In this document: one piece after another, positions 1-64,000 of the stretch
How the letters are laid out: every line of letters starts with the position of its first letter
How positions within the stretch are numbered: the first letter of the stretch is position 1
Source of the DNA: Amycolatopsis lexingtonensis
GTDB lineage: Bacteria; Actinomycetota; Actinomycetes; Mycobacteriales; Pseudonocardiaceae
Assembly: GCF_014873755.1 (NCBI RefSeq)
Contig: NZ_JADBEG010000001.1
Span: 4,900,501-4,964,500 of the forward strand
Direction: 5' to 3'
DNA length: 64,000 nucleotides
Made by a program: the position numbers and the translations under genes
Notes under the pieces: generated by a model
Told to the model about the DNA's origin: nothing
Database searches by the model: none
The model's input: only the letters and a program-made list of their open reading frames with translations

Positions 1-11
1 CCTCCTGACCG

Positions 12-845
12 TCAGGGCGTGACGCCCGGCCCGACCACCTCCAGGAACGCCAGTGCCTCCGCCCCGCGGGAGCCGGGCGGCGCGGTGTAGAGCACGAGGT
101 GCTGGTCGTCGCCGGGCAGGTCGAGGGAGTCGCAGTCGACGGTCACCTCTCCCACCACCGGGTGCCGGAAGGTCTTGGTGAGCACCGGCGTCGCCTGCAC
201 GTCGTGCCGCTCCCACAGCCGGGCGAAGTCGGCGCTGCCCGCCCGCAGTTCTTCGACCAGCCCGCGCACCGCCGGGTCGGCGGGGTAGCGGGCCAGCGTG
301 GCGCGCAGTTCCATGACGACGGTGAGCCGGAACTCGGCGGCGTCGGAGATCCCGTACGGCGGCTCGGCCGGCCCCAGGAACGCCTTGCGGGCGAGGTTGC
401 GGTGCTCGGGAGCGACGTCGCCGAAGTCCTCCATGAGCGCGGCCGCGAGGGCGTTCCACGCCAGCACCTCGAACGTGGCGGAGATGACGATGGCGGCCGT
501 CTGCGGCAGCCGCCGCAGCAGCGCGAGGATGCTGGGGCGGACCTCCCGGCGGTGCAGGGCACTGCGGACCGGCGCGGTGCCCGCCAGCACGTGCAGGTGC
601 TCGGACTCGGCGTCGGTCAGCCGCAGCGCGCCCGCGATCCCGGCCAGGACCTCGCCCGACGGGCGCGGCGCCCGGCCCTGCTCGAGGCGGACGTAGTACT
701 CGGTGGAGATGTGCGCGAGCACCGCGACCTCTTCCCGGCGCAGTCCCGGCGTTCGACGGCGCGGCCCGGCGGGCAGGCCGACGTCCTGCGGCCGCAGCCG
801 CTCACGACGGCTGCGGAGGAACGCGCCGAGCTCTTGCTTGTCCAC
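12..845 (-). CDS. XRE-family regulator with MmyB-like ligand-binding domain
   Basis: 277-aa DNA-binding protein. Residues about 5-80 form a helix-turn-helix of the Cro/C1 type, including the REEVAVLAHISTEYYVRLEQG stretch typical of actinobacterial XRE regulators. The remaining part (about 100-260) is the MmyB-like domain, with the family pattern of WN-A-A and a late TAPPGS turn. These proteins usually repress a divergently transcribed oxidoreductase, and here a short-chain dehydrogenase starts 87 bp away on the other strand. The start is GTG with no Shine-Dalgarno sequence and a CATACT hexamer 6 nt upstream, so the mRNA is probably leaderless. The ligand is unknown. Confidence 0.9.
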   Translation of the reverse strand: MDKQELGAFLRSRRERLRPQDVGLPAGPRRRTPGLRREEVAVLAHISTEYYVRLEQGRAPRPSGEVLAGIAGALRLTDAESEHLHVLAGTAPVRSALHRREVRPSILALLRRLPQTAAIVISATFEVLAWNALAAALMEDFGDVAPEHRNLARKAFLGPAEPPYGISDAAEFRLTVVMELRATLARYPADPAVRGLVEELRAGSADFARLWERHDVQATPVLTKTFRHPVVGEVTVDCDSLDLPGDDQHLVLYTAPPGSRGAEALAFLEVVGPGVTP

Positions 846-851
846 CCGTCC

Positions 852-857
852 AGTATG
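852..857 (-). promoter_or_regulatory. -10 element of XRE regulator, leaderless
   Basis: CATACT on the minus strand ends 6 nt before the GTG start at 845. No convincing -35 was found. Confidence 0.45.
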
Positions 858-931
858 CGGACGGCGTACCGCCGGATCCTGGTACGGCTTGTGCCTGCCT
901 CCGGCCGCCGCAGCGGGGCAGCGTCGGAACC

Positions 932-3210
<2,279 letters not shown>

Positions 3211-4335
3211 TCAGCCGCGCGGGACGAGCCGGACGACCGACCCCGTGCCCTGCGACGTGCCGTTGTCGCTCACGAACACCTCGTCACCCCGCACGGCCAG
3301 TCCGGTCGCCGCGGCCAGGCCGTCCGACGCCAGCACCGTCCGGCTGCCGTTCTTCTCCACCCGGGTCAGCACGCCGGGCGACGGCGGCGCCGCGATCCCG
3401 TCCCGGGCGAACGTCAAGGCCAGCAGCCTGCCCTCGCGGTCGAACGCCAGGTCGGTCAGCGCCGTGAAGCCGTCGGCGTGGATCTTCGGCGGCTGCCCCG
3501 GCACCACGCGCCACACGCGCGCCGCGCCCACCGCGATGCTGCTCAGCTCGGACACGTAGAGCGCGCCGTCGGGACCGACGACGACCGACGTCGGCACGCT
3601 CTGCACCGGAATCTGCGTCCCCGGCGGCAGGCCGAGGAACGGCGGCGCGGTGACGAGCTTCGGCGGGAACACCGCGAGCACGCTGATCCGGCCCCGGCCG
3701 TCGACGTAGAGCAGGTCGTTGCCCGCCGCGTCGGCGACCGCGAAGCCGTCGCGGTAGCGCGTCATCCCGAACGGGTTCGAGTCGATCACCGGCGTGTCCG
3801 GGCTCGCCCCGGCGCCGTGGTCGGGGTTGTTCTTCGCCTCGAACGCGGCGAAGTCCGGGCCGGGCTCGACGTGCGGGCCGAAGGCGAACGACAGCTTCCC
3901 GAGCAGCCGCCCGTCCGTGCCGAACGGGTTGGCGCCGGTCGCCGGGTCGATCAGCACGTCGCCGGCCAGCAGGGCCGGAATGCCGTGGACGAACGCGACG
4001 TCCGTCGGACCGGCGACGGCGGCTCCGCCGGGCGCGGCCGCGGACGGCAGGCCGGTCAGGATCCGGCGGACCCCGCCGTGGCCGTCGAGCTGCGCCACCG
4101 AGCCGCTGAGCCCGAAGCAGGCGGGCCCTTCCGGGCCTTCGACGCACTTGCCGGTGCCGCCCGCGCCGGCTTCGGCGACGTAGAGCCTGCCGTCGTGGAC
4201 GGTCAGGTGCCGGGGGTTGTTCAACCCGGTGGCGACCGTCTTCAGGCCGCCCTGGCCGGCATCGGCCCCGGGCGCGGCGACGACCACGGCTGCGGCCGAC
4301 ACGGCCACCACCGCGGCCCGCACGAGTCTGGACAT
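3211..4335 (-). CDS. Secreted ScyD/ScyE-family beta-propeller protein
   Basis: 374-aa exported protein. Residues 1-26 are a signal peptide (basic MSRLVR, a run of A/V, cleavage near ADA-GQ). The rest shows six-bladed propeller features of the ScyD/ScyE family: GLNNPRHLTV, GRLYVAEAGAGG, PTSVVVGPDGALYVSEL, LAFDREGRLLALTF and VRGDEVFVSDNG. The family is named from scytonemin gene clusters, but in actinomycetes these proteins have no assigned reaction. The ATG at 4335 is preceded by a GGAGAGGTGG ribosome site and gives a proper signal peptide. A palindrome TCCACAGTGGA lies 35 bp upstream. Confidence 0.85.
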   Translation of the reverse strand: MSRLVRAAVVAVSAAAVVVAAPGADAGQGGLKTVATGLNNPRHLTVHDGRLYVAEAGAGGTGKCVEGPEGPACFGLSGSVAQLDGHGGVRRILTGLPSAAAPGGAAVAGPTDVAFVHGIPALLAGDVLIDPATGANPFGTDGRLLGKLSFAFGPHVEPGPDFAAFEAKNNPDHGAGASPDTPVIDSNPFGMTRYRDGFAVADAAGNDLLYVDGRGRISVLAVFPPKLVTAPPFLGLPPGTQIPVQSVPTSVVVGPDGALYVSELSSIAVGAARVWRVVPGQPPKIHADGFTALTDLAFDREGRLLALTFARDGIAAPPSPGVLTRVEKNGSRTVLASDGLAAATGLAVRGDEVFVSDNGTSQGTGSVVRLVPRG

Positions 4336-4484
4336 GACTTGCCACCTCTCCGCCCGGCTCCGTGATTGATCCACAGTGGACCCTGGAGACCGGGCGGAGT
4401 GATTGTGCGCCCCGGCAAGGGGAAAACCGCCAATGAAGACCGGTCGGGTGAACGAGTCCGCCCCATGGGGCAGCGGACATTTTC

Positions 4485-5867
4485 TCACCGGCAGAAGCGA
4501 TCCACCGCGGGGAAAACCCCATCCCGCAGATATCCCAGCACGGTGGCGTTCCCGCACGCGTTGTCCCGCGTGAAGACGCCGTGCCCACCCGCGGCGACGG
4601 TCACCATCCGCGCCCGGTTTCCGAACGCCGCCCGCGTCTCGCGTGCGCCCGAAAGCGGGGTCGCCGGGTCGCGCTCGTTCTGCACCAGCAGCACGTTCGC
4701 CGGCCCCGGACCGCCGACCCGCACCGGGGGTTCGGCCCGCTCGACCGGCCAGAACGCGCACGGGTTCACGTTCGCCGCCGCGGGACCGAACATCGGGTGC
4801 CGCGCCCGTTCGCGGTCGACCGCGCGCTGGTAGTAGCCGAGCTGTTCGGGCCAGTCCGAGTCGTTGCAGATCACCTGGAGCTGCAGCGCCGCGTGGTTGT
4901 CGCCGTCGAGCGGCCCCGCGGCGACGCGCGCGGTGCCCGCCCACTCGGCGGCGAGCGCGGGGAACGACGCGTCGTCGTAGAACGCGTTCCACGTGTCCGA
5001 GCGGAACTCCGGGCCCCGCACGGCGGCCAGCTCGAAGAACTTCGCCGTCACCGCCGCGGGCGTCCGCCCCAGGTGGTAGACGTCGTCACGGGCGGCGGCC
5101 CACGCGGCGAAGTCCGGGAACCGGTCGTCGAACCCTTCGGCGAAACGCTGGTTCGCGCGGACGTCGAGGCCGGCCGGGCCGAGGACGCTGTCGAGCACGA
5201 TCCGGTCGCCGCGGTCCGGGAACATCGACGCGTAGGCGGCGCCGAGGTAACTGCCGTAGGAGACGCCGTAGAAGGAGATCTTGTTCTCCCCCAGCGCTTC
5301 ACGGATCCGGTCGAGGTCGCGCGCGGTGTTCGCGGTCGTCATGTGCGGGAGCAGGTCCTTTGTGGACGCTTCACCACACTGCTTCGCCACGACCCGCGCT
5401 TTCGCCGCGGTGGCAACGACATCCCGGGGACCGTTCGCGTACGGGCCCAGCACGGCGCCGCGCTGCTCGGGCGTCATCGTGCACGTCACGGGCGTGCTGT
5501 AGGTGGTGCCACGCGGGTCGAACCCGATGACGTCGTAGGCGTCCGGCAGGCCGGAGCCGCCCATCCGCTGCACCAGTTGCGCGGGCATGGCGAGGCCGGG
5601 ACTGCCCGGGCCGCCGGGGTTCATCAGCAGGACGCCGCGCCGCTTGCCGGGGACGCCGGCGTGCCGCGAGAGCGTCAGCTCGATGGTGCGCTCCGGGTGC
5701 GCGTAGTCGAGCGGCACGCGCAAGGTGGCGCATTCGAGCCCGGCCGTGGGCGACGGCGACATCCCGTAGTCCGGACACGGGCTCGTCCACTTCAGACTCG
5801 GCGACGCGTCCGCCGGAGGTGCCGCGAGCAAGGGCAGGAAAGCCAGGAGTACCAAAGATTTCCGCAT
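4485..5867 (-). CDS. Secreted alpha/beta hydrolase, tripeptidyl aminopeptidase type
   Basis: 460-aa exported serine hydrolase of the TAP-like family (Streptomyces tripeptidyl aminopeptidase, SlpD/E). A signal peptide covers residues 1-22. The oxyanion region is LMNPGGPGSPG (about 81-91), the nucleophile is Ser203 in GVSYGS, the acid is in NERDPATPLSGA and the base is in AAGGHGVF near the C-terminus, which also has the family cysteines. It probably removes short peptides from the N-terminus of extracellular proteins. The next gene on this strand (ScyD/ScyE) starts 149 bp further on. Confidence 0.88.
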   Translation of the reverse strand: MRKSLVLLAFLPLLAAPPADASPSLKWTSPCPDYGMSPSPTAGLECATLRVPLDYAHPERTIELTLSRHAGVPGKRRGVLLMNPGGPGSPGLAMPAQLVQRMGGSGLPDAYDVIGFDPRGTTYSTPVTCTMTPEQRGAVLGPYANGPRDVVATAAKARVVAKQCGEASTKDLLPHMTTANTARDLDRIREALGENKISFYGVSYGSYLGAAYASMFPDRGDRIVLDSVLGPAGLDVRANQRFAEGFDDRFPDFAAWAAARDDVYHLGRTPAAVTAKFFELAAVRGPEFRSDTWNAFYDDASFPALAAEWAGTARVAAGPLDGDNHAALQLQVICNDSDWPEQLGYYQRAVDRERARHPMFGPAAANVNPCAFWPVERAEPPVRVGGPGPANVLLVQNERDPATPLSGARETRAAFGNRARMVTVAAGGHGVFTRDNACGNATVLGYLRDGVFPAVDRFCR

Positions 5868-5900
5868 CCCCCGAGCCTGGCCCGGCGGAGGCGCGCGGAC

Positions 5901-5943
5901 GTCAGCCCAGGGGCCGGACCCGGAGGTCCTCCCCTGGGCTGAC
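5901..5943 (-). terminator. Strong hairpin after the S1 protease gene
   Basis: Perfect 13-bp stem GTCAGCCCAGGGG / CCCCTGGGCTGAC, with an inner GGACC/GGTCC stem in the loop. It begins 5 bp past the protease stop. Confidence 0.75.
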
Positions 5944-5948
5944 CGTGC

Positions 5949-6845
5949 TCACGCGGCTTGCGCGCGGTTGTACAGGTTCTGCGCGTCGGTGCCGAAGTAC
6001 GGCCCGAACATGTAGCCCGGCAGGAAGGTGTAGCCGAAGCTGTTCACCGAGGCCTGCACGCCGGTTCCGGTGCCCTCGTTGAACGACAGGAACCACGGCC
6101 CGCCGCTGGAGCCGCCGGTCATGTCGCACCGCATGGCGTGGTCCTGCGTCAGCAGGAAGTCGGTGAAGGTGCTGCCGCTGCAGTAGATCAGCTTCGTCCC
6201 GTCGTACGGCGAGGCGGCCGGGTAGCCGAAGGTGTACATGCTCTGGTTCTTCGGCTGATTGAAGGCGATACCCTGCGCGCCGACGACGTCGGTGAGCCGC
6301 TGCCCGTTGAGCGGGTTCACGACGGCCATGCCGACGTCGTAGTTCATGTCCTCACTGGCTTCCCACTGCGGCGTGGTCAGCGTGGACTTCGCGGCCCACT
6401 GGCCGTAGGGCGCGTTCCCGTTGTTGTAGCCGGGTACGAAGACCCATTCGGTGTGCCAGGTGCCCTGGTACTTGACGCAGTGCCCGGCGGTGACGACGAC
6501 GCTGCCGTTGGCGCTGGTCACGGCGTCGCCGGAGCAGGAGGCCTTCTGCCCGTTGAAGAGGAAGAACACGCGCCCGGCGGTCTGGGTGACCTTGCCGCCG
6601 CCGGTCCAGGCACCCCCGCCGTTCGGGATGCTCTGGATGATCGCGCTCTGTCCTTTCGCCACGTCCTTTTGGCTCACGCGCGGCGCTTTGACGAGCTTGT
6701 CCATCGGGACGGCCGCCCGCATGGCATCGGGCGTCCAGAAGGGTTTCGGCGCGGCCTGGGCGGGCACGCCGACCAGGGCGAATACGAGGGAGAGGACGGC
6801 GGTGACGACCGCGGCCCGGATTGTCGTGTGCTTCAAGACGCCCAC
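5949..6845 (-). CDS. Secreted trypsin-like (V8-like) serine peptidase
   Basis: 298-aa secreted peptidase with a signal peptide ending near residue 31 (VPAQA-A) and a propeptide-like stretch to about 80. The catalytic triad is visible: His122 in VVTAGHCV, Asp170 in MNYDVGMAVV and Ser247 in MTGGSSGGPW. Four cysteines could form two disulfides. It resembles glutamyl-endopeptidase-like S1 enzymes. The start is uncertain: GTG at 6845 has the ribosome site almost touching it, and TTG at 6836 would sit 5 nt after GGAAGGTGG. A small hairpin (6864-6877) lies in the leader. Confidence 0.9.
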   Translation of the reverse strand: MGVLKHTTIRAAVVTAVLSLVFALVGVPAQAAPKPFWTPDAMRAAVPMDKLVKAPRVSQKDVAKGQSAIIQSIPNGGGAWTGGGKVTQTAGRVFFLFNGQKASCSGDAVTSANGSVVVTAGHCVKYQGTWHTEWVFVPGYNNGNAPYGQWAAKSTLTTPQWEASEDMNYDVGMAVVNPLNGQRLTDVVGAQGIAFNQPKNQSMYTFGYPAASPYDGTKLIYCSGSTFTDFLLTQDHAMRCDMTGGSSGGPWFLSFNEGTGTGVQASVNSFGYTFLPGYMFGPYFGTDAQNLYNRAQAA

Positions 6846-6915
6846 CTTCCGCCGAGGTGAATTGCCGCAAAAGCGGCACAGCTACTCGAAAGTAGTTGTC
6901 ACCTCACGGAGTGCA

Positions 6916-6956
6916 CACCGCCATTCGGCCGTATCCGATACGGCCGAATGGCGGTG
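6916..6956 (-). terminator. 41-bp near-perfect palindrome after gltD
   Basis: Two 20-nt arms (6916-6935 and 6937-6956) are exact reverse complements around one base. It begins 8 bp beyond the gltD stop, and no U-tract follows, so it is probably an intrinsic actinobacterial-type terminator. It also lies about 70 bp upstream of the protease start. Confidence 0.7.
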
Positions 6957-6964
6957 CAATGGGC

Positions 6965-8473
6965 TCAGACGACCGCGAGCGGCAACGCCGTCGGGTGGAC
7001 CGGGGCCGGGAGGTCCGACGCGCCCGTCAGGTACGTGTCGACCGCGTTGGCCACCGAACGGCCCTCCGCGATCGCCCACACCACCAGCGAAGCGCCGCGG
7101 TGGGCGTCGCCGCAGACGAACACGCCCGGGGTTTCCGTCTGCCAGTCCGCGCCGCACGAGAGGGTGCCCCGGCGGGTCAGGGACAGGCCCAGCCCGTCCA
7201 GCAGCGGCATCTCCTCGACGCCTTCGAAGCCGATCGCCAGCAGGACCAGGTCCGCCGGCAGGGTCTCGACCTCGTCGGTCACCGGGATGACCTCGCGGCG
7301 GCCGGTGGCCGGGTCCTTCTGGACCTTCACCTGCTGCAGTTCGACCGCCTTCACGGCGCCGGAATCATCGCCGACGAAGCGCTTGACCGCCACCGCGAAC
7401 TTCCGCTCGCCCGCTTCCTCGTGCGCCGGGTACGTGCGCAGGATGTACGGCCACGTCGGCCACGGCGAACGCTCGTCGTCCCTGGTGGACGGCGGGGTCG
7501 GGTACTGGTCGAGCTGCGTCACCGAACGCGCGCCCTGGCGGGTGGCCGTGCCGTAGGAGTCCGCGCCCGTGTCGCCGCCGCCGATGATCACCACGTGCTT
7601 GCCGCGCGCGTCGATCGCCGGGGGGCCGTCGCCCTCGACGTACTTGTTGGCCGGGACCAGGTGTTCCATCGCCAGGTGGATGCCCGCCAGCTCGCGGCCC
7701 GGCGTCGTCGTGTCGTCGCGGCCGCGCAGGGCGCCCACCGCCAGCACCACCGCGTCGTACTGCGCGCGCAGGTCTTCCACCGAGAGGTCGACGCCGACCT
7801 CGCAGCCGGTGACGAACCGGGTGCCTTCCTTGCGCAGCTGCGCCAGGCGGCGGTCGAGGACCTTCTTCTCCATCTTGAACTCGGGGATGCCGTAGCGCAG
7901 CAGGCCGCCGAGGCGGTCGTCGCGCTCGAACACCGTCACCTCGTGGCCGGCGCGGGTCAGCTGCTGGGCGGCCGCAAGCCCGGCCGGGCCGGAGCCGACG
8001 ACCGCGACACGGCGGCCACTGGCCACTTCGGACACCTGCGGCTGGACGTAGCCCGCTTCCCAGGACTGGTCGGCGATCGTCTGCTCGACGCGCTTGATCG
8101 CCACCGGCCCGCCGGACAGCGGCGAAATCGACAGCACGCAGCCCGCCTCGCACGGCGCCGGGCACAGCTTCCCGGTGAACTCGGGGAAGTTGTTGGTCGC
8201 GTGCAGCCGGTCGCTCGCCGCGGCCCAGTCGCCGCGGCGGACCAGGTCGTTCCACTCCGGGATCAGGTTGCCCAGCGGGCAGCCGGAGCCGCCGGAGTGG
8301 CAGAACGGGATGCCGCAGTCCATGCAGCGCGACGCCTGCTTGCGCACCTTTTCGTTGCGCTCGGCCGGGTCGACGTCCGCGTAGACCTCGCCCCACGAGG
8401 AAAGCCGTTCCTCGTAGGACTTCTTCGGCGGCTCTTCGCGGTCGTACTTCAGGAAACCGGTCGGGTCAGCCAC
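6965..8473 (-). CDS. gltD: Glutamate synthase small (beta) subunit
   Basis: 502-aa NADPH-oxidising subunit of glutamate synthase. It supplies electrons through FAD and [4Fe-4S] clusters to GltB for the conversion of glutamine and 2-oxoglutarate into glutamate. Seen: cluster cysteines in [18 protein letters not shown] and [10 protein letters not shown], the FAD site [17 protein letters not shown], and the NADPH site [14 protein letters not shown] chose GTG at 8473, which overlaps the gltB stop by 8 nt and gives [10 protein letters not shown], the usual N-terminus. A longer start at 8518 would run deep into gltB. A strong palindrome follows the stop. Confidence 0.97.
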
Positions 8474-11400
8474 GAGCGGCCTCCATGATCGCCTCGTCGA
8501 CGTCGCGGCCGGCGGCACGAGCCGCCTTCGCCGCGTCCAGGACCCGCTGGTAGTCGCGCGGCATCACCTTCGTGAACGCCACCGACCGGCGCGGCCAGTC
8601 GCCGAGCAGCGAGGCCGCCACCGCGGAGCGGGTGAGATCGTAGTGCTGTTGCACGGTTTTCTTGAGCCAGGCCAGGTCGTCGGCGGTCGGCTTGAGCAGG
8701 TCCACCATGTCCTGGTTGACCTTCTTGCGGTCGACGTCGAGCACGAACGCCATGCCGCCGGACATGCCGGCCGCCAGGTTGCGCCCGGTCGGGCCGAGCA
8801 CCACCGCGCGGCCGCCGGTCATGTACTCGAAGGCGTGGTCGCCGACGCCCTCGGCGACGACCGTGGCGCCGGAGTTGCGGACGCAGAAGCGTTCGCCGAC
8901 CTGGCCGCGCAGGAAGATCTCGCCGGCGGTGGCGCCGTAGGCGATCGTGTTGCCCGCGATCGTCTGCGCCTCGGCCGCGAAGGTCGCCGCCGGGTCGGGG
9001 CGGACCACGATCCGGCCGCCGGACAGGCCCTTGCCGACGTAGTCGTTCGCGTCGCCGACCATGTCGAGGGTGATGCCGCGCGGCAGGAACGCGCCGAGCG
9101 ACTGGCCCGCCGAGCCGGTGAGCGTGACGTTGATCGTGCCCTCGGGCAGGCCGTCGCCGCCGTAGCGGCGGGTGATCTCCGAGCCGAGCAGCGTGCCGAC
9201 GGTCCGGTTGACGTTGCGCACCGGCAGCTCGATATTCACGTGGTGCGCGTCTTCCAGCGCCGCCTCGGCGAGCTGGATGAGCGTGCGGTCCAGCGCGTGC
9301 TCGAGCCCGTGGTCCTGGCCGCGCGTGCGCCGCTTGGCGCCGCCGTACGGGGTCTCCGACGGCATCTCGAAGATCGGCGCCAGGTCCAAACCGGACGCCT
9401 TCCAGTGGTCGACGGCCTCGTCGGTGTTCAGCAGCTCGGCGTGGCCGATGGCCTCGTCGAGCGTGCGGAAGCCCAGCGCCGCCAGGGTTTCCCGGACTTC
9501 TTCGGCGACGAACTTGAAGAAGTTGACGACGTGCTCGACCTGGCCGGTGTAGCGCTTGCGGAGCTCGGGGCTCTGCGTGGCGACGCCGACCGGGCAGGTG
9601 TCGAGGTGGCAGACGCGCATCATGATGCAGCCCGCGACGACGAGGGGGGCCGTCGCGAAGCCGTACTCCTCGGCGCCGAGCAGCGCCGCGATGACGACGT
9701 CGCGCCCGGTCTTCATGGCGCCGTCCACCTGCACGGTGATCCGGTCGCGCAACCCGTTGAGCAGCAACGTCTGCTGGGTCTCGGCGAGGCCGATCTCCCA
9801 CGGCGTGCCCGCGTGCTTGAGCGAGTTCATCGGGGACGCGCCGGTGCCGCCGTCGTGGCCCGAGATGAGCACGACGTCCGCGTGCGCCTTGGACACGCCC
9901 GCCGCGACCGTGCCGACGCCCAGCGAGGACACCAGCTTCACGTGGATGCGGGCGTGCTCGTTGGCGTTCTTGAGGTCGTGGATCAGCTGCGCCAGGTCCT
10001 CGATGGAGTAGATGTCGTGGTGTGGCGGCGGGGAAATCAGCCCGACGCCCGGCGTCGAGTGCCGGGTCCGCGCGATCCACGGGTACACCTTGTTCGGCGG
10101 CAGCTGGCCGCCTTCGCCGGGCTTCGCGCCCTGCGCCATCTTGATCTGTATGTCGTCGGCGTTGACGAGGTACTCGCTCGTGACGCCGAAGCGGCCCGAA
10201 GCGACCTGCTTGATCGCGCTGCGGCGTTCGGGGTCGTAGAGCCGCTCGGGGTCCTCGCCGCCCTCGCCGGTGTTGGACCGGCCGCCGATGCGGTTCATCG
10301 CGATGGCCAGGGTTTCGTGTGCCTCGGCCGAAATCGAGCCGTACGACATCGCGCCGGTGTTGAAGCGCTTGAAAATCGCTTCGGCGGGCTCGACCTCGTC
10401 CAGCGGTACCGGCTCGCGGACGCCGTCCTTGAACGAGAACAGCCCGCGCAGCGTGCCGCCCTCGCGGTAGAGGCGGTGCACCTCTTCGGTGTACTTGCGG
10501 TACACCTCGTCGCGGCCGGTCTTGGACGCGTGCTGCAGCAGGAACACCGTCTCCGGCGTGAACAGGTGCAGCTCGCCCTCGCGGCGGTAGGCGTACTCGC
10601 CGCCGGTGTCGAGTCCACGGTGGACCCGATCGGTCGGGTTTTCCGGGTAAGCGCGGCGGTGGCGCACGGCCACCTCTTCGGCCAGCACCTCGAGCCCGAC
10701 GCCGCCGAGCTTGGACGACGTCCCGGTGAAGTACTCGTCGAGCAGGTCCTGGCTCAGGCCGAGGGATTCGAAGACCTGGGCGGCGGTGTACGCGCCGACC
10801 GTGGAGATGCCCATCTTGGACATGATCTTCAGGACGCCCTTGACCAGCGCCTGCACGTAGTTGCGGATCGCCTTGGCCGGCTCGATCCCGGTGACCGCGC
10901 CCTGCCCGATCATGTCCTCGATGGTCTCGAAGGCCAGGTACGGGTTGACCGCGGCGGCGCCGTAGCCGAGCAGCAGCGCGATGTGGTGCACCTCGCGCGC
11001 GTCACCGGACTCGACGACCAGCGCGACGCGCAGGCGTTCCTTGGTGCGGACCAGGTGGTGGTGCACCGCGGAAACCAGCAGCAGCGACGGGATCGGTGCC
11101 ATCCGGTGGTCGGAGTCGCGGTCGGACAGCACGAGCGTGCGCGCACCGGCCGCGATCGCCTCGGAGGCCTCCCGCCGCACGCGCTCGATGGCCGACGCCA
11201 GCGCCTCGGCGCCGCCGTCCACTTCGTACAGTCCGGAAAGGACACTGCAGGCGAAGCCGGGGAGGTCGCCGTCGTCGTTGATGTGGATGAGCTTGGCCAG
11301 CTCGTCGTTGTCGATCACCGGGTACGGCAGCTTCAGGTGGCGACAGGACGCCGGGCCGGGGGCCAGGAGGTTGCGCTCCGGGCCCATGATCCGCGCCATG

Positions 11401-13019
11401 CAGGTGACCAGCTCTTCGCGGATCGCGTCCAGCGGCGGGTTGGTCACCTGGGCGAAGTTCTGCTTGAAGTAGTCGTAGAGCAGCCGGGATCGCTTCGACA
11501 GCACCGCGGGCGGGGTGTCGGAGCCCATCGAGCCGATCGGCTCGGCGCCCTTCTCGGCCATCGGCGCGAGCAGGATCTTGAGCTCTTCTTCGGTGTAGCC
11601 GAAGGAAAGCTGGCGGCGCAGCACCGAATCGTGGCTCTGCACGACGTGGTCGCGGTCGGGCAGCTCGGCGATCTGCAGCAGGCCCGCGTGCAGCCACGAG
11701 TCGTAGGGCAGCTCGCTCGCCAGCGCGGACTTGACCTCTTCGTCGTCCACGATCCGGCCGGCCTCGGTGTCGACCAGGAACATCCGGCCGGGCTTGAGCC
11801 GCCCCTTGGCCACGACGTCCTTCGGGGCCACGTCCAGGACGCCGGCCTCGCTGGCGAGCACGACGCGGTCGTCGGCCGTGCGCCACCAGCGCGCCGGGCG
11901 CAGGCCGTTGCGGTCCAGGACCGCGCCGACCAGGGTGCCGTCGGTGAAGGTGACGCAGGCGGGGCCGTCCCACGGCTCCATCAGGCTCGCGTGGAACTGG
12001 TAGAACGCGCGGCGCTCGGGCTTCATGGTGGCGTGGTTTTCCCACGCCTCCGGGATCATCATCAGCACGGCGTGCGGCAGCGACCGCCCGCCGAGGTGCA
12101 GCAGCTCCAGGACCTCGTCGAACGACGCCGAGTCCGACGCGTCCGGCGAGCAGATCGGGAACAGCCGCGAGAGGTCGCCGTCGAGGACCTCGGACTCCAG
12201 CAGCGCCTCGCGCGCCCGCATGCGGTTGCGGTTGCCGCGGATGGTGTTGATCTCGCCGTTGTGGGCCACGAACCGGAACGGGTGCGCCAGCGGCCACGAC
12301 GGGAAGGTGTTGGTGGAGAAGCGGGAGTGCACCAGCGCGATGGCGCTTTCCAGCCGCTCGTCGCGCAGGTCGGCGAAGAACGCCGGCAGCTGCTCCGGCG
12401 TCACCATGCCCTTGTAGACGATCGTCCGCGAAGACAGCGACGGGAAGTACGTGCCGCAGCCGGAGTTCGCGCTTTCGTGCTCGACGCGCTTGCGCAGGCA
12501 GAACGCGAGGCGGTCCAGCTCCAGACCCGCTTTTCCGTCCGCCGTCACGAAAAGCATGGCGAAGTGCGGCATGACCGAGCGCGCGGTCGGGCCGATGTCG
12601 GCGCGGTCGGCGTCGACCGGCACCTCCCGCCAGCCGAGGACCTCGAGTCCTTCTTCGACGGCGATGCGTTCGGCCAGCTCGACGGCCTTGCGGCGCTGCT
12701 CGGCGTCTTCGGGGAGGAACGCGATGCCGGCGGCGTAGGTGTGGTGGCCGCGCTCGTCGGGTTCGGGCAGCGCGAAGCCGGCTTCCGCGCGCAGCAGCAC
12801 ATCGGGCAGCTGCAGCAGGATGCCGGCACCGTCGCCGCTGGTGGGTTCGGCGCCGGCGGCGCCGCGGTGGTCGAGGTTGGTCAGCGCGGCGAGGCCGTCG
12901 GTGACGATGCCGTGGGAGCGGCGCCCGCGGATGTCGGCCACCATGGCCACACCGCAGGAGTCCTGTTCGGTCTCCGGATCGTAGAGACCCTGCTTGCCGG
13001 GAATGGCGGAGAAGATCAT
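8466..13019 (-). CDS. gltB: Glutamate synthase large (alpha) subunit
   Basis: 1517-aa glutamate synthase. The first 21 residues are a propeptide removed to expose Cys22 (DSCGVAM), the glutaminase nucleophile. The class II amidotransferase domain runs to about 430, followed by the central domain, the FMN-binding synthase domain (about 800-1200, with [12 protein letters not shown]), the 3Fe-4S cysteines in [13 protein letters not shown] and the GXGXG beta-helix C-terminal domain. Length is normal. A good ribosome site (GGAGG, 7 nt before ATG) shows a leadered mRNA, unlike many neighbours. A GlnR-like box lies about 100 bp upstream. Confidence 0.98.
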
Positions 13020-13110
13020 GAAGGGACCTCCTTCGTCGTCTTGTCGTGCGGGGCCGGGCTACCGGCCGGGGAGCGCACGGGACGACGATGGCCCGCTTGT
13101 TAGCGCGACT

Positions 13111-13126
13111 TTAACACCTGGGAAAC
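13111..13126. promoter_or_regulatory. GlnR-like box upstream of gltB
   Basis: TTAAC-n6-GAAAC matches the GlnR a-site/b-site pattern gTnAC-n6-GAAAC. A weaker second copy (TATAC-n6-GAAAC) is at 13233-13248. GlnR is the global nitrogen regulator of actinomycetes, which fits control of gltBD. Confidence 0.5.
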
Positions 13127-13230
13127 ACGTCAGCATCAATTCAGAGCGCCCCGGACTGCGGCGGACGGTAACGATCTGGCTGCGCGGAACGACGTAGTTC
13201 CTGATGGGTTCCCGGTAGTTCGCGGCGCTA

Positions 13231-13257
13231 AGTATACGTCGTGGAAACTCCGGTCAA
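13231..13257 (-). promoter_or_regulatory. Candidate gltB promoter in the 312-bp gltB/SDR gap
   Basis: On the minus strand TTGACC (13257-13252) and TATACT (13236-13231) are separated by 15 bp, a little short of ideal. It would give a leader of about 200 nt before gltB. A nearer alternative -10, TAACAA, is at 13097-13102. Apart from these and the operators listed, nothing else is recognisable in 13020-13331. Confidence 0.35.
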
Positions 13258-13308
13258 GCCTAACGTGACCAGCCCGACCCGGCACGTTCGCGCTGTGTGC
13301 GCCGTCAC

Positions 13309-13322
13309 TAGAACGTGTTACA
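13309..13322. promoter_or_regulatory. KstR-like operator before SDR gene
   Basis: TAGAACGTGTTACA fits the TnnAACnnGTTnnA consensus of KstR, the TetR-type repressor of sterol catabolism. It overlaps the -10 hexamer of the downstream gene, as a repressor site would. Confidence 0.5.
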
Positions 13323-13324
13323 TT
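13319..13324 (+). promoter_or_regulatory. -10 element of SDR gene, leaderless
   Basis: TACATT ends 7 nt before ATG 13332, and no ribosome site is present. Confidence 0.5.
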
Positions 13325-13331
13325 TCGCCGC

Positions 13332-14120
13332 ATGATCCTTGACCGGTTCAAGCTCACCGACCAGGTCGCCGTCGTCACCGGCGCGGGCCGCGGGATCGGC
13401 GCGGCCACCGCCGTGGCCCTCGCCGAAGCGGGCGCCGACGTGGTCATCGCCTCCCGCACCGCCGCCCAGCTCGAGGAAGTGGCCTCGCGCGTCTCCGCGG
13501 CGGGCCGCCGCGCGGTCACGGTTCCCGTCGACCTCTCCTCCCCCGAAGCCGCGGCGGCGCTGGCGGCGACGGCGGTGGCGGAGTTCGGGCGCCTCGACCT
13601 GGTGGTCAACAACGTCGGCGGCACCTACCCGCGTCCCCTGCTGGAGACCACCGCGGAGTTCCTCGAGGAAGCGTTCCGCTTCAACGTGGCGACCGCGCAC
13701 GCGCTGACCGCGGCGGCGGCCCCCGCCCTGCTGGAGACCGGCGGCTCGGTCGTCAACATCTCGTCGGTGATGGGCCGGGTCTCGGGCCGCGGCTTCGCGG
13801 CGTACGGCACGGCGAAGGCGGCCTTGGCCCACTACACCCGCCTGGCGGCCGCCGACCTGGCCCCGAAGGTCCGGGTGAACGCGATCTCGGTGGGCTCGGT
13901 GGCGACGTCGGCCCTGGAGATCGTGGTGGGCAACCCGGAGCTGAAGGCCAAGATGGAGTCCGCCACCCCGCTGAAGCGCATCGGCGAGGCCGAGGACATC
14001 GCGGCGACGGTGGTGTTCCTGGCCTCGCGCGCCGGCGGGTACATCACGGGCAAGATCCTCGAGGTCGACGGCGGTCTGCAGACCCCGAACCTGGAGCTGG
14101 GCCTGCCCGACCTCGGCTGA
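13332..14120 (+). CDS. SDR-family oxidoreductase, possibly KstR-controlled
   Basis: 262-aa classical short-chain dehydrogenase. Motifs: TGAGRGIG near residue 18, NNVGG near 95, the catalytic Ser in ISSVMGR, YGTAK, and VDGG near the end. The NNVGGT and [14 protein letters not shown] segments suggest a group common in mycobacteria and relatives. The KstR-like box directly on its -10 hints at a role in steroid or related lipid breakdown, although no other sterol gene is close. It is divergent from gltB and convergent with lgt, with a shared hairpin between the stops. The substrate is not known. Confidence 0.9.
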
Positions 14121-14204
14121 CCGGAACTGTCGGCCCCGCCCGGTAGCGTGGAAAACGGGGGGCGGCGCCCCGACCCCGCACGTCGGAGCAGGGCCCGGGT
14201 ACGA

Positions 14205-14240
14205 CGAAGGCCACCGCCGGGCGTCCGGCGATGGCCTTCG
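14205..14240. terminator. Bidirectional hairpin between SDR and lgt
   Basis: 16-bp stem (14205-14220 with 14225-14240) with one mismatch and a GCGT loop. It lies between two convergent stops and can serve both strands. Confidence 0.75.
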
Positions 14241-14248
14241 GGAAAGCG

Positions 14249-15268
14249 TCAGCTCTCGTCGGTCTTCTTCGGCTCTTCGGCGGCCGGAGCCTCCTCCGAG
14301 GCGGGTTTCTCCGGCGCCGGGGCCTCGGCCGCCACCTTCGCGTGCTCCGGCTCCTCCTCTGCGGCCACCGGGGTCTCGTCCGGACCGGGCGCGTCCTTGC
14401 TCACCAGCGTCTCCGGCAGCTCCCGCGGCCCCCGCTTCGCGGCGAGCACGAAGTACACCACGGCGGCCGCGAACAGCAGGATCGACGTCCACACGTTCAC
14501 CCGCAGGCCGAGGATGTGGTTCGCGGTGTCGGTCCGCATCATCTCGATCCAGCCGCGGCCGACCGTGTACCCGGCGACGTACAGCGCGAACACCCGCCCG
14601 TGCCCGAGCTTGAAGCGCCGGTCCGCCCAGACGACCAGCAGCGCGACCAGCAGGTTCCAGATCAGCTCGTACAGGAACGTCGGGTGCACCGGGCTCTCCG
14701 GCAGCGGGATGTGCCCGGTCGCGACGCCGTTGAGCAGGTTGTCCGGGTCCTCCGGGTTGAAGCGCTGGTAGACCTCCAGGCCCCACGGCAGGTCGGTGTG
14801 CGCGCCGTAGAGCTCCTGGTTGAAGTAGTTGCCGATGCGGCCGATGGCCTGCGCCACGACGATGCCCGGCGCGATCGCGTCCGCCATCGCCGGCAGCGGG
14901 ATGCCCTTGCGGCGGCAGGCGATGAGCGCGCCCACCGCGCCGAGGGCGATGGCGCCCCAGATGCCGAGGCCGCCGTCCCAGATCGCGAACGCGTTCCAGG
15001 GGTTCTTGCCCTCGGTGAAGTACAGCTCGGGGTCGGTGATCACGTGGTACAACCGGCCGCCGACCAGGCCGAACGGCACCGCGAACACCGCGATGTCGAT
15101 CACCGTGCCCTTGGTCCCGCCGCGGGCCGCCCAGCGCCGCTCGCCCCACCAGATCGCCACGATGATGCCGGCGATGATGCACAGGGCGTACGCGCGGAGC
15201 GGGATCGGTCCCAGGTGCCAGACCCCCCGGTCGGGACTGGGGATCGTCGCGAGGTAGGCGCTCATCAC
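14249..15268 (-). CDS. lgt: Prolipoprotein diacylglyceryl transferase
   Basis: 339-aa integral membrane enzyme that transfers a diacylglyceryl group from phosphatidylglycerol to the lipobox cysteine of prolipoproteins. About seven membrane segments are seen, with the Lgt signature GRIGNYFNQELYG near residue 145 and YHVITDPELYF. The last 65 or so residues are a charged, Glu/Ala/Pro/Lys-rich cytoplasmic tail, as in other high-GC actinobacteria. The first codons are GTG ATG; TACGGT ends 6 nt before the GTG (15268), so that may be the leaderless start. In mycobacteria lgt directly follows trpA; here about 6.9 kb separates them. Confidence 0.96.
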   Translation of the reverse strand: MMSAYLATIPSPDRGVWHLGPIPLRAYALCIIAGIIVAIWWGERRWAARGGTKGTVIDIAVFAVPFGLVGGRLYHVITDPELYFTEGKNPWNAFAIWDGGLGIWGAIALGAVGALIACRRKGIPLPAMADAIAPGIVVAQAIGRIGNYFNQELYGAHTDLPWGLEVYQRFNPEDPDNLLNGVATGHIPLPESPVHPTFLYELIWNLLVALLVVWADRRFKLGHGRVFALYVAGYTVGRGWIEMMRTDTANHILGLRVNVWTSILLFAAAVVYFVLAAKRGPRELPETLVSKDAPGPDETPVAAEEEPEHAKVAAEAPAPEKPASEEAPAAEEPKKTDES

Positions 15269-15274
15269 GCGGCC

Positions 15275-15280
15275 ACCGTA
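15275..15280 (-). promoter_or_regulatory. -10 element of lgt, leaderless
   Basis: TACGGT on the minus strand, 6 nt before GTG 15268. Confidence 0.45.
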
Positions 15281-15283
15281 GCG

Positions 15284-16453
15284 CTAAGGCGCCGGAGCCT
15301 CCAAGGCGGCCAGGTACCCCGCCACCAGCGCGTGCGCGACCTGGGTGACCGCTTCGTCGCGCGGGAGGAAGCGTTCGTCGTGCAGGCTGGGCACGCCCGC
15401 GGTGTCGCCGAGGCCGACGAACAGCATCAGCCCGCGGGTCGCGCCGCCGCAGTAGTGGGCGAAATCGTCCGCGCCGAACGACCGGAACTGGTCGTCGACG
15501 GCGAAGCCCGCGTGGCTCAGCCAGCGTTGCGCGCCCGCGGCCAGCGCGGCGTCGTTGTCCAGCACCGGCTCGCAGGGGCTGATCTCCAGCTCGGCGGTGC
15601 AGCCGTGCGCCCGCGCGGTGCCGTGCACGATGTCCGCGAGGGCTTCCAGCGCGCGGTCGCGGTCCTTGGTGCGCATCAGGCGGAGCGAGCCGAACGCGGT
15701 CGCGCTGTTCGGGATGACGTTGGCCGCCGCGCCCGCCTGGATCCGCCCGACCGAGCAGACGGCGCCGAACACCGGGTCGATCCGCCGCGACGCGAGCTGC
15801 TGCAGGCTCACGACCAGGTGAGACAGCGCCAGGATCGGGTCGCGCAGCAGGTGCGGGTAGCCGGCGTGGCCGCCCTGCCCGTAGAGGGTCACCTCGAACT
15901 CGTCGGTGGAGGCGTTCACCGGGCCGGGCACCGCGGCGACGACGCCGTGCGCAAGCCGCGGCTGGACGTGCGCGCCGATCACCGCGTCGACGCCGTGCTC
16001 GGTCAGCACGCCGGACTCGACGACGTCGAGCGCGCCCGGCGGCGACGTCTCCTCCCGCGGCTGCAGCAGCGCCAGGATCGGCCGGGGCACGCCGACGCGC
16101 ACCGCCGCGCGGCCGACGGCGACCAGCGCGGCGAGGTGGACGTCGTGGCCGCACGCGTGCATCAGCTCGTTGCCCGACGCCCACGGCACGCGGGTGCCCT
16201 CCAGCACCGGGAGGGCGTCCAGCTCGGCGCGCAGCGCCACGGCCGGGCCGTCGCCGCCGGGCAGGCGGATCGCGCGGCCGGTCTTGGCGACGCGGACCCC
16301 GTCGCCCGCGCCGAGCGCCCCGGCGACCAGACGGGCGGTGTCCTCCTCGTCGCCGGAGCCGCGCGGGTCGGCGTGCACCGCGTGCCGGAGCTCCACGGCG
16401 GCGGGCAGTTCGTCGGCGATCGCCCGTGTCCACCGGGCCCACAGATCACTCAC
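15284..16453 (-). CDS. M20-family amidohydrolase/metallopeptidase
   Basis: 389-aa zinc hydrolase of the M20D type (hippurate or N-acyl-amino-acid amidohydrolase). Seen: the metal-binding HACGHDVHLAAL motif near residue 100, LQPREETSPPGA, the dimerisation-domain segment VTLYGQGGHAGYPH and the late DDFAHY with a metal ligand. It starts inside the stop of the upstream amidohydrolase (ATGA overlap), so the two are translationally coupled. It is the last gene of the permease-amidohydrolase-peptidase operon. It probably splits an acyl- or glutamyl-amide taken up by the permease, but the substrate is inferred only from context. Confidence 0.9.
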   Translation of the reverse strand: MSDLWARWTRAIADELPAAVELRHAVHADPRGSGDEEDTARLVAGALGAGDGVRVAKTGRAIRLPGGDGPAVALRAELDALPVLEGTRVPWASGNELMHACGHDVHLAALVAVGRAAVRVGVPRPILALLQPREETSPPGALDVVESGVLTEHGVDAVIGAHVQPRLAHGVVAAVPGPVNASTDEFEVTLYGQGGHAGYPHLLRDPILALSHLVVSLQQLASRRIDPVFGAVCSVGRIQAGAAANVIPNSATAFGSLRLMRTKDRDRALEALADIVHGTARAHGCTAELEISPCEPVLDNDAALAAGAQRWLSHAGFAVDDQFRSFGADDFAHYCGGATRGLMLFVGLGDTAGVPSLHDERFLPRDEAVTQVAHALVAGYLAALEAPAP

Positions 16454-17574
16454 ACGTGCTCCAAGCGGTAGATCCTCTGCGCGTTCTCACTTCCCACCAA
16501 AGCACACAGCCGGACGGCGTCCACTTCGGACACCGCGTCCGCGTCGAGCGCGGCGCGCACGAAGTCGGACAGGCCTTGCCGGAACAGGGCCGTGCCCAGG
16601 TGGTACAGCTCGGCCAGGCCGAACGCGTCGGTGGAGAAGAGGACCTTCCCGAACGGCGCGATCTCCAGCAGCTCGGCCAGGACCGCCGGTGCCCGGAACC
16701 CCGCGTTGTGCGTGATGAGCCCGGCGTCCACGAACACGTGCTCGAAAACCTGCGCGAGATACGCGGCGTTCCGGTGGTACGGGTAGTTGTGCAGCAGCAG
16801 GATCGGCACGCCGCGGTCGCGGGTGGCCCGCAGGAGCCCGGTGAGCAGCAGCGGGTCGCAGCGGTGCAGGTCGACGTCGGAGTCGCCGTAGCCGACGTGG
16901 AACTGCACCGGCAGGCCCAGGTCGAGGCCGGTGAAGACGAGGTGCCGGTGCAGCACCTCGTCGGCCAGCCGGGGGCTCCCGGTTCGCAGCCAGCGTCCCG
17001 CCGCGGCCGTCACCTCCGACGGCGACGGCCGCTCCCCCGCCAGCTCGAGGCCGACGCGGTAGGCGGCGATCGACTTGAGCCCGACGGCGGTTTTCGCGCG
17101 GTTCCCCAGCTCGTCGGCGAAGGCGGCGGCGAACCCTTCCGCGGTGGTCCCGCCGATGACGGACTCGGCGACCTGCTCCAGCCGGACGACGTCGTGCGCG
17201 CGGGTGCCCGCGAGCGCGGCGAACTCCGGGGTGGTGGTCAACGCTTCGGGCAGGAACCCGCCGTCCAGGAGGAAGTCGGTGGTGCCGGTGGCGCGCAGGA
17301 ACCGCCGGGCCACCTCGGCCGCGCCCAGCTCGGCGCGGCGTTCGAGGTAGGCATCGGCGTCCGCGTGCTTCGGCAGGTCGAGCACCGGCGCGCAGCGTTC
17401 GCGCACGGCCAGCCCGATCAGCGAGTCGAACAGGCTCGTGCCGAGCGGCGAGGGCGCGTCGGCCTCGGTGAGCATCCCCTCGAAGTCCGCGCGGGCCACG
17501 TCCCGGGTGACGACACCGTGGCAGTGGTGGTCCACCAGCGGCAGGTCCGCGACGAACGGGAGCAGGTCGGTCAT
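16450..17574 (-). CDS. Amidohydrolase, FluG N-terminal type
   Basis: 374-aa metal-dependent amidohydrolase. Metal ligands: HxH in LVDHHCHGVV near residue 16, a mid-protein QFHVGYGDSDVDLH, the LLHNYPYH strand and VLFSTDAF with the catalytic Asp. This family is the N-terminal half of fungal FluG and stands next to glutamine-synthetase-like genes in many bacteria, as it does here (the ligase is at 19055). Its stop and the next start overlap by 4 nt, and so does its own start with the permease stop, giving a tight three-gene operon. A gamma-glutamyl compound is a reasonable but unproven substrate. Confidence 0.88.
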   Translation of the reverse strand: MTDLLPFVADLPLVDHHCHGVVTRDVARADFEGMLTEADAPSPLGTSLFDSLIGLAVRERCAPVLDLPKHADADAYLERRAELGAAEVARRFLRATGTTDFLLDGGFLPEALTTTPEFAALAGTRAHDVVRLEQVAESVIGGTTAEGFAAAFADELGNRAKTAVGLKSIAAYRVGLELAGERPSPSEVTAAAGRWLRTGSPRLADEVLHRHLVFTGLDLGLPVQFHVGYGDSDVDLHRCDPLLLTGLLRATRDRGVPILLLHNYPYHRNAAYLAQVFEHVFVDAGLITHNAGFRAPAVLAELLEIAPFGKVLFSTDAFGLAELYHLGTALFRQGLSDFVRAALDADAVSEVDAVRLCALVGSENAQRIYRLEHV

Positions 17575-19004
17575 GCGCCTCCGTCCACGGTGGTCAGCCT
17601 CTCCCCCACCCTACGAGCGTAAGCGGGCGCCGACAGCACCAAGATCACCGCGAGCACCAGCACGGCCGCCGCGGCCACCGGGAACCAGCGCGCCGGTCCT
17701 TCGGCCGGATACGGCACCACGTTGACGTAGACGGTGTAGCCGAGCACGGCGAGCGCGCCGAGGGGGAACACCAGGTGCCACCCCGGCACGCGCATGCGGC
17801 GCTTCACGAACAGCAGCAGGATCGCGCCCGCGGTCGTGAGCAGGTAGATCACCAGCAGGATCAGCGTGCCGATCGAGCCCGACCAGGCGAACGTGTCCGC
17901 CGCGGTGGCGCCGAAGAACAGCGCGCACACCAGGATGATCAGCGCCGCCGCGCCGGTCACCGCGCCGACCGCGACCACCGGGGTGCCGCGGCTCGACGTC
18001 CGGCCGATGCCGCGGCCGCCGACGGCGTCGCGCCCCAGGGCGTAGAGCAGCCGCGAACCGCCGACGACGCAGGCGAGGCAGCAGCCGAACGCGCTGATCG
18101 CGGCCCCCACGCTGATCACGTCGCCGACCCACGCGCCCGCGTAGCGGCTGCCGAGATCGCCGAGCAGGGACGGCGAGTCGTGGAACGCGGCCGCGTCCGT
18201 GCCGAACGCCATCATCTCGACGGCGGTGACCACGACGAAGTAGCCGCCGCCGAAGATCGCCGTGCCGAGGATCGCGCGCGGGATGTTGCGCTTCGGGTCG
18301 TGCGTCTCCTCGCCGAGCGTGGCGGCGGCTTCGAAGCCGGCGAAGGACAGGAAGCCGAACACCGCGCCGAGGAACACCCCGGACAGCCCGGTTTCCGGGA
18401 CGAAGACGTCGAGCGTGAACCGGGCGCCACCGGGCGCGCTCCCGGCCAGCAGGCGCACCAGGATCACCACCGTGACCAGCAGGATCACCGCGATCGTGGC
18501 GCCTTCGACGGCGAGCAGCGTGCTCGTGCCGCGGCGCGCGGGCAGCACCGCCAGGAGCCAGGCGCCGGCGAGCGCGACGGCGGTGAGCACGAACGGGCCC
18601 CAGGACGGCGGGTCCGGCCAGATCCCCGTCTGCGTCAGGAAAGCCGTGCCCAGGGTGCCCGCCGCCGAGCTCGTGACGACGGCGTAGAAGGTGTACGTGC
18701 CGAGGAGGCCGATGCCGGAGACGACGCCCGCGCGCGGGCCGAGGGTGGCGCCGACGAAGGCGTACACCGAACCGGCGTGCTGGTAGTGCCGGCAGAGCTT
18801 GACGAAACCGTAGGCGACCAGCAGCACGCCGACCGCGGAGAGCAGGAAGGCGAGGGGGACGGCGCGGCCGGCGGCGGCCGCGGTCTGCTGGGGGTTGATG
18901 TTGGCGGCCATGCTGGGCGCCATCAACGCCACGGACAGGCCGACGGCCTGCCAGACGGAGAGGGAGCGGCGCAGCCCTGGACGGGTTTCGACGGTGTCTG
19001 ACAC
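17571..19004 (-). CDS. APC-family amino acid permease
   Basis: 477-aa membrane transporter with about 12 helices and the APC-superfamily start (LRRSLSVWQAVGLSVALMAPSMAANINPQQTA). Helix 6-8 region GFLSFAGFEAAATLGEETHDPKRNIPRAILG is characteristic. GTG 19004 has an AAAGAGGTGGAG ribosome site; longer frames upstream are not coding. It imports an amino acid or amine that the two hydrolases and the divergent glutamine-synthetase-like ligase presumably process. It lies 50 bp from the divergent ligase start, so one control region serves both. Confidence 0.9.
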   Translation of the reverse strand: MSDTVETRPGLRRSLSVWQAVGLSVALMAPSMAANINPQQTAAAAGRAVPLAFLLSAVGVLLVAYGFVKLCRHYQHAGSVYAFVGATLGPRAGVVSGIGLLGTYTFYAVVTSSAAGTLGTAFLTQTGIWPDPPSWGPFVLTAVALAGAWLLAVLPARRGTSTLLAVEGATIAVILLVTVVILVRLLAGSAPGGARFTLDVFVPETGLSGVFLGAVFGFLSFAGFEAAATLGEETHDPKRNIPRAILGTAIFGGGYFVVVTAVEMMAFGTDAAAFHDSPSLLGDLGSRYAGAWVGDVISVGAAISAFGCCLACVVGGSRLLYALGRDAVGGRGIGRTSSRGTPVVAVGAVTGAAALIILVCALFFGATAADTFAWSGSIGTLILLVIYLLTTAGAILLLFVKRRMRVPGWHLVFPLGALAVLGYTVYVNVVPYPAEGPARWFPVAAAAVLVLAVILVLSAPAYARRVGERLTTVDGGA

Positions 19005-19054
19005 GATCTCCACCTCTTTCCTCGAAGCACTCAGTGAACATCGACGGGAGCCGA

Positions 19055-20413
19055 ATGAGCCAGCTCGATCGGGCAGAACTCGCGCAGCAGGGCGCGATCC
19101 GGGCCGACGGCCTGCGCGCGGCCGGCGTGGAGCTGGTCGCGCTGACCTTCGTGGACAACAGCGGCATCGCCCGGGTGAAGGCCGTCCCGGTGGACCGGCT
19201 GTGGTCGGCGGCGGCCTGGGGCGTCGGCGCGTCGAACTCGTTCGACTTCTTCCTGGCCACCGACGACATCGCGGGCGGCACGTACTCGCGCGGCCCGGTC
19301 GGCGACCTGCGGCTGCACCCGGACCTCGACGCGCTCGTGCCGCTGGCGGCCCAGCCGGGCTGGGCGTGGGCGCCGGTCCGGAAGTACGACACCGAAGGCG
19401 AGCCGCACCCGCAGGACGCGCGGGCACTGGCCGCGGCGGCGACGGCCGAGCTGGCCGCGCAGGGCTACCGGGCGCGGCTGGCGTTCGAGCTCGAATGGGT
19501 GATCACCGCGGCGGACGCGCCGGACGACCCGCGCTCGGCCACGGCGGGCCCGGCCTACGGCTACGCGCGGCTTTCCTCGCAGGCGGCCTACCTGCGCACG
19601 CTGGTGTCCACGTTGTCCGCGCAAGGCGTTGCGGTGGAACAGATCCACCCGGAATACGCGGCCGGGCAGTTCGAGCTGTCGGTGGCGGCGGACGACCCGG
19701 TGCGCGCGGCCGACATCGCGGTGCTGACGCGGGAGACGATCCGGACGGTCAGCGAGCGGCACGGGCTGCGGGCCTCGTTCACGCCGAAGTTCGAACCGGG
19801 CGGCGTCGGCAACGGCGGCCACGTCCACCTGAGCATCTGGGACGGCGACCGCAACCTGTGCGCCGGCGGCGACGGTCCGTTCGGGCTGACGCGGACCGCG
19901 GAGGCGTTCGGCGCCGGGATCTTCGGCCGGCTGCCGGCCCTGCTGGCGATCGGCGCGCCGTCGGTGGTGAGCTACCTGCGGCTGGAACCGCACCACTGGG
20001 CGGGCGTGTTCAGCGCGTGGGGCCTGGAAAACCGCGAGGCGCCGCTGCGGCTGGTGCAGGGCCCGGCCGGGCAGCGCGACCGGACGGCGAACTTCGAGGT
20101 CAAGTGCTTCGACCTGACGGCGAACCCGTACCTGGTGGTGGCGGCGCTGCTGTTCGCGGGCCTGGCGGGCGTTTCCGCTGTTGCGACTCTCCCGGAACCG
20201 GTGGACGTCGACCCGGGAACGCTCGAGTCGGCGACCCGGCTCCCGACGTCGCTGGCCGAGGCGGTCACGGCGTTCGAGGCGGACTCGGCGCTGACGACGG
20301 CGTTCGGCCCGGAGCTGGCGACGACGCTGATGGACGTGCGCCGCGGCGAGATCGACCGGCTCGGTGCGCTGCCGCCGGAGGAGCTGTGCGCCGTGATGCG
20401 GTACCTACATTGA
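19055..20413 (+). CDS. Glutamine synthetase-like (gamma-glutamyl) ligase
   Basis: 452-aa GlnA-family ligase. It has the beta-grasp N-terminal domain (VELVALTFVDNSGIARVKAVP), the ELEW glutamate ligand, EQIHPEYAAGQFELS, the GNGGHVHLSIWD active-site strand, the ENREAPLRL loop and a diverged NPYL segment (EVKCFDLTANPYL). It lacks the adenylylation region of true GlnA and sits beside a FluG-type amidohydrolase, so it is more likely a gamma-glutamylamine or gamma-glutamyl-compound ligase than the housekeeping enzyme. ATG 19055 follows GGGAG; a GTG at 19034 would add 7 residues. The 3' end overlaps the amidase gene by 9 bp, convergent. Confidence 0.9.
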   Translation: MSQLDRAELAQQGAIRADGLRAAGVELVALTFVDNSGIARVKAVPVDRLWSAAAWGVGASNSFDFFLATDDIAGGTYSRGPVGDLRLHPDLDALVPLAAQPGWAWAPVRKYDTEGEPHPQDARALAAAATAELAAQGYRARLAFELEWVITAADAPDDPRSATAGPAYGYARLSSQAAYLRTLVSTLSAQGVAVEQIHPEYAAGQFELSVAADDPVRAADIAVLTRETIRTVSERHGLRASFTPKFEPGGVGNGGHVHLSIWDGDRNLCAGGDGPFGLTRTAEAFGAGIFGRLPALLAIGAPSVVSYLRLEPHHWAGVFSAWGLENREAPLRLVQGPAGQRDRTANFEVKCFDLTANPYLVVAALLFAGLAGVSAVATLPEPVDVDPGTLESATRLPTSLAEAVTAFEADSALTTAFGPELATTLMDVRRGEIDRLGALPPEELCAVMRYLH

Positions 20414-21061
20414 CGCCTTCACCTCGTCGCGCAGCTGCGGCAGCTTGGCGTACAGGCGCTCGCCGGGGCACTCGGTGTTGTAGAAGTCGCGGTGGCCCTT
20501 GATCTCGTCCGGGGAAATGCCGTACTGGCGGCAGATGTAGGCGCAGAAGACGACGAGCGACGCCCACTGCGCTTCGGGCGGCTCGACGCTGGTGTAGGTG
20601 CCTTCGTTTTCGATGCCGATGGCGTTGGTGTTCTGCCCGGGGCAGTGCGCGCCCTGGATCATGGTGGTCCGGCCGCGCAACGCGTCGAGGCTGCCGTGCC
20701 GCCCCTCGAGCCGGTACCCACCGCGGCTGACGGTGAAGTGCTGGCCGGTGTCGGACCAGCCGTTGTTGTCCATGTGGTCGTGCTGGTCGTCCCGGGCGAC
20801 CTGGAAGGCGTGGGCGAGCGAGTAGTCGGTGCTGTTGGGACAGGCGATGTGGTGGATGAGGATGCGGTTCGCCGGGTGGTCGAGGGTGGTGAGGGTGTCG
20901 GCCGGGGGCCGGGCACCCCACTCGGCGCAGCTGTAGATCCGGGGTTCGGTCTGCGCTTCCGCCGTATTGGCGAGCAGGAGCCCGGCCCCGCCCGCGACGG
21001 CGACGCCGGCCGCGCCGCGGAGGAAGGTGCGCCGCGGGAGTCGTCCTGAGTCGAAGTCCAT
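20405..21061 (-). CDS. Tat-exported peptidoglycan recognition / N-acetylmuramoyl-L-alanine amidase
   Basis: 218-aa amidase_2/PGRP-type protein. A twin-arginine signal (RRTFLRG, then a hydrophobic run to TAEA-Q) covers residues 1-36. The fold shows ILIHHIACPNSTDYS with a zinc His, the central GRTTMIQGAHCPGQNTNAIGIENEG and the late HRDFYNTECPG with the other zinc ligands. It would cleave the bond between MurNAc and L-Ala in the cell wall. Folding before export through Tat fits a zinc enzyme with disulfides. No linked cell-wall gene is near. Confidence 0.9.
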   Translation of the reverse strand: MDFDSGRLPRRTFLRGAAGVAVAGGAGLLLANTAEAQTEPRIYSCAEWGARPPADTLTTLDHPANRILIHHIACPNSTDYSLAHAFQVARDDQHDHMDNNGWSDTGQHFTVSRGGYRLEGRHGSLDALRGRTTMIQGAHCPGQNTNAIGIENEGTYTSVEPPEAQWASLVVFCAYICRQYGISPDEIKGHRDFYNTECPGERLYAKLPQLRDEVKASM

Positions 21062-21107
21062 GCCGCGGAGCTTGATCGAGCCGCGTACAGCTTTCGTACA
21101 AAGCGGG

Positions 21108-21659
21108 TCAGAGACGGAGGGTGGCCTCGAAGGGGCGGGTGAGGTGGAGTTCGCCGTCCTCGCTCTTGGCGATGGGTTCGTACTCGCCGCCCTGGAACTC
21201 GAAGAGGGTCGCGGTGTTCTGTTCTCCCGGCTCGACCAGGAGGTAGAACGGAATCAGTGCCTCCGCGTAGACCGTCCGCTTGAGGATCCGGTCCTGCACC
21301 TTGGTCGATGGCGAGACGATTTCCGCGGCCAGGAGGACATCACTCGCCGCGTAGGCGAGGGTGTCAGCCCCGGGACGGTTGAGGATCACCAGGTCCGGGA
21401 CCATCAGCCGCTGACCTTCGAGGCGTACGTTCACGCCCGGCAGCAACTCCGCACCGTCAGGGAGCGCAGGCCCCAAGGCGAATTGGAGCTTCCCGAGTAG
21501 CCGCTGGTGCTCCAGCCCCGGCCACGGGCTCACGAGGAGTACCCCGTCAACGAGTTCGGTCCGGTGAAGCAGGGTTTGCTCCTCGGGCAGGGCGAGGACG
21601 TCGTCGACTGTCCAACCGTCCGGTCGTGGCGGCATCAAGAACGCGTTGGGGATCGTCAC
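21108..21659 (-). CDS. Uma2-family (DUF820) restriction-endonuclease-fold protein
   Basis: 183-aa protein of the Uma2 family with the PD-(D/E)XK fold: RTELVDGVLLVSPWPG (Glu), VPDLVIL (Asp after the central strand) and LLAAEIVSPSTKVQDRILKRTVYAEA (ExxSpSt-x-D-x-K). These are abundant in cyanobacteria and actinomycetes and their targets are mostly unknown. The CATACT hexamer 6 nt before the GTG start suggests a leaderless mRNA. Confidence 0.85.
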   Translation of the reverse strand: MTIPNAFLMPPRPDGWTVDDVLALPEEQTLLHRTELVDGVLLVSPWPGLEHQRLLGKLQFALGPALPDGAELLPGVNVRLEGQRLMVPDLVILNRPGADTLAYAASDVLLAAEIVSPSTKVQDRILKRTVYAEALIPFYLLVEPGEQNTATLFEFQGGEYEPIAKSEDGELHLTRPFEATLRL

Positions 21660-21665
21660 ACGAGG

Positions 21666-21671
21666 AGTATG
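21666..21671 (-). promoter_or_regulatory. -10 element of Uma2 gene, leaderless
   Basis: CATACT on the minus strand ends 6 nt before GTG 21659. Confidence 0.4.
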
Positions 21672-21708
21672 CGGACGGCCACCGACAGTTCTGGATCAGG
21701 TGAGGGCG

Positions 21709-22089
21709 TCACGCGGGTGCGACAGCCAGCTCCTCCGCCCCGCTGTACAGCCGGATCTTGAACCGGATGTGGTCCTGGTGCTCCTGCAACCGCGAGATCT
21801 GCCCCGCCACCCGCCGTTCGTGCTCGCGCAAGACCTCCACTCGCTCCTTGCGGGTCGCCTCGCCGGAGCGCAGCAGCTCCACGAACCGCAGCATCTCCGC
21901 CACCGGCATGCCCGTGTACCGCAGGCAGCGCAGGAGCTGCAGGAACTCCACGTCCTGGTCGGTGAACACGCGCCGCCCGCCTGCCGTGCGGCCGACGTGG
22001 TGGAGCAGGCCGATGCGCTCGTAGTACCGCAGGGTGTCGATGGTGAAGCCGGTCTTTTCGGTCACCTGAGCCGGGGTGTAGGACGTCAC
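21709..22089 (-). CDS. MerR-family regulator, leaderless
   Basis: 126-aa MerR-type activator. The winged helix spans residues 1-70 (YTPAQVTEKTGFTIDTLRYYERIGLL), followed by a coiled coil to about 115 (VEVLREHERRVAGQISRLQEH). There are no C-terminal metal-binding cysteines, so an organic signal is likely. I chose GTG at 22089 rather than ATG 22116, because the ATG lies within the operator and the promoter -10 ends 6 nt before the GTG. It seems to control its own promoter; no other target with the same operator is adjacent. Confidence 0.85.
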   Translation of the reverse strand: MTSYTPAQVTEKTGFTIDTLRYYERIGLLHHVGRTAGGRRVFTDQDVEFLQLLRCLRYTGMPVAEMLRFVELLRSGEATRKERVEVLREHERRVAGQISRLQEHQDHIRFKIRLYSGAEELAVAPA

Positions 22090-22095
22090 CGATCC

Positions 22096-22126
22096 AGCGT
22101 GACACCTGGAGCGCACTCCAGGTCAA
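22096..22126 (-). promoter_or_regulatory. MerR-class promoter and operator
   Basis: Minus strand TTGACC (22126-22121), 19-bp spacer, CACGCT (22101-22096). The spacer holds the dyad ACCTGGAG-n4-CTCCAGGT (22104-22123). An overlong 19-bp spacer filled by a dyad is the hallmark of MerR activation. The -35 overlaps the trpA stop codon. Confidence 0.8.
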
Positions 22127-22910
22127 GCGGTGGCGACCGCCCGGCGCACGCCTTCGGCCAGCTCCGCGGACAACGCACGCACGCCGGATGGGCCCTCGGC
22201 CGCCGCCGTGACCAGGGCGGAGCCCACGATCACCGCGTCCGCGAACGAGGCCACCTCGGCCGCTTGGTCGCCGGAACGGACGCCGAGGCCGACGCCGATC
22301 GGGAGCGACGTGTGGGCTCGCGTGCGGCGGACCAGGTCCTCCGCGCCCGCGCCGACCTGGTCGCGCGCGCCCGTCACGCCCATCACCGCGGTCGCGTAGA
22401 TGAAGCCCGACGACGCGGCCGCCGTCAACGCGAGGCGCTCCTCCGACGACGAGGGCGCCACCAGGAACGTCCGGTCCAGGCCGTGCTCCTTCGAAGCCGT
22501 CATCCACGAAGCGGCTTCGTCCGGGATCAGGTCCGGCGTGATCAGGCCGAGCCCGCCCGCCGCCGCGAGGTCGCGCGCGAAGCGGTCCACGCCGTAGCGG
22601 TTGACCGGGTTCCAGTACGTCATCACGACCGCGCGGCCGCCGCGCGAAGCCACCGACTCGACGACCTCGAAGACGTGCTTGAGGCGGAAGCCGTTGTCCA
22701 GCGCGGTCACCGAAGCGGCCTGGATGGTCGGGCCGTCCATCACCGGGTCCGAGTACGGGACGCCGACCTCGATCAGGTCCGCGCCGCCGTCGACGCACGC
22801 CGCGATGAGGTCCTTCGAACCCCCGACCGTCGGGAAGCCCGCCGGGAGGTAGCCGACCAGCGCGGCCCGGCCCTCCGCGCGCGTCGTCGCGAAGAGGTCG
22901 TCCAGCCCGC

Positions 22911-22914
<4 letters not shown>
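22123..22914 (-). CDS. trpA: Tryptophan synthase alpha subunit
   Basis: 263-aa (beta-alpha)8 enzyme that cleaves indole-3-glycerol phosphate to indole and glyceraldehyde 3-phosphate and channels indole to TrpB. Seen: [11 protein letters not shown] with the catalytic Glu region ([19 protein letters not shown]), the loop [14 protein letters not shown], and [15 protein letters not shown] with [11 protein letters not shown], the phosphate site. GTG 22914 overlaps the trpB stop by 4 nt (GTGA), so the two are coupled. It is the last gene of the trp operon; the promoter of merR overlaps its stop. Confidence 0.97.
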
Positions 22915-24118
<1,204 letters not shown>

Positions 24119-24122
<4 letters not shown>

Positions 24123-24928
24123 CGCGACGGCCTCGGGCAGGCGGGGTGCGAGCCGGCGGTGACCAGCTTGACCAGGGAGCCCTTCGGGTCGCCCGACGCG
24201 ACGAGCCCCTCGCCGACCAGCACCGCGTCGGCGCCGTGGCCGGCGTAGGACATCAGGTCGCCCGGCCCGCGGACGCCCGACTCGGCGACCTTGTAGACGT
24301 CCATCGGCAGGCCCGGGGCCAGCCGCGAGAAGACGTCCCGGTCCACCTCGAGGGTGTGCAGGTTGCGCGCGTTGACGCCGATGACCTTGGCGCCCGCCTC
24401 GAGGGCCTTGTCGGCCTCCTCGGCGTTGTGGATCTCCACCAGCGCGGTCATGCCGAGCGACTCGACGCGGTCGAGCAGCGCGACGAGCGCGTTCTGCTCC
24501 AGCGCGGCGACGATCAGCAGCACCATGTCGGCGCCGTGCAGGCGGGCTTCGTGCACCTGGTAGGGGCTGACGATGAAGTCCTTGCGCAGGATGGGGATGT
24601 CCACCGCGGCGCGGACCGCGTCGAGGTCGGCCAGCGACCCGCCGAAGCGGCGCTGCTCGGTCAGCACGCTGATCACCCGCGCGCCGCCGTCTTCGTAGTC
24701 CTTCGCCAGTGCGGCCGGGTCGGGGATGTCGGCCAGCTCGCCCTTGGAGGGGCTGCGCCGCTTCACCTCGGCGATCACGCCGATGCCGGACTCGCGCAGC
24801 GCGGACATCACGTCGCGGGGCGCCGGGGCGGCGGCCGCGCGGATCTTCAGTTCGTCGAACGGCAGCGCGGATTCCCGCACGGCGAGGTCTTCCCGCACGC
24901 CGGCGACGATGTCTTCGAGCACGCTCAC
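24119..24928 (-). CDS. trpC: Indole-3-glycerol phosphate synthase
   Basis: 269-aa barrel enzyme. It shows [13 protein letters not shown] with a catalytic Lys, [11 protein letters not shown] with the second Lys, the ALVEIHN Glu strand, VIGVNARNL and ESGV. No TrpF domain is fused and none is nearby. GTG 24928 ([10 protein letters not shown]) matches the length of the mycobacterial enzyme; a start at 24949 would add 7 unrelated residues. The 124-bp gap before it has a TAGCAT hexamer (25014-25009), so a second promoter inside the operon is possible but weakly supported. Confidence 0.96.
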
Positions 24929-25052
24929 CGGGCGCCCCCGCCCTGGCACGTACTCACGGATTCACTCGCAAGGTCGCTCACAAAAACCTTCCCCTTCCCG
25001 CCGAAACGATGCTAACCCCCGCATCTGGAGCGCTCGGTTCCGGGTGCGTGCG

Positions 25053-25619
25053 TTACTCCGAATGCCTGCCGCGGACGTCCGTGGGATCCTCGCCTTCCGA
25101 CAGGGCTTCCCACAGCTCGGCGTCCGGATCGCGGGTCTTCTTCCGCGTCGCCGGAGCCGCGTACTTGGCGCCCAGCCGCGCCGCCTTGCCCGCGCCCTTG
25201 ACGGCTGCCAACCCGCCCGCGGCGACGAGAATTCCCCCCAGCACGGCCAACCCGCGCCCGATCAGCATCTGGGACACCGGCAGCCCGGCCGCGTAGCCGG
25301 TGAAACGGACGCCGTCGATCCCGGTCCAGACCGCGGCCAGCCCGGCCAGCGCGAGCACGACGCCGAGGACGCGCCGCGCCCAGCCGCCGGTCGCGATGAC
25401 GCCGGCCACCCCGGCCAGCGCGAGCAGGGCCAGCGGCACCAGCGCGGTCGCCTGCTGCTCGCCGGTTTCGCGGTGGAGCACCGTGCCGCGCACGCCGCCG
25501 TCGCGGAATTCGGCGAACCACGTCAGCCGTGACGCACCCCACAGCGCGAGCGCGCCGAGCAGCAGCCCGGTGACGATCATCCACAGTGGACGGCGGGACG
25601 GCTTGGCCGGCTCAGACAT
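25053..25619 (-). CDS. Trp-operon-associated membrane protein (TIGR02234 family)
   Basis: 188-aa membrane protein with four helices (about 12-32, 57-78, 82-102, 120-142), an extracellular [12 protein letters not shown] loop and a charged C-terminal tail. Members stand between trpE and trpC in many actinobacteria (Rv1610 in M. tuberculosis), and this gene is in that place. It overlaps trpE by 8 nt. The function is unknown; a role in tryptophan or anthranilate transport has been a natural guess but is untested. Confidence 0.88.
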
Positions 25620-27171
25620 GGGCGGAGTCCGCGGCCGGGTCGAGGGTGCCCGCCGCGACCATCGTCTGCGCGGCGGCGACCGCCGAGAGCACGGTCCTGG
25701 CCTTGTTCAGCGATTCGGTGTCCTCGTAGTCCGGCACCGAGTCGGCGACCACCCCGCCCCCGGCCTGCACGTGCGCGATGCCGTCCTTGACCAGCGCGGT
25801 GCGGATCGCGATCGCGGTGTCGGCGTCGCCGGCGAAGTCGAGGTAGCCGACGACCCCGCCGTAGAGCGCGCGGCGGACCGGTTCCAGCTCCTCGATCAGC
25901 TGCATGGCGCGGACCTTCGGCGCGCCGGACAGCGTCCCGGCCGGGAAGCACGCCGTGACCGCGTCGAAGGCCGTCTTGCCTTCGGCCAGCTCGCCGGTGA
26001 CGGTGGACACGATGTGCATGACGTGGCTGTAGCGCTCGATCTGGAAGAAGTCGACGACGCGCACGGTGCCCGGCTTGCAGACCTTGCCGAGGTCGTTGCG
26101 GCCGAGGTCGACGAGCATCAGGTGCTCGGCACGCTCCTTCTCGTCGGCCAGGAGGTCCTTGGCCAGCTGCGCGTCCTCTTCCGGGTCGGCGCCGCGCCAG
26201 CGGGTGCCCGCGATCGGGTGCGTGGTCGCGCGCCCGTCCCGCACGGTGACGAGGGATTCGGGGCTGGAGCCGACGATGTCGAAGCCTTCGAGCCGCAGCA
26301 GGTACATGTACGGGCTCGGGTTGGACGTCCGGAGCACGCGGTAGATGTCGAGCGCGTCGGCGGCGGTCGGGATCTCGAACCGTTGCGACGGCACGATCTG
26401 GAACGCTTCGCCGGCCTTGATCGCTTCGACGGCCTTTTCGACCGCGGCGTGGAAGTCCGCTTTGGACCGCTTCCGGGTGAACTCCGGCACGGGCCGGTCG
26501 AACGCGGCGACGGTGGCGGGCGCGGGCACCTGCAGCTGCTCGGTCATCGCGCTCAGCCGGGCGACGGCGTCGTCGTAGGCCGCGTCCACGCGCTCGGGCG
26601 AGTCGTCCCAGTTGACGGCGTTCGCGATCAGCGTGACCGTGCCCTCGTGGTGGTCGAACGCCGCGAGGTCGGTGGCCAGGAGCATGGTCAGCTCGGGGAT
26701 GTCGAGGTCGCGCTCGGCCAGCTCGGGCAGCCGTTCCAGCCAGCGCACGGAGTCGTAGCCGATGTAGCCGACCATGCCGCCGGTCAGCGGCGGCAATCCG
26801 GGCAGGGCCTCGGTGTGCAACGCTTCGATCGTTTCGCGCAGCACGGTGAGCGGGTTTCCTTCGCTCGGCAGGCCGACCGGCGGCGTGCCGGTCCAGACCG
26901 CTTCGCCGTCGCGCACGGTCAGCGCGGCCGGGCTGCGCACGCCGATGAACGACCAGCGCGTCCAGGAGGCGCCGTTCTCGGCCGATTCGAAGAGGAACGT
27001 GCCCGGCCGGTCGGCGGCGAGCTTGCGGTACACCCCGATCGGCGTCTCGCCGTCGGCGAGGACCCGGCGCACGACCGGGATCACGCGGCGGCTCTCGGCG
27101 AGGGCGCGGAAGTCCTCGCGGGACGGGCTGACCGAGCCGGGACCGGTCGAACCGGCGGAAGCGCTGACCAT
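25612..27171 (-). CDS. trpE: Anthranilate synthase component I
   Basis: 519-aa chorismate-using enzyme that makes anthranilate with TrpG. The N-terminal domain has FLFESAENG, the position of the tryptophan feedback site. The C-terminal domain has the family signature [40 protein letters not shown] [14 protein letters not shown] and [18 protein letters not shown] 27171 ([10 protein letters not shown]) is chosen; CACAAT 6 nt upstream hints at a leaderless start. The divergent TetR gene and a 28-bp dyad lie just upstream. trpG is not in the window. Confidence 0.97.
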
Positions 27172-27213
27172 GGGCTCATTGTGCCGCCCCGGGCAGATCC
27201 GGCGACGGCGGGG

Positions 27214-27241
27214 CCACAATTCAATGAATGTTGAATTGTGG
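27214..27241. promoter_or_regulatory. 28-bp perfect dyad between trpE and tetR
   Basis: CCACAATTCAA-n6-TTGAATTGTGG. It contains the -35 (TTGAAT, 27231-27236) of tetR, whose -10 CATGAT (27254-27259) follows 17 bp later and ends 6 nt before GTG 27266. This suggests autorepression and perhaps control of trpE. Confidence 0.75.
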
Positions 27242-27265
27242 CCGGGCGTCGGTCATGATGGAGCC

Positions 27266-27880
27266 GTGAGCACCGCCGACAACACCGACACTACTTCCCG
27301 CCGCCGCGGCCGGCGGCCCGCCGGCCAGGACACCCGCACGGCACTGGTCGAGGCCGCGCGGGCGGTGTTCGCCGAGAGCGGCTACGACGGCGCGACGGTG
27401 CGCGCGATCGCCACCCGCGCCGGCGTCGACGCGGCGATGGTCAACCACTGGTTCGGCAGCAAGGAAGGCCTGTTCGCGAAAGCCGTGCTCCAGCTGCCCT
27501 TCGACCCCCTGGAGCTGCAGGGGGAAATCCGCCGCGGCCCGGACGCCGAAATCGGCGAGCGCATCGTCCGCACCTTCCTCACCCGCTGGGACGGCGCGGG
27601 CGGCGACGTCTTCCAGGCACTGGTCCGCAGCATCACCGGCCACGAGCAGGCCGGCCAGGTCCTGCGGAGCTTCTTCCAGAACTTCTTCACCGGGCTGATC
27701 ACCTCGATCGGCTCGGACCGGATCCCGCTGCGCACGGCGCTCTGCGCGTCCCAGCTGGTCGGCATGGGCATGATCCGGTACGTGGCGAAGTTCGAACCCC
27801 TGGTGACGGCGGAGGTCGACACCCTCGTGGCCGCGGTGGCGCCGACGGTGCAGCGCTACATCACCGGCGAGATCGACTAG
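27266..27880 (+). CDS. TetR-family regulator divergent from trpE
   Basis: 204-aa regulator with an N-terminal helix-turn-helix (ALVEAARAVFAESGYDGATV...AAMVNHWFGSKEGLF, residues about 20-65) and a C-terminal ligand domain of the TetR_C_17-like kind. It is a clear paralogue of the regulator at 30805. GTG 27266 is the probable leaderless start; an in-frame ATG at 27224 lies inside the operator dyad and would add 14 residues. It may act on trpE as well as on itself; the ligand is unknown. Stop overlaps the next, convergent gene by 4 nt. Confidence 0.88.
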   Translation: MSTADNTDTTSRRRGRRPAGQDTRTALVEAARAVFAESGYDGATVRAIATRAGVDAAMVNHWFGSKEGLFAKAVLQLPFDPLELQGEIRRGPDAEIGERIVRTFLTRWDGAGGDVFQALVRSITGHEQAGQVLRSFFQNFFTGLITSIGSDRIPLRTALCASQLVGMGMIRYVAKFEPLVTAEVDTLVAAVAPTVQRYITGEID

Positions 27881-28800
27881 GCCCGTTCCCGGATCGCGTG
27901 GACGGCCAGGACGTACGGGCCGTTCTCCATCCCCACGACCATCGACCTGCCCCAGCCGCCGACCCAGCCCTGCTTGTTCTTCCAGCCGGCCGACGGCGAC
28001 AGGCGGAGGAGCGCCCAGGAGCGGCGGAGCGCGACCACCGACCCGTCGCGGAATTCCGAGTCCAGCTTCACCTGCTCGTCGCTCACGCGGGCCCGTCGCC
28101 ACCCGGTGCGCTCGACGGCCCGGAGCCGGCGCCGCCAGCCGGCCGCCAGCCCGATCGAGAACGGCAGGCCGAACAGGGCGACCAGTATCGGAACCATGCC
28201 GAGGCTGAGCTGGGAATCGTCTTCGTTCGATTCGTCCGCGGTGCGCACGCGCGCGGGGTCGGCCGGGTCGTAGATGACGATCACCTCCTCGCCGACCCGG
28301 TAGTCGCGGTCCGAATCCCGGACGAGGACGTCGGTCCGGTTGCCGTGGCTCACCTCGATGTACGTCGTGCCTCTGCTGTGGCGCACGCTGACGACCTCGC
28401 CGATCTCGTGGAAGCCGGTGTGGAGCAGGTCCTCGGCGGCCGCGGAGACCAGGGCGACCTGGGTGAACCCGGCCGCGAACACCACCGCCCAGCCCACGGC
28501 GAAGCCCGTCGCGCGGCGGTAAGCCCGGCGCATGCGGGCGTTCAGCACCGGGTGGTCACCGTCGGCGGGATCCGCCGCGGGCAGCCACCGGCCGAAGTTC
28601 CGGACGACGGCCGTTGCGCCGCGGTCCACGACCCGCAGCCGGTACCAGCCGACGGCGGCGAACGCGAGGCCACCGACCAGGAGGAGCGCATTGCTCAGCA
28701 GATCGTCGTCGCCGGAGACGAGCGAGTACACCGTGGCCGCGGCGCCAAGCCCGGCGACAACCGAAAAGCCGGCGGCGATGACCACCCAGAATGCCCGCAT
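27877..28800 (-). CDS. DUF3592-type membrane protein
   Basis: 307-aa membrane protein. Two N-terminal helices (about 5-27 and 35-52), another near 95-118, then an extracytoplasmic DUF3592 beta domain (GEVVSVRHSRGTTYIEVSHGNRT ... YRVGEEVIVIYDPADPARVRT), one more helix near 200-222 and a soluble C-terminal region of about 85 residues. Function unknown. TAACAT ends 6 nt before the ATG, so it is probably leaderless. Confidence 0.75.
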   Translation of the reverse strand: MRAFWVVIAAGFSVVAGLGAAATVYSLVSGDDDLLSNALLLVGGLAFAAVGWYRLRVVDRGATAVVRNFGRWLPAADPADGDHPVLNARMRRAYRRATGFAVGWAVVFAAGFTQVALVSAAAEDLLHTGFHEIGEVVSVRHSRGTTYIEVSHGNRTDVLVRDSDRDYRVGEEVIVIYDPADPARVRTADESNEDDSQLSLGMVPILVALFGLPFSIGLAAGWRRRLRAVERTGWRRARVSDEQVKLDSEFRDGSVVALRRSWALLRLSPSAGWKNKQGWVGGWGRSMVVGMENGPYVLAVHAIRERA

Positions 28801-28806
28801 GGAGTG

Positions 28807-28812
28807 ATGTTA
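28807..28812 (-). promoter_or_regulatory. -10 element of DUF3592 gene, leaderless
   Basis: TAACAT on the minus strand, 6 nt before ATG 28800. Confidence 0.4.
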
Positions 28813-28900
28813 GGGCCGTCGACCTGCGTGAACGCTGCGAGAAACGGCACAGGACGGCGCGTCAACCAGGCGGCCTTCCCGTGCGTGTAAGGGAACGGGG

Positions 28901-29263
28901 TCAGCGGGCGAGCAGGAGCGCGAGCAGCGCCAGCGCGGCCGGCAGCACCTGCACGAACAGGATCCGCTTGCTGGCCGTCGCCGCGCCGTAGAGGCCCGCG
29001 ATGATGACGCACACGAGGCCGTACAGCTTGAGCTGGAAGCCCGTGGGGTCGCTCGCGATCAGGCCCCACACCAGCGCGAGCGCCAGGAAACCGTTGTACA
29101 GCCCTTGGTTCGCGGCGAGCGTCTTGCTCTCTTCCGCGAACTCCTTCGTGGTGCCGAAGGCGGCGCGGGCGCGCGGGGTGGTCCAGAGGAACATCTCCAG
29201 GACGACGATGTAGACGTGGATCAGGGCGACCAGCCCGACCAGGACGTCGGCGGCGATTGTCAC
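28901..29263 (-). CDS. DUF1304 small membrane protein
   Basis: 120-aa protein with four hydrophobic helices and the family features [29 protein letters not shown] and GLYGAAT. GTG 29263 overlaps the hisI stop by 4 nt, so it is coupled to the his genes although no histidine role is known. It is the last gene of the hisF operon. Confidence 0.85.
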
Positions 29264-29622
29264 GCGTGCTCTTTCTCGTCGGCGAGGAGCAGGCGCTCTT
29301 CGGTGTCGAAACAGGTGTGCGTGCCGGTGTGACAGGCGGGGCCGGTCTGGTCGACGCGCAGCAGCACCGTATCGCCGTCGCAGTCGATGCGCACCTCGCG
29401 AACGTGCTGGTAGTGGCCGGACGTCTCGCCCTTGACCCACAGCTTCCGCCGGCTGCGCGACCAGTACGTGCCGCGGCGGGTGGCCAGGGTCGCGGCGAGG
29501 GCGTCGTCGTTCATCCAGGCCATCATCAGCACGTCGGAGGTGGCGTGCTCGACGACGACCGCGGCGATCAGGCCGTCGGCGTTGCGCTTGAGGCGCGCCG
29601 AGACGGCCGCGTCCAGGCTCAT
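29260..29622 (-). CDS. hisI: Phosphoribosyl-AMP cyclohydrolase
   Basis: 120-aa zinc enzyme opening the adenine ring in histidine synthesis. Seen: [41 protein letters not shown] and the zinc cysteines in [12 protein letters not shown]. There is no fused HisE (pyrophosphohydrolase) part. ATG 29622 overlaps the upstream stop by 4 nt. Confidence 0.96.
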
Positions 29623-29996
29623 GCTTGCGCTCCCACAATGTGCCGCTTGAGCGGCATCGAGTTCAACAGGACGAACGCGTAGCCGTAGCCCGCGAAGGAG
29701 AGGCCGGAGAACAGCTTGTTCCACCACAGTTCCGCGGCCAGCAGCAGGAAGGCGTGCAGCAGCGCGAACACCACGGTGACGACCAGGCCGCCGATGCGCG
29801 CGCTCCCGAGCTTCAGCACGAGCCCGGTGGTGACGACGCCGCCGAGGATCAGCGCGAGCGCGGGCACCCGGTAGATGGCCAGGCCCGACCCGGCGCCGAG
29901 CACCGGGATCAGGTCGAGCAGCGCCCACGCCACCGGCAGCCCGACCAGCAGGGCGGCGGTGACCTTCACCTCGACGGGTGCCTGCCAGGACTTCAC
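29619..29996 (-). CDS. Hypothetical four-helix membrane protein in his operon
   Basis: 125-aa protein of about four membrane helices ([20 protein letters not shown], then [33 protein letters not shown] and a last one). GTG 29996 overlaps the hisF stop by 4 nt and its own stop overlaps hisI, so it is firmly part of the hisF-hisI operon. I do not recognise the family. Confidence 0.8.
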
Positions 29997-30766
29997 CGGA
30001 CCTCGACCCCGCCTTCGCGCAGCGCGTTCTTGACGTCGCCGATCTTCAGCTGTCCGAAGTGGAACACGCTGGCCGCGAGCACCGCGTCCGCGCCGGTCCG
30101 CACCGCGGGCAGGAAGTGCTCGAGCGCGCCCGCTCCCCCGCTGGCGATCACCGGGACCCGCACGGCCTTGCGGACCAGCTCGATGAGCTCGAGGTCGAAG
30201 CCGTTCTTGGTGCCGTCGGCGTCCATGGAGTTGAGCAGGATCTCGCCGACCCCGAGCTCTTCGCCGCGCGCGGCCCACTCGACGGCGTCGATCCCGGTGC
30301 CGCGGCGGCCGCCGTGGGTGGTGACCTCGAAGCCGGACGAGGTCGGCTCGCCGCCTTCGGGAACGCGGCGCGCGTCGACGGACAGCACGATGCACTGCGC
30401 GCCGAACCGGCGGGAGGCTTCGTGGAGGAACTCCGGCCGGGCGATGGCGGCGGTGTTGATGCTCACCTTGTCCGCGCCCGTGCGCAGGAGCCGGTTGACG
30501 TCGTCGTTGCTGCGGACGCCGCCGCCGACGGTGAGCGGGATGAAGACCTGCTCGGCGGTGCGGCGGACCACGTCGTAGGTGGTTTCGCGGTCGCCGGAGG
30601 ACGCCGTGACGTCGAGGAACGTCAGCTCGTCGGCCCCTTCGGCGTCGTAACGCCGGGCCAGCTCGACCGGGTCGCCGGCGTCGCGGAGGCCGGCGAAGTT
30701 GACGCCCTTCACGACCCGGCCCGCGTCGACGTCGAGACAGGGGATCACCCGCACCGCGACAGACAT
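29993..30766 (-). CDS. hisF: Imidazole glycerol phosphate synthase, cyclase subunit
   Basis: 257-aa barrel enzyme that, with HisH, turns PRFAR and ammonia into imidazole glycerol phosphate and AICAR. Catalytic Asp12 in [15 protein letters not shown] and the second Asp in [11 protein letters not shown] are present, as are [10 protein letters not shown] and [15 protein letters not shown] 30766 is chosen ([14 protein letters not shown]); TACGCT ends 7 nt upstream, so it is likely leaderless. Separated from hisH and priA by 12 kb of other genes. Confidence 0.97.
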
Positions 30767-30773
30767 GCGCACC

Positions 30774-30798
30774 AGCGTAGTCAAGGGGGCTCTAAGCT
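30774..30798. promoter_or_regulatory. Back-to-back -10 elements of hisF and tetR
   Basis: TACGCT on the minus strand (30774-30779) serves hisF, and TAAGCT on the plus strand (30793-30798) serves the TetR gene; they are 13 bp apart and each lies 6-7 nt from its start codon. They create an imperfect dyad. The two promoters must compete for RNA polymerase. Confidence 0.5.
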
Positions 30799-30804
30799 CT
30801 GCCA

Positions 30805-31410
30805 ATGGCACGGGCGGGACGGCGGCCGGGGCAGACGGAGACGCGCGAGAAGATCCTCGACGCGGCCCGCCACCGGTTCGCCGAGCTGGGCTACGACGGC
30901 GCGACGGTCCGCGGGATCGCCGCCGACGCCGGCGTCAACGCGGCCCTGCTGCACCACTTCTTCGGCAGCAAGCAGGCCCTTTTCGCGGCGGCGATGAACC
31001 TCCCGGTCGACCCGGCGTCCCTGGTCCCGGCCATCCTGGCGGGCCCGCGCGCGGGCGTCGGCGAACGCCTGGTGCGCGCTTTCCTCGCGGTGTGGGCGGC
31101 CCCGGAAGGGCGCACGCCGTTCATCGCGATGCTGCGCGCGGCGGCCACCAACGAGCAGGTCGCGCTGATGATGCGCCAGTTCATCGAGCGCACGGTGCTG
31201 GCCGAGGTGGCACGGGCGCTGGCGGTCCCGAAGATCCGCGTGACCGGGATCGCGGCGCAGATGATGGGCGTCGCGCTGCTGCGGTACGTGATCAAGCTGC
31301 CCCCGCTGGCCGAGGCGGACGACGAGGAGATCGTCGCGCTGCTGGCCCCGGTGGCCCAGTACTACCTGGATTCCCGGGACGGTGTCGAAACCCGCCAGGC
31401 GCCTTCGTAG
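30805..31410 (+). CDS. TetR-family regulator divergent from hisF
   Basis: 201-aa regulator, a paralogue of the one at 27266 (shared [15 protein letters not shown] and FFGSK-LFA-A in the DNA-binding domain and similar C-terminal part with MGV-LLRYV-K). Helix-turn-helix about residues 15-60. ATG 30805 with no ribosome site. Its position opposite hisF mirrors that of its paralogue opposite trpE, so the pair may sense related signals. Target and ligand unknown. Confidence 0.88.
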
Positions 31411-31446
31411 TCAGGGTGAGAGTCCCCTTCGACCGAGGAGCGCACC

Positions 31447-32016
31447 ATGACCGCGACCTACACCTTCGACGTCTTCATGAGCCTCGACGGCTTCGGTTCC
31501 CACACCGGCGACTGGGGCGGCTACTGGGGCAAGCAGGGCCCCGAGCTGCTCGCGCACCGCCTCGAGCTGTACCGCGAGGACCAGCGGATGGTTTTCGGGG
31601 CGGCCACGCACCGGCTGAACGAGCAGATGCTGTCGGTGGACCCGGCGGCGCTCGACCCGTGGGTGACCCGGATGCGGGACCTGCCGGCGACGGTGGTGTC
31701 GGCCACGCTCGACGGCCCGCTCGGCTGGCCGGACGCGACCGTCGTGGCCGGTGACGCCGTCGAGGTCGTCACCCGGCTGAAGGAGGAGTCGCCGGTGCCG
31801 CTGCGCTCGCACGGGAGCCTGTCGCTCAACCGGGCGCTGCTGGCGGCGGGCCTGGTGGACCGCGTCCAGGTGACGGTGTTCCCGGTACTCACCGGGCGGA
31901 CGGGCGAGCGGCCCGTCTTCGAAGGCGTGCCGGACCTCGACCTGGACCTGCTGGAGAGCCGGACGCTCGACGGCCGGACCCAGGAGCTGATCTACCGCCC
32001 GACGCTGCACGAGTGA
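31447..32016 (+). CDS. Dihydrofolate reductase-like protein (RibD C-terminal domain)
   Basis: 189-aa reductase-fold protein: FMSLDGFGSHTGDWGGYWGKQGPELL at the N-terminus, RMVFGAATH, LPATVVS and the C-terminal GSLSLNRALLAAGLVDRVQVTVFPVLTG. The RibD_C/YyaP group is thought to use NAD(P)H, but its substrates are unknown. ATG has a GAGGAG ribosome site. 36 bp downstream of tetR in the same direction, so possibly its target. Confidence 0.88.
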   Translation: MTATYTFDVFMSLDGFGSHTGDWGGYWGKQGPELLAHRLELYREDQRMVFGAATHRLNEQMLSVDPAALDPWVTRMRDLPATVVSATLDGPLGWPDATVVAGDAVEVVTRLKEESPVPLRSHGSLSLNRALLAAGLVDRVQVTVFPVLTGRTGERPVFEGVPDLDLDLLESRTLDGRTQELIYRPTLHE

Positions 32017-32057
32017 GCCTGGCATCCGGCGTTCACGTACCGGACACCCGATTCGTC

Positions 32058-32063
32058 TAGTTT
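32058..32063 (+). promoter_or_regulatory. -10 element of phytase gene, leaderless
   Basis: TAGTTT, 6 nt before GTG 32070. Confidence 0.45.
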
Positions 32064-32069
32064 CCGCGC

Positions 32070-33254
32070 GTGCGCAGACTTCTCCCGGCGGCCGTGGCCG
32101 CCGTCTCCCTGCTGTCCGCCGTTCCCGCTTCCGCCGCGTCCCGTGATCCCTCGCCGGTCGCCCAGACGCAGGCCTTCGTCGACGATTCCTCGGCCTCCCC
32201 GGCGAACGCCGATGCCGACGACCCGGCCATCTGGGTCCACCCGAACGACCCTTCGCGCAGCGTGGTGCTGGGAACGCTCAAGGAGGGCGGGCTCGCCGCG
32301 TTCGACCTGGACGCGCGGACGCTGCAGCTCATCCCGGCCGGGCCCGGCGGGCGGTTCAACAACGTCGACGTCGTCGGGGACCTCGCCGTCGTCAGCGACC
32401 GGGGCCGGGACCTCGTCCGGGTGTACCGGATCGATCCGCGGGGCGCCGCCGCCGGGGCGGACCTCCTGCGGGACGTCACCGATCCGAACGCCCCGCGCGT
32501 GTTCCCGCAGTCCGATGTGGACGAACAGCGGACCGCGTACGGCCTCGCCGCGGGGCGCGACCCGCGCACCGGCGTCCGGTGGGTGGCGGTGACCCGGCGG
32601 CACGAGACGCGGGTGGCACTGCTGAAGCTGGTCGACCGGCCGGACGGCACCGTCGGCACCACGCCGCTGGCGACCGTCGACCTGCCGTCGTCGTTCCGGC
32701 TGCCGGACGGCATGACGTGGTCGCCCTGCGAGGAACCCGGCGAAGGGCCGCAGCTGGAGGGGTCGGTGTTCGACGGCCGCGTGCTCTACACCGCCCAGGA
32801 GGACGTCGGGATCTGGCGGATCCCGCTGACGTCCGCCGGGTTCGGGCGGCCCGAGCTGGTCGACCGCGTGCGCTCCTACGGCGTCCCGCAGCGCTGGGAC
32901 GCCGAAACGGAGGAATGCGTCCCGGACGGCGCCGACCCCGGGTTCGGCGGCCGGTGGCTGGAAGCCGACGCCGAAGGGCTGGCGGTGGCGGACGGCACGC
33001 TGTTCGCGTCCAGCCAGGGCGACTCGCGGTTCGTCGTCTACGGCCACCGCACGCGCGACCTCCGGATCGTCGCGGGCCGCGGCACGGACTCGGTCGAGCA
33101 CTCCGACGGCTCGGCGATCACGACCGCATCGCTCGGCCGCCGTTTCCCGCACGGTCTCCTGGTGGTCCACGACGGCGAGCGCCGTCCGTCGGCGGGCGAC
33201 CTCCCGACCACGGGCTTCGCTTTCGTCCGGTTGGAAGACGTCATCCCCCGGTAA
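32070..33254 (+). CDS. Secreted beta-propeller phytase
   Basis: 394-aa exported 3-phytase-like phosphatase. A signal peptide covers residues 1-23 (ends ASA-A). It carries the beta-propeller phytase start DADDPAIWVHPNDPSRSVVLGTLKEGGLAAFDL, the RFNNVDV blade, EADAEGLAVAD and SSQGDSRFVVYG, and residues for calcium binding. It would release phosphate from inositol phosphates outside the cell. Length is usual. Followed by a strong hairpin. Confidence 0.92.
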   Translation: MRRLLPAAVAAVSLLSAVPASAASRDPSPVAQTQAFVDDSSASPANADADDPAIWVHPNDPSRSVVLGTLKEGGLAAFDLDARTLQLIPAGPGGRFNNVDVVGDLAVVSDRGRDLVRVYRIDPRGAAAGADLLRDVTDPNAPRVFPQSDVDEQRTAYGLAAGRDPRTGVRWVAVTRRHETRVALLKLVDRPDGTVGTTPLATVDLPSSFRLPDGMTWSPCEEPGEGPQLEGSVFDGRVLYTAQEDVGIWRIPLTSAGFGRPELVDRVRSYGVPQRWDAETEECVPDGADPGFGGRWLEADAEGLAVADGTLFASSQGDSRFVVYGHRTRDLRIVAGRGTDSVEHSDGSAITTASLGRRFPHGLLVVHDGERRPSAGDLPTTGFAFVRLEDVIPR

Positions 33255-33307
33255 CCAGCACCTGAACACCGGATTTCGACCGTCACCGCTGTCCGGTATT
33301 TGTCATG

Positions 33308-33343
33308 TTATCGGCCGCGGTGATTTTTTACCGCGGCCGATAA
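33308..33343. terminator. Perfect 14-bp hairpin after phytase
   Basis: TTATCGGCCGCGGT / ACCGCGGCCGATAA around an 8-nt GATTTTTT loop. It is the likely phytase terminator and lies 58 bp before the next gene. Confidence 0.65.
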
Positions 33344-33389
33344 TGCACAACTGGCCACTGATGGCGGTATCTACGGGATCGATTCTGCG

Positions 33390-33395
33390 TAGGTT
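33390..33395 (+). promoter_or_regulatory. -10 element of beta-helix gene, leaderless
   Basis: TAGGTT, 6 nt before ATG 33402. Confidence 0.45.
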
Positions 33396-33401
33396 CACGG
33401 C

Positions 33402-34895
33402 ATGCCGCGCCTTCATTCCGCGCTCGTTGTCCTGCTCTTGGCCGCCTCCGTTGTTCCCGTTTTCACCGTCGCCACAGCCGCCGTCGCCGAGTCCGCGACG
33501 GGTGCCGTGTGCGACCACCAGCCCGCGCTCTACGCCCAGGCGCCGCCGGGTGCCGTACCCGTCGACCTGGCCGTCGAGGGCGACTTGAGCGTCAAGACGC
33601 AGGCGTCGCCGCCGGGGACCACCTTCTGGCTGCCACCCGGCACGCACCGGCTGGCGGCCGACCAGTACGGGCAGGTCATCCCCAAGGACGGCGACGTCTA
33701 CCTCGGTGCCCCCGGCGCCGTGCTCGACGGCCGCGGCGTCAACCGGGCCGCGTTCACCCAGCAGGCCAAGGACGTCGTCATCCGCGGCCTCACCATCCAG
33801 AACTTCGTCGCGCCGCAGGACCAGGGCGTCGTCAACCACGACTCCGGCGCGCACTGGGTCATCGAGAACACCACCATCCAGCGCAACACCGGCGCCGCGC
33901 TGATGGCCGGCGTCCGGCAGGAGGTCCGGGCCAGCTGCCTGCGCGACAACGGGCAGTACGGGATGAACGCCTACCGCCCCGACAACACGATCACCGGGCT
34001 GCTCGTCGAGGGCAACGAAATCACCGGGAACAACGTCGACGACTGGGAAACGCGCAACCCCGGCTGCGGCTGCAGCGGCGGAATGAAGTTCTGGGCCGTG
34101 AACGGCGCCGACGTCCGCGGCAACTGGATCCACCACAACCACGGCGCCGGCCTGTGGGCGGACACCAATGACAACGATTTCCTGATCGAAGACAACGTCA
34201 TCGAAGACAACGACGCGGAAGCGATCTTCTACGAGATCAGCTACAACGTCGTGATCCGCCACAACGCCATCCGCCGCAACAACGTGGTCGCGGGCAGCCG
34301 GCGCGCGTCCCGCGGCGACAACTTCCCGTCCGCGTCGGTCTACATCTCCGAATCCGGCGGCGAACCCCGCGTGCCGGCCCGCACCGACGTCCTCGACATC
34401 TACGGCAACTCCTTCGAGGACAACTGGTCCGGCATCACGCTGTGGGAGAACGCCGACCGCTTCTGCAACAGCCCGGCGAACACCTCGACCGCGAGCTGCA
34501 CCAAGCTCGTCGCGGACCGGACGCAGTGCGCCGCACCGGGCATCGATTCCGCGCCGCTGTTCGACGACTGCCGCTGGAAGACCCAGCGGGTCGAGATCCA
34601 TTCGAACACCTTCCGCTTCGATCCCGCCCGGCCCGGCTGCCTCAGCCTGTGCGGCCGGATGGCGGTGCTGTCGAACTACGGCACCTACCCGTCGTGGTCC
34701 CCGTACCGGGGCACGCTGGTGCAGGACGCGATCACCCGCGACCAGGACAACTACTGGTACAGCAATGACTACTTCGGCCCGTGGACGTTCGTCGCCGGCG
34801 ACACCTCCCGCACCCTCACCCCGGCGCAGTGGCAGAACGAGCCCTGGAACCAGGACGACTGCGCCTCCTTCGACGGCGTGACACCGAACTGCTGA
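33402..34895 (+). CDS. Secreted right-handed parallel beta-helix protein
   Basis: 497-aa exported protein. A signal peptide covers residues 1-29. From about 55 to 380 it has repeated NxI/V strand-turn units typical of pectate-lyase-like helices (DVVIRGLTIQNFV, WVIENTTIQRNTGAALMAG, GLLVEGNEITGNN, FLIEDNVIEDNDAEAIFYE, VVIRHNAIRRNN). C-terminal cysteines are likely disulfides. It may be a polysaccharide lyase or a wall-binding protein, but no catalytic set is obvious. Confidence 0.85.
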   Translation: MPRLHSALVVLLLAASVVPVFTVATAAVAESATGAVCDHQPALYAQAPPGAVPVDLAVEGDLSVKTQASPPGTTFWLPPGTHRLAADQYGQVIPKDGDVYLGAPGAVLDGRGVNRAAFTQQAKDVVIRGLTIQNFVAPQDQGVVNHDSGAHWVIENTTIQRNTGAALMAGVRQEVRASCLRDNGQYGMNAYRPDNTITGLLVEGNEITGNNVDDWETRNPGCGCSGGMKFWAVNGADVRGNWIHHNHGAGLWADTNDNDFLIEDNVIEDNDAEAIFYEISYNVVIRHNAIRRNNVVAGSRRASRGDNFPSASVYISESGGEPRVPARTDVLDIYGNSFEDNWSGITLWENADRFCNSPANTSTASCTKLVADRTQCAAPGIDSAPLFDDCRWKTQRVEIHSNTFRFDPARPGCLSLCGRMAVLSNYGTYPSWSPYRGTLVQDAITRDQDNYWYSNDYFGPWTFVAGDTSRTLTPAQWQNEPWNQDDCASFDGVTPNC

Positions 34896-34899
34896 CCGG

Positions 34900-35390
34900 T
34901 CACCAGAAGAAGATCCGGGGGCTCACCCGCGGCGGTGGCGCGATCCGCGGCACCCGGGCGATCTCCGGGGGTACGGTGAACCGGTCCGGCAGGGTGTAGC
35001 TGTACCTCCCCGGGTCGTAGGAGTACGGCAGCCGGAAGTAGTCCGGTGGTGGCAGGCGCAGGGCCGGGATCTCCGGGAGCGTCAAGCGCAACCGGCCCGA
35101 CGGGTCGAGTGTCGGGGGCACGGTCCGGGACTGGATCACCTCCGTCACCTTCTGGTCGAGCTGGCCCGGCGCGGCCCGCAGCGTCGACACCGACGCCTGG
35201 AACGCGCGGGCCGTCTCCTCGGCGCGGGGTGCCGCGGCCGCCGCCGGGCGGCTCACGTCGGTCCGGTCGACCAGGCCCGCCGCCTCGCGGTCGACCGCCG
35301 CGGCGAAGTCGCGCGGGCTTCGCAAGGCGATCTCGGCCAGGCGGTCGTAGAGCGGGCTCAGCTTGTCCTGCAGGGTCTTGTCGCCGCCTC
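34900..35390 (-). pseudogene. 3' part of frameshifted membrane-protein gene
   Basis: This frame continues the protein of 35358-36485 after a -1 shift near 35380-35392 (GCCGAGGCGGCGACAAG). It keeps strong coding character for about 160 residues (LQDKLSPLYDRLAEIALR, PPPDYFRLPYSYDPG, ending SPRIFFW) and stops 4 bp from the convergent beta-helix gene. One extra base would restore EAADKTLQ and give one 528-residue protein. No classical slippery heptamer is seen, so a real mutation or a sequencing error is more likely than programmed shifting. Confidence 0.7.
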
Positions 35391-36485
35391 GGCGAACGCC
35401 TGCACCAGCGGTTCCAGGATCGGGATCGCGTCCGTGACCGGCTTCGTCACCGCCAGGATCCGTTCGGTGGCGACCTTCTCCACCTGGAGGGTCACCTTCT
35501 TGCGGCTGTCGGCCACCAGGTCGATCCCCGGCTCGGCCGGCCGGGCGCCCACGGCCGTCTGGGCCGCCGCCACCTGCTCGGGCGTGATGTCGGGTGGTGC
35601 CTCGCGCGGCCGCGCGCCGTCGACCCGCAGCTCGGGTGCGAGCGCGTCGGCCCGCTGCCGGCCCAGGGTCTCGGCGCGGACGGCCTCGTCCACCGCCGGC
35701 ACCCCCACGTCGTAGCCCGACTTGGCGCTCTCGGCACTGCTGCGCGCGGCTTCGGTCAAGCCCGCCAATTCCGTGCGGCGGACGGCGAGCGCGTCGCGGT
35801 ACGCCTGCGGCAACGCCGCTTCGACCTTGCCGTACAGCTTCCCCGCCACCCGCTGCGTCAGGTCGGCCTCGATCTTCCGGGTCACGTCGGCGTAGCCCTG
35901 CTGCGCGATCTTGAACTTCACCTGCAGGTCGGTGGCCGGCACGCCGAGCTGCATGCCGAACAGCGACAGCGACGCCAGCGTCGCGAGCCCGGCGGCCGCG
36001 GGCCCGCTGTACTTCGTGTAGAAGTCGGCGGCCCGGCCGAGCCCGGCCGCCGCGTGCCCGCGCCAGCCCTCCGGGCGGCGCGCGAGCAGCAGGCACGTCA
36101 GCAGGTAGACGCCGATCAGCGCGGCGAACACCGAGAACTCGCTCAGCTTCAGGTTCTCGGAGAAGAACCGCGACACCGCCTCGAAGAACCGTTGCAGGGA
36201 GATGAGCCAGCCCGTGCTCGACGTGTCGGCGAACCACCGCAGGTACGCCGAGAGCGCCAGGTACGCCGTCGAGGCCACCCCGACCGGCACGAGGTACAGC
36301 ACCCCGAACGCGGCCAAGTGGTACCGCAACCCCGAACCGCCGCCCGCAAACCGCCGCGTGTACCGGCGGCAGCCCGCGACGAGCGCCCAGACCCCGCCCG
36401 TGAACAACGCGAACGGCCCGATCGCGACGGCGGCCACGAGCACCGCCACGGCGGCCGATCCCGCCGCTGCCTTCCCCCTCGTCAT
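35358..36485 (-). CDS. Large membrane protein, truncated by frameshift
   Basis: 375 residues as read. ATG 36485 follows an excellent GGAGGAGG site. Helices occur at about 10-35, 50-75, 105-130 and 150-180, then an extracytoplasmic region follows (DLQVKFKIAQQGYADVTRKIEADLTQRV...) rich in Ala, Glu and Arg and probably helical. Reading ends at TGA just after the frameshift, and the true C-terminal part lies in the next frame (see 34900-35390). I do not recognise the family. It may be inactive or, if the shift is an error, a complete surface-facing membrane protein. Confidence 0.7.
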   Translation of the reverse strand: MTRGKAAAGSAAVAVLVAAVAIGPFALFTGGVWALVAGCRRYTRRFAGGGSGLRYHLAAFGVLYLVPVGVASTAYLALSAYLRWFADTSSTGWLISLQRFFEAVSRFFSENLKLSEFSVFAALIGVYLLTCLLLARRPEGWRGHAAAGLGRAADFYTKYSGPAAAGLATLASLSLFGMQLGVPATDLQVKFKIAQQGYADVTRKIEADLTQRVAGKLYGKVEAALPQAYRDALAVRRTELAGLTEAARSSAESAKSGYDVGVPAVDEAVRAETLGRQRADALAPELRVDGARPREAPPDITPEQVAAAQTAVGARPAEPGIDLVADSRKKVTLQVEKVATERILAVTKPVTDAIPILEPLVQAFAEAATRPCRTS

Positions 36486-36780
36486 CGCCCCTCCTCCGGG
36501 TCTTTTTCCTCCCGCAACCAGGAAAGCACGGGCCACCGACAGGTTTGCCCGGACGGCCGGGCCACGCCGGGGAAACCGGGAACGCACCGGAGCCACCGGC
36601 CACCCGGACCGGTGAACGCCGAGGCCGTCGCCGCCAGCGGACACCCCCGGTAAGACGCCCATTGTGACCGCGGCCACGCCCGGCTGGGCCGAACCGGTGA
36701 ACTCGCCGGAAAAAACTTTTCGCCCGCGTGCATCAGCCCGGCCCCCTCGCGCGTCCAAGGGGAGAACGGAAGGGACGCGT

Positions 36781-37278
36781 GTGAGCTTCGAAGAGTTCGT
36801 CGCGGAGCGGCTGGACGGCCTGCTCCGCTACGCCACCGTCCTGACGAACGACCCGCACCTGGCGCAGGACATCGTCCAGGACGTGCTGCTGCGCGCCCAG
36901 CAGCGGTGGGACGGCATCGACGCCCCGCCGTCCTACGTGCGGCGGATGATCACCAACGAATACCTCTCATGGCGACGGCGGGCCGTGCGGCGGATGGTGC
37001 CGAGCAGCCACGACGTCCTCGACGCGCTCGGCCCGCCCGAAGCCGACCCGGCCACCGCCTACGACGAGCGGGACGCGATGCTCGGCCTGCTCGCCACGCT
37101 GCCCCGCAAGCAGCGCGCGGCGATCGTGCTGCGGTACTACGAGAACTACTCCGACGCCGAGATCGCCGCGGTCCTGCGCTGCGGCGCGTCGACCGTGCGC
37201 AGCCAGATTTCCCGCGCGCTGGCCACCCTGCGCCAGGCGCCGCACCCCGCGGTACTCACCACCGGAGCTGGAGAATGA
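36781..37278 (+). CDS. SigE-family (ECF-like) RNA polymerase sigma factor
   Basis: 165-aa sigma factor with region 2 (FVAERLDGLLRYATVLTNDPHLAQDIVQDVLLRAQQRW) and region 4 (LATLPRKQRAAIVLRYYENYSDAEIAAVLRCGASTVRSQISRALATL). This is the actinobacterial SigE-type subgroup. GTG 36781 starts the conserved VSFEEFVAERL, with AAGGGA upstream. The 295 bp before it contains no gene; an A/T-rich GAAAAAACTTTTC at 36709-36721 is the only notable part and could belong to an autoregulated promoter. The next gene overlaps by 4 nt and is probably its regulator. Confidence 0.9.
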   Translation: MSFEEFVAERLDGLLRYATVLTNDPHLAQDIVQDVLLRAQQRWDGIDAPPSYVRRMITNEYLSWRRRAVRRMVPSSHDVLDALGPPEADPATAYDERDAMLGLLATLPRKQRAAIVLRYYENYSDAEIAAVLRCGASTVRSQISRALATLRQAPHPAVLTTGAGE

Positions 37279-38237
37279 CCCGCAGCGAGCACGACACCGA
37301 GACGCTGATCCGGGAGAGCCTGGACCGGCTCGCCGCCCGCGCCCCGGACGGCCGGGCGGTGCGGGACGCGCTGGCGCGCGCCGGGCGGCAGCGGCGGCCG
37401 GCGACGAAGCTCGCCCTGGTCGCCGCGGCGGTGGTCGTGCTGGTCGCCGGGGTCTTCGTGGGCACGCGGGCCCTCACCACGACCGACCTCGACCCGGCCG
37501 CCGGGCGTCCGGTCCTCGGCTACAGCCCGGGCTGGCTGCCGGACGGCTTCACCGAGCAGTACCGCGAAGGCGGCCCCGGGACCGCACCGCAGGTCCGGCG
37601 GTGGTTCGCCGGCCCCGCGGAGGTCACGCTGTCGGTCTACTCGACCGCCGACCCCGAGTGGTCGCAGACCGAGCTGCGGATCGCGTCGATCCGCGACCAG
37701 GTCCTGGTGGGCGGCCGCGTCGCCATGGTCACCGGCGACACCGGGACGGCCGCGCTGGTCACCTGGCTCGCCGACGCCGACCACGTCCTGACCACGCGCG
37801 TGCGCGGGGTCCCGGACGCCCGCGTGGTGGCCCTGCGGATCGCCCAGAGCGTCACCGCCGCGCCCGTCGGCGTCCGCGGTGAGCTGCGCTTCGGCCCGCT
37901 ACCGCCGGGACTGACCGAGCGTTCGGCCGCGGTCGGGGGCACCGGTCCGGACGACGCGCGCACCGAGCTGACCGCCGCCGATCCGGCGCAGCCGTCGGAG
38001 CCCGCCGTCCGCGTCACGGCGAGGGCGGTTTCCCCCGTCCTCGACGGCGCCGAGCCCGTCACCGTCCGCGGCGGCGAGGGGTTCGACCTGTCGGGCGCGA
38101 TCGCCGTCCGGCTGCCGTCCGGGCGCTGGCTGACGGTGTCGGGCCCGCGGCCGGAAAGCGAGCTGATCGCCGTCGCGAACGGCCTCCAGCTCGACCCCGC
38201 GCCCGACTACCGCTGGCTCGGCCGGGCTACCAGCTGA
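37275..38237 (+). CDS. Single-pass membrane protein, probable anti-sigma partner
   Basis: 320-aa protein. Residues 1-45 are cytoplasmic (TLIRESLDRLAARAPDGRAVRDALARAG), one helix at 46-66, then an extracytoplasmic beta-rich region of about 250 residues. This layout, and the ATGA overlap with the sigma gene, fit a membrane regulator of the sigma factor, though no ZAS zinc motif is present. Its 3' end overlaps the convergent gene by 11 bp. Confidence 0.8.
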   Translation: MTRSEHDTETLIRESLDRLAARAPDGRAVRDALARAGRQRRPATKLALVAAAVVVLVAGVFVGTRALTTTDLDPAAGRPVLGYSPGWLPDGFTEQYREGGPGTAPQVRRWFAGPAEVTLSVYSTADPEWSQTELRIASIRDQVLVGGRVAMVTGDTGTAALVTWLADADHVLTTRVRGVPDARVVALRIAQSVTAAPVGVRGELRFGPLPPGLTERSAAVGGTGPDDARTELTAADPAQPSEPAVRVTARAVSPVLDGAEPVTVRGGEGFDLSGAIAVRLPSGRWLTVSGPRPESELIAVANGLQLDPAPDYRWLGRATS

Positions 38238-39165
38238 CCATCGGGAACCAGATGATCCCGAGCCTGCCGAGCACGCGGACGTCCCAGTACAGCAACGTGA
38301 ACGTGCCGCCGACGAGCAGCGCGGCCCCGGTCACCGCGGCGATCCGGGACGGTTTCGCGGCGAACCAGCGCTGCAGCCGTCCGCGCGTGGCGTAGGTCAG
38401 GACCAGGAACAGCACCGCCATCACGACGATGTTGCCGATCGACTGCAGCGCGAACGCGGCCGCGCCGTAGAAGACGTTGTGCTGCTCGGCGGCGCTGCGG
38501 AACATGATCCGGAACAGCGGGTACGGCCGCCCGATGAGGAACCCGCCGATGAGCGCGCCCATCAGGACGTGCGGCGCCGCCGGGTGCCGCCGGGTGAACG
38601 CGGCGAAGGGGTTGCGGAGGATGCCGAGCGCGACCAGGCCCATCAGCAGGAAGACCAGGCCGACGACGCCGAACGCGACCATCGACTGGATGCTGCGCGG
38701 GGACAGGCCCTTGGCCGTCGCGGTGGAGAACTGCGGCATGCTCGTGCCGACGAGCGCGACGATCACGCCGTAGGCGATCGACACGGTGAGCATGCCCGCG
38801 GCGATCCAGCCGAGCGGCTTGAACGGGCTGCGCTTCTCACTCGCCTGCCCGCCCACCAGCGGCGCGACCGCCCCGAAAGCGGCGATGTTGCAGGCGGTGA
38901 ACGACCCGGCGAGACCGGAGACGAACGCGAACAGCGTGCCGGCGAGTGCCCCGCTGATCGGGGTCGCTTTCGCGTCGTAGCCGAGGATCCCGTTGGCGAC
39001 GCTGTCCCCGATCACGGAGTCGACGAAGGGCGCCGACCAGATGGCCGTCAGCCCGAAGCCGGCGAGGATCGCGACGACGGCGATCGCGACGCGGCGGGTG
39101 GGGTAAGGCCCCTCTCCGAAGAAGCCTGCTTGGGGATGGACCGGGACTTGCTGGGTGACGGCCAT
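38227..39165 (-). CDS. Polytopic membrane protein, weakly CcdA/DsbD-like
   Basis: 312-aa membrane protein with about eight helices. The GLAGSFTACNIAAFGAVAPLVGG segment near residues 82-104 recalls the first Cys-containing helix of CcdA/DsbD-like transporters, but the second cysteine is not evident, so the redox role is doubtful. ATG 39165 with a GGAGGG site. Function otherwise unknown. Confidence 0.7.
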   Translation of the reverse strand: MAVTQQVPVHPQAGFFGEGPYPTRRVAIAVVAILAGFGLTAIWSAPFVDSVIGDSVANGILGYDAKATPISGALAGTLFAFVSGLAGSFTACNIAAFGAVAPLVGGQASEKRSPFKPLGWIAAGMLTVSIAYGVIVALVGTSMPQFSTATAKGLSPRSIQSMVAFGVVGLVFLLMGLVALGILRNPFAAFTRRHPAAPHVLMGALIGGFLIGRPYPLFRIMFRSAAEQHNVFYGAAAFALQSIGNIVVMAVLFLVLTYATRGRLQRWFAAKPSRIAAVTGAALLVGGTFTLLYWDVRVLGRLGIIWFPMVSW

Positions 39166-39274
39166 CGACACTTCCCTCCAGTACGCGGGTACGACCCGAC
39201 CGGGAAATCGTCGCAAATCATGTGCTTGAAGCGCTTCTGCCGACCTGCTCCATCGTGTTGCGCCGGGTGCCCCC

Positions 39275-39304
39275 TTGACGGCCGCTTCTCATCGCGCGCA
39301 GAAT
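39275..39304 (+). promoter_or_regulatory. Promoter of ABC exporter operon, leaderless
   Basis: TTGACG (39275-39280), 18-bp spacer, CAGAAT (39299-39304), ending 7 nt before ATG 39312. Confidence 0.6.
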
Positions 39305-39311
39305 TAAACGC

Positions 39312-40025
39312 ATGACTAATTCTGCGCTGGCGGTCACCGGGCTCCGCGTCCGGCGCGGGGACCGGCTCGTGGTGCGGGACGTGGGCTTCGAGGTGCCGCG
39401 CGGCGTCGTCACCGGGCTGCTCGGCCCGAGCGGCTGCGGCAAGACCACGCTGATGCGCGCGATCGTCGGCGTCCAGATCGTCGAGAGCGGCACGGTCACC
39501 GTTCTCGGCCTGCCCGCCGGCAGCCCGCCGCTGCGGCGGCGGATCGGCTACGCCACGCAGAACCCCGCGATCTACGCGGATCTGACCGTCCGGGAGGCGC
39601 TGAAGTACTTCGCCGCGGTGCTGCGCGCGCCGGTGTCCGATGTGGACCGGGTGATCGGCGAAGTCGGGCTGGCCGAGCACGCCGGGCAGCTGGTCGGTGC
39701 GCTGTCGGGCGGCCAGCACAGCCGCGCGAACCTCGCCGTCGCGCTGCTCGGCGAACCGGAACTGCTGGTGCTCGACGAGCCGACCGTCGGGCTCGACCCG
39801 TTGCTACGCGACGAATTGTGGGCCCTGTTCCGTCGGCTCGCCGACGGCGGCGCGACACTGCTCGTGTCCAGCCACGTCATGGACGAAGCGGCGCGCTGCG
39901 ACCGGCTCCTGCTCATGCGCGAAGGCGTCCTCCTCGCCGACGAAGCACCGCTCGCCCTGCGCGAGCGCACCGGGGCCGCCGACCTCGAAGGCGCGTTCCT
40001 GAACCTCGTGCGGGCCGCGTCGTGA
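39312..40025 (+). CDS. ABC-2 type transporter ATP-binding protein
   Basis: 237-aa ATPase. Walker A GPSGCGKTT with Lys44, signature LSGGQ at 131-135 and Walker B LLVLDEP at 151-157, then the switch His in SSHVMDEA. It powers the permease encoded next (GTGA overlap). The class exports drugs, lipids or polymers. Leaderless promoter upstream. Confidence 0.93.
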   Translation: MTNSALAVTGLRVRRGDRLVVRDVGFEVPRGVVTGLLGPSGCGKTTLMRAIVGVQIVESGTVTVLGLPAGSPPLRRRIGYATQNPAIYADLTVREALKYFAAVLRAPVSDVDRVIGEVGLAEHAGQLVGALSGGQHSRANLAVALLGEPELLVLDEPTVGLDPLLRDELWALFRRLADGGATLLVSSHVMDEAARCDRLLLMREGVLLADEAPLALRERTGAADLEGAFLNLVRAAS

Positions 40026-40756
40026 ACCCCGCGCTGACGCTGGCCACCACCCGGCGCATCCTGACCCAGCTGCGGCACGACCCGCGGACCGTGGTGATGC
40101 TGATCCTGGTGCCGACGCTGCTCATGGTGCTGCTGCGGTACGTGTTCAACTCGGCGGCCGTCTTCAGCCGCGTCGCGCCCGCGCTGCTCGGGGTGTTCCC
40201 GTTCCTGATCATGTTCCTCATCGCGTCGATCACGACGTTGCGGGAACGGACCACGGCCACCCTCGAGCGCCTGATGACCCTCCCCATCGGACGGCTGGAC
40301 CTGCTTTTCGGCTACGCGCTGGCGTTCGGCGCGATCGCCGTCGTGCAGGTCTCGCTCGCCGCCGGCGTCGCGCTCTGGTGGCTCGGCCTCGACCTGGCCG
40401 GTTCCGTCGGGATGCTGCTGCTGATCGCGGTCCTCGACGCGCTGCTCGGCATGGCGCTGGGGCTGTTCGTAAGCGCCTTCGCCCGCACGGAATTCCAGGC
40501 CATCCAGTTCATGCCGGTGTTCGTGCTGCCGCAGATCCTGCTGTGCGGGCTGTTCGTCCCGCGCGAGGACATGGGCTGGCTGCTGCGGTGGCTCTCCGAC
40601 GTGATGCCGCTGTCGTACGCGGTCGAGGCGCTGACCCGCGTCACCACGGCCGGCACGATCGACGTGGTGATCCTGCGGAACCTCGTGGTCGTCGCGTGCT
40701 GCGCGCTGCTCGCCCTGGTCCTCGGCGCGGCGACGCTGCGGCGCCGGACGCCGTGA
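40022..40756 (+). CDS. ABC-2 type transporter permease
   Basis: 244-aa permease with six helices and the ABC-2 features TTRRILTQLRHDPRTVVMLILVPTLLM and the late GLFVPREDMGWLLRWLSDVMPLSYAVEALTRV. Together with the ATPase it forms a complete small exporter of the drug or antibiotic type. Substrate unknown. Confidence 0.92.
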   Translation: MNPALTLATTRRILTQLRHDPRTVVMLILVPTLLMVLLRYVFNSAAVFSRVAPALLGVFPFLIMFLIASITTLRERTTATLERLMTLPIGRLDLLFGYALAFGAIAVVQVSLAAGVALWWLGLDLAGSVGMLLLIAVLDALLGMALGLFVSAFARTEFQAIQFMPVFVLPQILLCGLFVPREDMGWLLRWLSDVMPLSYAVEALTRVTTAGTIDVVILRNLVVVACCALLALVLGAATLRRRTP

Positions 40757-40757
40757 C

Positions 40758-40763
40758 TACCGT
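40758..40763 (+). promoter_or_regulatory. -10 element of PPOX gene, leaderless
   Basis: TACCGT, overlapping the end of the permease gene, 6 nt before ATG 40770. Confidence 0.4.
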
Positions 40764-40769
40764 GGTCGC

Positions 40770-41156
40770 ATGGCATCCGAAACGGACCGGCTCGCGGCCG
40801 AGCGCTACGTCGTCCTGACCACGTTCCGGCGCGACGGGCGCGCGGTGCCGACCCCGATCTGGGTGGCGGGCGACGCCGGCGAGCTCGTGCTGTGGTCGGA
40901 GCGGAAGGCGGGCAAGGTCAAGCGCATCCGCAACAGCGGGCGGGTGGAGGTCCAGGCCTGCGACCTGCGCGGGCAGAAGACGCACGGCGCCGTCGCCACC
41001 GGTCAGGCGCGGCTGCTCGACCTCGCCGAAACCGAGCGGGTCCGCAAGGCGATCGCGCGCAAGTACGGCCTCGTCGGGCGCGTCACGATGTTCTTCTCCA
41101 AGCTGCGCGGCCCGGCCGACCGGACGGTCGGGATCGCCGTCAAGCTGGACGACTGA
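40770..41156 (+). CDS. PPOX-class F420-dependent oxidoreductase
   Basis: 128-aa split-barrel protein. ERYVVLTTFRRDGRAVPTPIWVAGDAGELVLWSERKAGKVKRIRNSGRVEVQAC matches the small F420-binding members of the pyridoxamine-phosphate-oxidase family of actinobacteria. The substrate is unknown. Convergent, 17-bp overlap with the acetyltransferase gene. Confidence 0.88.
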   Translation: MASETDRLAAERYVVLTTFRRDGRAVPTPIWVAGDAGELVLWSERKAGKVKRIRNSGRVEVQACDLRGQKTHGAVATGQARLLDLAETERVRKAIARKYGLVGRVTMFFSKLRGPADRTVGIAVKLDD

Positions 41157-41616
41157 AGCTGCGGAACCCGCGCCGCAGGTAGTTCGGCAGCGCGTTCGGG
41201 TGGTCGAGCGTCGAGGTGTGCAGCCAGACGCGGCGCACCCCCGGCGACGTCCAGGCGTCGGCGACGACGAGGGTGAGCGCGTACCCGCCGAGCCCCTTGC
41301 CGACGAACTCCGGGAGCAGCCCGAACGTGGTGATCTCGACGTCGCCGTCGTCCTGGGACTCGAAATCGGCGGCGCCGGCGACCTCGCCGCGGTACTCGAT
41401 CAGCCGGTACTGCCGGCCTGGTTCGGCGAGCCACCGCGCCCAATCGGCGTCCGAACGGGACGCGCTGGGCCACCGGTACGGCGTGCCGATGCGGACGTGC
41501 AGCTCGCGGATCAGCGGCCCGGGCTCGGCGGCTCGCAGCGTGACGCCGTCGACGAGCGGAGCCGGGTTGAGCTGCTCCGCGGCGGTCATTTCGAGCTGGG
41601 TGACGATCTCCTCCAC
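41140..41616 (-). CDS. GNAT-family N-acetyltransferase
   Basis: 158-aa protein with the acetyl-CoA binding core: YRLIEYRGEVAGAADFE (beta strands), VEITTFGLLPEFVGKGLGGYALTLVVADAW (motif A with G-K-G-L-G-G-Y) and RVWLHTSTLDHPNALPNYLRRGF (motif B). Probably acetylates an amine of a small molecule or protein. TAGGGT ends 6 nt before GTG 41616. Confidence 0.9.
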   Translation of the reverse strand: MEEIVTQLEMTAAEQLNPAPLVDGVTLRAAEPGPLIRELHVRIGTPYRWPSASRSDADWARWLAEPGRQYRLIEYRGEVAGAADFESQDDGDVEITTFGLLPEFVGKGLGGYALTLVVADAWTSPGVRRVWLHTSTLDHPNALPNYLRRGFRSFSRPA

Positions 41617-41622
41617 CGCGGC

Positions 41623-41628
41623 ACCCTA
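41623..41628 (-). promoter_or_regulatory. -10 element of GNAT gene, leaderless
   Basis: TAGGGT on the minus strand, 6 nt before GTG 41616. Confidence 0.4.
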
Positions 41629-42006
41629 CGGGGCGGGGACGGTGCTGTCAGCCGCTTTTCGGCCCACCGCGGCGGCCCGCAGCGCGGCCCCCATGGCGGC
41701 CGAGTCGTGGTCGGGTCCGCATCCCTCCACGATGACCAGATCACCCGGGATGTGGTCCGCGCGCAGCCGCAGGATCGCCTGGTAGGCGGGCGAGGCGTAC
41801 CACGCGTGCGCCGCGGCGGCGCTCGGGAACCCGATGAGCACGAGGCCGCCCGGCCAGTCGCCTTCCATCACCTCGACGGGAGCGCCGTGCACGAGGAACT
41901 CGCCACCGTAGGGGTCGAGCGTCGCCTGGATGCGCTCGAGGTACTGGAAGACCTCTTCGGACAGCTCGGCGGGCGGGCGCAGGTGGGCGAGTCCGTAGGC
42001 GGTCAT
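41626..42006 (-). CDS. DUF1330-domain protein
   Basis: 126-aa dimeric alpha+beta barrel-like protein (YGLAHLRPPAELSEEVFQYLERIQATLDPYGGEFLVHGAPVEVMEGDWPGGLVLIGFPSAAAAHAWYASPAYQ). Family function is unknown. ATG 42006 has AAAGGA 6 nt upstream, and that site is part of a perfect dyad that could hide it. TetR lies upstream on the same strand. Confidence 0.85.
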   Translation of the reverse strand: MTAYGLAHLRPPAELSEEVFQYLERIQATLDPYGGEFLVHGAPVEVMEGDWPGGLVLIGFPSAAAAHAWYASPAYQAILRLRADHIPGDLVIVEGCGPDHDSAAMGAALRAAAVGRKAADSTVPAP

Positions 42007-42011
42007 GGCGG

Positions 42012-42033
42012 TCCTTTCGTTGTCCTGAAAGGA
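42012..42033. promoter_or_regulatory. Dyad over the ribosome site of the DUF1330 gene
   Basis: TCCTTTC-n8-GAAAGGA. In the transcript the upstream TCCTTTC can pair with the GAAAGGA ribosome site; as DNA it could be a TetR operator. Confidence 0.45.
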
Positions 42034-42062
42034 ATACTCGCCCGCCCGCGGCGTGGAGTCGA

Positions 42063-42656
42063 TTACGCCGGAGGTAACGACGGCTGCCCGGCGAGCAGGC
42101 GGTCCACGAGTGCCTCGACGAGGTCGTGGCGCTGCGCGTCGGTGAACAACCCGGGCAGCGTCAGCCGTTCCATGATCAGCCAGTTCAGCGCGAGCCACAG
42201 CAGCACGACCGTCGTGCCGTCGCCGGGCAGGCCGGACTTTTCGTGGTACTCGACGTTGAAGTCGACGTCCTCGCGGATGCGGCGGGTGAGCACGTCCCGC
42301 AGCTCCGGCCGCCGGGTGGCTTCCAGCCGCAGTTCCAGCAGGGCGAGGAACCCGGTGGGGAACGCGGCGACGCGGTCCACGAGCCCGTGCATCAGCTCGG
42401 CGACGCGGGCCCGGTCGCGTGCCCCGGTCAGCCCGTCCGCGATGACGGCTTCGTCGACGAGCCGTTCGTAGACGCGTTCACCGGCGTGCTTGAGGATCTC
42501 GTCGCGGCCGGCGAAGTAGTTGGACGCCGTGCCGACCGGGACGCCGGCCTGCTGGTCGACCGCGCGGAAGGTGAGCCCCCGCGCGCCTTCGCGGGCGAGG
42601 ACGTCGATGGCGGCGTCGAGCAGGGCCGCGCGCCGTTCGGGGTTGCGTCGCACCAT
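42063..42656 (-). CDS. TetR-family regulator
   Basis: 197-aa regulator with helix-turn-helix at about 10-55 (LLDAAIDVLAREGARGLTFRAVDQQAGVPVGTASNYFAGRDEIL) and a TetR_C_6-like ligand domain. Its start has GGGAGAG. Encoded 56 bp before the DUF1330 gene on the same strand, which may be its target through the 42012-42033 dyad. Confidence 0.88.
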   Translation of the reverse strand: MVRRNPERRAALLDAAIDVLAREGARGLTFRAVDQQAGVPVGTASNYFAGRDEILKHAGERVYERLVDEAVIADGLTGARDRARVAELMHGLVDRVAAFPTGFLALLELRLEATRRPELRDVLTRRIREDVDFNVEYHEKSGLPGDGTTVVLLWLALNWLIMERLTLPGLFTDAQRHDLVEALVDRLLAGQPSLPPA

Positions 42657-42717
42657 GAGACTCTCCCGGCGTAGGACTCCGGGTAAAGTACTACAGCTGG
42701 AGTGCCAACGGGTGCGG

Positions 42718-43455
42718 CTAGACCTCCGCGACCGCGGCCAGCGCCTCCGGCAGCGTGAACGCGCCCGCGTACAGCGCCTTCCCCACGATCGACCCCTCGA
42801 CCCCGTCCGAAGCCAGCCCGGCCAGCGCGACCAGGTCGGCCACGCTCGACACCCCGCCCGAAGCGATCACCGGCGCGTCCGTGCGCGCGACGACGTCGCG
42901 CAGCAGCTCGAGGTTCGGGCCGCGCAGCGTGCCGTCCTTGCTCACGTCCGTGACGACGTAGCGGGACGCGCCGTCGCGGTCGAGGCGCTCCAGGACCTCC
43001 CACAGGTCGCCGCCGTCGGAGGTCCAGCCGCGGGCCGAGAGGCGGTGGCCGGCCTCGGTGATGCGCACGTCGAGGCCGATCGCGACGCGGTCGCCGTACT
43101 CGCCGATCACGCGCGCGGTCCACGCCGGGTCTTCGAGCGCGGCGGTGCCGAGGTTGACGCGGCGGGCGCCGGTGGCCAGCGCGGCCTTCAGCGACGCGTC
43201 GTCGCGGATGCCGCCGGAGAGCTCCACCTGGACGTCGAGCTTGCCGACGACCTCGGCGAGCAGCTCGCGGTTGCTGCCCTTGCCGAACGCGGCGTCGAGG
43301 TCGACGAGGTGGATCCACTCGGCGCCGTCGCGCTGCCAGGCGAGCGCCGCCTCCAGCGGGCTGCCGTAGGAGGTCTCGGTGCCGGCCTCGCCCTGGACGA
43401 GTCGCACGGCCTGGCCATCGGCCACATCAACGGCGGGAAGCAGCGTGAAAGTCAC
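42718..43455 (-). CDS. priA: Bifunctional HisA/TrpF isomerase PriA
   Basis: 245-aa barrel that isomerises ProFAR in histidine synthesis and, in the PriA form, also phosphoribosylanthranilate in tryptophan synthesis. Catalytic Asp10 (LLPAVDV) and Asp174 (VTDVSKDG) are present. Arg142 and Trp144 (ARGWTSDGG) correspond to the Arg143/Trp145 pair that lets M. tuberculosis PriA accept both substrates. No trpF is in the trp operon here, which agrees. GTG 43455 has TAGAGT 7 nt before it, so it is probably leaderless and separately transcribed from hisH. Confidence 0.95.
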
Positions 43456-43462
43456 GCCGGTA

Positions 43463-43468
43463 ACTCTA
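43463..43468 (-). promoter_or_regulatory. -10 element of priA, leaderless
   Basis: TAGAGT on the minus strand, 7 nt before GTG 43455, in the 36-bp hisH-priA gap. Confidence 0.45.
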
Positions 43469-43491
43469 GGGCGGAGACCCGGGTCACCCGG

Positions 43492-44118
43492 TCAGAGGGT
43501 CGCCAGCCAGTTGCGCAGCAGCTGAGCGCCCGCGTCGCCGGACTTCTCCGGGTGGAACTGGGTGGCCCACAGCGGCCCGTTCTCGACCGCGGCGACGAAG
43601 TCCTCGCCGTGGTTGGCCCAGGTGACCTTCGGCTCCTGGCCGGCCAGGCCGTCGAGCTCCCACTTGCGGGCGGCGTAGGAGTGGACGAAGTAGAACCGCT
43701 CGTCCGGGTCGAGGCCGGCGAACAGCTGCGAGTCCGCGGGCGCGCGCACGGTGTTCCAGCCCATGTGCGGCAGGACGTCGGCGTTGAGCCGGTCGACGAC
43801 ACCCGGCCACTCCCCCGTGCCCTCGGTCTCCTCGCCGTGCTCGACCCCGCGGGAGAAGAGGATCTGCATGCCGACGCAGATGCCGAGCACGGGGCGGCCG
43901 CCGGCGAGGCGCTTGCCGATGATCCGGTGGCCCTTGACCTCCAGCAGCCCCGCCATGCAGGCCGAGTACGCGCCGACGCCGGGCACGACCAGGCCGTCGG
44001 CCTCGATCGCGGCATGCGGGTCGGCGGTGACCTCGACGTCGGCCCCGGCGCGCGCGACGGCGCGTTCGGCGGAGCGGAGGTTGCCGGAACCGTAGTCGAG
44101 GATCACCACACGAGACAC
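43492..44118 (-). CDS. hisH: Imidazole glycerol phosphate synthase, glutaminase subunit
   Basis: 208-aa class I glutamine amidotransferase that supplies ammonia to HisF. Nucleophile Cys81 in LGICVGMQ and the His/Glu pair in TQFHPEKSG are seen, with ILDYGSGNL at the start. GTG 44118 follows TACGCT by 7 nt; GGGTGG is close too, so either leaderless or weakly leadered. Its partner hisF is 12 kb away. Confidence 0.96.
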
Positions 44119-44125
44119 GCCACCC

Positions 44126-44131
44126 AGCGTA
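44126..44131 (-). promoter_or_regulatory. -10 element of hisH, leaderless
   Basis: TACGCT on the minus strand, 7 nt before GTG 44118, within the 23-bp gap to the upstream gene. Confidence 0.45.
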
Positions 44132-44141
44132 GCCGGAGGCC

Positions 44142-44996
44142 TCAGCGCCGCTCGAACGAATAGACGTCGGTCACGGTGTTGCACGGCGACGGCGGGACGA
44201 CCTCGACGCGCAGCACGCCGGCGTCGTAGTCGACGCCCTCCGGGGTGAAGGTGCCGGTACACGTGCTGACCAGCGGAACCTGGCCGATTTCCCGCACCTT
44301 CGCCGTGATGTCGTGGCCGTTGAGCGGGTGCGGGAGGTCGATCTGCAGGAGCTGCAGGTTCGTCGGGTACAGGTCGTTGTACGGGTCGCTGGTCGCGCAG
44401 ACCAGGCGGGTCGGGGTGACGAAGTCGCAGCCCTGGGCACTGCGGATGTGGTGGTCGAGGTGGACGCGGGCGGCGACGGGGAGGTCGCCGGCGGTCTTGG
44501 GGCCGCGGGGGTTGAGGAACGGCGTCGGCGAGACGTAGAGGCGGTCGATCTCGCCGAGCGGGCCCGAGACCAGCCACTGACCGTCGGGCGTGGCCGCGAC
44601 CTGGGCGTTCGCGTTGGCCGCCGGCTCGTCCGGCGCGAGCGGGTGGACGAACTCCGTCGTGCTGCCGTCGGGCCGGGTGACCAGGTACATCTTCCTGGCC
44701 GGCGTGGGGTTCACCGTGTCCTGGTAGACGTCGAAGACGTAGCCGCGCAGCGAGTCCGGGTCGCCGACGTGGCCCCAGCCCTCGTCCTTGAGCGGCTGCG
44801 GGATGGTCGCGCCGTTGCGGTAGACGAGTTCGGGCGCGTGGCCGGGCAGGCGCAGCGTGGTGAGGCCCTCGCCGCTGATCCGGTTCTCGGCGGTCGTGTG
44901 ACCGGCCTGGCGCCAGCCGGCTTCGTGAGCCCCGGCGACGCCGGTGGCGGTGAGCAGGGCGGCGGTGGTGAGGGCGAACAGACTGGCCGCGCGCAT
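44142..44996 (-). CDS. Secreted protein of unknown function
   Basis: 284-aa exported protein. A signal peptide spans about 1-23 ([23 protein letters not shown]). The mature part has propeller-like strands ([41 protein letters not shown]) and four cysteines, likely disulfides. I do not recognise a family. ATG 44996 has GAGGAG upstream; the longer frame start adds a basic leader without support. Confidence 0.75.
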
Positions 44997-45166
44997 GGGC
45001 GCTCCTCGGGAGTAGAGGCCTTGGCGGCGGCGACGCGATTCTGCCATGGCGGGCGACGGGCCGGAAGAAACTCGCGCGGCGACGTTTTGCCGTCCCGCCG
45101 ACTGGGTATCAACTCACCCGATCGTGTGGGTTCCGCCCCGCGCGACCGGACGCCAGGGAGGCGAGG

Positions 45167-45343
45167 ATGGCCGAGGACGACGTGCTGTCGCAGCTGCTGA
45201 AAGCCTGGCGCGACGACATCGACAGCGTGCCCTTCCCGCAGTTCAGCGAGCTGCTCATCCCCCGGCAGCAGACGCGCCAGCGCGCCGCTTCGCAAGCATC
45301 TGTCGCGCGCGTGACGAACGCCACTCGGGGAACAGACGCCTGA
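45167..45343 (+). CDS. Small protein (58 aa)
   Basis: 58-aa ORF with a strong GGGAGG site 5 nt before ATG. MAEDDVLSQLLKAWRDDIDSVPFPQFSELL is acidic and amphipathic, followed by a basic tail. Codon use is normal for the window (G/C third bases in the first 40 codons). It resembles short conserved proteins I associate with Pseudonocardiales, but I cannot confirm this. Lies alone between a divergent secreted-protein gene and the acyl-CoA dehydrogenase, 48 bp before the latter. Confidence 0.55.
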   Translation: MAEDDVLSQLLKAWRDDIDSVPFPQFSELLIPRQQTRQRAASQASVARVTNATRGTDA

Positions 45344-45391
45344 CTGTGGTTTCCTGCGAGGGCCGCACCGACGCGTCCCCCGGGAGTCCTC

Positions 45392-46567
45392 ATGAGCAGC
45401 AGCACCCCTGATCCGCACGACTTCCTCGACCTCGACGCCGGGCTCGCCGAGGAGGAGCGCGCCATCCGCGACGCCGTGCGCGCGTACGCGAAGGACAACC
45501 TGCTCGACCACGTCGCCGACTGGTACGAAACGGGCGCGCTCCCGGCCGCTGAGCTGGCCAAAGGCTTCGGGTCGCTGGGCCTGCTCGGCATGCACCTGGA
45601 GGGCTACGGCTGCGCCGGCACCAGCGCGGTCGCGTACGGCATCGCGTGCCGCGAGCTCGAGGCCGTCGACTCCGGGCTGCGGAGCTTCGTGTCGGTGCAG
45701 GGCTCACTCGCGATGTACGCGATCCACAAGTGGGGCAGCGAAGAGCACCGTCAGGAGTGGCTGCCGCGGATGGCGACCGGCGACGCGCTGGGCTGCTTCG
45801 GGCTGACCGAGCCGGACGCGGGCAGCGACCCGGGCTCGATGCGGACGCGCGCGGTGCGCGACGGCTCCGACTGGGTGCTGTCGGGCACGAAGATGTGGAT
45901 CACCAACGGGACCGTCGCCGACGTCGCGGTCGTCTGGGCGCAGACCGACGACGGCGTCCGCGGCTTCGTGGTCCCGACGTCGACGCCGGGCTTCACCGCG
46001 AACGAGGTCAAGCACAAGCTGTCGCTGCGGGCGTCGCTGACGGCGGAACTGGTGCTGGACGGCGTGCGGCTGCCGGACTCGGCCGCCTTCCCCGAGGTCC
46101 GCGGGCTGCGCGGGCCGCTGTCCTGCCTGAACGAAGCCCGCTACGGCATCCTCTTCGGCGTCGTCGGCGCGGCGCGCGCCTGCTACGAAGCCGCGCTGGA
46201 GTACACGCTTTCGCGCGAGCAGTTCGGCAAGCCGCTGGCCGGGTTCCAGCTGACCCAGCGCAAGCTCGCCGACCTGCTCGTCGACGTCAACCGCGCCGGG
46301 CTGGTGGCGCTGCAGATCGGGCGGCTCAAGGACGCCGGGACGCTGCACCACAACCACGTCAGCTTCGGGAAGATGGCGAACGTCCGGTCGGCCCTCGACG
46401 CGGCGCGGACGGCCCGCTCGATGCTCGGCGCCAACGGGATTTCGCTGGAGTACCCGGTGATGCGGCACATGGCGAACCTCGAGACGGTGCTGACCTACGA
46501 AGGCACCGAGGAGATGCACGCGCTGTCACTCGGTCAGGCGATCACGGGACTCCCCGCCTTCCGCTGA
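45392..46567 (+). CDS. Acyl-CoA dehydrogenase, glutaryl-CoA dehydrogenase-like
   Basis: 391-aa FAD enzyme of the acyl-CoA dehydrogenase family. FAD/substrate motifs: CFGLTEPDAGSDPGSMRT, WITNGTVADVAVVWA, REQFGKPLAGFQLTQRKLADL and the catalytic Glu in LTYEGTEEMHAL. The pattern is nearest to glutaryl-CoA dehydrogenase, which would place it in lysine or tryptophan breakdown, but the usual Arg for a second carboxylate cannot be judged here. GGGAG site 5 nt before ATG. Confidence 0.9.
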   Translation: MSSSTPDPHDFLDLDAGLAEEERAIRDAVRAYAKDNLLDHVADWYETGALPAAELAKGFGSLGLLGMHLEGYGCAGTSAVAYGIACRELEAVDSGLRSFVSVQGSLAMYAIHKWGSEEHRQEWLPRMATGDALGCFGLTEPDAGSDPGSMRTRAVRDGSDWVLSGTKMWITNGTVADVAVVWAQTDDGVRGFVVPTSTPGFTANEVKHKLSLRASLTAELVLDGVRLPDSAAFPEVRGLRGPLSCLNEARYGILFGVVGAARACYEAALEYTLSREQFGKPLAGFQLTQRKLADLLVDVNRAGLVALQIGRLKDAGTLHHNHVSFGKMANVRSALDAARTARSMLGANGISLEYPVMRHMANLETVLTYEGTEEMHALSLGQAITGLPAFR

Positions 46568-46592
46568 TCCGGTTTTTGTCGGTGGTGGCCGC

Positions 46593-46598
46593 TAGCTT
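46593..46598 (+). promoter_or_regulatory. -10 element of NIPSNAP gene, leaderless
   Basis: TAGCTT, 7 nt before ATG 46606. Confidence 0.4.
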
Positions 46599-46605
46599 CG
46601 GCGGC

Positions 46606-47154
46606 ATGACCTTCACCGACTTCGAAACCGTCATCGAGCTCCGGCGCTACACCCTGCACCCGGGCCGGCGTGACGAGCTGATCGAGCTGTTCGAGCGCGA
46701 GTTCGTCGAGCCGCAGGAGGCCGCGGGCGCGCACTTGTTCGGCCTGTTCCGCGAGCGCGCGTCACCGGACAAGTTCGTGTGGGTGCGCGGTTTCCGCTCC
46801 ATGGAAGAACGCAAAGCGGCGCTCGAGGAGTTCTACTTCGGCCCGGTCTGGAAGGAGCACCGGGAGGCGGCGAACGCGACGATGATCGACTCGGACGACG
46901 TCCTGCTGCTGCGCCCGGTCCGGCGCGGGCTTTCGGCGCCACCACCGGGTTCGGGCCTGCACGTGGCGATCTCCCCGCCTGCTTCGCCACCGGATTCCGC
47001 GTTCGCGGCGTTCGAAACCGAGGCGTCCGAGAACACGTTCCCGCGGTTGCCGGTCCGCGCGGACGGCCCGTTTTCGGTGTGGTTCAGCCGGACGCCGCTC
47101 GGCGCGGAGACAGAACTGGAACTGGAGGCGACCGCGCGCTCACTCATCCGCTGA
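46606..47154 (+). CDS. NIPSNAP-family protein
   Basis: 182-aa protein. The first 100 residues are a NIPSNAP domain (VIELRRYTLHPGRRDELIELFEREFVEPQEAAGAHLFG, then FVWVRGFRSMEERKAALEEFYFGPVWKEH), a ferredoxin-like dimer fold; the rest repeats similar strands (SGLHVAIS, FSVWFSRTP). Function unknown. Convergent, 15-bp overlap with the NUDIX gene. Confidence 0.88.
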   Translation: MTFTDFETVIELRRYTLHPGRRDELIELFEREFVEPQEAAGAHLFGLFRERASPDKFVWVRGFRSMEERKAALEEFYFGPVWKEHREAANATMIDSDDVLLLRPVRRGLSAPPPGSGLHVAISPPASPPDSAFAAFETEASENTFPRLPVRADGPFSVWFSRTPLGAETELELEATARSLIR

Positions 47155-47568
47155 GAGGAGTTCGAGAAGCCCGGCCGGGTAAAGGACCTTGCCGCCGTCA
47201 CGGAAGTCCGCGAAGTCGACCCAGCGCGCGGTGGCGGGTTCGTCGATGATCTTCATCTCTTCAACCTCGTAGAAGGCGGGGTCGGTGAACGCGGCGTCGT
47301 AGAGGAAGGCGATCTCGTGGCCGGGATTCTCCTGCCAGGTAAAGATGTTCTCGAGCACGCCGACCCGCTTGCCGACGAGGAGCTCGGCGCCGAGCTCCTC
47401 GACGAACTCCCGCCGGAGGGCGTCCTCGGCACGCTCGCCGAACTCGATCCCGCCGCCGAGCGGCCGGCAGAACGTCTCGCCCTTGACGTCGTCGTGCCCT
47501 TCGAAGACGAGCAGCGCGTCGCCGCGCCACACGAGCCCGAGCGCGAGCGGCCTGATCCTGAACACCAT
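47140..47568 (-). CDS. NUDIX hydrolase
   Basis: 142-aa protein with a complete Nudix box, G-x5-E-x7-REUxEExGU, in GGGIEFGERAEDALRREFVEELGAEL (about 38-63). The enzymes cleave nucleoside diphosphates linked to other groups; the substrate is not predictable. TAGCGT ends 6 nt before ATG 47568. Confidence 0.9.
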   Translation of the reverse strand: MVFRIRPLALGLVWRGDALLVFEGHDDVKGETFCRPLGGGIEFGERAEDALRREFVEELGAELLVGKRVGVLENIFTWQENPGHEIAFLYDAAFTDPAFYEVEEMKIIDEPATARWVDFADFRDGGKVLYPAGLLELLSADE

Positions 47569-47574
47569 GGGGCC

Positions 47575-47580
47575 ACGCTA
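47575..47580 (-). promoter_or_regulatory. -10 element of NUDIX gene, leaderless
   Basis: TAGCGT on the minus strand, 6 nt before ATG 47568. Confidence 0.4.
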
Positions 47581-47590
47581 GCGGCCCCCG

Positions 47591-48484
47591 CTACCCCTGG
47601 AGGAAATCTTTGACCGACAACGCCAGTGATCCCGCGTCGAGACCGTGGGCCAGGTCGTGGTCCGCGATGCCGCCGTAGGTCCGGACTTCGGTGTCCCGGC
47701 GGACCCCGAGCGACCGCAACCGGTGCGGCACGTCGGAAAGCGCCTCCGCGACCCAGTGCGCGGACGTCCCGGCCAGGTACGGCTCGACCAGCACCACCTC
47801 CGGCGAGGCGGCCAAGGCGGCCGCGCGCAGGCCCGCGGCGTCGAACGGGCGGATCGTCGAGGCGTAGAGCACCGTGACGTCGAGGCCCGCCGTCGCGCGC
47901 AGGACGCGGTCCAGCACCGGCCCGACGGCCACGACCACTCCGCGCGAGCCCGCGCGCAGGCGCGTGAAGCCGACGCCGAGGTGCGGCGACGCGTTCTCCT
48001 GGGCCGAAAGGCGCAGGTAGATCCGGCCGTCACCGGGGATCGACTCGAGCAGCAGCCGGCGCGCCTCGTCCGGGTGACCCGGCACGTGCACGGTCCAGCC
48101 CGGCAGCGAATCGATCAGCGCGACGTCGCCCGGGGACTGGTGGGTGCGCCCGGCCGTCGACATGTCGTAGGAGGCGCCGTAGGAGACCAGGACTCCCCCG
48201 GCCTCCTGGTGGGAGAAGTCGAGCTTGATCTGCTCGAAGGCGCGCTCCACCAGGAACGACGGGAACGTGTGCACGATCGGCCGCAGGCCGGCGAGCGCCA
48301 GCCCGGCGCCCGCGCTGACCAGCAGCTGCTCGCGGATGCCGACGTTGATCACCCGGTCCGGGTGCCGCCGGGCGGCGCCCGCAAGCTGGGCGGCCGAAAT
48401 GTCGGCCAGCACGACGGCGACGTCCGGGTCCGCGTCGAGGATCTCTTCGGTGGTGCTCAGGAACACTTCGCGCATCGACGGCAT
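47591..48484 (-). CDS. Transketolase, C-terminal subunit
   Basis: 297-aa second half of a split transketolase. It has the pyrimidine-binding domain (VAVVLADISAAQLAGAARRHPDRVINVGIREQLLVSAGAGLALAGLRP, with the Glu for thiamine activation in GIREQ) and the C-terminal domain (VLYASTIRPFDAAGL, VVLVEPY). It starts 2 bp after the N-terminal subunit gene, so both are made together. Split forms are known in several bacteria. Controlled by the SoxR-type promoter upstream of the first gene. Confidence 0.88.
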   Translation of the reverse strand: MPSMREVFLSTTEEILDADPDVAVVLADISAAQLAGAARRHPDRVINVGIREQLLVSAGAGLALAGLRPIVHTFPSFLVERAFEQIKLDFSHQEAGGVLVSYGASYDMSTAGRTHQSPGDVALIDSLPGWTVHVPGHPDEARRLLLESIPGDGRIYLRLSAQENASPHLGVGFTRLRAGSRGVVVAVGPVLDRVLRATAGLDVTVLYASTIRPFDAAGLRAAALAASPEVVLVEPYLAGTSAHWVAEALSDVPHRLRSLGVRRDTEVRTYGGIADHDLAHGLDAGSLALSVKDFLQG

Positions 48485-48486
48485 GG

Positions 48487-49179
48487 TCAGCCCTTCGGTT
48501 CGACGACGGCGACCACCGCGAGCGGGCGGCCGGGGTGGGCGGTGGTGAAGGCGTCGTAGAGCGCGTCGTGGTCGCGGCCGGGCACCGTGCGGGTCTCCCA
48601 GCCTTCGACGGCGAAGCGGCGGGCGATGCCGCCCGGCCAACCGCGCGTCGAGGACTGGTTGTCGATCACCACCGCGGTGAGGTTCTCCAGGCCGGCGCGG
48701 GCCGCGACGACGATCGCCTCGTGGTTGGAGCCCTCGTCGAGCTCGGCGTCGCCGACGAGCGTCACGACCTTCGGCCCGGTCAGGCCGCGAGCGCGCAGGC
48801 CGAGCGCGGTGCCGAACGCGATGGGGAGGCCGTGGCCGAGGGACCCGCTGGAGATCTCGACGCCGGGGACCCGGCGCCGGTCGGGGTGGTGGCCGAGCCG
48901 CGACACCGGGTCGGACCAGGTCGGGAGTTCGGCTTCGTCGAGGAAGCCCTTGGCGGTGAGCACGGCGTAGTACGCCATCGGGCCGTGCCCTTTGGACAGC
49001 AGGAAACGGTCGCGATCGGGCTCGCGGAAGTTTTCGGGCGTGACGTCGAGGACGCGGTCGTAGAGCACCCACAGGACGTCCACAGTGGACTCCGCGGCGG
49101 CGCTGTGCTTGTCGTCACCGGTCATCAGCGAGATCAGCCGCGGCAAGTCGGCGTAGCCCGGTTCGGTCGCAGTGGTCAT
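48487..49179 (-). CDS. Transketolase, N-terminal (TPP-binding) subunit
   Basis: 230-aa first half of a split transketolase. It has the TPP diphosphate motif GDG-like VTLVGDAELDEGSNHEA...NLTAVVIDNQSS, GHGPMAYYAVL and HPDRRRVPGVEISSGSLGHGLPIAFGTALG. ATG 49179 lies 6 nt after a CATGGT -10, so it is probably leaderless. The likely reaction is two-carbon ketol transfer between sugar phosphates, but the true substrate of this split form is open. It is divergent from soxR. Confidence 0.88.
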   Translation of the reverse strand: MTTATEPGYADLPRLISLMTGDDKHSAAAESTVDVLWVLYDRVLDVTPENFREPDRDRFLLSKGHGPMAYYAVLTAKGFLDEAELPTWSDPVSRLGHHPDRRRVPGVEISSGSLGHGLPIAFGTALGLRARGLTGPKVVTLVGDAELDEGSNHEAIVVAARAGLENLTAVVIDNQSSTRGWPGGIARRFAVEGWETRTVPGRDHDALYDAFTTAHPGRPLAVVAVVEPKG

Positions 49180-49185
49180 GAGCCG

Positions 49186-49216
49186 ACCATGCAACCTCGA
49201 CTAAACTCGAAGTCAA
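49186..49216 (-). promoter_or_regulatory. SoxR-type promoter of the transketolase genes
   Basis: Minus strand TTGACT (49216-49211), 19-bp spacer, CATGGT (49191-49186), leaderless ATG 6 nt later. The spacer holds an imperfect dyad around CCTCGACT and CTCGAAG, close to the CCTCAAG-type SoxR box. The 19-bp spacer marks MerR-class activation. Confidence 0.75.
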
Positions 49217-49219
49217 GGA

Positions 49220-49225
49220 TAGCCT
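49220..49225 (+). promoter_or_regulatory. -10 element of soxR, leaderless
   Basis: TAGCCT ends 6 nt before GTG 49232, adjoining the divergent SoxR-box promoter. Confidence 0.5.
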
Positions 49226-49231
49226 GAGCAG

Positions 49232-49693
49232 GTGACGAGGCTCGCTGAACATCTCAGCATCGGACAGGTGGCGGAACGCAGCGGGGTGCCGCACACGGCA
49301 TTGCGGTTCTACGAGGAGAAGGGGCTGATCAGCTCGGAGCGCTCCGCGGGCAACCAGCGGCGCTACCCGCGCTCGGTGCTGCGCCGGATCGCGTTCATCC
49401 GCGCCGCGCAACGGGTCGGGCTTTCCCTGGAGGACATCAGTTCCGCGCTGGCGACCCTGCCCGAGGACCACGCCCCGACGAAGGCGGACTGGGCGAGGCT
49501 GTCGCGCGACTGGCAGCAGGAGCTCGACGCGCGGATCGATGCGCTGCAACGCCTTCGAGACCGCCTGACCGGCTGCGTCGGCTGCGGCTGCCTTTCCCTG
49601 CGCAGCTGCGCGCTCTACAACAACGACGACGAGCTGGCCCGCTATGGCCCGGGCGCGAGCAAACTGCGTCCGGCGGTCGAGGGCGGCATTTAA
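49232..49693 (+). CDS. soxR: Redox-sensing activator SoxR
   Basis: 153-aa MerR-family regulator with the winged helix (IGQVAERSGVPHTALRFYEEKGLI), a coiled coil (about 85-113), and the [2Fe-2S] cysteines C115, C118, C120 and C126 in the C-x2-C-x-C-x5-C pattern. Oxidation of the cluster by redox-cycling compounds activates target promoters. In actinomycetes SoxR answers to secreted pigments or quinones. The only clear target in view is the divergent transketolase operon. Confidence 0.93.
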   Translation: MTRLAEHLSIGQVAERSGVPHTALRFYEEKGLISSERSAGNQRRYPRSVLRRIAFIRAAQRVGLSLEDISSALATLPEDHAPTKADWARLSRDWQQELDARIDALQRLRDRLTGCVGCGCLSLRSCALYNNDDELARYGPGASKLRPAVEGGI

Positions 49694-49725
49694 CCGCTTG
49701 CCCCCGGCGGGATCCTGGGGAGGAA

Positions 49726-50274
49726 ATGAACGAAAAGCACTTGATCCGCATCTCGAAACGGCTGGCCCGGCACCTGCGCCACGATCCCGCCGGCCTCGGC
49801 CTCACCCTCACCCCGGACGGCTGGGTGAACGTCGAAACCCTCCTCCGCGCCCTGCGCGCACACGGGTTCGCGGTCACCCGCGAACAGCTCGGCGAAGTCG
49901 TCGAGCAGAACAACAAGCGCCGCTTCGCGTTCGACGAAACGGGCACCCGCATCCGCGCGAGCCAGGGCCACAGCGTGGCGGTCGACCTGGGCCTGCCGGA
50001 CGCGGACCCGCCGGCCGTGCTGTACCACGGCACGGTGTCGAAGTTCCTCGACGCGATCTTCCACGAGGGCCTGCGCCCGATGAACCGCCACGCGGTCCAC
50101 CTTTCGGCCACGACGGACACGGCTCGCACCGTAGCGGCCCGCCGCGGAAAGCCGGTCGTCCTCCGGGCCGACGCGAAGGCGATGGCGGAGGCGGGCCACG
50201 TGTTCCAGGTGAGCGCGAACGGCGTCTGGCTCACCGCGACGGTCCCGCCGGACTACCTCACGCGCCTCGCCTGA
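49726..50274 (+). CDS. kptA: RNA 2'-phosphotransferase (KptA/Tpt1)
   Basis: 182-aa enzyme of the Tpt1/KptA family, which moves a 2'-phosphate from RNA to NAD to give ADP-ribose 1'',2''-cyclic phosphate. Seen: ISKRLARHLRHDP, QNNKRRFAFDETGTRIRASQGHS with the catalytic Lys/Arg/His set, LYHGTV and HAVHLSATTD. It has a good GGGGAGGAA site. In bacteria the tRNA-splicing role is absent, so the true substrate is unknown. Overlaps the convergent TetR by 17 bp. Confidence 0.92.
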   Translation: MNEKHLIRISKRLARHLRHDPAGLGLTLTPDGWVNVETLLRALRAHGFAVTREQLGEVVEQNNKRRFAFDETGTRIRASQGHSVAVDLGLPDADPPAVLYHGTVSKFLDAIFHEGLRPMNRHAVHLSATTDTARTVAARRGKPVVLRADAKAMAEAGHVFQVSANGVWLTATVPPDYLTRLA

Positions 50275-50860
50275 CCACCACGGGCACCGGAGTCCGGCGG
50301 CGCGGGCGCCCGAGCAGCCGCCGGCCCACGTCCAGCAGCTCCGTGCGCAACTCGTCGTCGCCCAGGCCGGCCAGGTCCGGGGAGCCGCCCGCCATCGCGA
50401 TGCCCGTCAGCGTGACCATCGCGTTGACGCGCGCCGTCGCGTCCGGGTCGGGACCGGCCAAAATGCCGAGGAGAGCTTGGCCGAACCCCTCCATCCCGCC
50501 GTGCGCCGACTTCTCGATCGCGCGGATGAGGCCCGGGTCGCTCGAAAACAGCGCCACCAGCGCGCGGTGGCGGATCACCAGGTCGATGAACCCCTCCAGC
50601 AGCAGGTCCACCTGCGCACCCCGCCGCTTCTGGGCGGCCGCGCGCAGCACCAGGTCGTCCAGGTCCCGCACGCCGGGCTCGGCGACCGCTTCGGTGATCT
50701 CCGCTTTCGTCTTGAAGTGGTAGTAGACGGCGGCCTTGGTGATCCCCAGCGCGTCGGCGATCATCTGCAGCGACGTGCCCTCGACACCGTGTTCGGTGAA
50801 CAAGCGCAGCGCGGTCTGCAGCAGTCGGGTCCGGGTGTCCTCGGCCGGGCCGGCGGTCAT
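50258..50860 (-). CDS. TetR-family repressor of the MMPL pump
   Basis: 200-aa regulator with helix-turn-helix at about 10-55 (TRLLQTALRLFTEHGVEGTSLQMIADALGITKAAVYYHFKTKAEIT). A GAGGAGGAAG site precedes ATG 50860. It is divergent from the MMPL transporter across a 206-bp region packed with repeated operator half-sites, one covering its own TTGCCG -35 (50913-50908, 17 bp from TACGCT at 50890-50885). It most likely represses both itself and the pump. Confidence 0.9.
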   Translation of the reverse strand: MTAGPAEDTRTRLLQTALRLFTEHGVEGTSLQMIADALGITKAAVYYHFKTKAEITEAVAEPGVRDLDDLVLRAAAQKRRGAQVDLLLEGFIDLVIRHRALVALFSSDPGLIRAIEKSAHGGMEGFGQALLGILAGPDPDATARVNAMVTLTGIAMAGGSPDLAGLGDDELRTELLDVGRRLLGRPRRRTPVPVVVRRGA

Positions 50861-50896
50861 TCTTCCTCCTCAGCGAGCCGTCGGAGCGTACGTCAC

Positions 50897-51006
50897 TCCC
50901 TGTCGATCGGCAAACTCACTTACTTGCCGATCGACAGGGACAAACCTTGCTGTTCGGCAAGTCACATACTTGCCGATCGGCTTGGACCCCCCCTTGCCGA
51001 TCGGCT
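50897..51006. promoter_or_regulatory. Operator array between tetR and MMPL
   Basis: A 17-bp perfect inverted repeat with a 10-bp spacer (50897-50940), a second dyad TCGGCAAGT-n5-ACTTGCCGA (50954-50976), and direct copies of TGCCGATCGGCT at 50971-50982 and 50995-51006, 24 bp apart. The shared half-site is CTTGCCGATCG. Candidate MMPL promoter: TGGACC (50983-50988), 17 bp, TAGCTT (51006-51011). Confidence 0.8.
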
Positions 51007-51066
51007 AGCTTGGAAAGGAACCTGATGGAGTGAACCGAGCCCGTCCGGGCGAAACGGAGCTGACTC

Positions 51067-53253
51067 GTGGCGACCTTCCTGTACCGGCTCGGCCGGTTGT
51101 CCTTCCGGCGGCGAGCGCTGGTCGCCGCCGTCTGGGCGGCCGTCCTCGTGGCGCTCGGGCTGGGTGCCCTGACGCTCTCGGGCCAGCTGTCGAACTCGGT
51201 GACGATCCCCGGCACCGAGTCGCAGCGGGCGATCGACCAGCTGACCGAGAAGTTCCCGCAGGCCAACGCCGGTGGCGCGACCGCTCGCGTGGTGATCGAG
51301 GCCCCGACCGGGACCACGGTGACCGACGCGAAGGGCAAGGCCGCCGTCGAGTCGCTGGTCACGCAGCTGAAGACGGCGCCGAAGGTCGCCGTCGTCGTGG
51401 ACCCGTTCCAGGCGCAGTCGATCTCACCCGATCAGCGCGTCGCGCTCGCCCAGGTCAGTTACGGAGCGAAGGCGTACGAGCTGACCGAAGAGGACCGCCA
51501 GGCACTGCAAGCCCCCGCGGACGCGGCCCGGGCCGCCGGGTTCACCGTCGAGTTCGGCGGCGACGCCGTGCAGGGCATCCCCGAGACCGGCGCCACCGAA
51601 GGCCTGGGTGTCGCGGTCGCCGCCGTCGTGCTGATCATCACCTTCGGCTCGCTGGTCGCGGCCGGCATCCCGCTGCTCACCGCGCTGATCGGCGTCGGCA
51701 CCGGGATGGGCGGCATCTTCCTCGCTTCGGGCTTCCTCGAGCTGAACTCGAACACGCCGATCCTCGCGCTGATGATCGGCTTGGCCGTCGGCATCGACTA
51801 CGCGCTGTTCATCGTTTCGCGCTACCGGCACGAGCTGCACCTCGGCCGCGACCCCGAAGAAGCCGCCGGACGCGCAGTCGGCACCGCCGGCTCGGCCGTC
51901 GTGTTCGCCGGGCTCACCGTCATCATCGCGCTGGCCGGCCTGACCGTCGTCGGCATCCCGTTCCTCGGCCAGATGGGCGTCGCCGCCGCGGTGACCGTCG
52001 CGGTCGCCGTGCTCATCGCGCTGACGCTGCTGCCCGCGGTGCTCGGGTTCGCCGGCGCCCGCGTCGCCGGCAGCCGCATCCGGCTGCGCCGCAAGCCGGT
52101 CGAACCGACGCACGGCGAGCGCTGGGCGCGGTTCGTGGCGCGGCACCGGATCCCGGTGCTGCTCGTCGCGCTGGCCGGCATGGCCGTCGTCGCGCTGCCC
52201 GCACTGGGCATGCAGCTCGGCCTGCCCAACGACAGCACCGCCGCACCGGAATCGACGCAGAAGAAGGCCTACGACATCGCGAGCCGCAGCTTCGGCGAAG
52301 GCTCCAACGGCCCGCTGCTGGTCGTCGTCGACACCGGCGCGAGCACCAACCGCCAGGCCGCGCTCAGCCAGGCCGCGGCGGACATCCAGAAGCTGCCCGA
52401 CGTCGCCGCCGTGACGCCGCCGCGCGTCAACCAGACCGGGGACACCGCGCTGCTGACGGTGATCCCGAAGAGCGGCCCGAGCAGCACGCAGACCGAAGAT
52501 CTGGTGGCCGCGATCCGCACCGAGTCGGGCGTCCTGGAGAACGCGACCGGCGCCAAGCTCGCCGTCACCGGCCAGACCGCGGCGAACATCGACGTCTCGG
52601 AGAAGCTGTCGGACGCGATGCTGCCGTACCTGGCGCTGATCGTCGGGCTGGCGTTCGTGCTGCTGATGCTGGTGTTCCGCTCGGTCGTGGTGCCGCTGAA
52701 GGCGACGATCGGCTTCCTCGGCTCGGTCGCGGCGACGTTCGGCGCGGTGGTCGCGGTGTTCCAGTGGGGCTGGCTGACGGACCTGCTCGGTGTCGAGTCG
52801 ACCGGGCCGATCATGAGCATGCTGCCGATCCTGCTGATCGGTGTCCTGTTCGGGCTCGCGATGGACTACCAGGTGTTCCTGGTGACGCGGATGCGCGAGG
52901 AGCACGTCCACGGCGCGGAGCCGCAGGAGGCCATGGTCACCGGCTTCCGCCACGGCGCGCGCGTGGTCGTCGCGGCGGCGCTGATCATGATCAGCGTGTT
53001 CGCCGGCTTCATCCTGGCCGAATCGTCGCTGATCCAGTCGATCGGCTTCGCGCTGGCGTTCGGCGTGCTGGTGGACGCGTTCGTGGTCCGGATGACGCTG
53101 GTGCCGGCCGTGATGTCGCTGCTCGGCCGCGGCGCGTGGTGGCTGCCGAAGTGGCTCGACCGCATCCTGCCGGACGTCGACGTCGAGGGCGAGAAGCTCA
53201 CGAAGCACCTGGACGAGCCGGAAGAGCGCGAACTGGTCGGCGCGAGCCGCTGA
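51067..53253 (+). CDS. MMPL/RND-family transporter
   Basis: 728-aa membrane transporter with 12 predicted helices in two repeats: one helix, an extracellular loop, then five helices each (residues about 15-340 and 360-715). The proton-relay Asp-Tyr pairs appear in GIDYALFIVSRYRHEL and GLAMDYQVFLVTRMREEH. It may export lipids or toxic compounds in the manner of MmpL proteins. Controlled by the divergent TetR. The C-terminus is charged (EEREL). A perfect palindrome starts within its stop codon. Confidence 0.93.
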   Translation: MATFLYRLGRLSFRRRALVAAVWAAVLVALGLGALTLSGQLSNSVTIPGTESQRAIDQLTEKFPQANAGGATARVVIEAPTGTTVTDAKGKAAVESLVTQLKTAPKVAVVVDPFQAQSISPDQRVALAQVSYGAKAYELTEEDRQALQAPADAARAAGFTVEFGGDAVQGIPETGATEGLGVAVAAVVLIITFGSLVAAGIPLLTALIGVGTGMGGIFLASGFLELNSNTPILALMIGLAVGIDYALFIVSRYRHELHLGRDPEEAAGRAVGTAGSAVVFAGLTVIIALAGLTVVGIPFLGQMGVAAAVTVAVAVLIALTLLPAVLGFAGARVAGSRIRLRRKPVEPTHGERWARFVARHRIPVLLVALAGMAVVALPALGMQLGLPNDSTAAPESTQKKAYDIASRSFGEGSNGPLLVVVDTGASTNRQAALSQAAADIQKLPDVAAVTPPRVNQTGDTALLTVIPKSGPSSTQTEDLVAAIRTESGVLENATGAKLAVTGQTAANIDVSEKLSDAMLPYLALIVGLAFVLLMLVFRSVVVPLKATIGFLGSVAATFGAVVAVFQWGWLTDLLGVESTGPIMSMLPILLIGVLFGLAMDYQVFLVTRMREEHVHGAEPQEAMVTGFRHGARVVVAAALIMISVFAGFILAESSLIQSIGFALAFGVLVDAFVVRMTLVPAVMSLLGRGAWWLPKWLDRILPDVDVEGEKLTKHLDEPEERELVGASR

Positions 53254-53297
53254 GCCTGGTTGTCCACAACCCCGCGGGGTTGTGGACAACCAGGCTC
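53252..53297 (+). terminator. 46-bp perfect palindrome with two DnaA-box-like sites
   Basis: Two 23-nt arms (53252-53274 and 53275-53297) are exact reverse complements with no spacer. Each arm contains TTGTCCACA (53260-53268 and, on the other strand, 53289-53281), the actinobacterial DnaA box. The first base pair lies in the MMPL stop codon, so the main role is probably termination. Confidence 0.7.
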
Positions 53298-53364
53298 CGG
53301 CCGCGGGAGTTGTCGGCCGCCGCCGATAGACTGGACGTGGGACGCCCCCCAGGGAGGGCGGGGG

Positions 53365-53519
53365 CTAGCTGGAGAGCCAGAAGATCGCGCCGCCGATGGC
53401 CAGCAGGGCCGCGACGCCCAGGACGACGGCCATGACCTTGGCCGTCTTCCACGTCGAATAGACCCCGCCCACCAGGAAGCCGCCGAGGGCGAGCAGCAGG
53501 ACGCCGATGACACTGTTGC

Positions 53520-53523
<4 letters not shown>
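53365..53523 (-). CDS. Small two-helix membrane protein after hisB (52 aa)
   Basis: 52-aa protein whose GTG start overlaps the hisB stop by 4 nt (GTGA). [19 protein letters not shown] and [19 protein letters not shown] are two membrane helices joined by a TWKTAK turn. Its translation is coupled to the his operon, and it is the last gene before the palindromic terminator region. Function unknown; similar small proteins stand beside hisB in related genera as far as I recall. Confidence 0.7.
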
Positions 53524-56538
<3,015 letters not shown>

Positions 56539-56545
56539 GCCCTCC

Positions 56546-56551
56546 AGGGTA
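56546..56551 (-). promoter_or_regulatory. -10 element of hisDCB operon, leaderless
   Basis: TACCCT on the minus strand, 7 nt before ATG 56538. Confidence 0.45.
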
Positions 56552-56622
56552 CGAGGTCACACTGGAGCACTCGTCGGCGATACTCCCCGGTGACGGCGGA
56601 TCCCAGCATGCAGGAGGCAGCG

Positions 56623-57417
56623 GTGGCGCGAATCGCGTTGTGCCAGGTCAACTCGGGTGACGAGCCGGAGGCGAATCTGAAGCTCGTTCGCGCCGGCGTG
56701 GAAGCCGCGGTGGCGGGCGGCGCGCGGATCGTCGTGTTCCCCGAAGCGACGATGGCGCGCTTCGGCCGTCCGCTGGAGCCGGTCGCGGAGCCGCTCGACG
56801 GGCCGTGGGCCTCGGCGGTCGCCGCCGTCGCCGCCGAGTACGACGTCGTGGTCGTCGCCGGGATGTTCACCCCCGCGGACGGTGGCCGGGTCCGCAACAC
56901 GCTGCTGATCACCGGCGGCGGGCACCACCGCGGCTACGACAAGATCCACCTCTACGACGCGTTCGGGTTCGCCGAGTCCGACACGGTGGCGCCCGGTTCG
57001 GCGGTGACCACCTTCGAGCTCGACGGTGTCGTGTACGGCGTCGCGACCTGCTACGACCTGCGGTTCCCGGAGCTGTTCCGCGCGCTGGCCGACGACGGCG
57101 CCGACGTCGTGCTGCTGCCGGCGTCGTGGGGCGCCGGCGAGGGCAAGCGCGACCAGTGGGAGGTCCTGGTGCGGGCGCGGGCCCTGGATTCGGGCTGCTG
57201 GGTGCTGAGCTGCGGCCAGGCCGACCCCGCGGCGACGGGCCTCACGGTCAACCCGAAGGCGCCGACGGGGATCGGGTACTCGCTGGTCGCGGACGGTTTC
57301 GGCCGAGTCGTCGCCCAAGCCGGCGCCGCGCCCGAGACGCTGCTGGTGGACGTCGATCCGGCCGTGTCGGCCAAGGCCCGCACCGCCACGGGAGCCCTGG
57401 CCAACCGCCGCCTTTAG
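56623..57417 (+). CDS. Carbon-nitrogen hydrolase (nitrilase superfamily)
   Basis: 264-aa hydrolase with the Glu-Lys-Cys triad: Glu41 in VFPEATMAR, Lys107 in GYDKIHLYDAF and Cys143 in ATCYDLRFPELF. The pattern is close to the YafV/Nit1-like amidases (omega-amidase or deaminated-glutathione amidase). GTG 56623 is decided by GGAGG 5 nt upstream; an ATG at 56608 is poorer. Convergent 4-nt overlap with the response regulator gene. Confidence 0.88.
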   Translation: MARIALCQVNSGDEPEANLKLVRAGVEAAVAGGARIVVFPEATMARFGRPLEPVAEPLDGPWASAVAAVAAEYDVVVVAGMFTPADGGRVRNTLLITGGGHHRGYDKIHLYDAFGFAESDTVAPGSAVTTFELDGVVYGVATCYDLRFPELFRALADDGADVVLLPASWGAGEGKRDQWEVLVRARALDSGCWVLSCGQADPAATGLTVNPKAPTGIGYSLVADGFGRVVAQAGAAPETLLVDVDPAVSAKARTATGALANRRL

Positions 57418-58073
57418 CGGAGCAGTCCTTCGCGGATGGCGACCCGGACGAAGCCCGCGCGCCGCCGTTCGCCGGTCTTGTCGCGGATGCGGTCCAGGTA
57501 GGACCGGACCGTCCGGACGCTGATGTTCAGGATCTCGGCGACGTCGACGTCGCGCTCCCCGGCCGCCACCAGCCGGAGCACCTGCTTTTCCCGTTCCGAC
57601 AGCACGATCTTCGGCCCGGCGTGCCGCTCTTCGCTGTCCTGGATGATCATCCCCGCCAGCGTCGGCGACACGTACGCGTTGTCGTCGGCGATGGTGCGGA
57701 TCGCGCGCAGCAGCTCGTCGCCGTCGACGTCCTTGGACAGGAAGCCCTTCGCGCCCGCCTGCATCGCGCCGAGCACCTCCGGCTGTTCCGCGTGCGCGGA
57801 CACCACCAGCACCTTGTGCCCCATCTGCCCCACTTCCAGGACCGCGGCCGCGTCCTGGACCCCGCGCAGCTTGAGGTCGAGGACCACGACGCTGCCCGCC
57901 GGCTGGTCCTGGACCGCGAACCGGGCCACCGAATCGGCGACCGCGCCGAGCTCGATGTCCGGCGCCTCGGTGAGCACGCGGGTCAGCGCGTACCGGTAGA
58001 GCGGGTGGTCCTCGATCACGCCCACGTGGATCCGCCGCGGCGACGGGGCCGGGGACTCCTCCTGCTCGCTCAT
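57414..58073 (-). CDS. NarL/LuxR-type response regulator (second of tandem pair)
   Basis: 219-aa regulator: receiver domain (acidic pair in VIEDHPLYR, phospho-acceptor Asp66 in VVLDLKL, Lys in FLSKDVDGDEL) and a C-terminal LuxR helix-turn-helix (LSEREKQVLRLVAAGERDVDVAEILNISVRTVRSYLDRIRDKTGERRR). It is highly similar to the next upstream regulator, so the pair arose by duplication. ATGA overlap with it. No histidine kinase is in the window. Probably regulates the linked type VII secretion genes. Confidence 0.9.
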   Translation of the reverse strand: MSEQEESPAPSPRRIHVGVIEDHPLYRYALTRVLTEAPDIELGAVADSVARFAVQDQPAGSVVVLDLKLRGVQDAAAVLEVGQMGHKVLVVSAHAEQPEVLGAMQAGAKGFLSKDVDGDELLRAIRTIADDNAYVSPTLAGMIIQDSEERHAGPKIVLSEREKQVLRLVAAGERDVDVAEILNISVRTVRSYLDRIRDKTGERRRAGFVRVAIREGLLR

Positions 58074-58777
58074 TTGCGGCCGCCGCGCCGGGGGCCCGCG
58101 CCGCCTATCAGGCCACGCCGGATGGCCTCCTTGACCAGCCCCGGCCGCCGCCGTTCGCCCGTCTTGTCGCGGATCCGGTCGAGGTAGCCCCGCACGGTCC
58201 GGACGCCGATGCCGAGGATCAGGGCGATGTCGACGTCCCGCTCCCCCGCCGCCACCAGCCGCAGCACCTGCTCTTCGCGCGGCGACAGCTCGGCGTCCGC
58301 CGAGACGGCCGGCCGGTCCGCGTTGTCCTTCATGATCATCCCGGCGACGACGGCCGAGACGTACGCGCCGCCGCCCGCCACCGTCTTGATCGCGATCAGC
58401 AGCTCGTCGGCGTCGACGTCCTTCGACAGGAAGCCACGCGCCCCCGCCGCGATCGCGCCCAGCACCACTTCCGGCTCCGCCTGCGCGGAAACCACGAGCA
58501 CGTGGTGCCCCAGTTCGCACACCTCCAGCACCGCCGCGGCGCCCGCCACGCCGGGGAGCCCGAGGTCGAGCAGGACCACGCTGCCCGGCGGCTGCCGGTG
58601 CACGTGGAACCGCGCCACCGAATCGACCACCGCGCCGAGCTCGACGAAGTCGGCCTCGGCCAGTACGCGCTCGACGGAGACGCGGTACAGCGGATGGTCT
58701 TCGATGACCGCGACGCGGACCCGCCCCTGGTCCACTTCGCCGGCCGAACGCTCTTCTGTCATCTGCACGACTTTCAC
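58070..58777 (-). CDS. NarL/LuxR-type response regulator (first of tandem pair)
   Basis: 235-aa paralogue of the preceding entry, with Asp71 in VVLLDLGLPG, Lys in FLSKDVDADEL and the LuxR domain (LSPREEQVLRLVAAGERDVDIALILGIGVRTVRGYLDRIRDKTGERRR). GTG 58777 overlaps the eccB stop by 4 nt and has GGTGG upstream, so I prefer it over ATG 58762. It is thus co-translated with eccB, an unusual arrangement. Confidence 0.88.
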   Translation of the reverse strand: MKVVQMTEERSAGEVDQGRVRVAVIEDHPLYRVSVERVLAEADFVELGAVVDSVARFHVHRQPPGSVVLLDLGLPGVAGAAAVLEVCELGHHVLVVSAQAEPEVVLGAIAAGARGFLSKDVDADELLIAIKTVAGGGAYVSAVVAGMIMKDNADRPAVSADAELSPREEQVLRLVAAGERDVDIALILGIGVRTVRGYLDRIRDKTGERRRPGLVKEAIRRGLIGGAGPRRGGRK

Positions 58778-60195
58778 CCCGTTCCACCCGACGGAGCCGG
58801 CCGCCCGGCCGTGGCCGGGTCCAGCGCGGGGCCCGTCGGCACCAATGCCAGCAAACTACCTGCGACCGGCGGCTTGGCCACTCCTCCGTAGCCGAGCGAG
58901 GACAGCGCCTGCGCGCTCACCACCGGGTACTTCCGGCCCGTATCGGTCACCAGGTAGGTGGTGGCCGAGCCGGCTTCGACGACGACGGCTCCCCCCGACG
59001 GAGGCACGAACACCTCGTCCGCCACCCTTGCTTCGGTCCGGGTGGCGACCTGGATGGCTTTGGCACCAGGGGAAAGCGGGAATTCGGCCGAAACGAGCAA
59101 CCGGTTGCCCTGAACGCACAAGGCGACCGAACCGCCGGTGATCGGCGCCTTGCCGGGAATGCGGTCGGGGTAGGCCGCCGGGTCGGCGCCACCGGCGCGG
59201 GGCGCGGCGACCTTGGCCACCGCGGCGACGTCGGCCGCGCGGACCTCCACCGGCGCGGGCGGCCCGGGATAGGCGGCGGCGTTGGCTCCCGTCGTCACCA
59301 GGAGGCTCGCTTCGGTCTGCCCGACCGGCTCGAGACCGTCACGGCGGACCAGGTAGTACGAAGTCGCGGCGCCGGGCGCGGCCATCGCGTCCACGACGGC
59401 GAGGACCTCCCCGACGCGGGTTTCGCGCCCGCCCACCGCGGGCCCGCGGTCGCCGGCGCCCTCGACCGGCAGCGCGGCGAGGTCGCGGCCGGCCGGGACG
59501 GTGTCGATCCAGCGCGAGGACACCGCGATCGTCGGGTAGCTGTCGAACTGCAGCGCGGTCGCGGCCTCGTCGCTCAGCTTGTAGCGCCGCCCGCCGGCGA
59601 GGAGGAACCGGTCCCCCTGCGGCAGCCGGACGATCACGCCCTGGTCGCGCGGCAGTTCGACGCCGGACGCGGGCGGGGCGAGCAGGACGGCGGTGCGCGG
59701 TTCTTCCGACGCGGGCGCGTCCTGGGTGGTGCGGCTGCAGCTCGTCCACGCGGCGCTCACGAGTGCACCGGTCGCGGGCAGCGAGTCGGGCGCGCCCGGG
59801 ATGCCGATCTGGGTGCCGCGGCCCGCCTTGCCGAGATTCTCCGGCGAGACGCTGACGGTCGCTTCGCCGTTGCCGCCGGCCAGCAGCCGCGCGGACGCGT
59901 AGTTGAGCACCGGGTGCAGCACGCCGTCGGCGCCGAGGATGAACCGCGCGCCGGTGCCCTCCTCGACGATCACCTTGCCGCCGGCGAGCCAGTCCTTGCC
60001 GCCCGAGGGGTTCAGCAGGCCGATGATCCCGAAGACGGCGGTGACGAGCAGCGCGGCCACGAGACCCAGCACGGTGGCCAGCACGAGCCGGCGGCTGGGC
60101 GAGACGGGGTGGTTGGCGTCGGCGGCGACGAGCGCGGAAACGAGCCTGCGGCGGAGGAACTGGTACGCCTGGATCTGGTCCCGCTGCGTCCACAC
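58774..60195 (-). CDS. eccB: Type VII secretion protein EccB
   Basis: 473-aa core component of the ESX membrane complex. Short cytoplasmic N-terminus with the family signature WTQRDQIQAYQFLRRRLVSALVAAD, one helix (about 37-60) and a long periplasmic domain with repeated beta units (GGRRYKLSDEAATALQF, VVSAQALSSLGYGG). GTG 60195 gives VWTQRDQ, the usual start. An upstream TAGCAT hexamer (60242-60237) could supply a short leader. The stop overlaps the first response regulator gene. Confidence 0.93.
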   Translation of the reverse strand: MWTQRDQIQAYQFLRRRLVSALVAADANHPVSPSRRLVLATVLGLVAALLVTAVFGIIGLLNPSGGKDWLAGGKVIVEEGTGARFILGADGVLHPVLNYASARLLAGGNGEATVSVSPENLGKAGRGTQIGIPGAPDSLPATGALVSAAWTSCSRTTQDAPASEEPRTAVLLAPPASGVELPRDQGVIVRLPQGDRFLLAGGRRYKLSDEAATALQFDSYPTIAVSSRWIDTVPAGRDLAALPVEGAGDRGPAVGGRETRVGEVLAVVDAMAAPGAATSYYLVRRDGLEPVGQTEASLLVTTGANAAAYPGPPAPVEVRAADVAAVAKVAAPRAGGADPAAYPDRIPGKAPITGGSVALCVQGNRLLVSAEFPLSPGAKAIQVATRTEARVADEVFVPPSGGAVVVEAGSATTYLVTDTGRKYPVVSAQALSSLGYGGVAKPPVAGSLLALVPTGPALDPATAGRPAPSGGTG

Positions 60196-60334
60196 GCTGC
60201 TGTGCCCCCGGTGTGCGTCGTCCCTCCGAGTGACCGATGCTAAGCACCCGCCCGCGGGGCGACGAGGGTAATTTTTACGCCCACGCGGCATCTGGGGAGG
60301 CAGTAGCGTCGGGTTCCCGGGGAAAGGGGAGCCC

Positions 60335-61384
60335 GTGTCCGTCGAAACCGCCGGCGCCGTCCGCCCGGCACCGTCCCGGCCCGCTTCCGCGCCACTGCCC
60401 TGGCTGCTGCCGATCCGGCCGCTGCAGGCCGCGGTGTGGGAGCTCGCCGCGATCGCCGTCCTGCTGGCCTGGTTGGTAAAAGGCGTCACTCAGCCGGTGC
60501 AGATCGCCGTCAGCGCGGTCGCCGGGGCCGTCGTGCTGCTGACGTCCGTGCGGTTCGCCGGACGGCACCTGGCGGGGTGGGCACTGACGTGGACGGCGTT
60601 CCGGCTCCGGCGCCACGACACCCGCCGCGACAGCCCGGACCCGCTGCTGTCGGTGGCCGGGCCGGTGAAGGTCCGCCAGCACGTCGACCGCGCGGGCAAC
60701 CGCTTCGGCGTCGCGGAAGTCGACGGCGGCTGGAGCGCGCTGGTGCGGCTGACGCCGGGAACGGGCGCGCCGGGCGCGCTGGCCGACATCCTGCGGGAGG
60801 CCTACCGGCGCACGGACGTCCCGCTGGCTTCGGCCCAGCTGCTGACGTGGGCCATCCCCCGCGGCGACCAGGTGCTGCGCGTGCGGTGGCTGGCGGTGCG
60901 CTACCGCCCGGACCTGGCCCCGATCGCGGCACTGGCCCGCGGCGGCGGCGACCTCGGGGCGCTGCGGAGCACGGCGTCGGCGGCGTTGAGCTTGATGGGC
61001 GCGCTGGCCGAGGCGGGGTACCAGAGCACCGTGCTGGAGGCCGGGGAGCTGGCGAAGGAACTGCGGGTGGCGCTGGGCGTCCAGGGGCCCGCGTCCGGTG
61101 CGCCGGAGGGGTGGCGGTCCTGGACGTGGGGCGGCGGTGCGCCGCAGATGTGCTTCGCGCCGAGGACGCCGCGGGCGTTGGACTTGGCGGTGCCGGGCGC
61201 GGCGTTCACGGCGACGTCGTACACGCTGACCCGGACCGCGGGCGGCAAGGAGAAGGCGGAAGTGACGATCCGGGTGGGGGCTCGGCCGGGTGCCCCGGTC
61301 CCGGCACCGCCGTCGGCCGTCCCCTTGCACGGCCGCCACGGCGCCGGAGTCCGCCAGACGCTCCCGCTGGCGCTGGACAGCTGA
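60335..61384 (+). CDS. eccE: Type VII secretion protein EccE
   Basis: 349-aa component. Two N-terminal helices (about 33-50 and 55-72) then a cytoplasmic region (VKVRQHVDRAGNRFGVAEVDGGWSALVRLTPGTG...). It fits the weakly conserved EccE family and is placed between eccB and eccD, which supports the call. GTG with an AAAGGGGA site. It is on the plus strand, divergent from eccB and convergent with eccD. Confidence 0.8.
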   Translation: MSVETAGAVRPAPSRPASAPLPWLLPIRPLQAAVWELAAIAVLLAWLVKGVTQPVQIAVSAVAGAVVLLTSVRFAGRHLAGWALTWTAFRLRRHDTRRDSPDPLLSVAGPVKVRQHVDRAGNRFGVAEVDGGWSALVRLTPGTGAPGALADILREAYRRTDVPLASAQLLTWAIPRGDQVLRVRWLAVRYRPDLAPIAALARGGGDLGALRSTASAALSLMGALAEAGYQSTVLEAGELAKELRVALGVQGPASGAPEGWRSWTWGGGAPQMCFAPRTPRALDLAVPGAAFTATSYTLTRTAGGKEKAEVTIRVGARPGAPVPAPPSAVPLHGRHGAGVRQTLPLALDS

Positions 61385-61388
61385 GATG

Positions 61389-61440
61389 CCGTGAAGGCCC
61401 CCTTCACGGTCATAAATGCCGGTAAGGAGGCCTTCACGGA
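61389..61440. repeat. Hairpin/direct-repeat element between eccE and eccD
   Basis: CCGTGAAGG-n3-CCTTCACGG (61389-61409) forms a tight hairpin, and CCTTCACGG recurs at 61431-61439 with AAGG-AGG-CCTT overlapping it. It lies between convergent stops and may terminate both. Similar GTGAAGGCC-rich elements are, as I recall, repeated in Amycolatopsis genomes; not verifiable here. Confidence 0.6.
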
Positions 61441-61447
61441 CTTTGGC

Positions 61448-62821
61448 TCAGCCGCGGACGGCCTCGTAGACGCCCGCGATCATGCCGACCAACGGGACCA
61501 GCGACAGCAGCACCAGGAACTCGGACACGTCCAGCAGCCTCGACCAGTACGGCGAACGCAGCCCGCGCGCCACCCGCGTCGCGTACACCAGGCACAGCGC
61601 CGCCGCCAGGACGACCGCGCAGCCCGCCGCGAACAGCACCGTCCGGTTGCCCGAAGCCACCAGCCACACGCCGGCGCACACCAGGCTCAGGATGCCGAAC
61701 CCGACCAGCACCAGCCGCTGCGCCCGGCCCGCGTACGAGCGTGACCGCAGGATCCACGCCACGCCCAGTACCGCCGCCAATCCCGCTTCCCACGGCCCGG
61801 CCGAAGACAGCACGATGGAAGAAGCCAGCACCACCATGCCGAGCGCGACGAGCAGGCCCGTCAGCACGGCTTGGGCGTGGGACGTCCGGCCGATCATCTC
61901 GGTGCCGAGCGACGGCTGTTCGTCCGCGCGGAACGCCTCCATGTCGTCCGGGACGCGGGGCAGCGGCAACCGTGCGAGGCGCAGGGACAGCATCGGGGCG
62001 ACCGCGGCCAGCGCCGTGCACAGCACCGCGGCCACCGAGGCGGCCGAAGCGGGTGAGACGCCGGCCAGCAGCACCACGCCCGTCGTCAGGGCGCCGATGC
62101 CCGCCGCGCCGGTGATCGCCACGAACCACGGGAGGCGGTCGGCCACCGAGACCGCCGCCAGGACGCCGAACACCGTCACCGCCGCGAACCCGGCCGCCAG
62201 CGGGCCCGCCGACAGCGAGAACAGCGGGTGCGGTGGCAGCACGGACATCCCCGCCAGCACCGCGACCCCGACACCCGCGACCGCGCCCGCTGCCCCGGCC
62301 TCGGCGTCGCCGTAAGCCCGGCTGAGCGCGCCGCCGCCGAGCAGCAGCACCAAGGCCAAGAGCCCGGTCCCGATCGGCGCCAGGACGCTGCCGGACGCCG
62401 CCGACTGCACCAGCAGCCCGCCCGCCAGCAGCAGCACGACCGCGGCCACCAGGCCGGACCGGCGCGCCACCGACGGGCCCCAGCCGCCGGAGGTGTCGGC
62501 GACGCTCGCGATCGAGTCGATGACGTCGTCGAACAGCAGCGGACCCCGCGGGCGTTCCCGCGGGGTCAGGTGGAGCACTTCGCCGTCCCGGATCTGGGCG
62601 GCCGCGACGCTCAGGCCCAAGGCCAGTGGCGCGCCGCCGAGCCGGGAGAGCACCCAGCCGGGGTGCTCCGCCGACGCCTGCCCGGCGGCTCCGGCCAGCC
62701 GGACCAGCTGCGGCACCAGCTCGGCGAACGTCGACTGCTGCGGCAGGGCGACGTCCACGCGGGCCCGCGGCGTGACCACCGTGACCCGCCGCGTCGTCCC
62801 GGTGAGAGAAGCCGTCATCAC
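61448..62821 (-). CDS. eccD: Type VII secretion integral membrane protein EccD
   Basis: 457-aa protein with an N-terminal ubiquitin-like domain (about 10-90, RVTVVTPRARVDVALPQQSTFAELVPQLVRLAG) and 11 membrane helices after 125, the EccD layout that forms the channel-side of the ESX complex. The start is GTG ATG: GTG 62821 overlaps the upstream stop by 4 nt, while ATG 62818 follows directly. It is in one operon with the YbaB gene. Confidence 0.92.
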   Translation of the reverse strand: MMTASLTGTTRRVTVVTPRARVDVALPQQSTFAELVPQLVRLAGAAGQASAEHPGWVLSRLGGAPLALGLSVAAAQIRDGEVLHLTPRERPRGPLLFDDVIDSIASVADTSGGWGPSVARRSGLVAAVVLLLAGGLLVQSAASGSVLAPIGTGLLALVLLLGGGALSRAYGDAEAGAAGAVAGVGVAVLAGMSVLPPHPLFSLSAGPLAAGFAAVTVFGVLAAVSVADRLPWFVAITGAAGIGALTTGVVLLAGVSPASAASVAAVLCTALAAVAPMLSLRLARLPLPRVPDDMEAFRADEQPSLGTEMIGRTSHAQAVLTGLLVALGMVVLASSIVLSSAGPWEAGLAAVLGVAWILRSRSYAGRAQRLVLVGFGILSLVCAGVWLVASGNRTVLFAAGCAVVLAAALCLVYATRVARGLRSPYWSRLLDVSEFLVLLSLVPLVGMIAGVYEAVRG

Positions 62822-63138
62822 ACCTCTTTCGCGGCCGAGATCACCGGCGCGAACTTGGCGTTCGACGCCTCGGCGAGCTTCTGCAGCCCGGCGTTCACCG
62901 CCTCGAGGACGATCTCCGAAAGGTTGCGGGCGTCGTACTCGCGGATCGCGCGGGGGTCGATGTCGATCGAGGTGAACCGGCCGTCGCCGCGGAGGGTGAC
63001 GGTGACCTCGTTCTGCCGCGAGTGCGCCTTGACCTCCATCGCCTCGACCGTGCGCTGGATCCGCTGGACCTCTTCGGTCTGCTTGCGCACCTGCGCGAGC
63101 AGCTCGTCCATGTCCGGCACCGCGTACGGATCGGTCAC
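62818..63138 (-). CDS. YbaB/EbfC-family nucleoid-associated protein
   Basis: 106-aa protein with a YbaB fold: an N-terminal helix DELLAQVRKQTEEVQRIQRTVEAME and strands EVTVTLRGDGRFTSIDIDPRAIREYDARNLSEIVLEAVNAGLQKL. YbaB paralogues occur in actinobacterial ESX loci. GTG 63138 overlaps the upstream stop by 4 nt. It may bind DNA or act as a small partner of the secreted proteins; not established. Confidence 0.85.
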   Translation of the reverse strand: MTDPYAVPDMDELLAQVRKQTEEVQRIQRTVEAMEVKAHSRQNEVTVTLRGDGRFTSIDIDPRAIREYDARNLSEIVLEAVNAGLQKLAEASNAKFAPVISAAKEV

Positions 63139-63605
63139 TGTGCTTTCCCTTCGTGCTGGCGGACGCGGACGCTGCCCACGAACCGCTGGAAACCGGGTGA
63201 GAGCCGCCGCGCGGTCGCGGGCGCGGCCGTGCAGGCGAGCTCGAGCACCAGCCGGTCCGCCGGCACCGCGCCGGGAACCGTCAGGTGCACCTGGGTCTGG
63301 ATCAGCTCGTCGCCTTCGCCGGTGCGCAGACGGAGCAGCTGCATGACGCCGGGCGCGGCCGCCTCGCCGACGTCGCGGCGGCTCAGCACCTCCAGGCCGG
63401 CCAGCGTGCGCGAAAGGCGTTCGACGGCTTCGGCGGCGATGTCGTCGATCGACGCGTCGTCCGGCCGCTGCTGCACGCTCACGGTGATGTTCGGGACGAA
63501 CTCGCCCGGTGCGGCGTCGTGCACGGCGACGAACACCGCGCCGGAGTCGCCCGGGTCGACGGCGGTCCAGCCGTCCGGGATGACGAAGTCGAGGGGGAGC
63601 GTCAT
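63135..63605 (-). CDS. Small protein of type VII locus, LpqN/PsbP-like
   Basis: 156-aa protein with a beta-rich layout (LPLDFVIPDGWTAVDPGDSGAVFVAVHD ... ITVSVQQRPDDASIDDIAAEAVERL ... QTQVHLTVPGAVPADRLVLELACTA). The FVIPDGW opening recalls DcrB/LpqN-type folds, but no signal peptide is present. The ATG at 63605 overlaps the stop of the next upstream gene by 1 nt. Function unknown; conserved position in ESX loci is likely but unchecked. Confidence 0.75.
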   Translation of the reverse strand: MTLPLDFVIPDGWTAVDPGDSGAVFVAVHDAAPGEFVPNITVSVQQRPDDASIDDIAAEAVERLSRTLAGLEVLSRRDVGEAAAPGVMQLLRLRTGEGDELIQTQVHLTVPGAVPADRLVLELACTAAPATARRLSPGFQRFVGSVRVRQHEGKAQ

Positions 63606-64000
63606 CACAGCCCCACGTACGAAACGGCGTCGTCCCAAGCGGATCCGACGGCGTCGGCGGCGTCACTGGCCGCGTGGCCGACCGCGTCGACGGCCGCGCC
63701 GCCGTACTCGCCGATCGTGTGGCCGAGCTTCGGCAGGTCGATGTCGATCTTCGCGCCGACACCGAGCCCGAGGCCCAGCGCCGCACCCGCCTTGAAGTTC
63801 ACCTTGAGGTGCCCGGCGTCGTAGACGGCCTGGGCGTCGAGCTGCGCGCCGAGGCCGTACTGCAGCGTGCCGTTCGCGCCGACGCCGACGCCGGCGACGT
63901 CCGCGGCGACCTCGCCCTCGACCTTCCCGCCCACGAAGGCGTTCGCGTGCGCGCCGACGCCGTGCGCGCCGATCGTGCCGGACGCGCTGACCTCGCCGCC
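63605..64000 (-). CDS. 3' end of a Gly/Ala-rich type VII-linked protein (partial)
   Basis: The gene continues beyond the window; 131 C-terminal residues are visible. They consist of Gly/Ala-Val repeats of alternating strand pattern (GTIGAHGVGAHANAFVGGKVEG, GTLQYGLGAQLDAQAVYD, AGAALGLGLGVGAKIDIDLPKLG), ending in helices with Asp-Ala repeats. This style is typical of C-terminal parts of putative T7SS-secreted proteins in Pseudonocardiales. As the first visible gene of the eccD operon it is a good substrate candidate, but the N-terminal WXG-type domain is out of view. Confidence 0.7.
   Translation of the reverse strand, partial: GGEVSASGTIGAHGVGAHANAFVGGKVEGEVAADVAGVGVGANGTLQYGLGAQLDAQAVYDAGHLKVNFKAGAALGLGLGVGAKIDIDLPKLGHTIGEYGGAAVDAVGHAASDAADAVGSAWDDAVSYVGL

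Follow-up and report, generated by a model that had tools for sequence, protein, structure and literature searches.

A split transketolase-like enzyme related to Rif15 and preceded by a SoxR-type promoter in Amycolatopsis lexingtonensis

Results

The window analysed here, a stretch of 64,000 nucleotides from the 10.74-Mb single-contig genome of Amycolatopsis lexingtonensis, contains a soxR gene and, divergent from it across a 52-bp intergenic gap, a two-gene minus-strand unit, tktN and tktC, encoding the two halves of a transketolase-like enzyme (Table 1). A first-pass annotation of this DNA had called the transketolase pair and a complete four-cysteine SoxR, and both calls and their coordinates are right. 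By its TIGR01950 score and its cysteine spacing, which is that of E. coli SoxR (compared with NC_000913), the window protein is a SoxR, with predicted [2Fe-2S] redox activity. Matches to PF00456 and PF02779, together with the catalytic residues, place TktN and TktC in the transketolase (ThDP) superfamily; the C-terminal domain PF02780 scores 19.7 bits on TktC, below its cut-off of 25.9. Against the NCBIfam transketolase equivalog, a model that covers both halves, TktN scores 123.7 and TktC 84.5 versus a cut-off of 488 bits.

Table 1. Genes and promoter elements of the soxR-tktNC locus, in window positions
Feature	Positions	Strand	Description
soxR	49232..49693	+	153 aa; four cluster cysteines C-x2-C-x-C-x5-C; TIGR01950 209.5 bits, cut-off 116.9
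-35 TTGACT	49211..49216	-	tktN promoter, from sequence; its TTGA is included in the 194/200 count
SoxR-type palindrome (sox box)	49195..49212	-	within the promoter, between -35 and -10; 13/18 positions as in the E. coli soxS box; 10/10 determined positions in the tolerant pattern
-10 CATGGT	49186..49191	-	19 nt from -35; six bases before the ATG; putative leaderless start
tktN	48487..49179	-	230 aa; N-terminal (ThDP/Mg) half of a two-subunit transketolase-like enzyme; PF00456; equivalents of E. coli TktA H26, H66, H100, D155 and N185 kept
tktC	47591..48484	-	297 aa; pyrimidine-binding/C-terminal half; PF02779; E411, H473 and R358 equivalents kept; S385, H461, D469 and R520 changed

Beyond these genes, a KptA-type RNA 2'-phosphotransferase gene (window 49726-50274) begins 32 nt past soxR on the same strand; a KptA homologue lies near soxR in six loci of the genus, and a soxR-kptA unit is possible. 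A NUDIX gene sits 22 nt downstream of tktNC and recurs in five loci, all within the genus. Outside the genus, crude ORF calls at 80 loci, examined through the 30 largest clusters, gave no same-strand gene besides the pair itself in more than six loci.

The promoter TTGACT-n19-CATGGT, from which the first-pass annotation had a leaderless mRNA start at the TktN ATG (position 49179), is present, and its spacer also holds a SoxR-type palindrome that had been left unnamed; the minus-strand letters between the two hexamers are CTTCGAGTTTAGTCGAGG. In a comparison with E. coli MG1655 (soxR-soxS region), the window box shares the register of the soxS promoter, and the tolerant palindrome pattern gives the soxS box 10 of 10 as well. 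A sox box centred in an over-long 19-nt spacer, in the soxS register, is the architecture of a SoxR-activated promoter. The same palindrome may also serve soxR. From the conserved sequence we infer SoxR activation and leaderless transcription of tktN.

A single fixed pattern served to score conservation of this arrangement: TTGA and, directly after it, a palindrome matching no fewer than 8 of its 10 determined positions, with C/T and A/G allowed at two. An earlier, stricter pattern lacking TTGA had found 99 of 110 loci at 8 or more and counted too few CTTC variants; the tolerant pattern with TTGA was then used for loci and null alike. Of 200 loci scored, 194 carry TTGA plus box before tktN (178 distinct 62-mers among the 194), versus 7 of 12,725 random 270-bp windows taken from those of the 80 named public-genome loci that exceed 12 kb; the locus counts are not independent, because the loci are related and some genomes occur in two groups. 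By group, the pattern was found in 30/30 loci of the genus (30 of 78 scored), in 34/34 family loci with adjacent soxR (from 33 of 56 such genomes), in 24 of the 27 family loci where no soxR lies within 500 bp (all scored), in 77/80 named public-genome loci and in 29/29 class loci. The -10 reads NANNNT in 189 of the 194 boxed loci, and in 189 of the 194 the distance from the box to the first ATG is 15 or 16 nt. The six misses are L153, L161, L164, L225, L221 and L233; L153 and L161, both family loci, are of the Rif15 type described below, and L164 and L225 score 6 and 7 of 10. Even at 7 of 10, TTGA plus box was found in none of 12 outgroup split transketolases and in none of eight second copies of the same clade examined.

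L233 comes from a record labelled as a Chloroflexi MAG; its boxless TktN is 67% identical, which points to either transfer or a mislabelled contig. At five family loci with a longer soxR-tktN gap (L097, L100, L102, L209 and L219) a second palindrome lies nearer soxR, as if the two genes had separate operators.

The first-pass annotation had proposed a survey of soxR-transketolase neighbours as a check, and its outcome is mixed. Among 80 genomes of the genus, including that of the window, 78 carry TktN (E <= 4e-100; G037 and G072 do not) and 79 carry SoxR (E <= 1e-30), and soxR is the divergent neighbour of tktN in 78 of 78 copies. In a family sample of 150 genomes, seven of them from the genus, 147 carry SoxR (E <= 1e-40) and at least 90 carry TktN (E <= 1e-60), the latter a lower bound because G084, counted as negative, has a match beside soxR (L309). 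Divergent SoxR lies within 500 bp of 56 of the 83 family copies outside the genus; in 18 it is farther off on the same contig, three times at 0.6-1.6 kb, and for nine the contig has no SoxR among the matches listed. Across the 110 loci scored with the stricter pattern, many of them from Streptomyces, soxR was seen nearby in only 42, and 63 are boxed and have no soxR in the flank examined. Of 394 genomes surveyed across the class, 53 carry the enzyme (E <= 2e-100), and SoxR scores above the curated cut-off in 52 of these (not in G259) versus 172 of the 341 others (Fisher p 4e-13, uncorrected for relatedness).

These loci also bear on whether the box might serve autoregulation of soxR only, with the transketolase a bystander. 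The control set consisted of 47 soxR loci taken as lacking the transketolase (46 from the 53 family genomes of that kind in which soxR was among the matches listed, plus G072). In 43 of them a palindrome scoring at least 8 stands in the 260 bp upstream, as that reading would have it. TTGA plus box, however, occurs at 7 of the 47, one of which (L309) does contain a tktN match, and it is retained before tktN in most loci from which soxR is distant, the 24 of 27 given above. The palindrome can therefore serve soxR alone, whereas the -35 goes with tktN, and we regard the bystander reading as highly improbable.

A search of the 10.7-Mb genome for TTGACYTCNANNNNNNTNGARGT returned 17 sites at no more than one mismatch, nine of them exact, versus none for the reversed pattern in the same genome. 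At 12 of the 17 an ATG follows the 23-mer by 14 or 15 nt, the leaderless spacing of tktN. By Pfam, the genes behind the sites encode an FMN reductase (beside a second SoxR), three MFS transporters, a short-chain dehydrogenase, two zinc-dehydrogenase/quinone-reductase-like proteins, two N-acetyltransferases, a PNPOx-like and an NAD-binding NmrA-like protein, a metallo-beta-lactamase-fold protein, a DUF6640 protein and, with its start at a distance of about 130 nt, an Fe/Mn superoxide dismutase; the Pfam search gave no family for the genes at L300 and L301. No pentose-phosphate gene was recognized directly behind the other box sites. Given the shared sites and geometry, tktNC looks like one member of an actinomycete SoxR regulon of known kind. 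SoxR-type control through the 19-nt spacer, with a probably leaderless transcript, as the first-pass annotation had proposed, is thus backed by comparison (the 194 of 200 loci, the 17 genome sites and the ATG spacing). Control of tktNC by SoxR is strongly supported by these comparisons, and we consider the predicted link very likely to be real.

The second SoxR (L002, G000:C1:3888034-3888453; 55% identical; CIGCGCMSLAKC) has its own box, CTTCAAG-n4-CTTGAAG (L290), before the divergent FMN reductase gene. The DUF6640 gene (L294, G000:C1:7991137-7991159), with a sox box and a 14-nt ATG spacing, places a small protein without assigned function in the presumed SoxR regulon.

The genome also encodes a separate full-length canonical transketolase (C1:4310208), with 466.9 bits for PF00456 and all 17 checked residues as in E. 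coli TktA, the reference sequence being read from NC_000913. The canonical enzymes share with the window pair the thiamine and catalytic residues, F434 and F437 included by alignment besides those of Table 1; unlike the pair they are single chains, in which the four phosphate contacts are complete and the H261 segment, absent from TktN, is present. The phosphate contacts of TktA are R358, S385, H461 and R520. In the boxed-clade rows of the C-half alignment (12 of the 26 rows of A2) R358 alone of the four is kept, in 12 of 12; S385, H461, R520 and also D469 are kept in none, and the H461 position is Gly in all 12. The R358 match comes from this C-half alignment, which set an Arg there, whereas another alignment put it against a non-Arg column. 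Among 12 outgroup split enzymes R520 is kept in nine, H461 in five, S385 in four and D469 in none; as the outgroup also varies, the change is peculiar to the boxed clade only in part. The residue assignments rest on alignments because profile comparison of TktC with two canonical enzymes was weak (37% probability). The changes argue against a plain pentose-phosphate enzyme, though not conclusively.

Among solved structures, the best sequence match for each half is the split transketolase of Carboxydothermus hydrogenoformans (PDB 6yaj and 6yak; E 9e-19 and 6e-29). By alignment, its C chain retains TH...GED (H461 and D469) as well as the final Arg of YIRLGR; the window protein has neither.

We weighed the possibility that SoxR induces a spare transketolase of the pentose phosphate pathway, supplying NADPH or ribose or replacing a normal enzyme damaged by superoxide. 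Superoxide harms transketolase, and SoxS of E. coli induces zwf; the domains with their complete thiamine residues and the SoxR-type promoter are likewise as this would have it. Against it stand the separate canonical transketolase, the loss of S385, H461, D469 and R520 from every boxed-clade row when most outgroup split enzymes keep R520, and the want of a recognized pentose-phosphate gene at the other box sites. We consider this reading unlikely. The first-pass annotation had suggested that a redox-cycling signal switches on pentose-phosphate carbon flow; the canonical enzyme, the changed contacts and a nearest characterized relative, Rif15, that acts on a quinone all speak against that metabolic sense.

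Rif15 of A. mediterranei is, like the window pair, a two-subunit thiamine transketolase. According to PMC6002545, Rif15a and Rif15b with ThDP and Mg transfer a C2 unit from F6P, Xu5P, Ru5P, S7P or DHA to rifamycin S, so that a ketone becomes an ester, and no product formed once ascorbate kept the substrate reduced. According to PMC4551226, deletion of a Rif15-type pair in Salinispora abolished rifamycin and saliniketal, which fits a role in the AHBA pathway, A. mediterranei lacking rif15 still makes AHBA, so that evidence for the AHBA role conflicts, and Rif15 homologues lie 47 kb from the chaxamycin cluster.

Within the genus, 13 of 80 genomes carry a second copy at 59-63% TktN identity (14 copies among the matches listed; eight examined). 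Two such pairs, L363 and L364, have nearby genes for a methyltransferase, P450s, a thioesterase, a PapA-type acyltransferase (L363), a 3-(3-hydroxyphenyl)propionate-hydroxylase-like monooxygenase and a type II dehydroquinase, a set that fits the rifamycin cluster (named in part in PMC6002545). The rifamycin-cluster-type copies L343-L347 are 57-63% identical to the window protein in TktN and 59-61% in TktC and have the same three phosphate contacts changed; identity to Rif15, about 60%, is that of these copies, not of the published Rif15 protein. Unlike the window pair, they have no SoxR box, and where the context was examined they are part of a biosynthetic cluster.

A 65-row IQ-TREE of TktN plus TktC splits the clade from the outgroup with support of 100/99, and the first branch of the clade (L275, L278) is boxed. 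The Rif15-type clade (L153, L161, L343, L344 and L346; 100/100) has two boxed enzymes as its sister group (100/97) and lies within further supported boxed groups. Box state requires eight changes on this tree, and none of 500 shuffles needs as few. An AU test did not reject a tree in which the Rif15-type enzymes fall outside the boxed ones (p 0.122), and long outgroup branches are flagged in the tree; the direction of recruitment is therefore likely but unproven. The window enzyme belongs to the same clade as the rifamycin-cluster copies and has the same changed contacts, but it lies outside the Rif15-type subclade, whose nesting carries this AU p of 0.122. Also inside the clade is a pair on Rhodococcus fascians pFiD188, presumably that known as Fas2/Fas3 (the record itself names fas4), with a TktN part 57% identical and a nearest join that is weak by SH-aLRT (98/49). 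Unlike the window pair it shares an operon with fas4 and a P450 gene, and a box was looked for there and not found.

Discussion

The reading we favour, at roughly even confidence, is that tktNC encodes a ketol transferase resembling Rif15, induced by SoxR and acting on redox-active carbonyls, most likely a quinone or a similar compound. SoxR would bind the palindrome between the -35 and -10 of tktN, and its oxidation by a redox-cycling compound would activate the 19-nt-spacer promoter and yield a leaderless tktN-tktC mRNA, whose product would be a two-subunit ThDP C2-ketol transferase of the Rif15 family. A 2-ketose would donate the C2 unit and a redox-active quinone or similar carbonyl would accept it; the quinone would become a glycolyl ester of the hydroquinone and redox cycling would stop, a scheme built from Rif15 chemistry, the shared residues and the regulon, in which sugar phosphates would be the donor side and not the purpose. 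As the nearest studied relative adds sugar fragments to an antibiotic quinone, tktNC may defuse toxic quinones and not feed sugar metabolism. An enzyme consuming the oxidized, redox-cycling form would be what a SoxR regulon would want. Rif15 itself uses sugar-phosphate donors, so the lost phosphate contacts do not exclude such donors.

The quinone acceptor is a reasoned guess, whose chances we put at even or somewhat lower: quinone activity of the boxed members would follow by analogy from Rif15, whose own activity on quinone may be derived, as the AU result allows. Against the favoured reading, losses of H461 and S385 also occur in outgroup split enzymes, the Salinispora deletion fits an AHBA role of Rif15-type pairs, and boxes occur near soxR where tktN is absent. 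Rif15 is moreover slow, with a kcat of 0.022/min (PMC6002545), and this would be modest for a detoxifier. Ketol transfer to another carbonyl made under stress, for example a small reactive aldehyde, would draw on the same support as transfer to a quinone, since sequence does not fix the acceptor; the only characterized close relative that we found uses a quinone (PMC6002545), and we think the alternative acceptor improbable.

We know of no stress role of this sort for transketolase-type enzymes in the literature. The regulon resembles that of Streptomyces coelicolor, where PMC4146615 describes sox-box promoters before reductases and a transporter; unlike here, the six SoxR targets there include no transketolase. 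The first-pass annotation had described the link between SoxR and a transketolase as one not known. One prediction is in print, a footnote in PMC4146615 that places SAV_1623 of S. avermitilis, a 'putative transketolase', among genes with a SoxR site; among open-licence papers, we found SAV_1623 named in no other. The phrase 'split transketolase' returned no open-licence paper, none was found naming SoxR and Rif15 together, and the class-wide conservation, the regulon context and the Rif15 link were not found in the open-licence literature searched.

More tentatively, thiamine-driven C2-ketol transfer, or reductive glycolylation, may be an old actinomycete SoxR-induced defence that disarms redox-cycling quinones, from which Rif15 and other cluster copies would have been recruited with loss of the SoxR box; we rate this as somewhat less likely than not. 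If the proposals made here are true, a transketolase-type enzyme would join oxidoreductases and transporters in the actinomycete response to redox-active compounds, the soxR-adjacent split transketolase would gain a testable function, and an origin would be suggested for an unusual antibiotic-tailoring enzyme.

Two further boxless pairs, L361 and L362 (second copies L340 and L342), have ketosynthase genes within a few kb, L361 also a SnoaL-like gene, and may be further tailoring enzymes of the Rif15 kind.
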